This document shows, piece by piece, positions 1 through 64,000 of a stretch of DNA of 64,000 nucleotides. The DNA is from Thiomargarita sp. (lineage in GTDB: Bacteria; Pseudomonadota; Gammaproteobacteria; Beggiatoales; Beggiatoaceae). A program made the translations under genes and the position numbers. The DNA lies in the NCBI GenBank assembly GCA_020721045.1, contig DYNN01000006.1:1-64000 (forward strand), read 5' to 3'. Under the pieces are notes generated by a model that was not told the origin of the DNA, did not search any database, and saw only the letters and a list, made by a program, of their open reading frames with translations. How positions within the stretch are numbered: the first letter of the stretch is position 1; each line of letters starts with the position of its first letter.

Positions 1-44
1 CAACAGAAAGCGAATTATCAAATACATACATTTAAATATGTTTT

Positions 45-352
45 TTGAAGCAGCGAATGAGGATAATGACCGAACAACGGACAAAAATCACTTTGCTTTT
101 CAAACAAAACCCCAGTTTAAAAAATAATGTACAAAATGCTATATTGGAAATCTATCCTAATGCTTTAGATATTGCAGTAATAAAAGGTTTAACTATCCCA
201 TTGGTTACACAAACTGCTAAGTTACTAAGACCTAAATCAATAGACATGACCTTTTCATTCATTCGTAGAGTGTATAAGCGCAGCATCATACATCGATTTT
301 TGGCACACTCACGCTTATTGGTGCATGACAACTGCGCGTTTACGCCCCCTAC
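45..352 (+). pseudogene. DUF29 family C-terminal remnant
   Basis: The reading frame (TTG at 45, internal ATGs at 57 and 66) encodes a segment with the DUF29 pattern: EQRTKITLLFKQNPSLKN followed by an AI-E-YPNALDIA stretch. In intact DUF29 proteins (about 150 residues, function unknown, common in cyanobacteria and sulfur bacteria) this is the C-terminal third. The N-terminal helices are missing: the frame has a stop at 33-35, and I found no DUF29-like continuation in the other two frames back to the window edge. The last 30 or so codons run through a palindromic repeat (264-352), so the natural C-terminus has been replaced by repeat-derived sequence. I read it as a decayed fragment. The DUF29 resemblance is judged by eye. 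Confidence 0.45.
264..352 (-). repeat. Dispersed palindromic element, degenerate copy C
   Basis: The left part, GTAGAGTGTATAAGCGCAGC and on to about 294, matches the reverse complement of the right arm of the elements at 16844-16932 and 44769-44852. The right part (GGTGCATGACAACTGCGCG...CCCCCTACG) matches the reverse complement of their left arm. This copy is therefore inverted relative to the other two and more diverged. It overlaps the 3' end of the DUF29 remnant. Confidence 0.6.
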
Positions 353-377
353 GAGCTAACTACCAACAGAGAATAGT

Positions 378-1592
378 TTACTTCTGTGATAATCGCGCTG
401 CAATTCTCATCCGTAACGCGTTGAGTTTAATGAATCCTTCGGCATCTTTTTGATTATACGCACCACCATCATCTTCAAAAGTTGCAATGCTGGTATCAAA
501 CAAGCTGTTGTTGGGAGAAGCACGTCCAAGTATGGTGACATTGCCTTTATATAAACTGACACGAACTTTACCATTGACATTAATTTGTGAACTATCAATT
601 AGTTGTTGCAATAATACCCGTTCTGGACTCCACCAATAACCATTGTAAATTAAACTGGCATAACGCGGCATTAATTCGTCTTTTAAATGTGCAACTTCTC
701 TATCTAAAGTGAGCGATTCAATGGCACGATGGGCTTTTAACATCACTGTGCCGCCAGGTGTTTCATAGCAGCCGCGTGACTTCATGCCAACGTAGCGATT
801 CTCAACTAAATCCAATCGACCAATACCATTTGCGCCCGCTACTTTGTTCAAATAAGTCAGCACTTCAGCAGGTGTCATCGGTTTACCATCAATAGCAACG
901 ATATCTCCTTGTTTAAAATCAAGTTCTAAAATAGTTGTTTGATCGGGTGCGCGTTCTGGTGATACTGTCCAACGCCACATATCTTCTTCGGGTACTTGCC
1001 ATGGGTCTTCTAATACGCCACCTTCATAGGAAATATGCAGTAAATTGGCATCCATAGAATAAGGCGATTGTTTACCACGCTTCATTTCAATAGGAATACC
1101 ATGATTTTCTGCGTAACTCAATAATTTTTCACGTGAAGTTAAGTCCCACTCACGCCAAGGTGCAATAATTTTAATTTCTGGTTTTAGCGCGTAAGCTCCC
1201 AATTCAAAACGCACTTGGTCATTACCTTTGCCAGTTGCGCCATGTGAAATGGTATCAGCCCCTGTTTTATTAGCAATTTCAATCAGATGTTTTGCAATTA
1301 ATGGGCGTGCAATAGAAGTCCCCAATAAATATTCACCTTCATAAATCGCATTGGCACGAAACATAGGAAAAACGTAGTCACGCACGAATTCTTCTCGTAA
1401 ATCTTCAATATAAATTTCTTTAATACCAAATTGTTGAGCTTTAGCACGTGCGGGTTCTAGTTCTTCGCCTTGTCCAATATCGGCGGTAAAAGTGACAATT
1501 TCGCACTGATATTGATCTTGTAACCATTTTAAAATGATTGAGGTGTCTAAACCACCAGAATAGGCAAGTACTACTTTTTTGATTTGACTCAT
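378..1592 (-). CDS. argG: Argininosuccinate synthase
   Basis: This cytoplasmic enzyme condenses citrulline and aspartate with ATP to argininosuccinate, the penultimate step of arginine synthesis. At 404 residues it has the length of the common bacterial type-1 enzyme. The N-terminal PP-loop, AYSGGLDTS (residues 10-18), binds ATP. Further family motifs are visible: [15 protein letters not shown] (citrulline/ATP site), [17 protein letters not shown] and [17 protein letters not shown]. The ATG at 1592 begins the expected N-terminus, [14 protein letters not shown]. It is read alone on the minus strand, and a terminator-like hairpin lies upstream at 1630-1661, so it probably has its own promoter in 1593-1723. 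No other arg gene is in the window. Confidence 0.97.
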
Positions 1593-1629
1593 AATAATTC
1601 CGTTAAAAACAGGGTATGGATAGTGAATA

Positions 1630-1661
1630 AAACCCCTTAGTTATTAAAAATAAAGAGGTTT
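1630..1661 (-). terminator. Hairpin terminator after the CZB gene
   Basis: Arms AAACCCCTT (1630-1638) and AAGAGGTTT (1653-1661) flank a 14-nt loop. In minus-strand RNA the single mismatch becomes a U-G wobble, so the 9-bp stem is complete, and the stem ends in UUU followed by AUUC. It sits between the 3' end of the minus-strand CZB gene and argG, as expected for a terminator of the former. Confidence 0.45.
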
Positions 1662-1723
1662 AATTAATTTAATGATATATATTTATAGTAAAATAGGTAT
1701 TTTAATGACAAATAGAATATTAA

Positions 1724-2083
1724 TCATTTACCAGAAACTTCATCGTGCCACGCAATAATATGGCGTACTAATTCTTGTGAGGTGGAGTCAAAAACGCTTC
1801 CATAGTTAAGTGCATCTTCCGCTTCCTTTTTTTTGCCTGCCATGGCTAATCGCACAATTTGAGACCCTTCTGCATGAAATTTTTCGTGTAATTCTTGAAC
1901 CTTAGCGAAATTTTTATATTTTTCTAATTCTGCACGATTAGCTTGCAGCCATTGACTGAATTCGCATTTATCAGCGGCAACACTGACTTCGTATTTACCG
2001 GTTTGAATAATATCATGTAGACGTTTTTTCCAAGAAGTATGTGAAACGACTGCCATGTAAATAGTGTTTGCAAGATTGCCCAT
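1724..2083 (-). CDS. Free-standing CZB (chemoreceptor zinc-binding) domain protein
   Basis: The protein shows the spaced ligands of the CZB family: a His in HTSWKKRL, a Cys in CEFSQWL, and a His pair in HEKFH, followed by the helix-forming IVRLAMAGKKKEAEDAL. In known CZB proteins the 3-His/1-Cys set binds zinc, and the domain serves as a zinc- or hypochlorite-sensitive module attached to chemoreceptors or diguanylate cyclases. Here the domain stands alone, about 119 residues from the ATG at 2083. A longer frame opens at 2194, but its extra 37 residues are hydrophobic and low in complexity and would overlap the divergent gene's leader, so I prefer 2083. No chemotaxis gene is nearby. The partner is unknown. 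Confidence 0.75.
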   Translation of the reverse strand: MGNLANTIYMAVVSHTSWKKRLHDIIQTGKYEVSVAADKCEFSQWLQANRAELEKYKNFAKVQELHEKFHAEGSQIVRLAMAGKKKEAEDALNYGSVFDSTSQELVRHIIAWHDEVSGK

Positions 2084-2214
2084 AAGTTGATACTCATCAT
2101 ATAGAATAATAAAATGAAGCAGGTAATGAACGCTAAATATTATTATAACCGATGTATCGTTTTCAATCTTTGTTTTAACGAATACAAACGACATTTATTA
2201 GGAATTTGATACTT

Positions 2215-2712
2215 ATGGTACGTTTTTTTGTGATTTATTTTATCTTAATTAGTATTGGAATGAGTATGTTAGAATTACCTGTATTGGATGATTATTATCG
2301 AAATTTTGGTGAATTATTAGCAATATTAATTGGCGGTTTAATTCACTTGTTTGATTCGAATGTTATCGTGAACAAAGCCGTATTAACTCAATTAAATACC
2401 GGTTTTGCCTTAGAAATCACACGTGAATGTTTAGCAGTTGAAACAACTTTATTATTTGGTGCAGCGGTTTTTGCGTGGCACGCCACTTGGCAACAAAAAT
2501 TACTTTGGTTATTACCTAGCATCTTATTGCTCCAAATTATCAATATTATTCGTCTCATCACATTGTTATATATAGGAAAATGGCTTCCTAATAATTTTGA
2601 TTTGATCCATGAAAATCTTTGGCCACTTATTTTCGCATTACTAATACTAATATTGTTTGTGTATTGGTTAGTGTTTTTGGAAGATTGTAAATTGAAAATT
2701 TTAAAAGAATGA
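2215..2712 (+). CDS. Exosortase-family membrane protein (XrtH-like)
   Basis: This small polytopic membrane protein (165 residues from the ATG at 2215, with AGGA 11 nt upstream; a TTG at 2206 is possible) has the three conserved catalytic positions of exosortases/archaeosortases. They are Cys72 in RECLAVE, Arg113 in INIIRLITL at the end of a membrane helix, and His132 in HENLW. Size and helix order fit the exosortase H group, which processes IPTLxxWG-type C-terminal sorting signals. Exosortases are thought to cleave and possibly anchor exported proteins bearing a short C-terminal signal-TM-basic tail. No protein in this window carries such a tail, so its substrates must lie elsewhere. It is divergent from the CZB gene. 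The subtype is less certain than the superfamily. Confidence 0.72.
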   Translation: MVRFFVIYFILISIGMSMLELPVLDDYYRNFGELLAILIGGLIHLFDSNVIVNKAVLTQLNTGFALEITRECLAVETTLLFGAAVFAWHATWQQKLLWLLPSILLLQIINIIRLITLLYIGKWLPNNFDLIHENLWPLIFALLILILFVYWLVFLEDCKLKILKE

Positions 2713-2767
2713 CAAATCTATCGTACAATCCACATATTAAACTTGTGGTAAACGAACATTAAGAGAA

Positions 2768-2804
2768 TTGATGTTCAAAGTAGTGATTTTAAACATCAAA
2801 TTTT
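2768..2804. terminator. Bidirectional terminator, exosortase / comEC
   Basis: TTGATGTT (2768-2775) pairs with AACATCAA (2792-2799) and is followed on the plus strand by ATTTTAAT. It lies between the convergent ends of the exosortase gene (2712) and comEC (2803), so it can serve both. Confidence 0.5.
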
Positions 2805-5313
2805 AATCATCAGATTTGGCAAAACGAAGTTGAAAAATACCGGCTTTGGTCATTTTCAATTGAATTGCGCCTGTCTGTGAAGTGAGTAAAGTGAAAATTT
2901 GACGGTTTTTATAACGTTTTAGTACATCTGGTTTGGGAAAATTAAATCTATTTTTATAACCAACAGAAAATAAAGCGATTTCTGGATTCACTTGTTCAAT
3001 AAAAGTTTCACTAGAAGAAGTTAAACTGCCATGATGTGGCACGACTAAGATTTGAGCAGCTAATTGATTACCAATGGATTTAACTAACCATTCTTCCGTA
3101 ATTTGTTCAATATCGCCGGGTAATAAGATGGCATAATTACCTGTACTGATTTTCAGCACGCAAGAGCGATTATTGCCTTTGGGTAGATAGCGTTGCGAAG
3201 GATTGAGCATGTCAAAAGCCACACCATCTATTTCCCAATGTTGACCTAGATGACATGATTGAAAAGAATAATTGGGCAAAATATGATTTAATTCATGCGG
3301 ATCGTTAGTAAAAATCTTGCTCACTGGCATCGCCGCCACAATACTGTTTAATCCGCCGCTATGATCACTATCTACATGGCTAACAATGATACGATCAATT
3401 TTTTTAATCCCTTGTGCGTTTAAAAATGGCAAAATCACGCTTTTACCACTGTCAGAATGTTCGCTAAATTTAATGCCAGTATCGTAAAGCAAAGTGTGAT
3501 GTTGGGTGCGTATAACAGCGGAAAGTCCTTGACCTACATCTAATAAAGTAAATTGAATTCCTCCATGTTGGATGGGTTGTGTATGGTTTGTGGTGAAAAA
3601 TAAAGGGCATAACCAAATGAAACCTAACCATTTATTGGGAAATCCACGCGGCAACAGTAAAATAAGTACACCCATTGTTGCAATAATCACAGTTAATAAA
3701 GACGGCTTTTCCCATTCCCACACGCTTAGTTGATCAAGCCAAACTAAATATGCCCATAATTTTTCCATCATGTAGGCAGTTATCGGGAGCACAAAATTGC
3801 TAATTGTAGGAAAAGTCAAAATCGTTAGGGTGCTAAATAATAAAAAAGGTAATACAATCAAGCTAACAATTGGGATAGCAATGGTATTAGCAAAAATTGT
3901 CGTGAGTGAAATATAGCCAAATAGCATGAGTAAAACTGGCAATAATGCGAGTGAAATAGCAATTTGCGCTTTGCTGAACGTTTTTAACCATATTCTTAAT
4001 CTAAAAGAGAGTTTTAGATATAAAGATAATAGAAATAATTTTATAATTTTTAATAAGTTAGTTGATTGTTGTTGTGGTTTAAGACGATTAGCAGTTAGAA
4101 CATTTTTTAAAATTAAAGAACGTTCAGGTATTTCCTTAAAATAATGTGCTTCTAATTGAAAAAAAGTATCTTGGCTAAATTGTTTTCTATAGTTAATGAA
4201 AGATAAATATTTGAAAATAAAGCGATTGTCTGTATATATCGTACGACGCCCAACAAATATGTATCCCAAAATAGCGACAGCTCCGAAAGATAACCAAAAT
4301 CCTTGCGTTTGTATTGATAAAGGGTCCCAAATGAGAACAAAAAGTAATGCTAAAGATAAGGCTTGAGAAACAGCTACATGACGTTTTAATAAGAGTGTGC
4401 AGACAAATACTGTGGTCATGATAAATGCGCGTTGGGTGGGAACTGAAAATCCAGATAATAGTGCGTAAATGAACGCAATTAGTAAGCTGAAAATAGCTGC
4501 ACTGTGTGGTGCGACAATTCTTAAGGCAACATAACTGGGATACAGGCGTAATTTACGAAATAGTCGAAAAATAAACAAACTACCCATGACAACAAGCCCA
4601 ATGTGCAGACCAGAAATTGCCATGAGATGTACTGTGCCAGTGTGCTGTAAAATTTGATATTGTTGAGAAGAAATCGCGCGTTGCTGACCTATTGCTAAGG
4701 CGACAAGCAGATGAGTAATTTCATTATCTGGTAATGCTTGATAAATTGCCGAAGATAGACGATATCGCCAATTATCAATATGCCAATCACTGGGTTCTTG
4801 TAATAGTTTGGCTGCTGGAAGTTCACGTATGTAACCAACGGCAGATATGCGTTTGACCTGTGCAGAATATTTGGGAACGCCAAAATTTGACGAGGAATGT
4901 GGTTTTTTTAATCGTACTGTGAATTGCCAACGTTGTCCTGGGCGCAATTCATGCGTTGTTTTATACCAAGTTAAATATATTTTTCCTGTAAAATCATATT
5001 GTTTATCTTTGAGTTGCTCAGGGATAAAATGAAATTGCAATTTACGCTCGACTTGTTGCGGTAAATCAACAATATGACCTACAATAATAATGTCTTGGCT
5101 TTCTAGCGCTGTAGAAAAAGTTTGTGCTAAGATAGAATTGATGTGCCATAAAGTCCATATATATCCAATCGATATCGCCAATAAATAACGGAAAAAAGAA
5201 TATTTAATACTGATGACGGCGAAACCAAGGATAATACCAAGATTAATCGGTAAATAAGGAAGATAATGACACAGTAAAATACCTGATAAAAAAGCAAGTG
5301 CCGTTAAACGCAT
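2803..5313 (-). CDS. comEC: ComEC/Rec2-type DNA uptake channel
   Basis: An inner-membrane protein that carries single-stranded DNA into the cytoplasm during natural transformation. Order of parts: N-terminal helices with a DUF4131-type soluble domain (about residues 1-180), the Competence domain with many membrane helices (about 190-560, including the HLMAISGLHIGLV motif), and a C-terminal metallo-beta-lactamase-fold domain (about 580-836). The last carries LLDVGQGLSAVI, the metal motif HVDSDHSGG (about 645-653) and VPHHGS. At 836 residues it is slightly longer than most ComEC proteins, with an extra lysine/phenylalanine-rich linker around residues 365-440 between membrane segments. The divergent DUF2062 gene (43 bp away) is a frequent neighbour of comEC in Gammaproteobacteria. 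No other competence gene is in view. Confidence 0.93.
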   Translation of the reverse strand: MRLTALAFLSGILLCHYLPYLPINLGIILGFAVISIKYSFFRYLLAISIGYIWTLWHINSILAQTFSTALESQDIIIVGHIVDLPQQVERKLQFHFIPEQLKDKQYDFTGKIYLTWYKTTHELRPGQRWQFTVRLKKPHSSSNFGVPKYSAQVKRISAVGYIRELPAAKLLQEPSDWHIDNWRYRLSSAIYQALPDNEITHLLVALAIGQQRAISSQQYQILQHTGTVHLMAISGLHIGLVVMGSLFIFRLFRKLRLYPSYVALRIVAPHSAAIFSLLIAFIYALLSGFSVPTQRAFIMTTVFVCTLLLKRHVAVSQALSLALLFVLIWDPLSIQTQGFWLSFGAVAILGYIFVGRRTIYTDNRFIFKYLSFINYRKQFSQDTFFQLEAHYFKEIPERSLILKNVLTANRLKPQQQSTNLLKIIKLFLLSLYLKLSFRLRIWLKTFSKAQIAISLALLPVLLMLFGYISLTTIFANTIAIPIVSLIVLPFLLFSTLTILTFPTISNFVLPITAYMMEKLWAYLVWLDQLSVWEWEKPSLLTVIIATMGVLILLLPRGFPNKWLGFIWLCPLFFTTNHTQPIQHGGIQFTLLDVGQGLSAVIRTQHHTLLYDTGIKFSEHSDSGKSVILPFLNAQGIKKIDRIIVSHVDSDHSGGLNSIVAAMPVSKIFTNDPHELNHILPNYSFQSCHLGQHWEIDGVAFDMLNPSQRYLPKGNNRSCVLKISTGNYAILLPGDIEQITEEWLVKSIGNQLAAQILVVPHHGSLTSSSETFIEQVNPEIALFSVGYKNRFNFPKPDVLKRYKNRQIFTLLTSQTGAIQLKMTKAGIFQLRFAKSDD

Positions 5314-5356
5314 TTTTTATAAAATAAACAATTTTTAAACGTTTTTTACAATAAAT

Positions 5357-5914
5357 ATGGCTAAACAATTCTTTAAAAAATGGCTACCCCATCCAACGAC
5401 AGTAAAAAATAACAAAAATTTGCAATTTCTTGGTAATCTATTACACGATCCCAATTTATGGCATTTAAATAAACGATCGGTCTCAGGAGGTATGGCAGTC
5501 GGTTTATTTATGGCATTTATACCTGTGCCAATGCAGATGTTATTTGCAGCGATACTTGCTATTTTTTTTCGAGTCAATTTAGCATTGTCGGTCAGTTTAG
5601 TTTGGATTACCAATCCGTTCACAATGCCCCCTGTCTTTTACTTTTCTTATAAAATCGGTGCTTTTTTATTAGGCATAACCCCACAACATCTTGATGCCAG
5701 TTTCACCTTAGAATGGCTACTCAAGGTACTTGATCAAATTTGGCAACCTTTCCTATTAGGTTGTTTCACTTTAAGTTGTTTAAGTGCAACAGTAGGTTAC
5801 TTTCTTGTTAGGGCATTGTGGCGTTCTCAAATTAAGCGTTTATGGAATGAACGTCGAAGCAAACGACTAACCGCATTAAACAAATTGAAAAAACATAATT
5901 TATCGGTTGAATAG
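5357..5914 (+). CDS. DUF2062 domain membrane protein
   Basis: 185 residues with the DUF2062 signature: a short cytoplasmic N-terminus, then SVSGGMAVGLFMAFIPVPMQ, a helix rich in small residues, the WITNPFTMPPVFYFSYKIG motif, and a final membrane helix (about 130-155) followed by a basic tail. The family is widespread in Proteobacteria; its function is unknown. The gene is transcribed away from comEC with 43 bp between starts, and a strong inverted repeat follows its stop codon. The ATG at 5357 is the first in frame and gives the usual length. Confidence 0.85.
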   Translation: MAKQFFKKWLPHPTTVKNNKNLQFLGNLLHDPNLWHLNKRSVSGGMAVGLFMAFIPVPMQMLFAAILAIFFRVNLALSVSLVWITNPFTMPPVFYFSYKIGAFLLGITPQHLDASFTLEWLLKVLDQIWQPFLLGCFTLSCLSATVGYFLVRALWRSQIKRLWNERRSKRLTALNKLKKHNLSVE

Positions 5915-5919
5915 TATTA

Positions 5920-5948
5920 AGTTCCCACTCAAACAAACAGTGGGAACT
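5920..5948. terminator. Bidirectional terminator, DUF2062 / purA
   Basis: A perfect 10-bp inverted repeat, AGTTCCCACT (5920-5929) and AGTGGGAACT (5939-5948), with a 9-nt A/C loop lies in the 42-bp gap between convergent genes. T-tracts are weak on both sides, so efficiency is uncertain, but position and stem strength favour this role. Confidence 0.6.
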
Positions 5949-5956
5949 GCCATTTG

Positions 5957-7273
<1,317 letters not shown>

Positions 7274-7282
7274 TTATTCGTT

Positions 7283-8458
7283 TCAATTGCTTGTATTTAA
7301 TTCGACCACTTGCCAATTTTGATTAATTAACCGTAATTCTCGATCACAGCCCATGGCTTTGGCGTCACCTATTTGTTCGGGTAATTCGCAAATAACCAGT
7401 TGTTTTTGCTGACGTAACTGAGCAATTATTTGTTTAAGTTGTGGATCATTAATTGCTGGCGCAAAAATAGTGGAAGGTTTATCTGGTAATCGCGAAAACG
7501 AAGCCAACGCACGTAAATTAGTGCTAAAACCAGTCGCAGGACGCGATCGCCCAAACATTTTGCCAATGTCATAACGTCCACCTTTGGCAATCGCTTGTCC
7601 GTATTGTGGCACATAAGCGGTGAACACAATACCGGTGTGATAGGTATAACCCCGTAATTCTGCCAAGTCAAAATATAAATTATGTTGACCCAATTGCTCT
7701 GAAAGATGAACCAGATCGTCTAACGCTTGATGAATAGGGTCTGATGCCGTATTAAAAATTCGACGAGCAGTGTGTAATATATCGTCTTTACCGTCTAATT
7801 GTGCTAATTCATACAACATTTCATGTGCAGCACAAGGCGTATGCCAATTACCTAACAAAACATCAATTTCATCAATCGCTTTACGTTTAATTGCATCAAA
7901 TAATTGCGTTTCTTGTTCTTTATTCAATTGGGCTTCTTGAATTAACGTACGATAGATACCAACATGTCCGATATCAATATGAAAATCTTTAATATCAATT
8001 GCTTGTAATGTTTCTAACATCAAAGAAATGATTTCTACATCACCTGCAACACCGGCATAACCGTAAAGTTCAGCCCCCACTTGCAAAGGTGAACGAGAAC
8101 CAGCAAATTTGTTAGGACGTGTATGTAACACTGTACCCAAGTAACACAAACGGGTTGGAACTTCTCGCTTTAAATGGTGTGCATCAATTCGAGCGATTTG
8201 AGGTGTCATGTCAGCACGAATACCCATCATACGTCCAGTCAATTGATCAATCAATTTAAAGGTTTGCAATTCTAACGTGTCGCCAACGCCCACCAGCAAA
8301 GATTCTAAGTATTCAATCATGGGCGGGATAACGAGCTCATACCCCCAAGTCGTGTATAAATTGACCAAACGACGGTGAAGTTGTTCAAAATGAGCAGCTT
8401 CTGGGGGTAGAACTTCTGTAATACCTGCTGGTAATAACCAACGATCTTTATGATTCAC
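7283..8458 (-). CDS. hisZ: ATP phosphoribosyltransferase regulatory subunit HisZ
   Basis: 391 residues related to class II histidyl-tRNA synthetase but used as the regulatory subunit of the short-form HisG enzyme, the first step of histidine synthesis. Recognisable parts are WLLPAGITEVLPPEA at the N-terminus, the MGIRADMTPQIARIDAH motif, RLCYLGTVLHTRP, and LRGYTYHTGIVFTAY with GGRYDIGKMFGRSRPATGFS in the C-terminal half. There is no C-terminal anticodon-binding domain, as expected for HisZ. It starts with GTG at 8458; the AGGT ribosome-binding sequence overlaps the stop codon of the DUF2065 gene, which suggests coupled translation. hisG itself is outside the window. Confidence 0.93.
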   Translation of the reverse strand: MNHKDRWLLPAGITEVLPPEAAHFEQLHRRLVNLYTTWGYELVIPPMIEYLESLLVGVGDTLELQTFKLIDQLTGRMMGIRADMTPQIARIDAHHLKREVPTRLCYLGTVLHTRPNKFAGSRSPLQVGAELYGYAGVAGDVEIISLMLETLQAIDIKDFHIDIGHVGIYRTLIQEAQLNKEQETQLFDAIKRKAIDEIDVLLGNWHTPCAAHEMLYELAQLDGKDDILHTARRIFNTASDPIHQALDDLVHLSEQLGQHNLYFDLAELRGYTYHTGIVFTAYVPQYGQAIAKGGRYDIGKMFGRSRPATGFSTNLRALASFSRLPDKPSTIFAPAINDPQLKQIIAQLRQQKQLVICELPEQIGDAKAMGCDRELRLINQNWQVVELNTSN

Positions 8459-8468
8459 TCGTAAATAC

Positions 8469-8654
8469 CTAATGTATCCAATAAAGTAGTGTGACCCCAG
8501 AAATCATACTTAAAAAACCCAGTATACGCAGATTTTTATCATTCATAGCAATTAATTTTTGTAAATTGCTACGCATGATACTTGGGCTTAAAAAGGGCAT
8601 AATTCCCTCAATGACCATGACTAATGCGAGGGCTATTAATAATTCGTCCCACAT
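8469..8654 (-). CDS. DUF2065 small membrane protein
   Basis: A 61-residue protein with two predicted membrane helices (about 5-22 and 43-59), matching the DUF2065 family (YjeT-like), whose usual place is between hflC and hisZ or purA. The function is unknown. AGGAA lies about 10 nt upstream of the ATG. It is 50 bp downstream of the nuclease-like gene and 10 bp upstream of hisZ. In related genomes hflC is normally the direct upstream neighbour, so the two genes at 8705-10677 are an insertion into a conserved operon. Confidence 0.85.
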   Translation of the reverse strand: MWDELLIALALVMVIEGIMPFLSPSIMRSNLQKLIAMNDKNLRILGFLSMISGVTLLYWIH

Positions 8655-8704
8655 ATTCTTTTTATTCCTGACAGTACTTTAAAAAATGTGAAGAAAGTCA
8701 TTTT

Positions 8705-9352
8705 TTAATACCATTTTTTACAATAATTATCAAAATTTCTACAACTTTTCAATTGCGATTTTTGAATATTATGTAGTGCGCTAGTGGGTATCGCATCCAC
8801 TTCATCTTTTAAGCACTTTAATAAAATACTTTCCACTTGATGAAATTTGGTTAAGGCATCTAATATTGACATAAAGCTTTCAATTCCATCCTCTTCTAAA
8901 TCAGTGGCAATATCAGTGACAATGATGAAATTTTTCTTAGTTTGGTTATAATATTGGTGTTCTTCGTTAGTAGTACTTGGTTTTTTACACAGTACAGTTC
9001 TCAATATATGTTCACTATCTGCGATTTTTCTTGATAGATCAAAATTTTTAATACGTTCCTGAATTTGTGACTCAGTACTATTTGAATTTCTTTTGATGAA
9101 TTCTTTAAATCCTTTAAATTCAATAAAATCAATTTGCTCTGATTCTGGCAATATTTTTAATGCATCGCAAGATTTTTGGGGAGAAGTTTTATTTTCTGCA
9201 CAACAACGTTCTTTTGTCTGATCAAAATCAATGATTTCAACTTCAGAGTGAAGGCAACATACACCATGTAAATTTTTTACTTTTTTTAGTTTAAAATACT
9301 CTATCTCTATACCAAATTGTAAAAATTTGCTTAAAAAATCTTTTACATTCAT
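8705..9352 (-). CDS. Uncharacterised protein with a possible PD-(D/E)XK nuclease core
   Basis: I do not recognise a named family. The 215-residue protein has a motif like those of restriction-type nucleases: SCDALKI (Asp63), a short linker, then IDFIEFKG (Glu78, Lys80), giving a D-x14-E-x-K arrangement on two predicted beta strands. An upstream acidic segment, SEVEIIDFD (36-44), could supply the helix-borne Glu. Cys pairs (Cys32-Cys33, Cys50-Cys51) and Cys62 may be structural. Later segments are helical, with KKNFIIVTDIATDLEEDG forming a possible strand. The start codon overlaps the ATPase stop by 4 bp (ATGA), so the two are almost certainly translated together. ATPase-nuclease pairs of this layout are common in anti-phage systems, but function here is inference. 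Confidence 0.6.
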   Translation of the reverse strand: MNVKDFLSKFLQFGIEIEYFKLKKVKNLHGVCCLHSEVEIIDFDQTKERCCAENKTSPQKSCDALKILPESEQIDFIEFKGFKEFIKRNSNSTESQIQERIKNFDLSRKIADSEHILRTVLCKKPSTTNEEHQYYNQTKKNFIIVTDIATDLEEDGIESFMSILDALTKFHQVESILLKCLKDEVDAIPTSALHNIQKSQLKSCRNFDNYCKKWY

Positions 9353-10677
9353 ACTAATTCTCGTAATGGTTTAGATAATTTAGCAAAAATTTGATTAAGT
9401 TCGTCAGTGACTTCTGAAATAAGTGAGCCGTCATTTTCTGTTTGTTCTGCTAAATAAAAATGAGTTTGTGATCTAATCTCACTATTTTCACTAAGAACTT
9501 TAAGTGCTTGAATAAGATAAGGACTGTGAGAAGTCAATAATACAGGAATTCCTTGTTCCACCAATTTAATAATAATTTTGGCATATTCAACTTGCCAAGT
9601 GGGATGCAAGTGAGTTTCTGGTTCATCTATAATCAAGGGACGACGTTTACCTAAAACATTAGCTTTTAACAACAATTGTAGTGTCCCAAACGCTTTAACC
9701 CCTGATGCTGCATTGATAGGGCGATAAGTAATCTCTTCTGTTTTATAAAATAAAAAATCTCTTTCATCGGAGGAAAAATTAAAACCAATGCCATTAACCA
9801 CTTCCGAGATTTGCTGTTCTAATCCTTGAAATTCTGTTAAATCAAACAACGGTGAATATTGCGCATTTTCTATTTTATTTATCAAATCTTTTATATGAAG
9901 TGCTACTTTAGGTCTTGATGTACCCATATTATCAGTGTCAAGCAAGGTATCCGCGTAATTGATTAAACGATAGAATTGTAAATAAATAGGACTTTCAATA
10001 AAGGTCGCATCTTCAAAGAATAAATCATCGGTAAAACGCAATGCATTTACTTTATTAGATTGTATCCCTATTTCTACAATCTCATGTTCTCCTTCAAAAA
10101 CAGATACTCGAGATAATAACGAAAGATTTCTCTTTGGGGTAATCTCAGAATAAAATTCAGAAAAAAACGTTTTTTGTAATGCTCTCTTGATTATTTCTTC
10201 TTTGTTTTCTTCTTGAAATAAAATTGTTTCTAATTTATCAAGATGATGCAAGATTTCAGTTTTTGTCTTATCACTATTAGAACTATGTTCTATATTTGCT
10301 GAAGCTAAAAGCGATAATAACTTTTGTTTTATGTCATTAAATTTTTTTTCAGTTGTTCCAAATAAATCAGCTTGCAATGAATTAATCAGTGTTCTAGGAT
10401 AAAATTCGTCTACTGTCAAATGTCTAATATGAATATAAGGTAAGTTAGAAAGCTCTTTTCTAAGTAAAAAATAGATCATCTCAGCAATTTTTCTAATTTT
10501 AATTTCTCTATTTTCTTCTAAATCTTGCTCATAACGGCTTAAGGCTTTAATAAGCGCGAACCATAAGCGTCCTACAGTACTTTTGCCTGTATCATTATCA
10601 CCTGCAATAACCGTTAAACCGTCCAAAGAGACTTCTGCACGTTCGATCATGCCCAGATTTTCAATTTTTAATTGCAT
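9349..10677 (-). CDS. ABC-type AAA_15/AAA_21 (OLD/SMC-like) ATPase
   Basis: 442 residues with a complete ABC ATPase set: Walker A GDNDTGKST (26-34), signature-like NAASGVKAFG (322-331), Walker B PLIIDEPETHLHP (347-359) and switch His384 in LTSHSPYL. The 250 or so residues between Walker A and the signature are mostly helical and charged, as in the inserted arms of OLD-, RloC- or PARIS-type ATPases. There is no C-terminal TOPRIM domain, so any nuclease activity would come from the overlapping partner gene. The pair is inserted between hflC and DUF2065 on the same strand, with a long hairpin (10691-10729) separating it from hflC. Defence or stress function is inferred from architecture only. 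Confidence 0.8.
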   Translation of the reverse strand: MQLKIENLGMIERAEVSLDGLTVIAGDNDTGKSTVGRLWFALIKALSRYEQDLEENREIKIRKIAEMIYFLLRKELSNLPYIHIRHLTVDEFYPRTLINSLQADLFGTTEKKFNDIKQKLLSLLASANIEHSSNSDKTKTEILHHLDKLETILFQEENKEEIIKRALQKTFFSEFYSEITPKRNLSLLSRVSVFEGEHEIVEIGIQSNKVNALRFTDDLFFEDATFIESPIYLQFYRLINYADTLLDTDNMGTSRPKVALHIKDLINKIENAQYSPLFDLTEFQGLEQQISEVVNGIGFNFSSDERDFLFYKTEEITYRPINAASGVKAFGTLQLLLKANVLGKRRPLIIDEPETHLHPTWQVEYAKIIIKLVEQGIPVLLTSHSPYLIQALKVLSENSEIRSQTHFYLAEQTENDGSLISEVTDELNQIFAKLSKPLRELV

Positions 10678-10690
10678 ATTTCCAAATAAC

Positions 10691-10729
10691 AGAGTGAATA
10701 AACAATATTAAAACATTGTCTATCACTCT
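10691..10729 (-). terminator. Long hairpin between hflC and the ATPase cassette
   Basis: Arms AGAGTGAATAAACAAT (10691-10706) and ATTGTCTATCACTCT (10715-10729) pair around an 8-nt loop with one bulged base; the only mismatch becomes a U-G wobble in minus-strand RNA. No good U-run follows (GUUAUUU). It could be a weak terminator or attenuator ending the hfl transcript, an mRNA-stabilising stem, or part of a regulatory site for the cassette. Confidence 0.45.
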
Positions 10730-10742
10730 AATATCCTAGATT

Positions 10743-11621
10743 TTACTCAGTAGATTGAGGTAGTTGGTTTTTGAAATAGCGGAAGAAATCTGAATCTGGT
10801 TGCAATAACAAAATATCGCTTTTATCGCTAAATGATTTCTTATAAGCATTTAAAGAACGATAAAGTTCGTAAAATCCAATATCTTTCTGAAAAGCGTCCG
10901 CATACAATTGGGAAGCAGTTGCATCGCCTAAACCACGTATAATTTCGGCTTCTCTTTCTGCCACCGCAACAATTTCTACACTTTCACGATCGGCTTCTGC
11001 ACGAATTCTTTGAGCATCGGCTTTACCACGTTGTCGCCAATCTTCTGCCACTTGCTCACGTTCGGTGCGCATTCTTTTATAAACTGCTGCACTGACTTCT
11101 TTGGGTAATTCAATCTTTTTGATTCGCACATCCACAATTTGAATACCAAATTCTTTTGCCCGTTCACTGGCTTGCTTGGTAATATAATCCATAATCACTG
11201 CACGATCGCCAGATACAACTTCTTTAATATCACGAATACCAAATTGACTGCGTAAACCATCAGCAACCACTTCACTTAATCGATTGCTAGCACGATCTTC
11301 GTTACCGCCCATAGTGGTGTAATATTGCCTCACATCCTCAATGCGCCATTTGACGAAAGAATCAACGATTAAGTTCTTCTTTTCTTTGGTTAAATATTTC
11401 TCAGATTTTGAATTAACAGTTTGAATTCGTTTATCAAATTTATAAACTCTTTCCACTATCGGTACTTTAAAATGTATCCCCGGTTTATAATCAGCATGGA
11501 TTACTTCACCTAAACGCAGTTTTAAGGCAACTTCTGTCTCTGAAACGGTAAATAGAGACATTAACGAAATAATCGTACTAATAATCAATAAGATCAGAAC
11601 AAGCAATTTACTCATTTCCAT
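10743..11621 (-). CDS. hflC: HflC, SPFH-family modulator of FtsH
   Basis: A membrane-anchored SPFH/prohibitin-type protein that with HflK forms a large periplasmic cage around the FtsH protease and tempers its action. It has 292 residues, with one N-terminal membrane helix (about 5-25), then the band-7 domain (VSETEVALKLRLGEV, DKRIQTVNSKSEKYLTKEKK, LVDSFVKWRI) and a C-terminal helical region with the KADAQRIRAEADRE heptad stretch. The start overlaps the hflK stop by one base (TAATG); a second ATG two codons later is possible. The C-terminus is followed by the insertion described at 8705-10677. Confidence 0.95.
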   Translation of the reverse strand: MEMSKLLVLILLIISTIISLMSLFTVSETEVALKLRLGEVIHADYKPGIHFKVPIVERVYKFDKRIQTVNSKSEKYLTKEKKNLIVDSFVKWRIEDVRQYYTTMGGNEDRASNRLSEVVADGLRSQFGIRDIKEVVSGDRAVIMDYITKQASERAKEFGIQIVDVRIKKIELPKEVSAAVYKRMRTEREQVAEDWRQRGKADAQRIRAEADRESVEIVAVAEREAEIIRGLGDATASQLYADAFQKDIGFYELYRSLNAYKKSFSDKSDILLLQPDSDFFRYFKNQLPQSTE

Positions 11622-12775
11622 TAGCGACTTCCTCTGCTGCGTGGATCATCAATGGGGGTATTTGTAGTAGCTGGTGGTGCAGTCACTGTTGGTTGATTAT
11701 CTGTTGATAATACGGGCATTGAAGGTAATTTTTCTTTGCTTGAATTTAACAGTTTATCCAAAGGTAACAGCATGACATTATTCCCTTTATCAACATCAAC
11801 TAAAATCTTAGTACTATTCGATAACACCGTTTCCATCGCTTCCAAATAAAGACGCATACGAATAATTTGAGGTGATTTATTAAACTGAGCCAAAATACTT
11901 AAAAAACGTTTAGTTTCACCAGTGGCTTGCTCCACAACTGTCACTTTATAAGCAGCTGCTTGTTGTTCTAATTTTGCTTTAGTACCTTCAGCTTGTCGTT
12001 TAATTTTATTCGCATAAGTCTTAGCTTCATTTTTATAACTTTCTTCATCTTCACGTGCTTTAATAACATCTGCAAAAGATTCTTGTACTTCAGCTGGGGG
12101 TTGTGCATCTTGCATATTAACATTATTAACAGACAAGCCCGCCAAATAACGATCTAGCATTTCTTGAATTAACAATTTCGTATTTTGAGCTACCTCGTCA
12201 CGTCCTGTAGTCAAAACATTGTCCATAACGCTATTACCCACGACTTCACGTAATGAACTTTCAGTTGCTTGACGCAAAGTTTCATCCGGCTCACGCACGT
12301 TAAATAAATAATCTTTCGCATCACGCACTTGATATTGAATGACTAATTCCATTTCAATAATATTTTCATCTTTAGTCAACATCAACGCTTTATGTGTCAC
12401 AGCGCGAATTTGATCAACGTTGACTTTTTGCACTTGTTCAATGGGATAAGGAAAATGCCAATTTAAACCTTGCAAAGTTGTACGTGTATAAGCACCAAAC
12501 CGAGTTTCAACCCCTTGTTCTGCCGGTTGTATAATATAAAAGCCAAATAAACTCCAAATAATCAGCATAACAAAAAAAATAAAGCCAATGAATCCCCAGC
12601 CAATACCTTCTCCATCACTACCACCGTGAGTAGGATGTTTACTACCTCCAAAAATATTTCTAAATTTATCCTGTATTTTTTTTACCACTTCATCCAAATC
12701 AGGTGGTCCTTGATCATCTTTTCGGTGGCCCCAAGGGTCTTTATTCCCATTACCACCCGGTTCATTCCAAGCCAT
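11621..12775 (-). CDS. hflK: HflK, SPFH-family modulator of FtsH
   Basis: Partner of HflC in the FtsH-associated complex. The N-terminus MAWNEPGGNGNKDPWG is the typical glycine/asparagine-rich HflK start, followed by DLDEVVKKIQDKFRNIFGG, a membrane helix (about 68-88) and the band-7 domain (IIQPAEQGVETRFG, GLNWHFPYPIE, MLTKDENIIEMELVIQYQV). I place the start at the ATG at 12775 because GGAG lies 7-8 nt upstream; a longer frame opens at 12814 but adds 13 residues unlike other HflK proteins. The C-terminal tail is Pro/Thr-rich. It follows hflX by 72 bp and overlaps hflC by one base. Confidence 0.95.
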   Translation of the reverse strand: MAWNEPGGNGNKDPWGHRKDDQGPPDLDEVVKKIQDKFRNIFGGSKHPTHGGSDGEGIGWGFIGFIFFVMLIIWSLFGFYIIQPAEQGVETRFGAYTRTTLQGLNWHFPYPIEQVQKVNVDQIRAVTHKALMLTKDENIIEMELVIQYQVRDAKDYLFNVREPDETLRQATESSLREVVGNSVMDNVLTTGRDEVAQNTKLLIQEMLDRYLAGLSVNNVNMQDAQPPAEVQESFADVIKAREDEESYKNEAKTYANKIKRQAEGTKAKLEQQAAAYKVTVVEQATGETKRFLSILAQFNKSPQIIRMRLYLEAMETVLSNSTKILVDVDKGNNVMLLPLDKLLNSSKEKLPSMPVLSTDNQPTVTAPPATTNTPIDDPRSRGSR

Positions 12776-12847
12776 ATATAGACTCCATTGACTGTAAATG
12801 CAAATAATACACAATAATTCCGTGTAGCTGTTGCTTGAGCAAAATGT

Positions 12848-14161
12848 TTAATTGTATGAATTTGGTGAAAATTCTGCAAGAGAATTTATAGATTGCAATT
12901 GCGGTTCTGAAGCGAATAATTGAGTAAGCTTTTGATCTGCTATATATATATCTAGTAAACTATCGCCATTTTCCGCATAACGTTCTTCGATAACGATACC
13001 TGATGCGAACAAGCGCGCACGTAATTCCCCGTGTTCTACAGGGACTCTTACCCATTGATGGACGCGATTTTGATTAAGATAATGACTTAATGCCGCTTGT
13101 AATAAATCAATACCCTCTCCAGTCAAAGCCGATAACCAAATTTTAGTCACCTGTCCCGTTTGATCTCTTTCTTCGCGGGCTTCGCTGTCGGGTAATTGAT
13201 CAATTTTATTATAAACAATCAATTGCGGCACTTCTTTAGCACCAATTTCTTCTAATACTTGATTGACTTGTGTCACGCGTTCTTGACGATGTTCATCACT
13301 GGCATCAACAACATGCAGCAATAAAATCGCTTGGCAAGTTTCTTCTAAAGTTGCGTGAAAAGCAGCCACTAACGTATGAGGCAATTGCTGGATAAATCCC
13401 ACTGTATCCGCTAAAATCAGAGGAGTTTTGTCAGGCAATTGCACTCGTCGTAATGTAGCATCTAAAGTGGCAAACAGTTGATCTGCCACGTATAAATTTG
13501 AATGTGTCATGTGATTGAATAAAGTTGATTTACCCGCATTCGTATAACCAACCAAAGAGATCACCGGCAATTCCGCTTTACGTCTTGCTTTACGACTAAG
13601 TTCACGCTGTTGAGAAACTTTTTCTAACCGTTTATAAATATATTTAATGCGTTCCGCTAGCAAACGACGATCAGTTTCCAACTGCGTTTCACCTGGTCCG
13701 CGTAATCCAATCCCACCGCGTTGCCGTTCTAAGTGAGTCCAACCACGTACTAAACGCGTTGATAAATATTGCAATTGCGCTAATTCAACTTGTAATTTTC
13801 CTTCAAAAGAACGGGCGCGCTGAGCAAAAATATCTAAAATGACACCGGTGCGATCTAACACACGACACTGCAATGCACGTTCTAAATTTCTCTCTTGACT
13901 CGGCGTTAATTCATGATTGACCAAGACCACATCTGCTTTTTTGAGAGCGACCATATCGGCAATTTCTTGCAATTTGCCACTGCCCACAAAAGTACCCGGT
14001 TCTGGGGTATGTCGGGTACCTGTTATCTTAGCGACAGTAACCACACCGGCTGAATGGGCAAGTTCTGAAAATTCAGCTAAATCAGCCTGATGTGTTTTAC
14101 ACGTCAAGGTTAAGTGCACTAAAATAGCGCACTCCCCATTTTTTTGTGGTCGATCAAACAT
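12848..14161 (-). CDS. hflX: Ribosome-associated GTPase HflX
   Basis: A 437-residue GTPase of the Obg-HflX superfamily that splits stalled or heat-damaged 70S ribosomes. The N-terminal HflX domain includes DVVLVNHELTPSQERNLE and LDRTGVILDIFAQRA. A charged helical linker contains GGIGLRGPGETQLETDRR, and the G domain carries G1 GYTNAGKST, G3 DTVGF and G4 YNKID. A C-terminal domain follows. All catalytic motifs are intact. It lies 49 bp after hfq, the normal order in Gammaproteobacteria. Confidence 0.96.
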   Translation of the reverse strand: MFDRPQKNGECAILVHLTLTCKTHQADLAEFSELAHSAGVVTVAKITGTRHTPEPGTFVGSGKLQEIADMVALKKADVVLVNHELTPSQERNLERALQCRVLDRTGVILDIFAQRARSFEGKLQVELAQLQYLSTRLVRGWTHLERQRGGIGLRGPGETQLETDRRLLAERIKYIYKRLEKVSQQRELSRKARRKAELPVISLVGYTNAGKSTLFNHMTHSNLYVADQLFATLDATLRRVQLPDKTPLILADTVGFIQQLPHTLVAAFHATLEETCQAILLLHVVDASDEHRQERVTQVNQVLEEIGAKEVPQLIVYNKIDQLPDSEAREERDQTGQVTKIWLSALTGEGIDLLQAALSHYLNQNRVHQWVRVPVEHGELRARLFASGIVIEERYAENGDSLLDIYIADQKLTQLFASEPQLQSINSLAEFSPNSYN

Positions 14162-14210
14162 CCAAAGTCCTTTTAAAAATAATGACGTAGGGAATAATTA
14201 ACACACAAAT

Positions 14211-14465
14211 TTATTCTTCAGATTTTTCATCATCAAATTCTTCGATATTCATTCTCACATTGCGAGCAGGTACAATTGTAGAAATAGCATGTTTATAAAC
14301 CATTTGACTCACAGTATTTTTTAATAAAATAACGAATTGATCAAAGGATTCCACTTGACCTTGTAATTTAATCCCATTAACTAGATAGATAGAAACTGGA
14401 ATACGGTCCCTACGCAGCGCATTTAAAAAAGGGTCTTGTAATGATTGCCCTTTGATTTTACTCAT
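14211..14465 (-). CDS. hfq: RNA chaperone Hfq
   Basis: An 84-residue Sm-like protein that forms a hexamer and pairs small RNAs with mRNAs. The N-terminal [19 protein letters not shown] holds the proximal-face Gln and Asp and the lateral arginines; Sm motif 1 spans [20 protein letters not shown] and Sm motif 2 is [11 protein letters not shown]. The acidic C-terminal tail ([12 protein letters not shown]) is short. A good GGAG lies 8 nt before the ATG. miaA, the usual upstream neighbour, is absent; a histidine kinase gene is there instead. Confidence 0.97.
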
Positions 14466-14592
14466 TTTATAATTCTCCTTCGTATTTTAAATAACTTTCA
14501 CCACCATGCCACCGACAAAAATTGCACTTTGTTGTTTTTCTATTAGGATAGCATTTTAAACTTCAATTATACTGTACCTATGCGAATCTTTC

Positions 14593-16776
14593 TCACTTTG
14601 CTTTCAACTGATGCGGCAAACTCACAATAAATTTACTTCCTTTTCCTTCTTGAGATACCGCTCTAATACGTCCTTTGTGTTGCTTAACAATTTGATAAAC
14701 AATAGATAAACCTAATCCTGTACCATCACCAATAGGTTTGGTCGTAAAAAAAGGATCAAATATTTTAGCCAATACTGATTTAGGAATTCCCTTACCTGTA
14801 TCTTGGATAATAATATGAACAAATTGATCATCTGCTGAAGTAGATATTTGAATAATACCTTTTTCTTCAATTGCTTGCACTGCATTAGTTAATAAATTTA
14901 AAAATACTTGATTAATTTGTGAAGGAGAACATTCAATAGTTGGAATATTACCATAATTTTTACGTACTTCTGTTTTATATTTCAGCATATTATGCGCAAT
15001 AATCAAAACGCTATCTAAAGATTCATTCAAATTCACGTCTGAAATAGCGGCTAAATCTAAGCGACTGAAATTTTTCAAATTAACGACCAAGTTTGAAATT
15101 TGAGCAATACCGTGTATTGTATCGGCAATTAATTGTTTCATCTCAATAAAGGTGTCATCTTCCTCAAATTTCTGGCTTAATTCCGTAATTGTGGCAAATT
15201 GTGTATTAATTGCTTCTTCAGATGTATCACCTGCCGTTAATAATATGACTAATCGATTGTAAGCATCAATTAATTCTTTGATTTCTTTCAATAAATCTTC
15301 AGTCAGCTCTACATTATTTTTAATATATCCCAAAGGCGTATTAATTTCATGCGCAACACCCGCCACCATTTGACCCAAGGAAGCCATTTTTTCTGATTGA
15401 ATTAACTGCGTTTGTGATTGTTTTAAACGTTTATACGCTTTAGTCAATTCTTGGGTGCGTTCTTGTACGCGCTTTTCTAAATTATTAATTAATTCACTGA
15501 GTTGTAACTCCATACTGCTAAATGAAAGTGCCAATTCACCAATTTCATCTTTTCGATCAACAGGTAAATCTTGATCCCATTGACCTTCAGCAATTTTTTT
15601 AGCTGCAACATTTAATTGCATAATCGGTTGAATAATCCATTGAGCCGCAATAAATCCAATTAAAATCGCCACTAACAGTGCAATAAAAGTAAGTAAAATC
15701 GTATCACGTGTATTTGCATTAATATTTTTCATAAAATCAGTTTCAGGAATAATCACCACCGTCAACCAATCTAAACCGCGTCCATCTTTTAGCGGTGAAA
15801 TTTGCAGATAATACCGTTCTCCATTGAAAGTAAAATTTAAATGCTGCGTTGCAGTAATTTGAGTAAAATTACCAAATGTTTTAAGTAAAAATTGCGCTGT
15901 GGCTTGTGTGATTGTATCTTTACTTTCAGTTGCCACCAACCGACTGATTGATTGAGTTGTTTCTGTTCGGATAAAAGGCAATTCATCTGTGGAAGTCGCA
16001 ATCAAATTGCCAGTGCGTTCCATGATAAAGGTTTGTCCCGTTTGTCCAATTTTCAAGTTCTTTAAAAATTTACCCACTTCTGCTAATGTCAAATCGGAAC
16101 TCGCAACCCCGACTAATTGACCACTCATATCATGAATTGGTTGATCCGCTGAAATCGTCATGCTGACACCAGAAAAATACGCATAAACCTCTGTCCATAT
16201 TGGCTTATTTGCTTTGATTGCTTCAATATACCAAGGACGAGAACGGGGATCATAATTTTCTTGAATTTTATCAATTTTGATCTGATTACCATTATCATCA
16301 ACCGACCAAGTGCGAATCACGCTTTTGCCATCGGTTCTATCCATATCTTGAATCATACTGGAACCGTCGTCAAAAAACTGTACCCCAATATATTCGCCCG
16401 TTTCAGTGCCTAATGCCACATAACTCACTGTATTAAAACTTTTTCTTTCATGCCATAAATAACGTTTCAACTCTGCTAAATTATCTAATTTCAACACGCC
16501 CAAGCGCACCGCGTCAGCATTGAGTTGATTTACTAAATGAGGCATTTCTAGATAAGTGCGCAGATGTTGTTGAATCCGTGTAGTAAATTCGTCGCGCAGT
16601 TGAGCAGCTAAATCATTTACTGCTTTTTGTCCATTATTAAATGATAACCATCCCGTTAATCCAACTGCGAGAATAATTTGTCCGACAAATAGGAAGATAA
16701 GTACGAATTTAAGGGGTAGTTTTCCTGAAATTTTTGCAGTTAATACGGCAATTTTTTCCTTCAGTTTTACGTGCAT
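14593..16776 (-). CDS. Cache-HAMP sensor histidine kinase (orphan)
   Basis: 727 residues. TM1 at about 23-43, an extracytoplasmic dCache-type sensor (about 45-350, with RPWYIEAIKANKPIWTEVY and IMERTGNLIATS), TM2 at about 358-378, HAMP (about 372-425), a coiled coil (430-465), then the kinase. The phospho-acceptor is His476 in VAHEINTPLGYIKNN, and the ATPase motifs are the N-box NQVFLNLLTNAVQ, DTGKGIP, FDPFFTTK and GTGLGLS. A helical insert of about 90 residues separates the H-box from the rest of the dimerisation region. It resembles the DctB/ZraS-like group with extended dimerisation helices. No response regulator is nearby, so its partner is unknown. It is transcribed away from the giant gene, 127 bp before hfq. 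Confidence 0.88.
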   Translation of the reverse strand: MHVKLKEKIAVLTAKISGKLPLKFVLIFLFVGQIILAVGLTGWLSFNNGQKAVNDLAAQLRDEFTTRIQQHLRTYLEMPHLVNQLNADAVRLGVLKLDNLAELKRYLWHERKSFNTVSYVALGTETGEYIGVQFFDDGSSMIQDMDRTDGKSVIRTWSVDDNGNQIKIDKIQENYDPRSRPWYIEAIKANKPIWTEVYAYFSGVSMTISADQPIHDMSGQLVGVASSDLTLAEVGKFLKNLKIGQTGQTFIMERTGNLIATSTDELPFIRTETTQSISRLVATESKDTITQATAQFLLKTFGNFTQITATQHLNFTFNGERYYLQISPLKDGRGLDWLTVVIIPETDFMKNINANTRDTILLTFIALLVAILIGFIAAQWIIQPIMQLNVAAKKIAEGQWDQDLPVDRKDEIGELALSFSSMELQLSELINNLEKRVQERTQELTKAYKRLKQSQTQLIQSEKMASLGQMVAGVAHEINTPLGYIKNNVELTEDLLKEIKELIDAYNRLVILLTAGDTSEEAINTQFATITELSQKFEEDDTFIEMKQLIADTIHGIAQISNLVVNLKNFSRLDLAAISDVNLNESLDSVLIIAHNMLKYKTEVRKNYGNIPTIECSPSQINQVFLNLLTNAVQAIEEKGIIQISTSADDQFVHIIIQDTGKGIPKSVLAKIFDPFFTTKPIGDGTGLGLSIVYQIVKQHKGRIRAVSQEGKGSKFIVSLPHQLKAK

Positions 16777-16843
16777 AGCAGTTTATCTCGGGGTGCATGA
16801 TATTTAGACAGAAAAATTACTTACTCACCTTACGCACAACAGT

Positions 16844-16932
16844 GTTTGTAGGGTGCATAAACGCAGTGTCATGCACCAAGCAATTTCAACGTCACAAAGG
16901 TGTATGACGCTTCGCTTATACACCCTACAAAC
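16844..16932 (+). repeat. Dispersed palindromic element, copy A
   Basis: An 89-bp element with terminal inverted repeats GTTTGTAGGGTGCATAA and TTATACACCCTACAAAC (two mismatches). Each end is itself partly palindromic (GGGTGCATAAACGCAGTG / TGTCATGCACC). A closely related copy lies at 44769-44852 in the same orientation and a degenerate inverted one at 264-352. There is no coding capacity; it looks like a MITE- or REP-type element. Confidence 0.75.
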
Positions 16933-17005
16933 CAATGCCATTAAGTTAAGCGTTTCCTCCCTTTTTTAAAGGGGGAAGCAAAATTTCCTTAACTTAATGC
17001 TATTG
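16933..17005. repeat. Nested palindrome abutting copy A
   Basis: The outer arms, CAATGCCATTAAGTTAAG (16933-16950) and CTTAACTTAATGCTATTG (16988-17005), match at 16 of 18 positions. Inside is a second hairpin, TTTCCTCCCTTT against AAAGGGGGAAG (16953-16978). It begins directly where copy A ends, so the two may form a composite. It could also end transcription from either side. Confidence 0.6.
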
Positions 17006-17322
17006 ACCAAGCAGGGTGCGTTAGGTATCGTAGGCTAAATTAGAAATAACCGCATAATCTCATTATTTTTCATAAATTCCCTAGGCGACAAAGCAATGAA
17101 AATTTGAATAAGGACACTCTTTTGGAGCGTTGCATAGCTTATGTTTTACAGGATTATAATGAATTAACACTATCTATTAATAATAAATAATTTACTAATA
17201 AACGTAACTTATTGATTTAATTTAAATTAATTTGGAATATAATTTGCTTAATAATTTAATTATGCATTATAACTTAATAAAATTACTAAAAATATTAGTA
17301 ATAATTATTCATTTTTACGACG

Positions 17323-17349
17323 TTGGCAACACTTAAAATTTGCTATACT
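17323..17349 (+). promoter_or_regulatory. Possible extended -10 promoter of the giant gene
   Basis: TTGGCA (17323-17328) and TATACT (17344-17349) are separated by 15 nt, and the -10 is preceded by TGC, an extended -10. It lies at the edge of an AT-rich stretch and about 130 nt before the giant gene's ribosome-binding site. The prediction is by eye only. Confidence 0.4.
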
Positions 17350-17488
17350 AGGCAAAAAATCAAAGAAGTTTAGAACGGAATATCTTAATTGTCAACTGCT
17401 TAGATTGTTTTATAAACTCTAAGGTAGCACGATGTCAACATCAATCTAAGTAGTACAGACCAGACCTATTTTTTAGGGATATAGAATT

Positions 17489-20400
17489 ATGAAACACACA
17501 AAAAAAACTACTTATCAACCACTTTTTGAACGATTGGAAGATCGCATATTATTAGACGCAAATCCTTTAGCAACGCTTGGCTTACCTGCCGAACATTTCA
17601 TTAATGAGGATTTTTCTTTTTCTATTGCTTTTGAAAATGCAACAACTAATCAAAAAACAGGCTATGGACCCTTTATTGATTTGACTGTGGGTGCAGGTGT
17701 CAAACTCGCCGATGGTACAGGCAACCCTACTTATTTGGGACATAATCTACCCAGTTATCTTATCCAAGAAGTGGGGACTTGGGATGGAAGCAAATGGGTC
17801 AATAGTGGTGGTAGCGAAGTTGAAGAACATCCTTACGGTATTGGTTTAATTTTTCCAAAAGCAGCGGGATTTGGCGATAAATGGCTATTAGTACAACTGC
17901 CTTTTGGTAGTTTTGTCGATAATCAGCCAAAAGCAGAACTTTCTTTTTCTGCCACTTTGGATGAAACTGCACGCCCCGCTGTTCCAGGAACTGGTTTAGC
18001 ACCCTTAGGTTCTGTTTATAACATTCCTATTTCCGTGAATGCAACCGGTGCATTTCGTTATGGTCATGATCCTTTAGATAATGCTGTTACTGATCATCCC
18101 ATCATTGGTGCAACTCATACTGACACTATTATTCCTAAAGTCCTTGAATTAACAAAAACTTCTAATGCTCATGAAGATGAAACAGCAACCGGACGTAATT
18201 TTCCTGTTGAATATACTTTAAATATAGATATTGCAAAAGATGCGGTCATTCCTATCCCGCAATTAGTTGATTTTTTACCAGATAATTTATCTCATCTCGT
18301 TATTAATTCCATCACAGTACAAGGTACATCCATCGGCATTCCTGCAACGACTTTGGAAGAACCTACTATCGATCCTTTAGCCATTCCGGATAAATCTCAA
18401 CATACTTTACCCAATAGTGATTTTCTTTTTCAATTTGCGGGTGATATAAAAGGGACAACGGTAAAAGACGATATTGTTATTAAATATCAGATTTTTGTCC
18501 CAGAATTCAAAGCAACAGGCACAGCAGATAGTGATAGAGTCATTGACAAAATAAGTGATAAAGAACCTACTTCTATTAATGAATCTTATGTCAGTGCCAC
18601 TTATCACAGTGATTACCCGCTAAGCCCCTATGCGGGCGTTGCTAACGGCGTTGTTGTGCACGATGGTAAAATCAATACGGTAGAAACAGACACACCAACC
18701 GGTAAACCAACGAATACAGGTACTTCTGCTGATCCTGTTTATCAAGATAATGGCAATCCTGTCGCTGATCCAGTTGATAATGATCCAGCCGATTATTCAC
18801 TTGATGATCTTTCTATTGCGATTCAAAAATCAGGCAAACAAATAACAGCCGGTAATACTTTACCCGGTGTTGTCGTCGAATATACTTTAAATTTTCAAAT
18901 TTCTGATTATTTTGCTTTTAAGAATGTAGTGATTGATGATAAATTTTCAGATGGACAACGATTTGATTCTACTTTTATTCCTAAATTAGTTATTAATGGT
19001 AACGAAACGCATATCAGCGCAAATGCGCCTTTTACGGGTAGTTTTTCTGGAAACGTCAACAGCACATTTACAATAGGCAATAATATTTTTGCCACTGTCA
19101 ATACTGGAACACCCGGAACAACGGATGGATCAACCGCAATCAAATTTGAAGTTTCTGATGAACTCATTCAACGTGGTTTAGATGGCAATTTAGTCGGTAA
19201 TAGAACGCCTACTCACACACCTGGCACTACGGGCACTATTGTCTATCGCACCATTATTCAAGAAGAATTTACTGATGTTCATTTGACACCCGGTTATACG
19301 GGAGATAAAAGTGTTGATAGTGGTGATGTATTAGATAATAAAGTCCAGATTAAAGGCGATCTCATTGATCAAACAAGTAAAACTCCATTGGGCACTAGTG
19401 AAGATGATGACAGTTCAGCCAAAGTGCAAATTGCTATGCCCACGATGCAAAAATATATTTACGCAATTAACGGTGCAAAAGTTTTTAAAGTACCGCCACG
19501 CTTGGGTGCTGGTGAAATAGTTACCTATCGTTTGACTGCGACTTTACCTGCAGCCGATACCGAAAATTTTAAATTAGTCGAATTCTTACCACTACCTGTA
19601 TTTAATGTTTCAAAACCAAATTTATTAGCTGATCTTTTCACAAATCAAACAATTACTCAACCCAATTACGTTACAACACCAGATTACACGCCACCGGTCG
19701 GTGTGATTGCTTATGGTCCTTCAAATACACTTTATGGTGCAGGTTATGCGGGAATAACTTCCACCGCAACACCTGTTCTTACGAAGCTCCCAATCAGCAC
19801 TGATAATAATCCCGATATTACTATCAAATATGATATAGTCGATGGTAAGCCTGTAAATAACGAGTTACACATTAGTTACGGCAATTTTGATACAGAACCC
19901 ACCAAAGGTGCTGTTGTTGACATTTTATTCACGGTGATGGCAAGTCAAGACCCCTTTGCACATGATGGTTTCTTCTTAACTAATCAAGCTGAAAATACTT
20001 TCGGTAATACACAAAATTCTCCTGCTAACGTCAGTGATATTGTACAAATTCTACTGGTTCGTCCCGATATTAAAGTCAGTAAAGGCACAGTTGCTACCAC
20101 TTCTGACAGTGGCACATTCACGCCAGCACTTGGTACTTTAAGTAATTTTGGTGCGATTCAGGAAACAGTAGGCAGTTCTTTCACAGGATTAATCAACCCA
20201 GTACCCAGTTCTGCATTAGCCACTCCTCCTTCATCAGGCGGATTTCCTTCGGATAGCAATTTAGCAAATAGTGACGGTGGTGATATTGTCCGCTTTGCGA
20301 TTACTTTAGAAAATAAGGGTGGTAAAGAAGCTTACGATCTAGTGATTAAAGATACATTAGCTGATGGTTACCAAATCCCAGCTTCCGGTTTAAATTTATA

Positions 20401-23400
20401 TATTGGGCGTGGTGATGAAACAACTCTCTTAGATGCCATTGATACACCCGGAGGCAGCGGGACAAAGCTCAGTGCAAGTGGCAATGCAGAAAATTTATTT
20501 ACCAGCGGATTAGAAATTATAGACCTTGGAGAAACTGACTTAGATAATCCTGACAGTGCCACAGGTGCGATCGCTAAAGGCTATGATCCCAACAATACCA
20601 CAGGACAAAATTATCATGATGATCCCTTAATTAAAGATGATACAGACGAAAATGATGGCTCTAATGTCATTATCATTATGTATGATTTACAACTAAAACC
20701 CGGCGTTGAACCGGGTACAATACATGAAAATAAAGCTGAGTTGCTCTCTTACGCAGTCAAAGACGATAAAGGAATTAATTTCCTCAATGGTCAAGCAAGT
20801 CCTTCCTTTGATATTGCGCAAGTAAAAATTGCTGAACCCACGATTGGAAAAGTATTAACGACAACTGATCAAACCGTTACCACCGATTCTAACTTAACTA
20901 TCGGAGAAATTGCGACTTATACTTTAACTGTGACTTTACCAGATGGTGAATCTAAAAACGTTAAAATTACTGACAATATTCCTTTTGGAATGAAGTATGT
21001 ACCTAATACTGCTGTTTTTACGCAAGGTACTTTTAATGGCGAAATTAATGGTAAAACCTCAGGAATTGGTATTGCTGACTGGACAGTCACCAATGATGGT
21101 AGCAATGGTGGAGATATTATTTTCAGCGCACTCTCCCCCGTTAAAGTCACTTCTGAATTGGGTGACAAAGTCATAAATCCCAGTGACACCGGTGCTGCAA
21201 GTAGTAAACTAAACAACACATTCACTTTTACTTACCAAGCACAAGTCATTGATGTATATGATGCAGTGGATGGTGCAAAATTAGCCAATCAAGCTAAAGT
21301 TGAAACAGCTACCAGCAATTCGATTAGTTCAGACAAAGTGGAAATACAACTGGTCGAACCCAAGATGGAAATCACCAAAGATATTACCGAAACCGCAGGT
21401 AAAGCAGGAGACACGGTTAATATTACTTTGAAAGTTAAAAACGTGGGTTCTTCTCCCGCTTTTGAAACTGTCGTTAAAGATTATCTTGATCCACTTAAAT
21501 TTACCAACGTTACAAGTAGTGATCAAAACGGATTTCTCTACGATTTTGCTGGTAATCACGTCATCTACACCGCACCCGCTGGTGTCACAATAAATGTCAA
21601 TGGCGAACTGACTTTCACTTTCACCGCTAAATTAACCGGCGATGTTAAAGCGGGTGAAACACTGATTAATACTGCCCGTGTCACAGAAGTCACGACTTTA
21701 CCGGGTGTCGTAGCCGGTGAACGCAACGAACCTAGCGTAGAATCGACTGATACTGTGTTAATTACAGCACCGACTTATACAAAAGTGTTGATCAATACAG
21801 AATTTGATAACGCTACTATCAATAACACGAGATTACAAGGCGTTATTGGTGAATTAGCCACTTACCGACTCACTTTCACTGTACCACCCGGTAAAATGAG
21901 CAATGTTGTTTTTGAAGATACTTTGGACAAAGGATTGGGTTTTGTTGCATTAACCAGCATCAGCAGCACAGGCACGATTACGTCGGATGCGGGTACACCG
22001 GATATTCCTAACTTTACCGCGACAGCGATTACCGATGCGACAGAATTAGCCAAATTAGTGGTAGTGGGCACTATCACGGGCGATGGTAATGCAACTAATC
22101 AAAAGATACCGTTTAATTTTGGTAATTTGACCAATGCAAGTACAACGGTACAAACGGTGACTTTGCAATATCAAGCGATTGTATTGAATACAGCCGCTAA
22201 TCAAAGCACTGCCAAAGAAACCGGTCCCTCACTCAATAACATGGTGAGCATTGTTTATAATCCCGCCAGTGAACAACCCGCTTCTTTAGCAGGAACTGTA
22301 TTTAACGATCAAAATGACAGCAACACTCAAAATGGGAGTGAACCTGGTTTATCCGGCATCGTTGTCACATTGAAAAATGAGACAACGAGTGCCGTTTACA
22401 CGCTGCTGACCGATAGCAAAGGTCAATATAAATTCAATGGATTGCCACCGGGTAGTTATACTGTTAGCGTCAAAGATGAATATATGCCAGTTAATATGGC
22501 AGCCGTTGCTAATAATACACCTATCACATTAACGGCTGCTCAAAATGAGACAGGTGTTAATTTCGCGCTGAAGGGTAATAGCAAAATTGGAGATACCGTC
22601 TTTTTTGACTATGACAAAGATAAAAATTTTGATAGTGTCAAAGAAGACATAGACAATGACAATCGCCTAGATAAGAAAGAAGATTTAGATGCTGATAATG
22701 CTTTGGATTTTGGTGAAGACAAAGACGGTGATCATCATTTAGACGTGGCTGAAGATTTAGACAATGATGGTCGTTTAGATGGTAGAGATGTCAATAATAA
22801 TGGCATGTTAGAAGAGAAAGAAGTCGGTGTTCAAAGCACGAATGTAGCATTGTTATGGGCAGGACGTGATGGCAAATTTGGGACAACAGATGATATTAAT
22901 TATGGATTAGCCACAACTAATGCCAGTGGTGTTTATGATTTTAGTGCATTGCCGGCTGGTAATTATAAAGCTACTGTTCAAACACCAGCAACATTATTGA
23001 CGACTCCACAAACAGTAGAAATCGCTTTAACACCCGGTACTACTTACACCCAAGCAGATTTTGGTCTTGTAGACAGCAACATCATTGGTGATATGGTTTA
23101 CTACGATAAAAATAACAATGGTGCATACGACTCTGCTACAGAAGCCGGTGTTGCTGGTGTCACAGTCACAGCGATTTGGGACAAAAATAATAACGGTATT
23201 TACGGTGATACAGTCGGTGGCATTGCTGATGTCACCTACACTACAACGACAGACAACAACGGTCACTATAGCTTTGCAGGTTTGTCAGACGGAACGTTTA
23301 GAGTAACAGCAACTGGTCTTGCAGGATTGACGGCCACTGCGCCCAAAACAATTACTTTTGCAAACCCAACCCTCATTACACCAGCGACACACGGCACACA

Positions 23401-26400
23401 GAGCAATCTGACCGCAGATTTTGGTTTACAAGACACCGCCAATACGACAAAAATTACTGGAACTATCAAAGCAACCGGTGCAAGTGCTACTGACTACCTA
23501 TTACCTTTAGTTCCCGTGACAGCAACCTGGTGTGGTGCAGATAATACTCTAGGAACAGCAGATGATATCGCATTAACGGTCAACACCGATGCCACCGGAA
23601 AATATACCTTCAACGGAGCACCAACCGGACAATATCAAATCAGCATTGCGCCCAGCAGCACTTACACGATTCCACCGGCTGCGGGAACACCTGATCCCAG
23701 CTATAGCATCACGCCCATCGGTACTTTGGTAAAAACAATCACTGCGACTGCGACAACTAATACGCACAACTTTGATCTTACAGCAGTAGAGCCAATACTC
23801 AATGTTGAAAAAATCGCTATCATTGAACCTGTTTTAACAATTATTAAAATCGTTGACGATCTCAGTCCCGACGCAGGTAACATCGTCACATTCACCTACA
23901 CAATCGCACACCCTGCTAATAGTGAAACCAATGCTTACGATGTCACCTTTGAAGATACCTTACCAACCAAGCTACTCACTAATGTGACAGGATCAGGACT
24001 GATATCAGCGCTACTCGACGGTGTTAATGTTTCAAGCAATTTTGAATGGGTTGCCACCAATAAATTACAATTAAAAACAGGCAGTTTACTTGATATTCCA
24101 AAAGATAAAGTACTCATTATTACCGTCAAAGCCAAGCTAGACACCAGTGTTATCCCCAGTGAAGTACTTAACAGTACCGCAACCATTCAATGGTCAAGTT
24201 TAGATGGTAATAATATAGACGGTAGTCCTATTACAGATCGTTCTACTTATGTGGATAATGATAGTGAACGCACTGGTACAGGTGGAATAAACGACTACAC
24301 GGATTCTGATGATGCACCAATTAAAATTGTCCCGCTAAATCCCACCAAAACCATCGTAGCCACATCAGAAGCTCATACAACTGGAAATAACGTTGCCATT
24401 GGTGAAATCATTCGTTATCGCTTGCAAATGGAATTACCAGAATCGACGATGAACAACTTGCAATTCAAAGACATTTTGCCAGACGGATTAAAATTTTTGA
24501 ATGATGGTACTGCACGTGGGGTATTATTGCACACTGATACTTTAGCGAATATGGGTGATAATCGTCTTGGAGTTGGAGTCGGTCCTAATGCTAAGGATTA
24601 TGATAATCTATCAACCACAGAAATTGAAAGTGTTATTCATATACCAAACCACCAACTCACTGATGCAGAGGTAAACGCATTTTCACCTAATGTTCCTCTA
24701 ATCGAGAATTTCGCATTTAGCATCCCAAATACTAATCCGGGTTCAGATGTAACTTTTTTCATTAACACAGTTACCAATCCAAGTAACTTAGGTAAAGAAT
24801 ACGCTATCATCGAATTCAACGCGATTGTCACCAATGAAATTGAAAATCAAAGCGGAATCACACGAGCAAATCTTTTTGAAGCGCATATTAACAGTGCGTT
24901 AGCAGCCACGTCAGGAACAGTCACCGTCACAATAGTGGAACCCTCAGTGGCAGTAACAAAAACGATTACCACAACACCCACTGATGCAGGAGACACCATT
25001 GTCTATCAACTCGTTGTTACGAACAGTGGTAACGCAGATGCTTTTGAAGTAATTGTCACTGATCCTTTAGATGATCATATTGATTATCAATCACATACCG
25101 TTTTACCCGGTACTTTAACTGTCACGCCTACTGTCAATGTAACCACGGAAGACGTTGAGTTAAAAGTAGATAAATTAGCCGCTGGTGAAACTGCTACTAT
25201 TACGATTACTGGTCAGCTAAAAGATTCTATTCCACCTGCTTACAATTTACTGAATAAAGCAGATATTATTTATACCAGTTTACCTGGTTCTGGTAGTCAT
25301 ATTACGACCACCACTGATCCCAATTACGTACATGAATCAAACGCAGGGACAGCAGGCAGCACAACAGGTGAACGTACAGGCACAGTAGTAGACACCACTG
25401 ATCCCAATGACTACGTTGGTAGCAGCAACATATCAACAACATTACCCAGTCCCACAATTACCAAAACTATCGACACTACCAATGTTTCAAACACAGCGGG
25501 GAATAATGTAGCGATTGGTGAAATCGTCACTTATCACATCGCAGTCACCATGCCAGAAGGCACCATCAAAGGCTTAAAAGTCAACGATGACGTGCCAGTA
25601 GGAATGAAATTAGTAGGTACACCTAAACTGATTTTGGATAATTTTGCGGGAACTGTAAAAGATGTTAATGGTGTTATTGTTATTGATGACGGTGCTATTA
25701 CCTACAGTGGTGGTACAACCAGTGGAGCAAATATCGCTTTTAGTTTTGGAGATACCACAGCAACCGGTGATGGCGACTCAACTAACAACACTTTTATTAT
25801 CGAATATCAAGCGGTTGTAATCAATGAAGCTGGCAATGTTCAAACAGATACACTACAAAACAGTGCAGACTTACAATTTACTGATCCAAACGATCCAAGT
25901 AACGATATCACAAACATTACCACGCCTGCCGATCCCATAGTCACCATTGTTGAACCCAAACTAGAAATTACCAAAGCGTTATCTTCCATTATCGAAGTAC
26001 AAACAATCGCCGGTGGTTTTAATACTTTTGAATACACTGTAATTGTTAAACATAATGCGAGTGCGCAAGCTTCTGCTTATGATGTGGTGATTAAAGATTT
26101 ATTGACAGATACTAATTTAACGTTGATTCCAAACTCAGTGACCACATCTGGCGTTACTGCAACTGTGGATAAGGGCAATACAACGGGCGATACTACAGTA
26201 GAAATTTCCTTAGCTGAATTAAAAACTTCTGAAACCCTCACTATCAAATTTCAAGCGACAATTCCTAACAATTTAGCTGTAGGTACTGATATTGACAATA
26301 CTGCAACTGTAACAGGTGACAGCATACCCGGCACTATTACTGATGATGACGAACAACGCGAACAAACTGTAGATAGTGATGTAATAACTACAGTGGGAGC

Positions 26401-29400
26401 GATTGGTGATCAATTGTGGTTAGACAGTGATGGCGATGGTTTGATAGATGTAGGCGAACCCAATTTACCGGGTGTGACAGTTGAATTATTGATTGGCACT
26501 ACTGTTGTAGGATCAACAACGACAGATAGCGATGGTAAATATTATTTCCCCGATCTGCCTGCTGAAAATTATAAAATTAGAATAGACACCAATACATTGC
26601 CAGACGGCATCACTATCACCAATAGTACAACCAAAGGCACTGCCACAATCGCAGGCACTGGTTCTGTAGGCGTTAATAATTTCACTGTGAACTTAACCGC
26701 TGGACAAGAACGTTCAGATGTAGATTTTGGTTACAAAGGAAATGGTTCAATTGGCGATTTAATTTGGTTAGATGCCAATGGTCTTCAAACCCAAGACAGT
26801 AATGAGTTTGGTTTTCCTAATATTGATGTCACACTTAAATTTGCTGGTAAAGACGGTGATTTTGCTACATCTGATGACAATATTACTTACACCACAAAAA
26901 CCGATGCTGATGGAAAGTACCAATTTACAGGTTTACCCAATGGTAAGTATAAAGTTATTGTTGACAATACTGATTTACCCGCAGGTACAACAATTACCAC
27001 AACAAATGCAACCACTGCTGCTCAAACACGTGTAGGTAATGAAGATACCTCAGCAACTATCACATTAAACAGCACTCAACGAGTCTACGATACAGTTGAC
27101 TTTGGCTACAAAAACGATGGGGCGATTGGCAACTTTGTTTGGCATGATGTCGACGCAGATGGTGTGCAAGATGTTGATGAATTAGCGGATAAAGGATTGA
27201 TTGGTATTGATCTCGCTTTATGGTGGTTAGGCAAAGACGGTGCTTTTGGAGGTGGAGACGATGTCAAAGTACAAACCACTACGACTATCGCAAATGGTGC
27301 TTATGAATTTATTGGGTTACCCTATGACAATAATTATCGCGTTGTCGTCGACAATGCTACTATTCCCGGCGGATTAGTCACCAGTCTGGGCAGTGAATCT
27401 AAAAATCCTGCGGGTGCTGATGTTACTTTAACCACAGCAAGCCATACAGTGGTAGACGTTGATTTTGGTTATAAAGGTTCTGTTAGCATTGGTGATTTTG
27501 TCTGGGTTGATATGATTGATGCAGCGAATGGTGGAACAGACGGTACTCCAGACGCTGGTGAACCCGGTTTGCCAAATGTAAAAGTCACTATTGAATGGGC
27601 TGGACGTGATAACAACATTGCGACGACAGGTGACAATCTAACTTACGTCACCACAACGGGTGCAGATGGAAAATACCTAGTAGAAAATTTACCCACTGGT
27701 GAATATAAAGTGACCGTAGACACTGATGATACCACCAGTCCTAATGTCGCCAATTTGACTTTAACAACACCGGGCACTCATAGTCCAGCCAGTGCTTTAG
27801 TAACTAATGACGAATATGAAGATGCTGACTTTGGTTTTAAAGGCGACGGCAAAATTGGGGATTATATCTGGCGTGACATCAATGGTGATGGTTTACAAAC
27901 TGGTGAAACAGATCAAGGGATTGCCGCTGTTAAAGTCAATTTGATATGGGCAGGACCAGATGGAATTGCTGGCAATGGTGATGATATACAAATTGCTTCT
28001 ACCACAACAGATGACAATGGTTATTACCAATTTGAAGAACTTTTTTATAGCAAATATACCGTAAAAGTCGATCGCATAACGTTACCAGATGGAATGCGTG
28101 AAGATGCCAATATCACTGGCGACCCTGATGCAGTTAAAGATGGTCAACACGTTGTTACTTTAACTAATACAGATAAAGATCAACAACATGTCGATTTTGG
28201 TTATAGAGGTATTGCTAAAGTTGGCGATTTTGTTTGGAATGATTTGGATGGTGATGGTAATCAAGATACCAACGAACCCGGTTTACCTGGTATTGAAGTG
28301 CAACTAGTATGGGCAGGACCTAATAATACTTTTGGAGATGGTGACGATCTCAATTATACCACTACAACATTAGCCGATGGTAGTTACGAATTTACTAACT
28401 TATCTGCAGGACTTTATCGTGCTAGCATAAATATGACTTCTGTGCCCAATAATATGAGCTTAACCAGTGATGCACAGGGCACATTGACTGATAACCAACA
28501 TGAATTAACTTTAGCTGTAGGCGATAACTATGAAAATGCTGATTTTGGATTACAAGGGAACAGTAGTATTGGTGACTTAGTATGGAATGATATGAATTTA
28601 GATGGTGATCAAGATATTGGAGAAATCGGTATTCCCAATGTTAATGTCACTATCACTTGGTTAGGACCAAATGGTAATGTCGAATATGAAAATGTTTACA
28701 CCGATGCCAATGGTCATTATAAGTTAGAAGGTTTGCCTGTTGGTCAATATCAGGTTAAAGTTGCCAATGACATATTGTCCGATGTTCCTGCTTTTAAAGA
28801 GGTTGATTTAGCCGCGAATACTTATTACGAAAATGCCGATTTTGGATTTGCCGGACTAAATTTAGTTGGCGATTACATCTGGCATGATATTGATAAAGAT
28901 GGAGTTCAAGAAGCAGGTGAACCACCGTTATCTCTCGTGCAAGTTAAGTTATCGTGGGCTGGATTAGATAACGATTTTGCTACTACAGATGATAATGCCG
29001 TCTATTACACGCTAACCAATGAAAGCGGTATTTACAACTTTGCCGGTTTGTTAGATGGTAAGTATAAAGTTGATATTCAAGAAAATACTGCACCCGGTGG
29101 CATGACCATTACTACCAATAACGCAAACGAAAGTGCCGTATTTTCCTTAACAACCGCTGTAAATCCCACTACTGGCGCAAAAACAGGTGAAGAACGTCTA
29201 GATTTTGACTTTGGATTTGCAGGCAATGCATCTATTGGTGATACTGTTTGGTATGATATCAATGATGATGGTATCCAGAACCCCGGTGAACCCGGTATTC
29301 CCAATGTGACAGTCACAGCCAAATGGTTAGGACGTGATGATACTCCCAATACACTAGATGATAGAACCTACACTGTACAAACTAACTCATTAGGTATCTA

Positions 29401-32400
29401 TCAATTTGTCAACATGCCCACCGGTAAATATCAGTTGAGTGTCGATCAAACAACTGCACCCACTGATTTAGTCTTAACCACAGATACTGATGTTTCCACA
29501 GGATCGCTTACTGACAATAAACATGATGTGACTTTAACCAGCGGACAAAATTACGTTAATGCTGATTTTGGTTATTCTGGCAAAAGCTCATTAGGTGACT
29601 ATGTATGGGAAGATGTCAATCGTGATGGTTTACAAGATATGGGTTGGACTGACGCAGATGGTGATACCACTCAAGACCCCGGTGAAGAAAATGAACCCCC
29701 GATTGCAGGTGTTACGGTCAATCTCACTTGGTTTGGATTAGATGGTACTGAAAATACAGCAGATGATGCCTTTATTGGTAGTGATGTCACCGATGCTGAT
29801 GGAAAATATCAATTTGACGACTTGCCCGCTGGACAATTTAGAGTCACATTAACCAATGTCCCAGCAGGCTACGTACCCACTGTAGGACCAGAATCCATAG
29901 GTGCTCAAACCACTGTCGTCACACTCGGCAATAATGAAGATAAAACCAACGTTGATTTTGGTTATGGTGGTAACAAATTAGGGACTGCCAGTGTTGGCGA
30001 TTTGGTTTGGTATGACACTAACGACGATGGTAATTTTGATGCCGGTGAAACGGTATTACCAGATGTTAAAGTTAATATCACATGGGCAGGTCCAGATGAT
30101 ATTTTTGGTACAACTGATGATTTCCAAGCCTCTACTTTTACTGATGAAAATGGTAATTATCTCTTTGAATATTTAGCCGCTGGTAAACATAAAGTCGTAG
30201 TAGACACCAGTACATTACCCGGTGGAGTTACAACGACTACGCCCAATATGACTGATCCCTTTGTGTTAGGTGATGGCGAGGATAAACTTGATGTCGATTT
30301 TGGCTATCGTGGCATGGGTTCAATGGGTGATACTGTATGGTTTGATCATGATGGTGATGGAACACAAGATGCGGGTGAATTTGGATTAGCTAATATTCCT
30401 ATACAAATCACTTGGCCCGGCACTGACGGTAATTTTAATACGCCACAAGATAACTTAATTTTCAATGCAACAACAGACAGCAATGGTAACTACTTAGTTG
30501 AAGAATTACCCCAAGGTCAATACCAAGTCATTGTTGATCCCACGGCTATCACTGCTTTAGGATTAACAAAAACTGTTGGTAATTCTAATGTCACATTAGG
30601 GGCAAATGAACAAAAACGTGATGTTGATTTTGGTTATCGTGGCACCGCCTCTTTAGGCAATTATGTATGGCATGACATTGCTAATAACCAACAACAAGAC
30701 ATACCTACCACTGGCGGTGATAACCCATTAGCTAATATTGCCTTAAATCTCACTTGGTTAGGTGCAGCAGGAGATGCTGACGACGTATTAATTGCTAGTC
30801 TTAATACAAATAGTAGTGGTCTCTACAAATTTGATTATCTCATGCCGGGTAATTATCAAGTCGAAGTGGCTAGTGGCGTTCCCTTAGGATTAACTGGTTT
30901 TGCTAATTCAGGACATTCTATTGGAATTACCTCATCCGGCGTTGTTACCCTCGCTGCTGGCGAAGAAAGACTAGACGTTGATTTTGGTTATGAAGGCACA
31001 ATTCCCGGCACTGCCAGCATAGGTGATCTTGTATGGTACGACACCAATGGTGATGGTATTAAAGGTGCGAATGAACCTGTTTTATCCAATATCACTGTCA
31101 CTTTAGTCAATCCCACTGACAACAGCACACTTGCCACTGTCACTACTGATATTAATGGTAATTATCACTTCACGGGTTTACCGGCTGGTGATTACCAAGT
31201 TAAAGTTGACGAAACTGATTTACCGGCTGATGTCACTTTAACCACACCTAATGCTGCAAATACTGTCACCTTAACAGATGGTCAAGCCATTGATACCGTT
31301 GATTTTGGTTATCGTATACCACCGGGTTCAATTGGTGATTTTATATGGAATGATCAAGACGGTGATGGTAATCAAGACACAGGTGAGCCGGGTTTAGCCG
31401 GTATTCCTGTTCAAGTGATTTGGGCTGGCGTAGACGGTAATCCTAATACCACTTCAGACAACGTGACTTACAACACTGTCACAGATAATACTGGACGTTA
31501 CCAAATCACTGATTTACCACCGGGTAACTACCAAATTAATGTTGATCCAAATGGTACCATATTGCCCGCTATGAATTTGGTTAAAACAGTGGGTGACAAT
31601 GAAATCACATTAACCACAGGTGAAAACAAAACCGATGTTGATTTTGGTTATCAAGGTCCCGGTCAAATCGGTGATAGAGTGTGGTTTGATACCAATGGCA
31701 ATCAAATTCAAGAAAGCAGCGAATTGGGTTTGCCTAATATCACTATAACCATGACCACAGTCAACAATGGCAAAACCACCACTTACACCACAACCACCGA
31801 TGAAAACGGCAACTATTTATTCACCGATTTACCATTAGCAACTTATCAAGTGACTGTGGGTGCAGGACCCGCAAATTCTGTATCCAGTACACCTGCCAGT
31901 AAGACAGTTACTTTAACTATTGGACATGAAATTGATTTAGATGCAGATTTTGGCTTCAAACAAAAACCACCATTACCTGTTGCTGGCACCGCATCCGTTG
32001 GCGATCTTGTTTGGTATGATACTAATAATGATGGACAATTTCAAACAGATGAACCTATTTTTCCTGATGTAACAGTTAATTTGAAAGACATTAATGGTAC
32101 CGTTATCGCCACGACACAAACCGATGAAAACGGAAATTACCAATTTACAGAACTAGTTTCTGGTTATTACAGTGTTGAAGTAATCAAGCCATTGGGTTTA
32201 GCCTTAACCACGCCTAATAGTGACGATCAATTCTTTTTATTAGACGCTGAACAAAAAGAGGATGTTGATTTTGGTTATCGAGGTGCTGGAAAAGTAGGTA
32301 ATTTCATTTGGAATGATATGGATGGCGATGGTGTTCAAGATACGGGCGAACCTGGTTTAGCAGATGTGACTGTCACCGCTGTATGGGCTGGTTTAGATGG

Positions 32401-35400
32401 TGATTTAAATACCACAGATGACAATGCCACCTTTACCACGATTACAGACAATAATGGACAATATCAATTTTCTAATTTACCCGCAGGACTTGTCGAAATT
32501 ACAGTAGGCGAAGGTATTCCCGCAGAATTATCGCCCACTCAAGGTTCTGGTTCTATTGGATTAGGTCAAACCACATTAACCTTAAAACCTTTTGATAATC
32601 GTCAAGATATTGATTTTGGTTACACCGCCGCACCACAAAGTTCAATTGGCGATCAAGTATGGTTTGATACCAATGGTAATGGTATTTTCGATAGCGGAGA
32701 AAGTGTTTTACCCAATGTGACAGTGACTTTAAGAGAAGCTGGTACTGATGGAATTTTAAATACAGTCGATGACATTATTACAACGCAACAGACTGATAAT
32801 AATGGACGTTATGTATTTTCTAATTTAACTGAAGGTTTATATCAAGTTACACCCACAACGCCGACTGGATCGACTTTAACCACACCCAATAGTTTGAATC
32901 CAATCAATTTAAGCAATAATGAGCAAATTGACACCGTTGATTTTGGTTTTGTTGGGAATGCGTCGTTAGGTGATTATGTGTGGTATGACGTTAATCATGA
33001 TGGTGTACAAGACAGCAATGAACAGGGTTTAACCAATGTAACAATTAATGCGATTTGGGCGGGCAATGATGGAAATATAAACACAACTGCTGACAATGCA
33101 ACTTTCACTACCCAAACTGATGCAACGGGTCATTATTTATTTGAACACTTACCACAAGGTAGCTACCAAGTCACGGTTAATCAAGGTATTCCAAATGGTC
33201 TAACTCCAATAGTTGGCACACAATCAATTGGATTAGGTACTGCTAATGTCACACTCACAGCCAATGAAAATAAGCGCGATGTTGATTTTGGCTACATAGG
33301 CACAGCTTCTTTAGGTGACTATGTTTGGAAAGATACTAACAAAGATGCGATCCAAGATGCCACTGAATTAGGTTTAGCCAATGTGACTGTCACTGCAACT
33401 TGGGCAGGCAGTGATAACAATTTTAATACATCCGATGACAATGTCACTTTTACCACAACAACAGATGCGAGCGGACACTATTTATTTTCAGATTTACCAG
33501 CAGGACAATATCAAGTCACAGTTGGAAGCGGCTTACCTGTTGGACTTGCGCCAATTGAAGGCTCACAATCCATTGGTTTAGGCACAGCAACTGTTAGTTT
33601 AGCGGCTCATGAAAATAAGCGAGATGTCGATTTTGGTTATGTTAATGGACCACAAGGTTCCATTGGTGATTTAGTGTGGTATGACACTAATGCGGATGGT
33701 TTTTATAATATTAATGAACCCATTTTATCTGATGTCACCGTGACTTTAACGAGTGCTGGCAATGATGGTCAATTTGGCACTGCTGACGATATCACTCAAA
33801 CCCAACTCACTGATGCAAATGGTCATTATCAGTTTAACCAATTGCCCGCTGGTTCATATCAAGTAACACCTTCAACGCCTTATGGATTAACTTTAACAAC
33901 ACCGAGTAGTCTTAATCCAGTAAATTTAGCCGAAAATCAACACATTGACACAATAGATTTTGGTTATCAGGGCAAAGAACAGCTAGGTGATTATGTTTGG
34001 ACAGATTCAAATGGTGACGGCATTCAAGATGCAACTGAAACCGGACTGGCTAACGTTGTTGTTCGTGCGATTTGGGGTGGTGCTGATGGCAATTTAAATA
34101 CACCTGCTGATAACTTAATTTTAACAACCACAACAGATAGTGACGGTCATTATCAATTTACACATTTATCTCCCGGACTTTATCAAGTTTCAGTCATCAA
34201 TGGTATTCCTAATAATCTCGTTGCTGTAGAAGGTAATCAATCGATTGGATTAGGCACAACTACGATCACATTGCCGCTTAACAGTAATCGTCAAGATGTT
34301 GATTTTGGTTACAAACCACTAGCCACAACTGGCAGCATTGGTGATCAAGTATGGTATGACACTAATGAAAACGGTATTTTTGATGCGAATGAACCGATTT
34401 TAGCAGACGTACCTGTGACTTTAACCAGTGCTGGTGATGATGGCATTTTGGGTACAGACGATGATGTTACGCAAACCACAATAACCGATGAAAATGGTCA
34501 GTATCAATTTACCGATTTACCCGCTGGCAAATACCAAGTTACAACACCAGTGCCCGAAGGTACTTATCTAACGACACCGAATCAACCGATTGATTTAGCG
34601 AATGGTGAACATGTTGATACTGTTGATTTAGGTTACAAAGGCGGCACAGATTTAGGCAACTATGTATGGTTAGACGCTAATGGTGACGGCATTCAAGACA
34701 GCAATGAAACAGGAATTGCCAACGCCACTGTACAAATTACTTGGGGTGGCATTGACAACGATTTAAGTACAACTAACAACAATATTAGCTTTACCACAAC
34801 AACTGATGCTAATGGACATTATCAATTTAACGATATTCCACCCGGCTATTATCAAGTCACAGTCACAGGTGTACCCAATAATTTAACTCCTGTACAAGGC
34901 AATCAATCCATTGGTTTAGGTGAAGCCACAGTTATTTTACCTATTGATGGCAGTAAACAAGATGTTGATTTTGGTTACAAACCCACCGCAGGCAGTATTG
35001 GCGATCAAGTGTGGTATGACACTAACGAGAATGGTGTATTTGACAGTGATGAACCGATTTTAGCCGATGTACCTGTTACATTAAGAGAAGCCGGTAACGA
35101 TGGTATTTTATATACCTCAGACGATGTTATCCAAACAACAACAACCGATGAAAATGGACAATATCAATTTACAGATTTACCCGCTGGCAAATACCAAGTT
35201 ACAACACCAGTGCCCGAAGGTACCTATCTAACGACACCAAATCAACCGATTGATTTAGCAGATGGTGAATATATTGATACTGCTGATTTAGGTTACAAAG
35301 GCGGCACAGATTTAGGCAACTATATCTGGCTAGACGCTAATGGTGACGGTATTCAAGACAGCAATGAAACAGGAATTGCCAATGCCACAGTACAAATTAC

Positions 35401-38400
35401 TTGGGGTGGCATTGACAACGATTTAAGTACAACTAACAACAATATTAGCTTTACCACAACAACTGATGCTAATGGACATTATCAATTTAACGATATTCCA
35501 CCCGGCTATTATCAAGTCACAGTCACAGGTGTACCCAATAATTTAACTCCTGTACAAGGCAATCAATCCATTGGTTTAGGTGAAGCCACAGTTATTTTAC
35601 CTATTGATGGCAGTAAACAAGATGTTGATTTTGGTTACAAACCCACCGCAGGCAGTATTGGCAATCAAATCTGGTACGATACCAATGAAAACGGTGTGTT
35701 TGACAGTGGTGAACCTGCATTACCAAACATTCCTGTAACTTTAAGAGAAGCTGGTGCTGACGGTAATTTAGGCACAGCAGATGACATTATCAGAACGACA
35801 ACCACGGATAACAATGGTCAATACCAGTTCAGCGGATTACCCGCGGGTACTTATCAAGTCACAGTGCCAACACCTAACGGCACGGCTTTAACCACACCGA
35901 ATAGTAGCAATCCTGTTACCTTAGGCAGTGGACAACATATTGATACTGTTGACTTTGGCTATACTGGCACCGCGCAACTCGGTGATTATGTGTGGACTGA
36001 TACGGATGGTGACGGCATTCAAGATAGTAACGAAACGGGTTTAGCAAATGTCACGGTTCAAGCGGTTTGGGGTGGTGCGGATGGTGATTTAAACACGACT
36101 GCTGACAATATTATTTTAATCACTACTACCGATGCAACAGGTCATTATCAGTTTAACGGCTTGCCACCGGGTGCTTATCAAGTCACGGTAATCAGTGGAA
36201 TTCCAACGAATTTAACTGCCGTAACAGGTGCGCAATCTATCGGTTTAGGCACAGCTGACGTGACTTTAGCTGCAAATGGCAATAGACAAGATGTTGATTT
36301 TGGTTACACACCGTCGGGTACGATTGGCGATCAAGTGTGGTATGACGTTGATGGTGATGGTATTTTTGATCCAAACGAGTCGGTATTACCGAATGTGCCT
36401 GTGACTTTAAGAGAAGTTGGTAATGACGGTGTTTTAAATACAGCAGATGACATTATCAGAACCACAACCACGGATAACAACGGTCAATATCAATTTAGCG
36501 GATTGCCAGCGGGTACTTATCAAGTCACAGTACCAACACCCGACGGCACGGCTTTAACTACACCCGCGAGCAGTAATCCTGTTACTTTAGGCAGCGGACA
36601 ACATATTGATACTGTTGACTTTGGCTATACTGGCACAGCGCAACTCGGTGATTATGTGTGGACGGACACGAATGGTGATGGTGTTCAAGATGGTAATGAA
36701 ACGGGTTTAGCGAATGTCACGATTCAAGCGGTTTGGGGTGGTGCGGATGGTGATTTAGCAACGACTGCTGACAATATTATTTTAACCACTACTACCGATG
36801 CAACAGGTCATTATCAGTTCAATGGCTTGCCACCCGGCAGTTACCAAGTCACGGTAATTAGTGGAATTCCAACGAATTTAACTGCCGTAACGGGTGCGCA
36901 ATCCATCGGTTTAGGCACAGCAAACGTGACTTTAGCTGCAAATGGTAATAGGCAAGATGTTGATTTTGGTTATACACCTTCTGCTACGATCGGTGATCAA
37001 GTGTGGTATGACGTTGATGGTGATGGTATTTTTGATTCAAACGAGTCGGTATTACCTAACATTCCTGTAACTTTAAGAGAAGCTGGTAATGACGGTGTTT
37101 TAAATACAGCAGATGACATTATCAGAATCACAACCACGGATAACAACGGTCAATATCAATTTAGCGGATTACCCGCCGGTACTTATCAAGTCACAGTACC
37201 AACACCCGACGGTACGGCTTTAACTACACCGAATAGTAGTAATCCGGTGACTTTAACCAGCGGACAACATATTGATACTGTTGACTTTGGCTATACTGGC
37301 ACCGCACAACTTGGTGATTATGTTTGGACAGACATTGATGGTGATGGTGTTCAAGATACGAATGAAAGCGGTTTGGCTAATGTCACGATTCAAGCGGTTT
37401 GGGGCGGTGCGGATGGTGATTTAGCAACGACTGCTGACAATATTATTTTAACCACTACTACTGATGCAACCGGTCATTATCAGTTCAATAGCTTGCCACC
37501 CGGAGCTTATCAAGTTACTGTACTCAACGGTGTACCGAATAATTTGAGTCCAGTGCAAGGTGCGCAATCTATCGGATCTGGTACAACAACTATTATGCTT
37601 GCACCATCAGAAAGTCGGCAAGACATTGATTTTGGTTATACAGAACAACTACTTGGTTCTATTGGAGATTTTGTATGGTATGACATTAATAACAATGGAT
37701 TATTTGACAGTGGTGAGCCTGCATTATCTAACATGCCAATGACTTTAACGATTGCGGGTATTGATGGTTTGCTAGGTACGGCTGATGATGTGATTAAAAC
37801 CACGACTACGGATGCCAATGGTTATTACGCTTTCACACATTTACCCGCTGGTTTGTATCAGGTTTCAGTTCCTACGCCGTTAGGTACAATATTGACGACA
37901 CCTAATAGTTTGTTGCCTGTTCAATTGGGTAAAGGACAGCAGATTGATACTGTTGATTTTGGCTTTAGTGGTAAGGGTGCTATTGGCGATTATGTGTGGT
38001 TTGATGAAAATAAAAATGGCTTTGCAGATGCGGACGAATTAGGTATTGATAACGTGACTTTACAGCTTATATGGGCTGGTAATGACGGAATTATTGGCAC
38101 TAATGACGATGTTAGTTTTAGCACAATAACAGATAGCACGGGCTATTATCAGTTTGAAAATCTGCCCAATGGTAATTTTGTCGTGACAGTTGATACTTCT
38201 ACTTTGCCTAAAGGTTTTGGTCCAACAATTGGTAATACCAATGTTCATCCTGTCACTTTATCGCCTGAACAACATTATGAAAATGCTGATTTTGGTTATA
38301 TTACAGTCCCTGATTATGTGATTAGTAAAGATGATGGTGTGGAATCTGTGAAGCCGGGTGATGTGATTACTTATACGATCACGGTGACAAATGCAGGTCA

Positions 38401-39856
38401 AGTAGAAGGTACAGGTGTTGTGGTAACTGATATCTTGCCTAGTACTCTCTTAGAAAATGTAACTGCTAGCAATGATGGTGCTGTAAGTGATGATGAAATT
38501 ATTTGGCAATTTGATACATTAGGTGTTGGCGAAACTCAAATTTTAACGGTCAGTGCAACGGTAAAAAGTGATATTGATGTTAAAACTATGTTGGTTAATA
38601 GAGCATTGGTTGTTGACGATAATACGCATGGACCTGATCCAACACCAGAAAATAATATCACAGACGATCCAGATATTGTTATTCCACCCGGATTAGAAGA
38701 TGATACACCACCAGAAGATGACACTGTACCTCCAACTGACAATGAGGGTAATCCACCAACAGATGGAAATCCGCCGGGCACGGGCACTAATCCACCAAAT
38801 AATGGTAATGGAAATCCTCCGGGCACGGGTACTAATCCACCAACAAATGGCAATGGAAATCCACCGGGTACGGGTACTAATCCACCAACAAATGGTAATG
38901 GAAATCCGCCGGGTACGGGTACTAATCCACCAACAAATGGTAATGGTAATCCACCGGGTACGGGTGTTAATCCGCCAACAGATGGCAATGGTAATCCACC
39001 GGGTACGGGCATTAATCCGCCAACAAATGGTAATGGGAATCCGCCGGGTACGGGTATTAATCCACCAACAGATGGTAATGGAAATCCTCCGGGTACGGGC
39101 ATTAATCCACCAACAGATGGTAATGGAAATCCACCGAATACGGGTATTAATCCGCCAACAGATGGTAATGGAAATCCACCGAATACGGGTATTAATCCAC
39201 CAACAGATGACAATGGAAATCCACCAAGTACGGGTATTAATCCACCAAATAATGGTATTCCGCCGATTTTTGGTGACATTCCACCAGGAACAACTATTTT
39301 ATTGTTACCACCAGAAGTGTTTACTTATAATTCATTACATGATGATAGACCGTATGACAGAGGAGAAATAGAAGATATTATATTTGGTGATCACCGTGAT
39401 TTAGAATGGACATTACCACCTTTACCAATTGCACCGATTTACAGTGGTTCTGTTGCATCAGGTACAACACTCGTATTAACTTTATATGATGAATCAGGTT
39501 CGGCACTGGGTTCACAAACTGTCGTAGCGGATGTGGGTGGTAATTGGCTAGCTTCATTCCCGAGTTTGATTATTTATGACACACCACATAGTATGAATAT
39601 CAAGCAGTTAAGTGCAACTTATAACGACAATGCGATGAGTGTATTTGATATGCGTACTTACTTTGTACCTGCGCTTACACCACAATTATTCTTTAGTAAT
39701 GAAGTCTCTGTGAATACAGTGTTGGATTTTGCGCCTTCAGCGATTTTGAAAGCCATGCATGATGCGTATAGTGATCCGTTGGCAATTAAATGGGACGATT
39801 TTGCGCAATACGAATTTCTTGCATCTTCAACCACGACAACGCAAGCAACTTATTAG
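17489..39856 (+). CDS. Giant modular surface protein: LEPR-XLL N-terminus, DUF11 and SdrD_B repeats
   Basis: One intact 7455-residue frame. The N-terminus has no Sec signal peptide; residues 10-27 (QPLFERLEDRILLDANP) fit the LEPR-XLL motif found at the start of very large repetitive exported proteins. Layout: beta-rich region (about 30-210); seven DUF11-like modules (about 215-1595); four divergent SdrD_B-like modules (about 1598-2103), one with an Asp-rich insert; five DUF11-like modules (about 2113-2965); 35 SdrD_B modules of about 110 residues (2970-6940), each opening GDxVWxDxNxDGxxD and closing VDFGY; one DUF11 module; an NPPGTG tandem repeat (7090-7256); and a 199-residue unique C-terminus. 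The Asp loops suggest calcium-stiffened rods, and cysteine is almost absent. Likely a long extracellular or surface filament/adhesin; export route unknown. It stands alone, with its own leader. Confidence 0.9.
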   Translation: MKHTKKTTYQPLFERLEDRILLDANPLATLGLPAEHFINEDFSFSIAFENATTNQKTGYGPFIDLTVGAGVKLADGTGNPTYLGHNLPSYLIQEVGTWDGSKWVNSGGSEVEEHPYGIGLIFPKAAGFGDKWLLVQLPFGSFVDNQPKAELSFSATLDETARPAVPGTGLAPLGSVYNIPISVNATGAFRYGHDPLDNAVTDHPIIGATHTDTIIPKVLELTKTSNAHEDETATGRNFPVEYTLNIDIAKDAVIPIPQLVDFLPDNLSHLVINSITVQGTSIGIPATTLEEPTIDPLAIPDKSQHTLPNSDFLFQFAGDIKGTTVKDDIVIKYQIFVPEFKATGTADSDRVIDKISDKEPTSINESYVSATYHSDYPLSPYAGVANGVVVHDGKINTVETDTPTGKPTNTGTSADPVYQDNGNPVADPVDNDPADYSLDDLSIAIQKSGKQITAGNTLPGVVVEYTLNFQISDYFAFKNVVIDDKFSDGQRFDSTFIPKLVINGNETHISANAPFTGSFSGNVNSTFTIGNNIFATVNTGTPGTTDGSTAIKFEVSDELIQRGLDGNLVGNRTPTHTPGTTGTIVYRTIIQEEFTDVHLTPGYTGDKSVDSGDVLDNKVQIKGDLIDQTSKTPLGTSEDDDSSAKVQIAMPTMQKYIYAINGAKVFKVPPRLGAGEIVTYRLTATLPAADTENFKLVEFLPLPVFNVSKPNLLADLFTNQTITQPNYVTTPDYTPPVGVIAYGPSNTLYGAGYAGITSTATPVLTKLPISTDNNPDITIKYDIVDGKPVNNELHISYGNFDTEPTKGAVVDILFTVMASQDPFAHDGFFLTNQAENTFGNTQNSPANVSDIVQILLVRPDIKVSKGTVATTSDSGTFTPALGTLSNFGAIQETVGSSFTGLINPVPSSALATPPSSGGFPSDSNLANSDGGDIVRFAITLENKGGKEAYDLVIKDTLADGYQIPASGLNLYIGRGDETTLLDAIDTPGGSGTKLSASGNAENLFTSGLEIIDLGETDLDNPDSATGAIAKGYDPNNTTGQNYHDDPLIKDDTDENDGSNVIIIMYDLQLKPGVEPGTIHENKAELLSYAVKDDKGINFLNGQASPSFDIAQVKIAEPTIGKVLTTTDQTVTTDSNLTIGEIATYTLTVTLPDGESKNVKITDNIPFGMKYVPNTAVFTQGTFNGEINGKTSGIGIADWTVTNDGSNGGDIIFSALSPVKVTSELGDKVINPSDTGAASSKLNNTFTFTYQAQVIDVYDAVDGAKLANQAKVETATSNSISSDKVEIQLVEPKMEITKDITETAGKAGDTVNITLKVKNVGSSPAFETVVKDYLDPLKFTNVTSSDQNGFLYDFAGNHVIYTAPAGVTINVNGELTFTFTAKLTGDVKAGETLINTARVTEVTTLPGVVAGERNEPSVESTDTVLITAPTYTKVLINTEFDNATINNTRLQGVIGELATYRLTFTVPPGKMSNVVFEDTLDKGLGFVALTSISSTGTITSDAGTPDIPNFTATAITDATELAKLVVVGTITGDGNATNQKIPFNFGNLTNASTTVQTVTLQYQAIVLNTAANQSTAKETGPSLNNMVSIVYNPASEQPASLAGTVFNDQNDSNTQNGSEPGLSGIVVTLKNETTSAVYTLLTDSKGQYKFNGLPPGSYTVSVKDEYMPVNMAAVANNTPITLTAAQNETGVNFALKGNSKIGDTVFFDYDKDKNFDSVKEDIDNDNRLDKKEDLDADNALDFGEDKDGDHHLDVAEDLDNDGRLDGRDVNNNGMLEEKEVGVQSTNVALLWAGRDGKFGTTDDINYGLATTNASGVYDFSALPAGNYKATVQTPATLLTTPQTVEIALTPGTTYTQADFGLVDSNIIGDMVYYDKNNNGAYDSATEAGVAGVTVTAIWDKNNNGIYGDTVGGIADVTYTTTTDNNGHYSFAGLSDGTFRVTATGLAGLTATAPKTITFANPTLITPATHGTQSNLTADFGLQDTANTTKITGTIKATGASATDYLLPLVPVTATWCGADNTLGTADDIALTVNTDATGKYTFNGAPTGQYQISIAPSSTYTIPPAAGTPDPSYSITPIGTLVKTITATATTNTHNFDLTAVEPILNVEKIAIIEPVLTIIKIVDDLSPDAGNIVTFTYTIAHPANSETNAYDVTFEDTLPTKLLTNVTGSGLISALLDGVNVSSNFEWVATNKLQLKTGSLLDIPKDKVLIITVKAKLDTSVIPSEVLNSTATIQWSSLDGNNIDGSPITDRSTYVDNDSERTGTGGINDYTDSDDAPIKIVPLNPTKTIVATSEAHTTGNNVAIGEIIRYRLQMELPESTMNNLQFKDILPDGLKFLNDGTARGVLLHTDTLANMGDNRLGVGVGPNAKDYDNLSTTEIESVIHIPNHQLTDAEVNAFSPNVPLIENFAFSIPNTNPGSDVTFFINTVTNPSNLGKEYAIIEFNAIVTNEIENQSGITRANLFEAHINSALAATSGTVTVTIVEPSVAVTKTITTTPTDAGDTIVYQLVVTNSGNADAFEVIVTDPLDDHIDYQSHTVLPGTLTVTPTVNVTTEDVELKVDKLAAGETATITITGQLKDSIPPAYNLLNKADIIYTSLPGSGSHITTTTDPNYVHESNAGTAGSTTGERTGTVVDTTDPNDYVGSSNISTTLPSPTITKTIDTTNVSNTAGNNVAIGEIVTYHIAVTMPEGTIKGLKVNDDVPVGMKLVGTPKLILDNFAGTVKDVNGVIVIDDGAITYSGGTTSGANIAFSFGDTTATGDGDSTNNTFIIEYQAVVINEAGNVQTDTLQNSADLQFTDPNDPSNDITNITTPADPIVTIVEPKLEITKALSSIIEVQTIAGGFNTFEYTVIVKHNASAQASAYDVVIKDLLTDTNLTLIPNSVTTSGVTATVDKGNTTGDTTVEISLAELKTSETLTIKFQATIPNNLAVGTDIDNTATVTGDSIPGTITDDDEQREQTVDSDVITTVGAIGDQLWLDSDGDGLIDVGEPNLPGVTVELLIGTTVVGSTTTDSDGKYYFPDLPAENYKIRIDTNTLPDGITITNSTTKGTATIAGTGSVGVNNFTVNLTAGQERSDVDFGYKGNGSIGDLIWLDANGLQTQDSNEFGFPNIDVTLKFAGKDGDFATSDDNITYTTKTDADGKYQFTGLPNGKYKVIVDNTDLPAGTTITTTNATTAAQTRVGNEDTSATITLNSTQRVYDTVDFGYKNDGAIGNFVWHDVDADGVQDVDELADKGLIGIDLALWWLGKDGAFGGGDDVKVQTTTTIANGAYEFIGLPYDNNYRVVVDNATIPGGLVTSLGSESKNPAGADVTLTTASHTVVDVDFGYKGSVSIGDFVWVDMIDAANGGTDGTPDAGEPGLPNVKVTIEWAGRDNNIATTGDNLTYVTTTGADGKYLVENLPTGEYKVTVDTDDTTSPNVANLTLTTPGTHSPASALVTNDEYEDADFGFKGDGKIGDYIWRDINGDGLQTGETDQGIAAVKVNLIWAGPDGIAGNGDDIQIASTTTDDNGYYQFEELFYSKYTVKVDRITLPDGMREDANITGDPDAVKDGQHVVTLTNTDKDQQHVDFGYRGIAKVGDFVWNDLDGDGNQDTNEPGLPGIEVQLVWAGPNNTFGDGDDLNYTTTTLADGSYEFTNLSAGLYRASINMTSVPNNMSLTSDAQGTLTDNQHELTLAVGDNYENADFGLQGNSSIGDLVWNDMNLDGDQDIGEIGIPNVNVTITWLGPNGNVEYENVYTDANGHYKLEGLPVGQYQVKVANDILSDVPAFKEVDLAANTYYENADFGFAGLNLVGDYIWHDIDKDGVQEAGEPPLSLVQVKLSWAGLDNDFATTDDNAVYYTLTNESGIYNFAGLLDGKYKVDIQENTAPGGMTITTNNANESAVFSLTTAVNPTTGAKTGEERLDFDFGFAGNASIGDTVWYDINDDGIQNPGEPGIPNVTVTAKWLGRDDTPNTLDDRTYTVQTNSLGIYQFVNMPTGKYQLSVDQTTAPTDLVLTTDTDVSTGSLTDNKHDVTLTSGQNYVNADFGYSGKSSLGDYVWEDVNRDGLQDMGWTDADGDTTQDPGEENEPPIAGVTVNLTWFGLDGTENTADDAFIGSDVTDADGKYQFDDLPAGQFRVTLTNVPAGYVPTVGPESIGAQTTVVTLGNNEDKTNVDFGYGGNKLGTASVGDLVWYDTNDDGNFDAGETVLPDVKVNITWAGPDDIFGTTDDFQASTFTDENGNYLFEYLAAGKHKVVVDTSTLPGGVTTTTPNMTDPFVLGDGEDKLDVDFGYRGMGSMGDTVWFDHDGDGTQDAGEFGLANIPIQITWPGTDGNFNTPQDNLIFNATTDSNGNYLVEELPQGQYQVIVDPTAITALGLTKTVGNSNVTLGANEQKRDVDFGYRGTASLGNYVWHDIANNQQQDIPTTGGDNPLANIALNLTWLGAAGDADDVLIASLNTNSSGLYKFDYLMPGNYQVEVASGVPLGLTGFANSGHSIGITSSGVVTLAAGEERLDVDFGYEGTIPGTASIGDLVWYDTNGDGIKGANEPVLSNITVTLVNPTDNSTLATVTTDINGNYHFTGLPAGDYQVKVDETDLPADVTLTTPNAANTVTLTDGQAIDTVDFGYRIPPGSIGDFIWNDQDGDGNQDTGEPGLAGIPVQVIWAGVDGNPNTTSDNVTYNTVTDNTGRYQITDLPPGNYQINVDPNGTILPAMNLVKTVGDNEITLTTGENKTDVDFGYQGPGQIGDRVWFDTNGNQIQESSELGLPNITITMTTVNNGKTTTYTTTTDENGNYLFTDLPLATYQVTVGAGPANSVSSTPASKTVTLTIGHEIDLDADFGFKQKPPLPVAGTASVGDLVWYDTNNDGQFQTDEPIFPDVTVNLKDINGTVIATTQTDENGNYQFTELVSGYYSVEVIKPLGLALTTPNSDDQFFLLDAEQKEDVDFGYRGAGKVGNFIWNDMDGDGVQDTGEPGLADVTVTAVWAGLDGDLNTTDDNATFTTITDNNGQYQFSNLPAGLVEITVGEGIPAELSPTQGSGSIGLGQTTLTLKPFDNRQDIDFGYTAAPQSSIGDQVWFDTNGNGIFDSGESVLPNVTVTLREAGTDGILNTVDDIITTQQTDNNGRYVFSNLTEGLYQVTPTTPTGSTLTTPNSLNPINLSNNEQIDTVDFGFVGNASLGDYVWYDVNHDGVQDSNEQGLTNVTINAIWAGNDGNINTTADNATFTTQTDATGHYLFEHLPQGSYQVTVNQGIPNGLTPIVGTQSIGLGTANVTLTANENKRDVDFGYIGTASLGDYVWKDTNKDAIQDATELGLANVTVTATWAGSDNNFNTSDDNVTFTTTTDASGHYLFSDLPAGQYQVTVGSGLPVGLAPIEGSQSIGLGTATVSLAAHENKRDVDFGYVNGPQGSIGDLVWYDTNADGFYNINEPILSDVTVTLTSAGNDGQFGTADDITQTQLTDANGHYQFNQLPAGSYQVTPSTPYGLTLTTPSSLNPVNLAENQHIDTIDFGYQGKEQLGDYVWTDSNGDGIQDATETGLANVVVRAIWGGADGNLNTPADNLILTTTTDSDGHYQFTHLSPGLYQVSVINGIPNNLVAVEGNQSIGLGTTTITLPLNSNRQDVDFGYKPLATTGSIGDQVWYDTNENGIFDANEPILADVPVTLTSAGDDGILGTDDDVTQTTITDENGQYQFTDLPAGKYQVTTPVPEGTYLTTPNQPIDLANGEHVDTVDLGYKGGTDLGNYVWLDANGDGIQDSNETGIANATVQITWGGIDNDLSTTNNNISFTTTTDANGHYQFNDIPPGYYQVTVTGVPNNLTPVQGNQSIGLGEATVILPIDGSKQDVDFGYKPTAGSIGDQVWYDTNENGVFDSDEPILADVPVTLREAGNDGILYTSDDVIQTTTTDENGQYQFTDLPAGKYQVTTPVPEGTYLTTPNQPIDLADGEYIDTADLGYKGGTDLGNYIWLDANGDGIQDSNETGIANATVQITWGGIDNDLSTTNNNISFTTTTDANGHYQFNDIPPGYYQVTVTGVPNNLTPVQGNQSIGLGEATVILPIDGSKQDVDFGYKPTAGSIGNQIWYDTNENGVFDSGEPALPNIPVTLREAGADGNLGTADDIIRTTTTDNNGQYQFSGLPAGTYQVTVPTPNGTALTTPNSSNPVTLGSGQHIDTVDFGYTGTAQLGDYVWTDTDGDGIQDSNETGLANVTVQAVWGGADGDLNTTADNIILITTTDATGHYQFNGLPPGAYQVTVISGIPTNLTAVTGAQSIGLGTADVTLAANGNRQDVDFGYTPSGTIGDQVWYDVDGDGIFDPNESVLPNVPVTLREVGNDGVLNTADDIIRTTTTDNNGQYQFSGLPAGTYQVTVPTPDGTALTTPASSNPVTLGSGQHIDTVDFGYTGTAQLGDYVWTDTNGDGVQDGNETGLANVTIQAVWGGADGDLATTADNIILTTTTDATGHYQFNGLPPGSYQVTVISGIPTNLTAVTGAQSIGLGTANVTLAANGNRQDVDFGYTPSATIGDQVWYDVDGDGIFDSNESVLPNIPVTLREAGNDGVLNTADDIIRITTTDNNGQYQFSGLPAGTYQVTVPTPDGTALTTPNSSNPVTLTSGQHIDTVDFGYTGTAQLGDYVWTDIDGDGVQDTNESGLANVTIQAVWGGADGDLATTADNIILTTTTDATGHYQFNSLPPGAYQVTVLNGVPNNLSPVQGAQSIGSGTTTIMLAPSESRQDIDFGYTEQLLGSIGDFVWYDINNNGLFDSGEPALSNMPMTLTIAGIDGLLGTADDVIKTTTTDANGYYAFTHLPAGLYQVSVPTPLGTILTTPNSLLPVQLGKGQQIDTVDFGFSGKGAIGDYVWFDENKNGFADADELGIDNVTLQLIWAGNDGIIGTNDDVSFSTITDSTGYYQFENLPNGNFVVTVDTSTLPKGFGPTIGNTNVHPVTLSPEQHYENADFGYITVPDYVISKDDGVESVKPGDVITYTITVTNAGQVEGTGVVVTDILPSTLLENVTASNDGAVSDDEIIWQFDTLGVGETQILTVSATVKSDIDVKTMLVNRALVVDDNTHGPDPTPENNITDDPDIVIPPGLEDDTPPEDDTVPPTDNEGNPPTDGNPPGTGTNPPNNGNGNPPGTGTNPPTNGNGNPPGTGTNPPTNGNGNPPGTGTNPPTNGNGNPPGTGVNPPTDGNGNPPGTGINPPTNGNGNPPGTGINPPTDGNGNPPGTGINPPTDGNGNPPNTGINPPTDGNGNPPNTGINPPTDDNGNPPSTGINPPNNGIPPIFGDIPPGTTILLLPPEVFTYNSLHDDRPYDRGEIEDIIFGDHRDLEWTLPPLPIAPIYSGSVASGTTLVLTLYDESGSALGSQTVVADVGGNWLASFPSLIIYDTPHSMNIKQLSATYNDNAMSVFDMRTYFVPALTPQLFFSNEVSVNTVLDFAPSAILKAMHDAYSDPLAIKWDDFAQYEFLASSTTTTQATY
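18130..22270 (+). repeat. First block of DUF11-like modules (about seven)
   Basis: Successive 150-250-residue modules open with a short strand such as PKMEITKDIT or PTIGKVLTT, followed by GE(I/L)xTYxLTVTLP, an acidic xFEDTLP-like turn and a closing NxAxV strand. This is the pattern of the DUF11 / conserved-repeat (TIGR01451) family of beta-sandwich surface modules. The copies are well diverged from each other, unlike the SdrD_B block downstream. Module boundaries are approximate. Confidence 0.65.
22640..22835 (+). repeat. Five tandem EF-hand-like Asp loops
   Basis: Five units of about 11-13 residues in a row follow a DxDxDxxLDxxE pattern (for example DIDNDNRLDKKE, DLDADNALDFGE, DKDGDHHLDVAE). 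Spacing matches EF-hand or thrombospondin type-3-like calcium loops. They are inserted in the second SdrD_B-like module of the giant protein, after its opening KIGDTVFFDYDKD. No other module in the protein carries such a run. Confidence 0.6.
23815..26395 (+). repeat. Second block of DUF11-like modules (about five)
   Basis: Five beta-sandwich modules open with PVLTIIKIVDD, PTKTIVATSEA, PSVAVTKTITT, PTITKTIDTT and PKLEITKALSS and close with an acidic, Thr/Ser-rich linker before the long SdrD_B array. They separate the four divergent SdrD_B-like modules from the main array. Confidence 0.65.
26398..38310 (+). repeat. Main array of 35 SdrD_B-type modules
   Basis: Each module of about 110 residues contains, in order, (S/A)(I/L)GD(Q/Y)VWxDxNxDGxxDxxE, a variable V(T/P)VTL or VxxxWAG strand, a DGxxxTxDD loop, TTTDxxGxYxFxxLPxGxYxV, and VDFGY. 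I counted 35 by the opening and closing motifs. From roughly 32.6 kb on, two module types alternate: type A (GDQVWYDT, VTLREAG) and type B (LGDYVWTD, QAVWGGADGDL), giving a 660-664-bp higher-order unit. SdrD_B modules in staphylococcal Sdr proteins bind calcium and form a rigid stalk. Confidence 0.85.
34730..35662 (+). repeat. 660-bp direct repeat with 273 identical bases
   Basis: Bases 34730-35002 are identical, by line-by-line reading, to 35390-35662, exactly 660 bp (220 codons) downstream. The identity includes all synonymous positions and ends abruptly on both sides (mismatches at 34729/35389 and 35003/35663). It spans most of a type-B module and the start of the next type-A module. Confidence 0.9.
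38768..39256 (+). repeat. 45-bp tandem repeat, 11 units (NPPGTG-NPP-NG)
   Basis: Eleven consecutive 15-residue units of the form NPPGTGxNPPTxGNG, the last one shortened. Early units have T at the variable position and later ones I; the last three replace G with N or S. The unit length is a multiple of three, so the frame is kept whatever the copy number. It probably forms an extended, flexible proline-rich spacer between the repeat stalk and the C-terminal domain. Confidence 0.9.
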
Positions 39857-39969
39857 AGATATTTAATAAAATCAAGCTGATTAGGTTATCTTAATTAACT
39901 TGATCAGCTGTGTGCGTTTTTCGATCTTCTCAATCCCATCAAATCGAAGCGGTAAAACCTAAGCAATTA

Positions 39970-39978
39970 TGGTATATT
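39970..39978 (+). promoter_or_regulatory. Possible extended -10 upstream of serC
   Basis: TGGTATATT (extended -10) lies 54 bp before the serC ATG in the 176-bp gap after the giant gene; no clear -35 is seen. serC has TGAGGAT as ribosome-binding sequence. Confidence 0.3.
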
Positions 39979-40032
39979 AGCGGCGTTTGAAACATCAAAA
40001 AAATTACTAATCACACAGTTTGAGGATAAATT

Positions 40033-41112
40033 ATGCCACGAGCCTATAATTTTAGTGCAGGTCCTGCTATGTTGCCTGAAACCGTACTAGAACAAGCCAA
40101 AACAGAACTTTTAGATTGGCGGGGTGCGGGTATGTCGGTGATGGAAATGAGTCACCGTGGCAAAGAATTCGTTTCTATCGCAGAACAGGCAGAGGCAGAT
40201 TTGCGGGAATTGTTGATGATTCCTAAAGATTATAAAGTGTTGTTTTTGCAAGGTGGTGCAACCAGTCAATTTGCTATGATACCAATGAATTTGTTACGTG
40301 GCAAAATGAAAGCTGATTACTTAAATACTGGTATTTGGTCAGAAAAAGCCATTGCAGAAGCTAAACATTATTGTCAGGTCAATGTGGTCGCTACTGGCAA
40401 AGATAAAAAATTCACTACCGTACCTGAGCGTAATAGTTGGAATTGCGATATTGATGCTGCTTATTTTCACTACACCCCGAATGAAACTATCAATGGGGTA
40501 GAAATACACGCGGTGCCTGATATTAGTGTGCCAATTGTCGCTGATATGTCATCTACCATTTTGTCACGACCAATTGATGTATCTAAATTTGGGTTAATTT
40601 ATGCGGGTGCACAAAAGAATATTGGTCCAGCCGGATTAACCATTGTAATTGTGCGAGAAGATTTATTGGGTAATACGATACTCAGTACCCCTACTATGTT
40701 TGATTATAAAGCGCAGGTCGAAGCTGAATCTATGCTCAATACACCACCTACTTATGCGTGGTATATTGCTGGCTTAGTCTTTAAGTGGGTTAAAGCCCAA
40801 GGTGGTTTAATTGCCATGGGTGAACGCAATCAACGTAAAGCTGAGAAATTATATCAAGCAATTGATAATTCAAGTTTTTATGCTAATCCTGTTGATCCAA
40901 CTTATCGTTCATGGATGAATGTGCCTTTTACTTTAGCCAATCCTGATTTAGAAAAAACTTTTCTCTCTGAAGCCAAAGATGCAGGTTTAGTGACACTGGC
41001 AGGTCATCGCTCAGTCGGTGGTATGCGAGCAAGTATTTATAACGCAATGCCCGAACAAGGTGTTGCCGCATTAGTTGATTTTATGAAAGATTTTGAAAAA
41101 CGGAAAGCTTAA
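40033..41112 (+). CDS. serC: Phosphoserine aminotransferase
   Basis: A PLP enzyme converting 3-phosphohydroxypyruvate and glutamate to phosphoserine; it also acts in pyridoxal phosphate synthesis. 359 residues, standard length. Signatures: [15 protein letters not shown] at the start, [38 protein letters not shown], and the PLP lysine Lys195 in [28 protein letters not shown] near the C-terminus completes the phosphate site. Its stop codon overlaps the serA start by one base (TAATG), forming a two-gene serine operon. Confidence 0.97.
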
Positions 41113-42278
41113 TGTACAAAATATTAACTCTTAACAATATTTCAGTCACCGGATTAGAACGTTTGCCACGCGAATCCTACGAAATTGCATCAGAAATCCA
41201 AAATCCCGATGCCATTTTGCTACGTTCGTTTAATATGCACAATTGGGATGTGCCCACAACGGTCAGAGCAATTGGGCGTGCGGGTGCGGGTGTCAATAAT
41301 ATTCCTGTCGATAAAATGAGCGCACGTGGTATTCCAGTATTTAACGCACCCGGTGCCAATGCGAATGCAGTTAAAGAATTGGTTTTAGCGGGTATGTTAA
41401 TGGCTGCTCGTAATTTAGCACCTGCTTGGGAATATGTGCGTGGTTTAACGGGCACTGATGAGGAAATTTCTAAACAAGTTGAAGCGGGTAAGAAACAATT
41501 TGTTGGTTTTGAATTAACGAATCGGACTTTGGGTGTCATTGGTTTAGGGGCAATTGGGGTCAAAGTTGCCAATGCTGCACAAGCTTTAGGAATGAAAGTT
41601 ATCGGTTATGATCCACATATTACGGTAAAAAATGCTTGGCAATTATCTTCTTCTGTCAGACAAGCCTTGAGTGTTGAAGATATATTAGCACACGCAGAAT
41701 TTGTGACTTTACATGTGCCTTTAGTCGATGCTACTCGTGGAATTATTAATGCAGAACGATTAAAACATGCTAATAACCGATTGACTATTATGAATTTTTC
41801 GCGTGCAGGTATTGTCGATTTAACTGCGATTGCTGCTGCGATTAAGGAAAACAAAATTCATACTTATATCTCTGATTTTCCAAATAATGTATTGAAAGGG
41901 TTGGATCGTGTTATCGCTTTACCACATTTAGGTGCATCTACCCAAGAAGCTGAAGAAAATTGTGCCATCATGGTTGCTGACCAAGTCCGCGATTATTTGG
42001 AATACGGTACAGTTAAGAATTCCGTCAATTTTCCTGAAATGGAAATGCCACGCACAGAAGGCAGTTACCGTTTATTGGTGGTTAATTCTAATGTACCTCA
42101 TATGATTGAACGTGTTTCTGCAGCAATTTCTAATGCTAATCTTAATATTGTCGATATGTTAAACCGTTCACGTGGAGATATTGCGTGCACTTTAGTCGAT
42201 GTCAACGCAGCACTTCCTACTTCTGTCGTTGATGAAATTAAGGCGAAAGAAGGCGTGTTAGCTGTTGTTATATTGTAA
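41112..42278 (+). CDS. serA: D-3-phosphoglycerate dehydrogenase (short type with ACT domain)
   Basis: Catalyses the first step of serine synthesis, NAD-dependent oxidation of 3-phosphoglycerate. 388 residues: substrate-binding half (AIGRAGAGVNNIP), NAD domain with GLGAIGVKVANAA (about 142-154), catalytic Arg in MNFSRAGIVD, catalytic His in ALPHLGAST, then a C-terminal ACT domain of about 75 residues (LLVVNSNVPHMIERVSAAIS) that probably gives serine feedback. In the place where many D-2-hydroxyacid dehydrogenases carry the DVFxxEP glutamate, this protein has SDFPNN; I recall the same DFPN pattern in other short SerA proteins. Translationally coupled to serC. Confidence 0.93.
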   Translation: MYKILTLNNISVTGLERLPRESYEIASEIQNPDAILLRSFNMHNWDVPTTVRAIGRAGAGVNNIPVDKMSARGIPVFNAPGANANAVKELVLAGMLMAARNLAPAWEYVRGLTGTDEEISKQVEAGKKQFVGFELTNRTLGVIGLGAIGVKVANAAQALGMKVIGYDPHITVKNAWQLSSSVRQALSVEDILAHAEFVTLHVPLVDATRGIINAERLKHANNRLTIMNFSRAGIVDLTAIAAAIKENKIHTYISDFPNNVLKGLDRVIALPHLGASTQEAEENCAIMVADQVRDYLEYGTVKNSVNFPEMEMPRTEGSYRLLVVNSNVPHMIERVSAAISNANLNIVDMLNRSRGDIACTLVDVNAALPTSVVDEIKAKEGVLAVVIL

Positions 42279-42299
42279 GATAATTTAGTCAAATAAAGT

Positions 42300-42320
42300 G
42301 GGCAATGAGGTGCGTTGCCC
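42300..42320 (+). terminator. Weak hairpin after serA
   Basis: GGGCAA (42300-42305) pairs with TTGCCC (42315-42320) around a 9-nt loop, 21 bp after the serA stop. No T-run follows. It may instead be a piece of the REP-like sequence found downstream. Confidence 0.3.
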
Positions 42321-42329
42321 ATTATCAAT

Positions 42330-42532
42330 AGCACAATAGTGTCAGCGTATTGCGCCACATGAAAATACCGACATTCACCTAAGAATTCATCATGCCAAAC
42401 TATCATCGCTACGTTGAACAGGGTATTTATCCTAATCCTTAACCATTGGTTTTGTTGCTGGTGAACAAAATTAAGAAAGTTACCGTAAATTTGTGGTAAA
42501 CATACGGCGCAATACGCTGACGTTATTGCACC
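42330..42532. repeat. Pair of inverted REP-like hairpins
   Basis: GTCAGCGTATTGCGCC (42341-42356) is repeated exactly in inverted orientation as GGCGCAATACGCTGAC (42506-42521). The right copy (42506-42532) is itself a hairpin, GGCGCAATA paired with TATTGCACC; the left copy (42330-42356) matches its reverse complement at 22 of 27 positions. Two oppositely oriented hairpins around about 150 bp resemble a BIME-like REP pair. Confidence 0.65.
42392..42442 (+). pseudogene. Possible RAYT (REP-associated tyrosine transposase) N-terminal remnant
   Basis: A 16-codon frame starting MPNYHRYVEQGIY before a stop resembles the usual opening of RAYT/IS200-like transposases (MPNYRR...GG.YFFT). It lies between the inverted REP-like hairpins at 42330-42532, which is where RAYT genes are found. 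The rest of the gene is absent or unrecognisable. The match is short, so this is tentative. Confidence 0.35.
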
Positions 42533-42617
42533 TTGTAAAATTATGCCTTACGCGTTGCATTGGCGAGTATAAAAGTGTGGATTAAGAGTAGTCATTAATT
42601 TTTCGTGAAAATTCAGA

Positions 42618-43982
42618 ATGATAGGTAATACAATGAATAATTATCTCGTGAGTGATTTGAAAAGTGTTTATCGTACTTGTGATCCAGATACCCCACTTCC
42701 TAATGGCGATCCGCGTTACACTGATCTGTCTGAAGTGCGTGGTGAGGATCAGAATTTTGTTGATCTCGTGGCTAATGCGATGAATCTTGGCTTATCTGAA
42801 GAGGATTTATCAGATAAATGTTATCGTCAATTGATTACGGGACATCGTGGCTGTGGTAAATCAACAGAATTATTAAGATTACAGGCACGATTGCAAGAAA
42901 ATGGCTTTTTTGTGGTCTATTTTGATGTGGAACATAAATTAAACTTGGGCGACGTAAACCATATTGACATTTTATTGTTGATTGCGCGCCAAATTGAAGA
43001 AACTTTCCGTCAACATCAAATTTCGTTAAATCAAGCCTTGTTAGAAGATATTTTTCAATGGCTTGCTGATATTACTCTGACTAAGGATAGACAAAAGGAT
43101 TTACATGTTGATACCACTGTTGAGGGCGAAGTGGGTGTGAAGATACCATTGATCAGTACATTATTGACGCGGTTGTCTATGGGAATTCGCACCAATGACA
43201 TCGAACGCAAAGAAATCCGCGAGACGTTACGGCGTGAATGGGACATCTTTGTTATGAAGTTCAACACCTTATTGAATCAAGCGCGATTAAAGGTTCGGCA
43301 ACAGCAGTATCGTGATTTAGTAGTGATTGTCGATGGTTTAGAGAAAATGTTTTATGAACCAGAGCGCGATTCAGGGGGTAATTTCACCGGTGAGTCAACG
43401 CATTCGTTGCTATTTATCAAACAAGCAGAACAGTTGATGATTCCAAAATGTCACTTGATTTATACTGTACCAATTTCATTATTATTCGATACAAATTTGG
43501 CAAATGCGTTTGATATTGATACCGAAATTATGATTCCAATGGTCGATATCAAAAAATTGGAAGGAAGGCAGCAACTAATTAAATTATTAAAGAAACGCAT
43601 TGATATTAATGCTGTTTTCAGTGATCCAAACTTGGTGGAAAGAATTGTAGAGATGAGTGGTGGGGCTGTACGTGATTTGATGCGTCTTGTTCGCTTGAGT
43701 TGTTTAAGTTGTTTAAATACAAAATCTTCGCAAATTCAAGTCGATGACGCGGAAAAAGCGGTTCGTTCCCTCGTGCGTGAGTATGATCGAATGATTCAAG
43801 AAAAGGATATTGACGCATTGCGTGATGTTTTCAACAATAAACGAGTGGCTGGTGATGAACGGTATGCGCGGTTGTTGCATAATCGCGTGATTCATGAATA
43901 CCAAAATGGGCATCGTTGGGCAGATTTACATCCAGCGGCACAGCAAGTGACTTGGGCAATGAATTTAATTAAAACAAAATGA
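42618..43982 (+). CDS. AAA/STAND-like P-loop ATPase
   Basis: 454 residues from the ATG at 42618; an ATG at 42633 with AGGT 7 nt upstream is an alternative start. Walker A is GHRGCGKST (75-83), Walker B is LVVIVDGLEK (234-243). The N-terminal segment, YRTCDPDTPLPNGDPRY, precedes the P-loop, and a helical winged-helix-like region follows (about 300-454: MSGGAVRDLMRLVRL). It resembles ORC/STAND-type ATPases (AAA_16-like) and lacks ABC features. The stop overlaps the start of the TPR protein by four bases (ATGA). Such pairs are frequent in multicellular cyanobacteria and sulfur bacteria, where a role in signalling or conflict is suspected but unproven. Confidence 0.75.
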   Translation: MIGNTMNNYLVSDLKSVYRTCDPDTPLPNGDPRYTDLSEVRGEDQNFVDLVANAMNLGLSEEDLSDKCYRQLITGHRGCGKSTELLRLQARLQENGFFVVYFDVEHKLNLGDVNHIDILLLIARQIEETFRQHQISLNQALLEDIFQWLADITLTKDRQKDLHVDTTVEGEVGVKIPLISTLLTRLSMGIRTNDIERKEIRETLRREWDIFVMKFNTLLNQARLKVRQQQYRDLVVIVDGLEKMFYEPERDSGGNFTGESTHSLLFIKQAEQLMIPKCHLIYTVPISLLFDTNLANAFDIDTEIMIPMVDIKKLEGRQQLIKLLKKRIDINAVFSDPNLVERIVEMSGGAVRDLMRLVRLSCLSCLNTKSSQIQVDDAEKAVRSLVREYDRMIQEKDIDALRDVFNNKRVAGDERYARLLHNRVIHEYQNGHRWADLHPAAQQVTWAMNLIKTK

Positions 43983-44767
43983 TAGAAAACACTGAATTGC
44001 AAGAATTGGCTCACGCGCTTGGATTGGGCGAGGGTTTTGTATTGCATTTTGTAGTGTGTAATACGCCTGTAATTTACCCCAAGTTATTAGAAAGTTTGCA
44101 GGCGGCGTGTTCTGTACCTATTTATCCACTGACCTTGCCGCGTGATTGGGAAGGCTTGCTTGATGTATGGGTGGCAGAACAAGTGCGTGATTTACCAAAA
44201 GAGGCAGTGATCTTTTTGTACGGTTTGGCAGATATGTTAGTTGGGAGAGATGAAGCCAGTTGTCTCAAACGACATCATATTTTGCAGCAGTTGAATTGGC
44301 AACGCAATGCGTATCAACGGTTACAGCGTGGTTTAGTAATTTGGGTGCGCACGGATGCGATGCGATTGATTGCTTTGTATGCTTCGGATTTTTATGATTG
44401 GCGCACAGGCGTGTTTGAATATCATCCGCCTCAGGAACAACGCCATGAGATTATTCAGCAAAGTGTGGTAAGTTTTGATCGAGAATGGACTGCCTTATAT
44501 GGATTGCCATTGGCAGAAAAACGGCGTTGGTTGGGCGTGTTGCAAGGTTTAATTGATGAATTGGTTCATGTAGAAACGTCTGATGAACAGCAAATGTTAG
44601 CGAAATTGTTGAATGATCAGGGAGGGTTATATTATTCGCTGGGAGAGTATGAGAAAGCCTTACCCTTGTTGAAAGAGGCTTTAGCGATTTTGGTTAAGGT
44701 GTTGGGAGAAAAACATCCAACTACGCAAATAGTAAAAAGAAATTATGAAAATTGTCAGAATCAGTAA
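43979..44767 (+). CDS. STAND-associated protein with one C-terminal TPR unit
   Basis: 262 residues. The first 150 or so form an alpha/beta region without a P-loop; the segment around 105-148 (LNWQRNAYQRLQRGLVIW, ASDFYDWRTGVFEY) is a motif I associate with cyanobacterial and sulfur-bacterial TPR proteins paired with ATPases. A helical linker leads to one clear TPR_12-type repeat near the end (LNDQGGLYYSLGEYEKAL and LLKEALAILVKVLGEKHP). Relatives usually carry many TPRs; here the array stops after about one, and two bases after the stop codon a palindromic repeat starts. It is translated with the ATPase through an ATGA overlap and could be its effector or adaptor. Confidence 0.6.
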   Translation: MIENTELQELAHALGLGEGFVLHFVVCNTPVIYPKLLESLQAACSVPIYPLTLPRDWEGLLDVWVAEQVRDLPKEAVIFLYGLADMLVGRDEASCLKRHHILQQLNWQRNAYQRLQRGLVIWVRTDAMRLIALYASDFYDWRTGVFEYHPPQEQRHEIIQQSVVSFDREWTALYGLPLAEKRRWLGVLQGLIDELVHVETSDEQQMLAKLLNDQGGLYYSLGEYEKALPLLKEALAILVKVLGEKHPTTQIVKRNYENCQNQ

Positions 44768-44768
44768 A

Positions 44769-44852
44769 GTAGGGTGCATAAGGCGTAAGCCGTCATGCAC
44801 TAACAATGTCAACATTGCGAAAGGTGTATGACGCTTCGCTTATACACCCTAC
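44769..44852 (+). repeat. Dispersed palindromic element, copy B
   Basis: An 84-bp element with arms GTAGGGTGCATAA and TTATACACCCTAC (one arm mismatch). It shares GGTGTATGACGCTTCGCTTA and surrounding bases exactly with copy A (16844-16932). It begins one base after the TPR gene's stop codon, so it may also serve as that transcript's 3' hairpin. Confidence 0.75.
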
Positions 44853-44921
44853 GTAAGCTCTCAAAAAGATGATAGAAAGATTGAAAGTTAAAATATAAGG
44901 CAGATCAAGGAATATTTATAA

Positions 44922-45659
44922 ATGGATAATTTTACTTTACTTTCAGCATTATTAGCTGGTTTATTAGGTTCTGTACATTGCATTGGTATGTGTGGTGGTA
45001 TTGTGGGTGTATTAATTATGGGATTGCCCGAATCTACACGTCATTCCTTACCTTCATTACTGCCTTATGTTGTTGTTTACAATATTGGACGTGTTACAAG
45101 TTATATTATTGGTGGGTTATTAGCCGGATTTTTAGGGGCGCAATTTACTCATCTATTACCTATGGCAAATCCACATATTATTACCATGTGGATATCAAGT
45201 TTGTTTATGATCGCTTTAGGATTATATCTAGGGGGATGGTGGCAAGCATTGGTTATTTTAGAAAAAATGGGGACGCACATTTGGCGAAAAATCGAACCTT
45301 TAGGACGGCGTTTTTTACCGGTGACCGGATTACACCAAGCTTTTGGTTTAGGACTGGTATGGGGTTGGCTACCATGTGGTTTGGTTTATAGCATCTTAGC
45401 TTTTGCTTTGGCTTCAGGCAGTGTGGTACGTGGTGGATCGTTAATGTTAGCATTTGGGATTGGAACTTTACCCATGCTGTTATTGATGGGTTCGTCAGCG
45501 CAGTGGTTTACTCGATTGGCTGGTCAATTAGTCGTGAGAAGAATTGCAGGTGCAACAGTGATCATTTTTGGCTTATTTATCTTGTTCGGACCCCATCATA
45601 TGCAGCATGAAAAAATGGATTCATCAACAATATCTCACACTCATCATCATAACCATTAG
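44922..45659 (+). CDS. Sulfite exporter TauE/SafE-family (COG2836) membrane protein
   Basis: 245 residues with about six membrane helices and the N-terminal motif GSVHCIGMCGG characteristic of the COG2836 branch (UreH_2-like). Members often sit near cytochrome-oxidase or metal-handling genes, and the conserved Cys pair and His suggest metal transport, with copper or nickel proposed for relatives. The C-terminal tail is His/Met-rich (HHMQHEKM ... HTHHHNH), supporting metal binding. There is no oxidase or urease gene in the window to narrow the substrate. Confidence 0.78.
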   Translation: MDNFTLLSALLAGLLGSVHCIGMCGGIVGVLIMGLPESTRHSLPSLLPYVVVYNIGRVTSYIIGGLLAGFLGAQFTHLLPMANPHIITMWISSLFMIALGLYLGGWWQALVILEKMGTHIWRKIEPLGRRFLPVTGLHQAFGLGLVWGWLPCGLVYSILAFALASGSVVRGGSLMLAFGIGTLPMLLLMGSSAQWFTRLAGQLVVRRIAGATVIIFGLFILFGPHHMQHEKMDSSTISHTHHHNH

Positions 45660-45682
45660 TACTCAATCAGAATGTTCTATAT

Positions 45683-45721
45683 GTATGATTTGACAACTGA
45701 ATGGTAGTTGGCAAATCATAC
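45683..45721. terminator. Bidirectional terminator, TauE-like gene / mltD
   Basis: GTATGATTTGACAACT (45683-45698) and AGTTGGCAAATCATAC (45706-45721) pair at 15 of 16 positions around a 7-nt loop, in the gap between convergent genes. Confidence 0.65.
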
Positions 45722-45733
45722 GATTTCTATAAA

Positions 45734-47479
45734 TTAACCATCTTTCCAAATAGTCAATTCTTGTCCTAAACGTAATGATTCACGTTTGTGTAACTTATTC
45801 CATTGGCTTAACTTATCAATACTTACTTCGTAATCACGCGCAATTGTCCATAAACTGTCACCCGATTTCACCGTATGCATCACTTTCTTCTTATCATTGC
45901 TAGCAGGTTGATCACTCACTCCAGAGACTTTGAGCGTTTGACCCACACGAATATTATTATTATTCACATTATTCAAACGGCGTAACTCATCAACACTGGT
46001 ATTATAGCGTTTGGCAATTTGGGTAAGTGTATCGCCTTTCTGAACTGTATGTTTTTGTGAGGTACGTGGTGCTTCTTCGGTTTCAGCGACAATTTGCTTA
46101 CCAGTATCCGGTACTTTAATCGCTTGCCCTACTTTAAGATAGTTGCTTTTCATGCCGTTCAATTGGCGCAATGTCTTAACTGAGGTGTCATAACGTTGTG
46201 CAATTTTAAACAGGGTATCACCATGACCAACTTGGTAGTTCGCAGTTTTAACGTCAGGCTTTTTAGTTGCTTTACTGTCTTCTACTTGTGCAATTGATTT
46301 ACGTGAACTGGTCTTCTGTGAGTAACGAACAGGCTGTTCATCTTCTTCAATATCAGCGGCTGCCAACATTTCTACAGATACAAATTCATCTGGTAATAGA
46401 TGTGCCAGTGATTGTTCAAATTGACTGACTTTATCAATGGGTAAAGTAATACAATGTGGACCATGAGGACCTGTAGTTGATTTACGATAACCTGGGTTAA
46501 GTCGTTTAAAATCAGACATGGGTAAATCTGCTAACTTGGCAGCTAGTGATAAACTGATTTGCTCATTTAATGTTACTTGTGCTAAATAAGGCTCATCTGG
46601 AATGTGATTTAATGTAACACCATATCTTTCATGTTCGGCAATAATTTTAGAAACCGCAATTAAACTGGGAACAAATTGGCTGGTTTCTGTGGGTAAACTA
46701 AGTGACCAAAAGTCAGTGGGTTTACCCGCCGCTTCGTTCCTGCTAATGGCTTTTTGCATATTACCTTCACCGTAGTTGTAAGCACCGATCGCTAACAACC
46801 AATCGCCATCAAAGAAGTTATGCAATTTTTCCAAATAGTCCATTGCAGCTTCAGTTGAGGCAATGACATCACGTCTACCGTCATACCATTTATTACGCGC
46901 TAAACCAAAATTTTTACCAGTACCTGGCATAAATTGCCACAAACCAGCGGCACTGCGTGAAGAAAGGGCAGTAGGATCAAAAGAGCTTTCGATAGCAGGT
47001 AATAATGCTAACTCTAAAGGAATACCGCGTTTTTCTGCTTCTGCCACGATGTGATACAAGTAAGGATGGGCTTTAGTGGAGATAATATCAAAATATCGGG
47101 TATACTTGGAAAAGCGTTTGATTGCCGCTTGAATTTTAGGATTATCTTCGTCGTAGTCTAATCCATAACCATTCACAATGCGCTGCCATAAGTCGGAATA
47201 TCTGCCTTCTAGTTTAAAATCTTTGAAGGTAAGCGGTGATATTTGCCCGGGCAAATTAGACAAATCAGATAATGAAGGTACATTGTTTTTAATTAAATTA
47301 AAAAAGTAATCTAATTCAGCAGCTTGGTAACCATTTTTATAAACAACACTTTCGCTATCTGCGATTTCATTAGCAGATTTAGTTTCCATGGTACTACAAC
47401 CTGATAAGCCAATAAAACTACTTAAGATACTAAAAAGTATGATAAATCTTGGTAGTGAAAGTTTAATAAAATTGTACAT
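45734..47479 (-). CDS. mltD: Membrane-bound lytic murein transglycosylase D with three LysM domains
   Basis: A lipoprotein that cleaves peptidoglycan glycan strands with formation of 1,6-anhydro-MurNAc. 581 residues: lipobox LSGC (Cys28), an SLT catalytic domain (about 140-290) with catalytic Glu164 in LPAIESSFDP and SAAGLWQFMPGTG, then an MltD-specific helical part, and three LysM peptidoglycan-binding domains near the C-terminus. These begin YQVGHGDTLFKIAQRY, HTVQKGDTLTQIAKRY and HTVKSGDSLWTIARDY. The lack of Asp after the lipobox Cys (CSTME) suggests outer-membrane sorting. Single gene; psd follows upstream on the same strand. Confidence 0.95.
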   Translation of the reverse strand: MYNFIKLSLPRFIILFSILSSFIGLSGCSTMETKSANEIADSESVVYKNGYQAAELDYFFNLIKNNVPSLSDLSNLPGQISPLTFKDFKLEGRYSDLWQRIVNGYGLDYDEDNPKIQAAIKRFSKYTRYFDIISTKAHPYLYHIVAEAEKRGIPLELALLPAIESSFDPTALSSRSAAGLWQFMPGTGKNFGLARNKWYDGRRDVIASTEAAMDYLEKLHNFFDGDWLLAIGAYNYGEGNMQKAISRNEAAGKPTDFWSLSLPTETSQFVPSLIAVSKIIAEHERYGVTLNHIPDEPYLAQVTLNEQISLSLAAKLADLPMSDFKRLNPGYRKSTTGPHGPHCITLPIDKVSQFEQSLAHLLPDEFVSVEMLAAADIEEDEQPVRYSQKTSSRKSIAQVEDSKATKKPDVKTANYQVGHGDTLFKIAQRYDTSVKTLRQLNGMKSNYLKVGQAIKVPDTGKQIVAETEEAPRTSQKHTVQKGDTLTQIAKRYNTSVDELRRLNNVNNNNIRVGQTLKVSGVSDQPASNDKKKVMHTVKSGDSLWTIARDYEVSIDKLSQWNKLHKRESLRLGQELTIWKDG

Positions 47480-47627
47480 AAAAGTCCTTATAAAATTTAA
47501 TTAAGTGAATCAATGATTATTAAAAAAGCGAACAAAACATCCCTGTGGTGATTTGCCTCACCACAACAATATGCTTCATATAAGCCTATCTACCTTAAAA
47601 ATCTAAATGACAGATGAACGAGTAAAT

Positions 47628-48494
47628 TTAGGTCAAACATTGCGCCAATTTTTGTCCCATGAGTAATTTGTATTGAGCCGTGCATTCAGGCAACCACGCA
47701 ATTCGTTGTTTTTGCATTAAAATAATAACAGTAGAACCCATATTAAACCGTCCCATTTCTTGCCCTTGTTGCAAAGTGGGCGCATTTTCGGGCAAATATT
47801 GCCAATGCTGAGGTTTTTTAATTGGGTGTGGTGGCAATTCTTTTGCCCATACAGTTTCCATACTGCCAACAAATAAGGCACCGACTAAAATCAATGCCAT
47901 CATGCCAAATTGGGTATTGAATACACAGATAACACGTTCATTACGCGAAAATAAATTAGGAACGACTTGAGTTGTGCGCTGATTAACACTAAAAAGACGA
48001 CCCGGCACATAAATCATATCAGTCAAACGTCCAGCCATTGGCAGATGAATTCGGTGATAATCCTTAGGCGATAAATAAATGGTGCAAAATAATCCGTTTT
48101 CAAACAAAGTACTGAGTTCAGTATGACCTGCAAATAAGTCATTTAACAAAAAAGAATGACCTTTGACTTGTAGTAGAGTTTGTTGTTCAATAGGACCAAT
48201 TTGACTGATTTCGCCATCAACAGGACTTATAAAAGGTGCATCATCGATAGGACGTGTAGAGGGTTGTAGTGCACGGGTAAAGAATTGATTAAACGAGGAG
48301 TAATCTTTTACGTGAGGAAATACCGCCAGTTGCATATCTATTGCGTAATAGCGAATAAAATATTTGATAATCCACTGGGTAACCCAACCGCCGCGCAGTC
48401 GAGTTAGCTTACGAACAATACGCGAAAGCCCGTGCTGTGGGATTAGGTATTGTGGTAATGTTTTAAGTTTATCGGTAAATGTTGCAGGTAGCAT
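47628..48494 (-). CDS. psd: Phosphatidylserine decarboxylase
   Basis: An inner-membrane enzyme making phosphatidylethanolamine from phosphatidylserine. About 288 residues, the proteobacterial length. The self-cleavage site is present as MGST (RFNMGSTVIIL, about residue 250), where Ser becomes the pyruvoyl group; the usual motif is LGST, so Leu is replaced by Met. SPVDGEISQIG holds the conserved Asp and YHRIHLPMAGRL the His of the charge-relay set. I prefer the ATG at 48494; a TTG at 48503 would add three residues. It is 147 bp before mltD. Confidence 0.95.
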   Translation of the reverse strand: MLPATFTDKLKTLPQYLIPQHGLSRIVRKLTRLRGGWVTQWIIKYFIRYYAIDMQLAVFPHVKDYSSFNQFFTRALQPSTRPIDDAPFISPVDGEISQIGPIEQQTLLQVKGHSFLLNDLFAGHTELSTLFENGLFCTIYLSPKDYHRIHLPMAGRLTDMIYVPGRLFSVNQRTTQVVPNLFSRNERVICVFNTQFGMMALILVGALFVGSMETVWAKELPPHPIKKPQHWQYLPENAPTLQQGQEMGRFNMGSTVIILMQKQRIAWLPECTAQYKLLMGQKLAQCLT

Positions 48495-48850
48495 TGGGAT
48501 CAAAATTATAGACGAATCCTAATATTGTACAAAGATTAAAATCACAGTTAATGTTAAATTGGAAGGGATTATAACGTATTTTTTTTTTGATGGTAAACAA
48601 ATTTCTTAAATAATATATGTTTTATAGTCAAAATAATGACTTAACTGTCTATTCTTTTATCACAACTATTCTGCTTAGTGATACTCTGTACAAAAAATGG
48701 CACTTTGTCAATAATTCATAAATTCTTTCCTATTTTTATTCTTGGTAACAAGCCTTGTATAAAAAATAAGCGATTAACAGTATAATGAGTTAAAGTAGAA
48801 TAATGACAATTGCTTAAAATATTATTGACCAGCCTGATGGCTATTTATAT
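48495..48850. other. AT-rich gap between psd and ftsQ
   Basis: No gene was seen. It contains a run of ten T (48579-48588) and should carry the divergent promoters of psd and the ftsQAZ genes; I cannot pick convincing boxes. murC, murB and ddl, which normally precede ftsQ, are not here. Confidence 0.6.
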
Positions 48851-49783
48851 ATGAACAGAAGACGTTTGAAATTTCCAATGGGTTGGCGATCGCGTACAAC
48901 AGTTTCCCGAATACAACATACTGTTATTCCTAAAAAACGTATTCAATCTCAACGAAAAACTAAACGTGTTGCGCATAATTTTGATAAAATTAAGCAAAAG
49001 TTCATTGCGATAAGAACGCAGTCATTTTCTTTAATCTACACGACTTTACTTAAATTAAAAAATTTGTTGTTTATCGTTATATTTTTGGTGATGTTAGGGA
49101 TTTTTGTGCGTTGGTTACTTGATCCACAAACGTTACCTATTTCCGCTTATATTTTAGGTAATCAAAAAGTTGCAACTGCAGAATTACAGAATATAATCAC
49201 ACCTTATTTATTAGGTGGTTTTTTCTATATTAATTTATCAGCGATTCAACAAGCCCTTTTAGCGATACCATGGATAAAACAAGTTAGCATAGAACGTATA
49301 TTCCCAGATACATTATCGATAAAAATACAAGAATATCAAGCGGTTGCATTATGGAATAATGATATGGTAGTTGATGCACAAGGCGATTTGTTCTCAGGTA
49401 TCAAACTGACTCAATCACTCCCATTATTTACAGCGCCAACCACTGTAACGGCTAAAGTAGTATTGGCACATTATCAACAGTTACAACCAATACTACAGAT
49501 GAAAAATTTACAAATACAACAATTTGGCTGTGATGCCAGACGGGCATGGTTTATGATATTAGAAAATAATATTCATTTACTCTTAGGGCGTGATAATATT
49601 CGTACCCGTTTGCAACGCTTTATGAATGGGTACGAGCATTTTCAATCTTCTGTCTTTTCTCTTTGCGAGCAGCAAGGATTACAATTAATGTCCTGTCTGC
49701 AACCGAAAAATCAGAATATTATCATACACGTCGATCTGCGTTATACCAACGGCATGGCTGTTCGTTTGACTAAAGCTGAATGA
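48851..49783 (+). CDS. ftsQ: Cell division protein FtsQ
   Basis: A bitopic divisome protein linking early and late division proteins. 310 residues: a long basic cytoplasmic N-terminus, a membrane helix (about 72-92, LLFIVIFLVMLGIFVRWLL), a POTRA domain (ILGNQKVATAELQNII to IEEYQ-like region) and the FtsQ beta domain (ALWNNDMVVDAQGDLF). The N-terminal 70 residues are longer and more basic than usual. It ends 7 bp before ftsA, whose ribosome-binding sequence overlaps the ftsQ stop (TGAGGAC). Confidence 0.92.
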   Translation: MNRRRLKFPMGWRSRTTVSRIQHTVIPKKRIQSQRKTKRVAHNFDKIKQKFIAIRTQSFSLIYTTLLKLKNLLFIVIFLVMLGIFVRWLLDPQTLPISAYILGNQKVATAELQNIITPYLLGGFFYINLSAIQQALLAIPWIKQVSIERIFPDTLSIKIQEYQAVALWNNDMVVDAQGDLFSGIKLTQSLPLFTAPTTVTAKVVLAHYQQLQPILQMKNLQIQQFGCDARRAWFMILENNIHLLLGRDNIRTRLQRFMNGYEHFQSSVFSLCEQQGLQLMSCLQPKNQNIIIHVDLRYTNGMAVRLTKAE

Positions 49784-49790
49784 GGACAAT

Positions 49791-51026
49791 ATGGCAAGAG
49801 ATAAAAATTTAATCGTAGGTCTTGATATCGGTACTTCTAAAGTAGTTGCCATTGTAGGTGAAGTGATTCCTGACAGCGACGAAGTTGAAATTATTGGTAT
49901 CGGACAACATCCATCGCGCGGATTAAAGAAAGGCGTGGTGGTCAACATCGATTCTACAGTTCATTCGATCCAACGTGCTGTTGAAGAAGCAGAATTGATG
50001 TCAGGTTGTGAAATTAACTCGGTCTATACTGGGATTGCTGGCAGTCACATTCGCAGCATGAATTCACATGGCATTGTGGCAATTAGAGATAAAGAAGTCA
50101 CGCAAGATGATGTGGATAGAGTATTGGATGCCGCCCGCGCTGTTGCAATTCCTGCCGATCAAAAAATTATTCACATTATTCCGCAAGAATTTGTAATTGA
50201 TAATCAAGAAGGCATTCGTGAACCTATCGGTATGGCAGGTGTTCGATTGGAAGCGAAAGTGCATATGGTTTCAGGTGCTGTCAGCGCTGCTCAAAATATT
50301 ATCAAATGCGTCCGTTTATGTGGTTTAGAAGTGGATGATATCATTTTAGAACAACTGGCTTCAAGTGAGGCAGTATTAACTAGTGATGAGAAAGAATTAG
50401 GTGTTTGTTTAGTCGATATTGGAGGCGGTACTACAGATATTGCTATTTTTACTGAGGGTGCGATTCGTTATACTTCCGTCATCCCTATTGCAGGCGATCA
50501 AGTGACTAATGATATTGCAGTAGCAATGCGTACACCAACTCAATTTGCTGAAAATATTAAAGTTAAATATGCTTGTGCTTTTACTCAATTGACCAATCCT
50601 GACGAAATGATTGAAGTGCCCAGTGTGGGTGCACGTCCTCCTCGTTATTTGGCACGTCAAACCTTATCAGATGTGGTTAAGCCACGTTATGAAGAATTAT
50701 TAACTTTAGTGCAAGCAGTATTACGTCGCAGTGGTTATGAAGATTTAATTGCCGCAGGTATCGTATTAACCGGTGGCAGTGCCAAAATGGAAGGCGTTTT
50801 AGAATTAGCTGAAGAAGTTTTTCATGTACCTGTACGCTTGGGCTATCCTAAATATGTGACAGGATTAATTGACGTTGTTCGCAATCCTATTTATGCAACC
50901 GGCGTAGGATTACTACTGTTTGGACACCGATATCGTCATGAAGGCATCTCAGAAATTGCCGGTGGTGGACGTGGGATAAAAAATGCGCTCAACCGTGTGA
51001 AACATTGGTTTCAAGGCAATTTTTGA
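49791..51026 (+). CDS. ftsA: Cell division protein FtsA
   Basis: An actin-like ATPase that tethers FtsZ to the membrane. 411 residues. Phosphate-binding motifs are GLDIGTSKVVAIVGE (about 9-23) and VDIGGGTTDIAIF (about 207-219), with the adenosine motif ILTGGSAKMEG. The 1C domain inserted in subdomain 1 is present, and the C-terminal amphipathic helix (NRVKHWFQGNF) is the membrane anchor. Standard ftsQ-ftsA-ftsZ order. Confidence 0.97.
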   Translation: MARDKNLIVGLDIGTSKVVAIVGEVIPDSDEVEIIGIGQHPSRGLKKGVVVNIDSTVHSIQRAVEEAELMSGCEINSVYTGIAGSHIRSMNSHGIVAIRDKEVTQDDVDRVLDAARAVAIPADQKIIHIIPQEFVIDNQEGIREPIGMAGVRLEAKVHMVSGAVSAAQNIIKCVRLCGLEVDDIILEQLASSEAVLTSDEKELGVCLVDIGGGTTDIAIFTEGAIRYTSVIPIAGDQVTNDIAVAMRTPTQFAENIKVKYACAFTQLTNPDEMIEVPSVGARPPRYLARQTLSDVVKPRYEELLTLVQAVLRRSGYEDLIAAGIVLTGGSAKMEGVLELAEEVFHVPVRLGYPKYVTGLIDVVRNPIYATGVGLLLFGHRYRHEGISEIAGGGRGIKNALNRVKHWFQGNF

Positions 51027-51232
51027 TAAACGGTACTATTCAAACGATAGTAGTGCACCCTATTTTAATGTTAATATATGAACAAAGCACCTGTTTTCAT
51101 CGACAGGCAACTGCGTATTTATTCTAAAACTAAGCAAGTTACATAGGATAACGGAGATTTGAAACGTGTTTAAACTTATTGATATTTATTTTTTGCACTA
51201 CAACAAGTGCAATCTGGTTGGAGGTGAAATTT

Positions 51233-52399
51233 ATGCCATTTGAATTAATGGACACCTATAGCCAAAATGCGGTGATTAAAGTGATTGGCGTAGGCGGTGG
51301 CGGTGGTAATGCTGTTGAGCATATGCTGGAAGGCAATATTGAAGGAGTCGAATTCATTTGTGCTAATACCGACGCCCAATCTCTCAGGAACTCATCGGCA
51401 AAAACAATTTTACAGTTAGGCACCGATATTACCAAAGGATTGGGTGCTGGTGCAAATCCTGAAATTGGTCAACAATCCGCCTTAGAAGATCGTGAACGTA
51501 TTATGGCAGTGCTAGAAGGTACTGACATGGTCTTTATCACCGCTGGAATGGGCGGAGGAACAGGCACTGGTGCTGCACCAGTTGTTGCACAAATTGCTAA
51601 AGAATTAGGCGTACTCACAGTTGCTGTGGTAACACGCCCTTTTCCTTTTGAAGGCAGGAAACGCGCTGCTATTGCCGAAGAAGGCATAAGAGAACTTACT
51701 CAGCATGTGGATTCACTCATTATTATTCCCAATCAAAAGTTATTAACCGTATTAGGTAGTGATGCAACTCTATTGGCTGCTTTCAAAGCGGCTAATGACG
51801 TACTATATAGTGCAGTCCAAGGGATTTCAGAATTGATTACGCGCCCGGGCTTGATTAACGTAGACTTTGCTGACGTGACCACTGTAATGCAAGAAATGGG
51901 TATGGCAATGATGGGCGCAGGTAAGGCAAAAGGCGAAAATCGTGCGCGTAAAGCAGCCGAAGCCGCTATTTCCAGCCCATTGCTAGAAGATATTGATTTG
52001 GCAGGTGCACGTGGTATTTTGGTAAATATGACCGCAGGGCTTGATTTGACCATTGGTGAATTTGAAGAAATGGGTGATGTCATTGAAGAATTTGCGTCTG
52101 AAAATGCTACAGTGGTTGTGGGAACAGTTTTAGATCATGAAATGAAAGATGAATTACGAGTTACCGTGATCGCAACCGGCGTTAATACTGCAAAACAACC
52201 GCAACAAGAGCGTCCTACAGTGAAAGTTGTACCTAAATCCACTGACAAAAAAACTAAACTGGGGGACTATAAAGAGTTTGATAAACCAACCGTTACACGT
52301 TTGCAACATAATGATAATAGACTAGAAAATAGTGAGCACGACACACATTCTGGTGATTATTTAGATATTCCCGCTTTTTTACGACGACAAGCAGATTAA
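51233..52399 (+). CDS. ftsZ: Cell division GTPase FtsZ
   Basis: A tubulin-like GTPase forming the division ring. 388 residues from the ATG at 51233, which has the strong site GGAGGTGAA just upstream; an earlier ATG-type frame start at 51179 lacks one and adds a non-family extension. Signatures: [17 protein letters not shown], the tubulin motif [10 protein letters not shown] (about 107-116), and the C-terminal peptide [11 protein letters not shown] that binds FtsA and ZipA. The 206-bp gap after ftsA is longer than usual and may hold an extra ftsZ promoter. Confidence 0.98.
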
Positions 52400-52634
52400 A
52401 TCATATGATGCATAATAATGTGCCGAAATGCATATTTACCTGGTTATCAACTGATTGGCGATTTGGCAAATTAATTTACGTTCATTATTGTGCAATGCAA
52501 CAACAGAATTTAAAATAGATGTTGGTTTGTTTCGATAGAAAGTTATAATTTCAGTACTTAATTTATTCATGACATCGAGCAGCATTGCTGAGATATAACC
52601 AATAAATTTTGAAAAAATGGAGATATAAACAATA

Positions 52635-53549
52635 ATGATAAAGCAGCGTACTTTAAAAAATGTAATTCGTGCGACTGGTGTAGGTTTACACACGGGTGAG
52701 AAAGTATTACTCACTTTACGACCTGCTCAGGCGGATACGGGCATTATCTTTAGGCGCGTTGATTTAAATCCTCCGATAGAAATTACCGCTTGTGCTGAAA
52801 ATGTTGGTGATACAAAGTTGTCGACAACCTTAGCAAATGGTCGTACTAAAATTTCTACGGTGGAACATCTGTTATCAGCATTGGCGGGATTAGGTATTGA
52901 TAATGCGTATATTGATATCAGCGCGCCAGAAGTGCCGATTATGGATGGTAGTGCGGGTCCCTTCGTGTTTTTAATTCAATCGGCTGGCATTGAAGAGCAG
53001 AATTCTCCCAAACGTTATATAAAAATTAAACGTAAAGTGCAAGTGCAACAAGGCGATAAATGGGCGTGTTTCGAACCGTTTGATGGTTTTAAAGTGGCTT
53101 TTAGAATTGAATTTGATCACCCCGTATTTAGACGAACCAGTCAATACGCTGAAATTGATTTTTCTAAAACCTCCTTTGTGAAAGAAGTCAGTCGCGCACG
53201 CACTTTTGGTTTCATGCATGAAATTGAATTGTTAAGGGAAAATAAATTAGCTTTGGGTGGCAGTTTAGATAATGCTATCGTTATGGATGATTATCGCATT
53301 TTAAATGAAGACGGTTTACGTTACGAAGACGAGTTTGTGAAACATAAAATACTTGACGCGGTCGGTGATTTATATTTACTCGAACATAGTCTAGTTGGTG
53401 CATTTACCGGACATAAATCAGGACATGAACTCAACAATATTTTACTAAGAACACTTTTAGCCGATAAACAAGCTTGGGAACTGGTTACTTTTGAAGATGA
53501 TTTACACAGTTTACCACTCAATTATTTACAGCAAATTTCCGTCGTTTAG
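52635..53549 (+). CDS. lpxC: UDP-3-O-acyl-N-acetylglucosamine deacetylase LpxC
   Basis: A zinc enzyme for the committed step of lipid A synthesis, so the organism makes LPS. 304 residues. Zinc ligands: His78 in [11 protein letters not shown], and the His/Asp pair in [14 protein letters not shown] (about 238 and 242). The acyl-binding insert is in place, and [10 protein letters not shown] supplies the conserved catalytic His. GGAG lies before the ATG. The 235-bp gap after ftsZ shows no gene and probably holds its promoter. Three bases separate its stop from the convergent dciA gene. Confidence 0.97.
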
Positions 53550-53552
53550 ATT

Positions 53553-54005
53553 TTATTTAGTAGCAACGCCATGATTTGCCAATTTTAGTAAACTCGCTTT
53601 TAATTGTGGTTGATTAAGTGTATGCGCTGTTTTGCGTAATATTTCAGCCGTTTGCATTGACATCTTTGGATAATCAGATGCAGAAAGAGTGATTGTTTTT
53701 GGTAAAAATGGACGTACTTTTGTTTCGACTCTATCGATAGGTAGGCGTTGTAGAAAACTATCTTGCTGCCAAAGACCGATAAAATTAGGCACAAAAAAAC
53801 GTAATTGTGTAGCCCAAATTGAAGTATCAACATGAATAACAACGGTATTGTCAACATCCCTTAAGTCCGCAACATAACAATGCTGGCTAAGCGGTTGTGG
53901 CAGTAAGTTCTGGGCTTTATGATTAATCAATTGTAAACTTTTACTCCGTTGCACCAGCCGTTGTAAAACAGGCGAATGCACCATTAATTGACCAATAGTT
54001 TCCAC
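53553..54005 (-). CDS. dciA: DciA-type helicase loader (DUF721)
   Basis: 150 residues with the DUF721/DciA pattern: HSPVLQRLVQRSKSLQLIN at the N-terminus, the beta-rich KH-like core (YVADLRDVDNTVVIHVDTS, IWATQLRFFVPNFI), and a helical tail. DciA loads the replicative helicase DnaB in bacteria lacking DnaC. I choose the GTG at 54005 because GGAG lies 8 nt upstream and the N-terminus then matches the family; a longer frame (TTG at 54062) would run into the M23 gene on the other strand. Its normal position beside lpxC is conserved, though here it is in inverted orientation. Confidence 0.82.
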   Translation of the reverse strand: METIGQLMVHSPVLQRLVQRSKSLQLINHKAQNLLPQPLSQHCYVADLRDVDNTVVIHVDTSIWATQLRFFVPNFIGLWQQDSFLQRLPIDRVETKVRPFLPKTITLSASDYPKMSMQTAEILRKTAHTLNQPQLKASLLKLANHGVATK

Positions 54006-54021
54006 GAGAGGAACTCCATCT

Positions 54022-55254
54022 ATGAACGTTATTATTGTAAAAAAAGACCCGTATAGGGACAATCATCCACTATTTTCATTTCCACTACTTGTCGCCAGTA
54101 TTTTTGCGTTATTTGTAGTATTAATTGGCGTAGCTTACGTAGCATACCACTATGGTGGTCAACAAGCAAAATTAGCCATCGATACCGCAGTATTAAAATC
54201 CACACCTGCGGCACAAGCTTCTGTTGCATCGATGATTTCTAGCCAATCCGCCATTTTTGAACAAGACAAAGAGCTAATAGAACTCGCTGAGCATTTGGGC
54301 GATTTACAAGCGCAAATAATTCAATTGAATGAAATTAGCAAACAATTAATTGAAATGAGTCAATTAGATGCAAAAGAGTTTGACTTCACTTTTGATTGGG
54401 AAGGTGCTTTAACTGAAGAACAAATTATTGCACTAGAAGACCCGCCTGAAGAAATTGCCGTACCAGAAACTAAAGTTGTGGCAAAACAAGAAGATAAGAA
54501 AGATAAACCTGAAGCCAAATTAGCCTCAATTGCTACTTCTAAACCTGCGAAAGATAAGCCCAGCAAAGAAAGTACCAAGAAGGAAGATAAGCAAACGTTA
54601 GCGTCAGTTGCAGCAGCCGAACCCAAAAAAGATAAACCCAGTAAAGTTGCTGAAAAGGTTAAACCCAAAGAAGATAAACCCAATAAAGCCGCTGAGAAAG
54701 TTGAACCCGTTAAAGAATCGAAAAAATTAGCCCTATTAAGTATACCTGATGTAAAGCGCGCAACCAAAGAATTGAGTAACAAGATTGAGGAGAAAAAAGA
54801 AGAAATTGCTGTGGTTGAAGATATTCTCTTAAACCAACGCGGACGCGCTAAAATATTACCTGCAGGCTGGCCCATCAGACAAGGCTATTTTTCCTCTGGA
54901 TTTGGAATGCGAGGTAGACGTATGCATAAAGGTGTTGATTTAGTTACTAAATCTGGTTCCAATATTTATGCAGTTGAAGATGGCGAAGTCACTTTTTCTG
55001 GACAAATGAGTGGTTACGGAAACTTGATTGAAATTAAGCACGGCAACACCTATTCTACTCGCTATGGACATAATAGTAGAAATATGGTGAAAGTCGGCGA
55101 TCGGGTGAAAAAAGGTCAAATTATTGGCTTAGTTGGCGCTACCGGACGGGCAACAACTGCTCACGTACATTTTGAACTATTAAGAAATGGCAGTGCAATT
55201 AATCCAATGAAATTCCTTGCGGCGATCAACTCTTTTCAGTTAGCACAGAAGTAA
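54022..55254 (+). CDS. M23 (LytM) family peptidoglycan peptidase
   Basis: 410 residues: cytoplasmic N-terminus, one membrane helix (about 19-44), a coiled coil (about 75-115), a Lys/Glu/Pro/Ala-rich low-complexity spacer (about 150-260, with repeated KDKPSK and AEKVK-type units), and a C-terminal LytM domain (about 290-395). Zinc ligands are present: HKGVDL (His, Asp) and HVHFE (His), with GFGMRGRRMHKG typical of the active site. It therefore looks catalytically competent, unlike EnvC/NlpD-type activators. M23 genes occur between lpxC/dciA and secA in many Gammaproteobacteria. Its start lies 16 bp from the divergent dciA start. Confidence 0.9.
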   Translation: MNVIIVKKDPYRDNHPLFSFPLLVASIFALFVVLIGVAYVAYHYGGQQAKLAIDTAVLKSTPAAQASVASMISSQSAIFEQDKELIELAEHLGDLQAQIIQLNEISKQLIEMSQLDAKEFDFTFDWEGALTEEQIIALEDPPEEIAVPETKVVAKQEDKKDKPEAKLASIATSKPAKDKPSKESTKKEDKQTLASVAAAEPKKDKPSKVAEKVKPKEDKPNKAAEKVEPVKESKKLALLSIPDVKRATKELSNKIEEKKEEIAVVEDILLNQRGRAKILPAGWPIRQGYFSSGFGMRGRRMHKGVDLVTKSGSNIYAVEDGEVTFSGQMSGYGNLIEIKHGNTYSTRYGHNSRNMVKVGDRVKKGQIIGLVGATGRATTAHVHFELLRNGSAINPMKFLAAINSFQLAQK

Positions 55255-55283
55255 CTCGCCATATTGTAAGATAGAGGGAATAA

Positions 55284-57014
55284 ATGAAAAACTACTTGAT
55301 TTTTTTAGTAATTAGCCTACTATTTGCAACAACAACTTATGCAGAAGAGAAATTTCTTGAAATCGATGATGCATTTCAATTATCGCTTTCTTTTGAAAAT
55401 CCGCAACTTGCAATTGCAAAGTGGGAAATTGCCGACGATTATTACCTCTATCGACACAAATTGAGTTTTTCTATTAAAAATGTAGAAGAATCCGTTTTAG
55501 GTACGCCACAGATTCCAACTGGACAAACTAAACATGATGCTTTTTTTGGTGATGTTGAGATTTACCACCAACAACTTATCGTTAAATTACCTATTGCTGT
55601 CACTGCGGATTTAAGCCAAGCCGTCATTGAAATTGGTTACCAAGGCTGTGCAGATGCCGGTTTTTGTTATCCACCAGTTTACAAAGAAATCAATTTATCA
55701 ACTGCCGCCCAATCGCCTTTTTTATCAGAACAAGATCAGATTGCTTTATTATTTAATAATAATCAATTATGGTTGATTTTACTCTCATTTTTTGGCTTTG
55801 GCTTATTATTATCCTTAACGCCTTGTGTATTTCCAATGATTCCTATTTTATCCAGTATTATCATCGGACAAGGTAAACAATTAAATACTCGAAAAGCATT
55901 TGTGATTTCATTGGTTTACGTGCTGGCTATGTCATTGACTTATGCAACTGTGGGCGCATTAACCGGAATAGTTGGGGAAAATTTACCCGCCAGTTTGCAA
56001 AATCCTTGGGTATTATTGAGTTTTTCAGCAATTTTTGTTGCCTTAGCATTCTCTATGTTTGGCTTTTATGAATTGCAAATGCCGCAAGCCATTCAAACTA
56101 AATTGGTTAATGTCAGCAATCAACAGCAAAGCGGCACTTTAATCGGTGTGGCGATCATGGGATTTTTATCCGCTTTAGTCGTTGGACCTTGTGTTGCTGC
56201 ACCTTTAGCCGGTGTCTTGATTTATATTAGCCAAACAAAAGATGCATTACTTGGTTTTTTTGCTTTGTTCTTCATGGGTTTGGGCATGGGAGCTTTATTA
56301 TTAATCGTAGGTACCTCAGCGGGTAAATTTGTGCCACAAGCCGGTGCATGGATGAATCAAGTAAAATATTTCTTCGGTATCTTATTGTTAGCCATGGCAA
56401 TTTGGATGTTAGATGAACGTTTGATTGCAGCACCGTTAAAAATGTTATTATGGGCAGCTTTATTGATTATATCAGCGACCTATATGGGTGTTTTGAATTA
56501 TTTACCTCAAAAAGCAACAAATTGGCAACGTTTAACAAAAAGTCTCAGCATTATCATGTTATTATACGGTACCCTATTAGTGTGGGGTACAGCAAAAGGT
56601 AACCATGATATTTTTCATCCATTGGCAGAACAGCAAGTCGAATTATTCAAACAAATTAAAGGAATAGATGGATTACAAACAGAATTAGCTGCTGCACGGG
56701 GACAATGGGTAATCGTTGATTTTTATGCAGATTGGTGTACTTCTTGTAAAGAGATGGAATATTTTACTTTTTCTAATCCACAAGTTCGAGCAGAATTAGA
56801 AAATATGCAATTATTACAAGCAGATGTCACAGCTAATGATGCACAAGATCGCGCATTGCAAAAACAATTTAATTTATATGGTCCGCCAGTAATGCTATTT
56901 TTCAATCCAGCTGGTGAAGAAGCGTTAAATTATCGTGTTGTCGGATTTATGTCGGCAGAAAAATTACTGGCGCATTTGCAAAAATTAAAAAATAGCGCGT
57001 TCAAGGCAAATTAA
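55284..57014 (+). CDS. dsbD: Thiol:disulfide interchange protein DsbD
   Basis: Carries electrons from cytoplasmic thioredoxin to the periplasm for DsbC and cytochrome c maturation. 576 residues: signal peptide ending TTYA (about 1-20), periplasmic alpha domain with the Cys pair in GCADAGFCYPP, eight-helix CcdA-like membrane domain (TPCVFPMIPILSS and VGPCVAAPLAGV with the two active Cys), and a C-terminal thioredoxin-like domain with WCTSCKEME. All six redox cysteines are present. It overlaps the convergent moxR gene by four bases at their stop codons. Confidence 0.96.
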   Translation: MKNYLIFLVISLLFATTTYAEEKFLEIDDAFQLSLSFENPQLAIAKWEIADDYYLYRHKLSFSIKNVEESVLGTPQIPTGQTKHDAFFGDVEIYHQQLIVKLPIAVTADLSQAVIEIGYQGCADAGFCYPPVYKEINLSTAAQSPFLSEQDQIALLFNNNQLWLILLSFFGFGLLLSLTPCVFPMIPILSSIIIGQGKQLNTRKAFVISLVYVLAMSLTYATVGALTGIVGENLPASLQNPWVLLSFSAIFVALAFSMFGFYELQMPQAIQTKLVNVSNQQQSGTLIGVAIMGFLSALVVGPCVAAPLAGVLIYISQTKDALLGFFALFFMGLGMGALLLIVGTSAGKFVPQAGAWMNQVKYFFGILLLAMAIWMLDERLIAAPLKMLLWAALLIISATYMGVLNYLPQKATNWQRLTKSLSIIMLLYGTLLVWGTAKGNHDIFHPLAEQQVELFKQIKGIDGLQTELAAARGQWVIVDFYADWCTSCKEMEYFTFSNPQVRAELENMQLLQADVTANDAQDRALQKQFNLYGPPVMLFFNPAGEEALNYRVVGFMSAEKLLAHLQKLKNSAFKAN

Positions 57015-57946
57015 ATTGGAACTGGCAATTTTCGTACGATTTCTTCAACCAAATGTTCACTAGTAATACCATTAAAACGCGCTTGAGAATCAATTTTTAG
57101 TCGATGAGCAATCACTGAAACAGCAATTTCTTGAATATGTTCTGGTAATACAAAGAGTTGTTCATCAAAAAGTGCGAGTGCTTGGGCGGTTTTCATCAAA
57201 CTCAAAGAAGCACGTGGGCTGGCTCCCATTAAAATGCCGGCAGTCGAACGTGTTGCAGTCACAATGTCTACAATGTAACGTTTTAATTCTTCGCTCACAC
57301 GAATAGCTTGTACGGCTTGTCTTAATCGTTGAATATCTTGACGATTTACACACGGCGCAATGTTTTTAGTCGATTGCGATGAAAGAATATTGACTTCTTC
57401 CTCTGGCGTGACATAACCTAAACTAAATCGCATGGCAAAACGATCCATTTGTGCTTCTGGTAATGGATAAGTTCCATGAAAATCAATTGGGTTCTGGGTG
57501 GCAATGACGAAAAATAAATCGTCTAATTCGTGTTTTACCCCATCCAAACTCACCTGCTTTTCTCCCATTGCTTCTAGTAAGGCAGATTGCGCACGTGGTG
57601 AGGCGCGATTGATTTCATCTGCCAATAAAATATCTGTAAAAACAGGTCCTTGATGAAAATGAAATGAGTGATCGCGTTGATCAAAAATAGACAGTCCTAA
57701 AATGTCAGAAGGCAGCAAGTCGGGTGTGAATTGAATACGTTGAAAATCCAGTTGTACCAATTGTGCCAAGGCTTTAGCTAAGGTCGTTTTGCCAGTGCCT
57801 GGTAAATCTTCTAACAGTACGTGTCCACCACTGGCAAAAGCGGCTAACAATTTTCTAATCGCTGACGCTTGTCCGGTGATGATTTGGTTTAAATGGACGG
57901 TAATGGTTTGATAAATCGGTAATGCGGTGGAAATGTCTGAATGCAT
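57011..57946 (-). CDS. MoxR-family AAA+ ATPase
   Basis: A 311-residue MoxR ATPase with Walker A LEDLPGTGKTTLAKALA, Walker B ILLADEINRASP, sensor 1 FVIATQNPIDFHG and the arginine finger/sensor 2 region (GASPRASLSLM). MoxR proteins act as chaperones that help mature or activate partner complexes, often with von Willebrand factor A proteins in DUF58-vWA operons. No such partner is adjacent here: upstream is bioF, 28 bp away on the same strand. So the client is unknown. Confidence 0.9.
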   Translation of the reverse strand: MHSDISTALPIYQTITVHLNQIITGQASAIRKLLAAFASGGHVLLEDLPGTGKTTLAKALAQLVQLDFQRIQFTPDLLPSDILGLSIFDQRDHSFHFHQGPVFTDILLADEINRASPRAQSALLEAMGEKQVSLDGVKHELDDLFFVIATQNPIDFHGTYPLPEAQMDRFAMRFSLGYVTPEEEVNILSSQSTKNIAPCVNRQDIQRLRQAVQAIRVSEELKRYIVDIVTATRSTAGILMGASPRASLSLMKTAQALALFDEQLFVLPEHIQEIAVSVIAHRLKIDSQARFNGITSEHLVEEIVRKLPVPI

Positions 57947-57974
57947 TGAGTTTCCTGTTTAAATTAAAATTTCA

Positions 57975-59120
57975 CTACTCATTTAAGATATGTGTTAAGG
58001 TTTCGATCAATTGATCTATTTGTGCCTTATTATGTGTGGCAGAGAGGGTAATACGCAAGCGCGCGCTTCCTTGAGGTACAGTTGGTGGACGAATCGCAGT
58101 GACAATAATGCCTTGTTGATACAATGTCTTGCTAACAGATAATGCTTTTTCTGCCGTGCCTAATAGTAATGGTTGAATCGGTGTCATAGACGGCATAAGC
58201 GGTAAATGGTTGGCTTTATTGCGAAAATAATCAATTAATTCAAACAAGTGCTGTCGTCGCCATGGTTCTTGTTGCGCAATTTTAAGGCTTTCTTGTGTAG
58301 CGGCAACCAAAGCGGGTGGTAGTGCCGTGGTGTAAATGTAGCTGCGGGCTTTTTGAATCAGTACTTCAATGAGCAAGTCATCGCCGGCAACAAAGGCGCC
58401 AAATGTGCCGTATGCTTTACCAAAAGTACCCATTAGAATTGGGACATCAGTTGCGTTTAAGCCATAATATTCTAAACAACCACCACCATATTCACCCAAT
58501 ACGCCCAAGCCATGGGCATCATCAACCATTATCCAAGCATTATGTTGACGGGCTAATTGCGTAATTGCCGGTAAATCAGCTAAATTACCGTCCATGCTAA
58601 ATACGCCATCGGTAACAATTAATTTATGTTTTTCAGTTGATTGCGCTAATAAATGTTCCAATGAAGCGATATCTTTGTAACGATAGCGTTTTGCACGCGC
58701 GAGTAAGGCAGCGTCGACTAGGGAGGCATGGTCTAATTTGTCTAAAAAGATTGCATCATGGCGATCTAGCAAAGCAGTGATAATGCCAATGTTTGCCATA
58801 TAACCGGTGGAAAAAACTAACGCACGTTCTCGTTTGGTTATTTGAGCTACTGTTTGTTCAAGCTGTTGATGAATCAAGGTATGTCCGGTAATCAAATGAG
58901 AAGCACCACTACCTATACCGTATTGTTCTGCACTTTGTTGTAAAGCTATTTTTAATTGAGGATGGTGTGCTAAACCCAAATAATCATTACTACAAAATGT
59001 TAAATAAGGTTTATTATCAATAAGTAAAATTGGATTTTGTGGACTATCATGTACTAAACGTGTGCGATATAAAGCGGCTTGTCGACTCTGTTGTAAGATG
59101 TCACGTAAATAAGTCTGCAT
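57975..59120 (-). CDS. bioF: 8-amino-7-oxononanoate synthase
   Basis: A PLP enzyme joining pimeloyl-ACP/CoA and alanine in biotin synthesis. 381 residues. Motifs: FCSNDYLGLAHHPQ, GSGASHLITGH, DGVFSMDGN, VDDAHGLGVLGE (PLP-binding Asp201) and the PLP lysine Lys235 in GTFGKAYGTFGAFV. TPIQPLLLG near the C-terminus is typical. bioB, bioH and bioD are not in the window. The ATG at 59120 gives the standard N-terminus. Confidence 0.93.
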   Translation of the reverse strand: MQTYLRDILQQSRQAALYRTRLVHDSPQNPILLIDNKPYLTFCSNDYLGLAHHPQLKIALQQSAEQYGIGSGASHLITGHTLIHQQLEQTVAQITKRERALVFSTGYMANIGIITALLDRHDAIFLDKLDHASLVDAALLARAKRYRYKDIASLEHLLAQSTEKHKLIVTDGVFSMDGNLADLPAITQLARQHNAWIMVDDAHGLGVLGEYGGGCLEYYGLNATDVPILMGTFGKAYGTFGAFVAGDDLLIEVLIQKARSYIYTTALPPALVAATQESLKIAQQEPWRRQHLFELIDYFRNKANHLPLMPSMTPIQPLLLGTAEKALSVSKTLYQQGIIVTAIRPPTVPQGSARLRITLSATHNKAQIDQLIETLTHILNE

Positions 59121-59288
59121 ATTTGCTCAATGAATCTGAATTTTAAGATAAATATAACAGAAATTTATGATGATATCGATATTAATGCGATTAAATTTTG
59201 GCGATAGGATGAGTTTAGGAAAAATTTAGAAACTTAACTAAGCAGGAATAAAAACTTTACAGAAATCATCTACATCACAAAAAATATC

Positions 59289-59297
59289 TGTTATACT
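59289..59297 (+). promoter_or_regulatory. Possible extended -10 for the SDR/GT4 genes
   Basis: TGTTATACT lies 82 bp before the ATG at 59379 in the 258-bp divergent gap next to bioF. No good -35 is visible. Otherwise nothing was seen in this gap. Confidence 0.3.
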
Positions 59298-59378
59298 CAT
59301 TACATATCTCGTGGAATAAGGAACTGCTCTCTATAACCTTACTTCTTCTCTTATATCGAACTCACGTTAAATATAAAA

Positions 59379-60260
59379 ATGATATCTGCCATACAACAAG
59401 CATTTGTGACTGGTGCAAGCAATCAAATTGGCTATTTTCTGCTACCACGCTTGTTAGCAGCGGGATTTCAAGTAACCGCTTTTAGCCGTCAATTACAAAT
59501 AAATACACATAATATTCACTGGCAACAACTTGATTTGACAATCACCCCTTTATTAATCACTCAACCCATTGTTTTATTTCATATTGCGCCTTTACCCTTA
59601 TTAGTAAAATTAATCCAACAATTACCGCTAGATGCACCGATTAAACGTTTAATTACTTTTAGTTCAACCAGTTGTTTTACTAAAGCACAATCGCCTGATC
59701 CGCAGGAACGCGCTATTGCCAATACATTAATTCAAGCGGAACAAGCGATCATAGAACAGTGTCAAACCCGTAACATTCAGTGGACAATTTTTCGCCCTAC
59801 TTTAGTTTATGGCTGTGGACGCGATAAAAATATCACTTTTATTGCCAAATTTATCCAGCGTTTTGGTTTTTTTCCCATTATCGGTCAAGGAACAGGTCTA
59901 CGACAACCCGTTCACGCCGATGATTTAGCTATGGCTTGTCTACAGGCTTGTTTTACCCCAACCACTTTCAATCAAGCATATAATCTCAGTGGTGCGCGAA
60001 TTTTATCCTATCGCGAGATGGTAACAACAATTTTTCACTATTTACACCAAAAACCGCGTATTATATCAGTGCCATCGTGGTTTTTTATTTCTTTATTTAA
60101 AACAATTAATTGGCATCCAAAATATGCACATTTATCTTATGCAATGATTACTCGCATGAATCAAGATTTATGTTTTGCTTACGATCAAGCCGCACATGAT
60201 TTTGAGTATGAACCAAGATCATTTAGCGAAAGCAGCTTAGAATTTTCTACGAAGAATTAA
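59379..60260 (+). CDS. SDR-type NAD(P)-dependent epimerase/dehydratase-like protein
   Basis: 293 residues with an N-terminal Rossmann nucleotide motif, VTGASNQIGYFLLPRL (about 9-24), and an extended-SDR C-terminal half (FRPTLVYGCGRDKN, GLRQPVHADDLAMACLQA, YNLSGARILSYREMV). The YxxxK catalytic pair is not found where expected: after LITFSSTSCFTK the corresponding helix reads ANTLIQAEQAIIEQ. Related proteins paired with WecA/WbpL-type transferases in O-antigen clusters share this form. It is 3 bp from the GT4 gene, so the two form a surface-glycan unit; the substrate is unknown. Confidence 0.75.
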   Translation: MISAIQQAFVTGASNQIGYFLLPRLLAAGFQVTAFSRQLQINTHNIHWQQLDLTITPLLITQPIVLFHIAPLPLLVKLIQQLPLDAPIKRLITFSSTSCFTKAQSPDPQERAIANTLIQAEQAIIEQCQTRNIQWTIFRPTLVYGCGRDKNITFIAKFIQRFGFFPIIGQGTGLRQPVHADDLAMACLQACFTPTTFNQAYNLSGARILSYREMVTTIFHYLHQKPRIISVPSWFFISLFKTINWHPKYAHLSYAMITRMNQDLCFAYDQAAHDFEYEPRSFSESSLEFSTKN

Positions 60261-60263
60261 ACA

Positions 60264-61268
60264 ATGATTTTTATCCTCATAATAATTACTTTTCTGCTGT
60301 CTGCGCGATTAACTCATTATTTTAGTCATTCTAAAACAGTTTTATATCGCGTTGATGAACCTAATTTACGCTCTTTACACCAACAGCCAACCCCGTTAAA
60401 TGGGGGAATTGCTATTTTAACTGCTTATTTTATCAATAGCCTAATACTCAGCGGATTATCTGCTTTTTTCTTCCCAATTATATGGATTATAATCAGTTGT
60501 TTAGCGATTGCTATTGTTTCATTTATTGATGATTGCTACACAATTTCAGCATTACCACGTTTAATCACTCATTTTCTTGCTGCACTATTATTTTTATGGC
60601 AGACAGATTTATGGCTTACACAACTGCCTTTTTTATCTTGGAATATGCCAAATAGTTTAAAAATCATCATTTCATTACTATTTATCGTTTGGATGGTCAA
60701 TTTATATAATTTTATGGATGGAATGGACGGATTTGCGGGCGGTATGGCGATTATTGGCTTTGGTACTTTTGCACTATTAGGTGGGTTATCACAACAATGG
60801 TTATTTATGTATTTCAATCTATTACTTGTCATGGCTTGTAGCGGATTTTTGTTATTTAACTTTCCTCCGGCTCAAATTTTCATGGGTGATGTGGGTTCAT
60901 CCAGTTTAGGGTTTTTAGCCGCTACATTTAGTTTATGGGGAGAGCATTTGCACATTTTTCCACTGTGGATAGCGTTACTTATTTTCTCCCCATTTATTAT
61001 AGATGCCACTGTCACTTTATTAAAACGCTTGATACACAAGGAAAAATTTTGGTTACCCCATAAATCTCATTATTATCAACGTTTAGTACAACTAGGTTGG
61101 GGACATAAACGCACTGTTTTATGGGAATATAGTTTAATGTTTGCCTGTAGTATTTCCGCCATTATAGCAATGAAATTACCCATTGTTGGGCAACTCACGT
61201 TATTAATAATTTGGGGTATTATTTATTCGATAATCATGTATTTTATTGATGAAAGAAATAAAAACTAA
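60264..61268 (+). CDS. GT4 undecaprenyl-phosphate sugar-phosphate transferase (WecA/WbpL-like)
   Basis: 334 residues, about ten membrane helices, of the MraY/WecA/WbpL family that attaches the first sugar-1-phosphate to undecaprenyl phosphate. Visible are VDEPNLRSLHQQPTPLNGG (family motif near the N-terminus), the Asp pair in SFIDDCYTIS, the Mg-binding LYNFMDGMDGFAGG, and FMGDVGSSSLGF. The HKEKFWLPHKSHYYQRL loop is like the carbohydrate-recognition loop of WbpL rather than MraY. With the upstream SDR gene it probably starts an O-antigen or other surface glycan. Confidence 0.88.
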   Translation: MIFILIIITFLLSARLTHYFSHSKTVLYRVDEPNLRSLHQQPTPLNGGIAILTAYFINSLILSGLSAFFFPIIWIIISCLAIAIVSFIDDCYTISALPRLITHFLAALLFLWQTDLWLTQLPFLSWNMPNSLKIIISLLFIVWMVNLYNFMDGMDGFAGGMAIIGFGTFALLGGLSQQWLFMYFNLLLVMACSGFLLFNFPPAQIFMGDVGSSSLGFLAATFSLWGEHLHIFPLWIALLIFSPFIIDATVTLLKRLIHKEKFWLPHKSHYYQRLVQLGWGHKRTVLWEYSLMFACSISAIIAMKLPIVGQLTLLIIWGIIYSIIMYFIDERNKN

Positions 61269-61285
61269 ATAGCGGAAAATCTCAA

Positions 61286-64000
61286 TTACGTATCTTTCTT
61301 GGTTTCTTCGTTTGTATCGGGGGCATTACCATCGATTTCGTCAGATTTCAAATTTGATTTGAGTCGAATGCCGCGACGAGTCGATTTTCTTTTTTGCTTC
61401 CTTGTATTAGCTGTTGGAGACGATTCAGAAGTCGGTTCAATTTCCTGTTCATCATTATCTACAGCTTCATCATCACTGCTTTCTTTATCGTCAACAATAG
61501 GTGCATTAGGATCGAGGCGTCCCATTGATTCAGCCGTCAAAGTCGGTTGCTCTTTTACCAGCACCGCCGGTACAGAAGGCATTTCAGCCTCCATAAGCGG
61601 TGCAGACACTTTTATAGTAATTGATTGATTTTCAGCAGGTAAATCAATTTCTACTGCAGGCATTTCTGCCTGTGTTTTAGTAGAAGTTTGATTTGACGGT
61701 TTATCTTCTGTTGATACTGTTTCTTTAGTAGTTGATTCTGGTGCAACTGTCGCCTCATTGCTCGGTTTTGTAGGCGTGGGTGGTGTAGGTGGTGGTGAAC
61801 TGCCACCTGATGAGGGTGGTGGCGAACGACGAAAACCAGCGGTTAATTTATGCCAAATGCCAACAATTAAACTCCATAACAATATAAAAATACCGCGTAT
61901 TATGTAGTATATCATCTGACTTGCATTGATTAACCAAAAAATAAAGCCCAATGCCTTACTCCACAAAATCAACCATAGTGGCATTCTATTATCGGGTTCA
62001 TCGTTAGCAAGACGTTTGTAACTACCGTCAGTAAATTCATCATCAACATCACAAACATGGGTGCATAATGCTTTGGTGCCCGCACTGATACATCCTAAAG
62101 GAATGACTACCAAGGTGAGAACTGTAGAAACTAATACACCAAATAGTAGTGAAATTGCCATGCCTTGGAAGATTGGATCAAATAAAATCACCATAGAACC
62201 AGCTACGAGTGCTAATGCAGTGATCATAATTGGGCGTGTTCTAGTTTTACAAGCTAAAATCACTGCATTACGTAAAGAAGTGCCTTGTTGTAATTCGTGA
62301 ATCGAGTAATCGACTAACAAAATCGAATTTCTTACAATAATACCCGCTAACGCGATCCAACCAATCATGGATGTTGCGGTAAATTCTGCGCCAAGTAACC
62401 AGTGTCCGGGAATAATACCTAATAAAGTCAACGGAATAGGTAGCATAATAATCGCGGGCGCAACAAAATTACCAAATAACCAGACAACTAAAATATAAAT
62501 TAATACCATGGCAACCATGAATGCAGCACCCATATCACGGAAAGTTTCATAAGTAACCGTCCATTCACCAGACCATTCAAAACCTGAAACACCACTGCTA
62601 GCCGGTGGACCCAAGTAGCGATCGCATAATGGCACAACGTAGAAATGTGTTTTACAACCCGCTTCCATGAGTTTCACGCCATCGGGTGTCACGTAATCTT
62701 TTAAAATACTTTCAATTTCACGCATTCCATAAATTGGTGCACCTAAGCGATATTCATTGTTTCCTTCGTAAATACCAATAGAATCAGCCACTACGTATTC
62801 AACAGGGCGTAAATCTTTTTGATAAATGATAGGGTCTATTTTTACTCGCACAAAACTACCCAATTCTGCTAAAGGCACAGTGCCTCCCGTTGAGCTTGGG
62901 ATAGGCAAATCATATAATGAATTCAGTTGTGAACGTTCGGCTATTGGTGCTTGCATGATAATATAAGTGGGTTCTAGCGTGCTAGTTTTGACATCTCCCA
63001 ATTTAAAATCACCTAACGCCATTGATAAATTACTATTGATAGTATCTACTGCAATACCACGTCGCACGGCTTTTTCCATATCAACTTCAAATCGCCAAAA
63101 TTCGTGCAATATATTCATTTTATCATCCATGTCAACCATATAGTTGTCAACGTCTGCTAAAATTTCTCCTTGTTCAAAGGCTTGAGTCATCGTTTGCGCA
63201 ACAAGGCGACGGGTTTCTTCATTGGGTCCATAAATTTCTGCAACGATCGATTGTAAAACCGGTGGACCAGGTGGCATTTCAACGACAGTTAATTTAACCG
63301 GTACGTCTTTTAACATTTCGTTTAACATGCGCCGTGCTTCAGTGGCAATTTGATGGCTGCTATGATGACGACGATCTTTTTTATCTTTTAATTGAACATG
63401 AATATCTGCTTGCCAAGGTTGGTTGCGTAAGTAATAATGACGTACCATACCATTAAAATCAAAAGGTTGTGATGTGCCCACATAAGTTTGCATTGCGGTG
63501 ACTTCTGGAATTTCACGTAATTTTCTAGCAATTGTGTGTGTCAAATTAGTGGTATCAAACAGAGAGGTGCCTTCTGGCATATTAATAAATACGTTAAATT
63601 CTGGTTTATTATCTAAAGGCAACATTTTGACTTCAACTGCTTTAAAATAAAACATTGAGCAGGCAGCAATAAAAGCGGCAATGAGAGATAATAAAAATGC
63701 ACTGCCTATCAAACGGTTAGTAAATAATGGCGGTAAAATGCGACGAAATAACCTTTCTAGTTTTTGACTTTGTGCATGTTCTTTCTTTTCTACTTTGTGT
63801 AAACCTTGTAGTGAAGGTTTGAACCGCATGGCTAACCAAGGCGTGAAGATAAAAGCCGCAAATAAGGAAAATATCATAGCAACCGATCCCAACGCAGGAA
63901 TTGGCTCCATGTAAGGGCCCATCATGCCAGAGACAAAACCCATGGGTAGTAAAGCTGCAACGACGGTAAATGTGGCTAAAATGGTAGGATTTCCCACTTC
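61286..64000 (-). CDS. RND-family efflux permease, 5' end outside window, with long C-terminal tail
   Basis: The frame is open to the window edge, so the N-terminal part is missing. The visible part begins in the PTILATFTVVAALLPMGFVSG region after TM4, carries the second periplasmic half and TM7-TM12 (SMIGWIALAGIIVRNSILLVDY, TRTRPIMITALAL), and matches proton-driven RND pumps of the broad AcrB/multidrug type. After the normal end of the last helix (near 62080) there are about 264 more residues: two extra hydrophobic helices (WSKALGFIFWLI and YYIIRGIFILLWSLIVGIW), a Pro/Ser/Thr stretch, and a mixed-charge tail with KQKRKSTRRG. That tail is unusual. It is convergent with the GT4 gene. Confidence 0.85.
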   Translation of the reverse strand, partial: EVGNPTILATFTVVAALLPMGFVSGMMGPYMEPIPALGSVAMIFSLFAAFIFTPWLAMRFKPSLQGLHKVEKKEHAQSQKLERLFRRILPPLFTNRLIGSAFLLSLIAAFIAACSMFYFKAVEVKMLPLDNKPEFNVFINMPEGTSLFDTTNLTHTIARKLREIPEVTAMQTYVGTSQPFDFNGMVRHYYLRNQPWQADIHVQLKDKKDRRHHSSHQIATEARRMLNEMLKDVPVKLTVVEMPPGPPVLQSIVAEIYGPNEETRRLVAQTMTQAFEQGEILADVDNYMVDMDDKMNILHEFWRFEVDMEKAVRRGIAVDTINSNLSMALGDFKLGDVKTSTLEPTYIIMQAPIAERSQLNSLYDLPIPSSTGGTVPLAELGSFVRVKIDPIIYQKDLRPVEYVVADSIGIYEGNNEYRLGAPIYGMREIESILKDYVTPDGVKLMEAGCKTHFYVVPLCDRYLGPPASSGVSGFEWSGEWTVTYETFRDMGAAFMVAMVLIYILVVWLFGNFVAPAIIMLPIPLTLLGIIPGHWLLGAEFTATSMIGWIALAGIIVRNSILLVDYSIHELQQGTSLRNAVILACKTRTRPIMITALALVAGSMVILFDPIFQGMAISLLFGVLVSTVLTLVVIPLGCISAGTKALCTHVCDVDDEFTDGSYKRLANDEPDNRMPLWLILWSKALGFIFWLINASQMIYYIIRGIFILLWSLIVGIWHKLTAGFRRSPPPSSGGSSPPPTPPTPTKPSNEATVAPESTTKETVSTEDKPSNQTSTKTQAEMPAVEIDLPAENQSITIKVSAPLMEAEMPSVPAVLVKEQPTLTAESMGRLDPNAPIVDDKESSDDEAVDNDEQEIEPTSESSPTANTRKQKRKSTRRGIRLKSNLKSDEIDGNAPDTNEETKKDT

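Follow-up and report, generated by a model that had tools for sequence, protein, structure and literature searches.

Two overlapping genes, one for an ATPase and one for a small protein, lie between hflC and the DUF2065 gene in the Thiomargarita sp. window, i.e. the whole 64,000-nucleotide stretch of DNA that was analysed (Table 1). The operon that they occupy continues with hisZ, then purA, 3' of the DUF2065 gene. The distance from hflC to DUF2065 is 2,088 bp in the window versus -1 to 557 bp in the 31 family genomes in which the two genes are adjacent; in a few other relatives in this survey, DUF2065 is missing beside hflC or the contig breaks off. The pair is also missing from the junction in six relatives that carry it elsewhere (G010, G012, G020, G024, G029, and G038). 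Because the junction is closed in the 31 relatives and empty in the six carriers, the pair is an insertion, and not part of the ancestral operon. The window insertion was searched for a transposase and for target-site duplications, and no convincing repeat emerged from the many short A+T-rich chance pairs. No defence gene adjoins the window copy.

Table 1. Features at the interrupted hflC-DUF2065 junction of the window
Feature	Coordinates	Strand	Remarks
ATPase gene, 442 aa	9349..10677	(-)	OLD-type ABC ATPase, probable sensor/switch; Walker A K32, signature-like N322-G331, Walker B D351/E352, switch H384; without TOPRIM
Small gene, 215 aa	8705..9352	(-)	Probable PD-(D/E)XK nuclease, effector; 19 homologues share D63, E78, K80, K109, S113, K140 without exception; C32-C33 conserved
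ATGA stop/start overlap, 4 nt	9349..9352	(-)	Translational coupling inferred; few-base overlap in most homologues
hflC	10743..11621	(-)	Host gene upstream of insertion
DUF2065 gene	8469..8654	(-)	Host gene downstream of insertion
RNA hairpin between hflC and ATPase gene	10681..10740 (core stem 10691-10730)	(-)	Strong stem, single copy in genome, no T run after

The hairpin upstream of the ATPase gene (-23.2 kcal/mol, z-score -6.3) has as candidate roles those of an operator, an attenuator or an mRNA stability element; a genome-wide repeat was ruled out by its copy number. Two other features were observed in passing. Further along the window a single 7,455-aa open reading frame (17489-39856, forward strand), starting with a ERLEDRILLDAN (LEPR-XLL-like) motif, probably encodes a giant protein, either secreted or at the surface. 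The region downstream of hflC-DUF2065 in a relative (L093, G033:C575, 307-2626) has an AAA-type ATPase gene that is split and a gene probably for a DNA cytosine methyltransferase, i.e. other defence-like cargo is present near the same hfl operon.

The ATPase matches AAA_15 (Pfam, 2e-16) and has a Walker A motif, GDNDTGKS, a signature-like motif, NAASGVKAFG, and a Walker B motif, LIIDEPETHLHP; the key residues of all three, and the switch His, are invariant in 18 homologues. TOPRIM was matched in neither protein of the pair (Pfam, PADLOC). The nearest folds to a structure model of the ATPase (pLDDT 84) are PtuA of Septu (the best), the SMC and Rad50 heads, and OLD; the protein belongs with the OLD-type ABC ATPases. 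The best PADLOC model is PD-T4-4_A (5e-27, best stretch residues 264-395), which gives 93 bits for the window ATPase versus 541 bits for a PDC-M47 ATPase elsewhere in the genome; the HEC-02 ATPase model also matches (5e-24).

By comparison with profile libraries, the 215-aa protein has no credible match in Pfam, NCBIfam, or PADLOC, including PD-T4-4_B (no match at E <= 10), the HEC-02B models, and any HNH domain, which was matched in neither protein and from which the small-protein motif differs. A weak HEC-02B match (0.0017) was obtained for one distant homologue, the small protein of L009, and a Tox-REase-9 match was rejected as sub-threshold, found with one homologue, and spanning just 17 residues. 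The residues K60, S61, D63, K66, D75, F76, E78, K80, G81, F104, K109, S113, and K140 are nevertheless invariant in 19 homologues whose identity to the window protein is 31-39%, and C32-C33 is conserved in at least 90% of them. In an AlphaFold2 model built with the homologue alignment (pLDDT 88, pTM 0.84), a strand at 64-68 starts beside D63, a strand at 73-80 has E78 and K80, and a helix at 106-123 (K109 and S113) is followed by a strand at 139-146 (K140). This strand/helix order is that expected of a PD-(D/E)XK core. Foldseek returned no significant match of the model to solved (PDB) or viral (BFVD) structures, so the assignment as a probable PD-(D/E)XK nuclease is based on conservation of the motif, on the order of the predicted elements, and on the homology that profiles show to sister families sharing it.

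The preliminary description had reported that two overlapping genes break the hflC-DUF2065 order, that the ATPase has the Walker A, signature, Walker B, and switch His motifs without TOPRIM, and that the small protein has a D63-E78-x-K80 pattern; these points all stand. The paired cysteines that it also listed are conserved at C32-C33 and not at C49-C50. Of the checks that it proposed, the PADLOC search gave matches for the ATPase and none for the nuclease, and the structure prediction was confident, with a compatible order of elements, but brought no significant fold match.

The sister families are those of ATPase-led pairs on mobile elements and in phages. Searching with the ATPase by tblastn gave full-length relatives on one plasmid each of Acinetobacter (L034) and Klebsiella (L035, mobilizable) and in a phage record (L036), with further relatives on viral contigs (L067-L072), and a small protein follows the ATPase directly in L034-L036 and L067-L071. 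Comparison of profiles by hhalign relates the ATPases of the window family and the sister pairs at 5e-71, and the nucleases at 4.6e-8 with D63, E78, and K80 aligned, clear nuclease homology appearing only with a six-sequence sister profile; with a three-sequence profile the match was weak (E 0.0008, probability 24%). Single-sequence comparisons of the nuclease profile with the Klebsiella plasmid protein and with PDC-M47B indicated no homology, tblastn of the small protein against plasmids and phages gave no matches, and neither did a nuclease-profile scan of viral contigs. Two identical viral contigs (L067/L068, 4001-5888) encode an intact ATPase and a small protein with KSCC that has N in place of the catalytic D and has lost E-x-K; as judged from its sequence, this protein may be a dead nuclease or a decoy.

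The distribution of the pair is patchy. Homologues of the small protein are present in 9/43 family genomes, the window genome included, in 8/311 Methylococcales genomes, and in 2/349 genomes from the order of one Bacteroidota carrier, with none in the other class genomes (0/368, class sample of 369) or in the other genomes of a phylum sample of 398. Among the genome contigs scanned, the carriers were Thiotrichaceae, Methylococcales, Bacteroidota, and one Bacillus. In homologous loci across three phyla the two genes are side by side, the ATPase gene directly upstream of the small gene wherever the contig allows, usually with an overlap of a few bases and with short gaps in its place in L027, L104, and L123. 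Pairwise distances for the ATPases and nucleases are correlated (Mantel r 0.86, 0/2000 permutations). A tree in which the window ATPase groups with the copies of its own family is rejected (p-AU 0.026), a modest rejection of a group that was named after the first tree was seen. Some copies are decayed, with stops in L002/L105 and L004, an ATPase gene broken by transposases in L122, and a remnant in L124. Vertical fixation in the relatives had been named beforehand as the result that would speak against a defence cassette; the finding was carriage in the 9/43 family genomes, with the others at other sites. Overall, the evidence supports a mobile, patchy ATPase and PD-(D/E)XK-like module with defence associations, most likely acquired horizontally by the window genome.

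The positions taken up by the other copies are varied. Gene names at these loci were read from translated sequence, apart from those of the profile-tested defence neighbours and the PDC-M47 pair. Copies lie between ftsB and ispD in L023 and L026, the L124 remnant is at the same junction, and the IS-broken copy of L122 lies after ftsB. In L122 (G1084:C2, 5124-9256), where the cassette follows eno-ftsB, the ATPase gene is interrupted by two transposase-bearing insertions of opposite orientation, and the nuclease frame is open. Separately, a truncated frame (MKINKIEIQNFKGFEHNTF) 3' of the L023 cassette (8660-8730) looks like the beginning of a further ATPase gene, a sequence trace of possible cargo turnover at ftsB-ispD. 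One copy (L024) has an FGGY-kinase gene (xylB-like) on one side and a xylose-isomerase-like gene on the other; further copies follow thrC (L031) and lspA (L020), and another lies between atpA and atpG of the ATP synthase operon (L104, G014:C145, 2156-10848). Most of the copies examined are outside defence islands. Defence-related neighbours were found for some, e.g. an AbiL-like ATPase, a RloB-like gene, and a DNA methyltransferase after atpD in L104, an SLFN-type helicase and a MazG-like gene in L027, and a type IIG restriction enzyme gene upstream of the cassette in L014, with a similar gene end upstream in L017. The 3' end of the L014 type IIG gene is repeated, in degraded form, just downstream of the cassette (6500-6670 and 8640-8760), as if the cassette came in with a duplication.

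The broken conserved junctions do show that the pair inserts in operons. Gene order at ftsB-ispD, atpA-atpG, and xylB-xylA is conserved; the counts of empty sites are for hflC-DUF2065 alone. Enrichment of same-strand neighbours was dropped as proof that the cassette rides in operons, since the background in carrier loci is already 80% same-strand and orientation alone therefore proves nothing. Such seats inside housekeeping operons (hflC-DUF2065, ftsB-ispD, atpA-atpG, and xylB-xylA) are the unusual feature of the window family.

The architecture itself, an OLD-ABC ATPase followed by a PD-(D/E)XK nuclease, was thought at first to match no known system; this did not hold, as it has been described for WonAB (PMC12137116) and for OLD-ABC plus REase dyads (PMC12839542), and PD-T4-4 is likewise of this kind. 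WonAB, from Vibrio, is, like the window pair, a two-gene operon of an OLD-type ABC ATPase without TOPRIM and then a small PD-(D/E)XK protein, patchy in bacteria. The comparison covered architecture and key-residue spacing as described in PMC12137116, e.g. the spacing from the Walker B Glu to the switch His is 32 in the window ATPase and 33 in WonA. By contrast with WonAB, the window nuclease has a CC motif, and its seat is a housekeeping operon rather than a prophage. The dyads (an ABC-ATPase survey as cited in PMC12137116; PMC12839542) share the architecture and ATPase class and are, on anatomy, the umbrella kind of the window pair, which has OLD-type ABC ATPase motifs, no TOPRIM, and an adjacent small protein with conserved PD-(D/E)XK residues; the available text on the dyads does not name the nuclease subfamily of the window.

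The PADLOC systems PD-T4-4 / PDC-M47 are also pairs of an ATPase and a small nuclease, but PD-T4-4_B and PDC-M47B do not match the window nuclease. A second ATPase-nuclease pair, directly after a radA-like gene, was observed in the same genome (L106, G000:C139:8000-20000, 5039-7107), with PDC-M47A/B matches of 5.6e-237 and 1.2e-67; its ATPase is only distantly like that of the window, and its nuclease is without detectable likeness. The occurrence of this PD-T4-4-like pair at another locus of the genome shows that the window pair belongs to a separate family. The candidate system HEC-02 is similarly matched by its ATPase model and not by its nuclease models. Septu (PtuAB) resembles the window pair in the ATPase fold, but its nuclease is HNH (PMC10952713), and PARIS, Gabija, and OLD have an OLD-family ATPase in common with it, but with TOPRIM nucleases. 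The best reading of these comparisons is that the window pair would be of the known OLD-ABC ATPase and PD-(D/E)XK nuclease kind, of the abortive-infection type, with a distinct CC-motif nuclease subfamily. What is new is that this subfamily is without a Pfam, NCBIfam, or PADLOC 2.0 model, although later descriptions of such pairs may exist.

Previous work on WonAB has shown abortive infection requiring the WonA ATPase residues and WonB K71, with inhibition of translation and without degradation of the chromosome (PMC12137116); around BREX, pairs of an OLD-ABC ATPase with a PD-(D/E)XK or other nuclease have been described as suicidal effectors that serve as a backup (PMC12839542). Because of the analogy with these pairs, we think it probable that the window pair is a horizontally acquired anti-phage module in which an ATPase switches a nuclease to bring about abortive infection. 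As in WonAB and pairs like it, a dimer of the ATPase would hold the nuclease and, on sensing an infection cue, would change conformation with ATP so freeing the nuclease to cut nucleic acid, which could be host tRNA/rRNA or DNA; growth would then stop before phage release. Transcription would probably come largely from the hfl operon by read-through. The defence reading is backed by gene anatomy, conserved active-site residues, co-inheritance, patchiness, plasmid/prophage pairs, and the defence neighbours of some copies. The absence of a defence gene beside the window copy, the lack of a Foldseek match, the silence of the PADLOC nuclease models (PD-T4-4_B and HEC-02B), and the location of most copies outside defence islands count against it. 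Of the initial proposal of an anti-phage ATPase-nuclease pair, the mobility, patchiness, and defence associations are borne out; the nuclease model is confident and compatible with the fold but matches no solved structure significantly.

PD-(D/E)XK enzymes are mostly DNases. The same pair might thus restrict incoming DNA directly, the cell surviving, with the ATPase as a sensor of DNA ends or structures like the SMC and Rad50 heads that, besides PtuA, are among its fold neighbours; some copies adjoin restriction-modification genes. We regard this as unlikely: without a methylase partner, discrimination of self from non-self is left unexplained, and WonAB spares the chromosome and inhibits translation (PMC12137116).

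The overlap of the genes, their linkage in homologous loci, the housekeeping-operon seats, and the existence of related plasmid pairs would also suit a selfish addiction (toxin-antitoxin) module, in which the ATPase restrains the nuclease and the benefit is maintenance inside essential operons. This is appreciably less likely still, given that the ATPase-to-nuclease order and a large active ATPase are unlike usual antitoxins, that strong addiction should hinder decay of the kind in L002/L105, L004, L122, and L124, and that WonA is needed for toxicity and does not neutralise it (PMC12137116).

It may be, alternatively, that the 215-aa protein is a Cys-pair binding partner, not a nuclease, its D/E-x-K pattern being coincidental, as the lack of a curated family or significant fold match and the L067/L068 proteins, which keep CC without D and E-x-K, could suggest. 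The invariance of S-x-D...E-x-K in the 19 homologues, its alignment in the sister families, and the fit of the strand/helix order to the PD-(D/E)XK core make this rather improbable. That the pair serves the function of HflKC/FtsH or Hfq as a housekeeping factor peculiar to the lineage, with no part in defence, as its hfq-hflX-hflKC-purA operon seat in the window genome might imply, is scarcely credible with the site empty in 31 relatives, other copies in the ATP synthase, xylose, ftsB-ispD, and further operons, and homologues on plasmids and prophages.

With regard to the preferred reading, an ATPase-switched abortive-infection module, a more elaborate version can be envisaged, though it is very doubtful, in which an immune-cassette family settles in essential operons and borrows their expression, the CC motif gives control apart from catalysis, and phages carry a dead version (L067/L068) as a decoy. 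The analysis adds a nuclease subfamily unlisted in PADLOC 2.0 to a growing class of ABC-ATPase sensors with small nucleases. Such modules can sit in housekeeping operons, out of reach of searches centred on defence islands, and more of them might come to light by simply screening the neighbourhoods of conserved operons whose gene order is broken.
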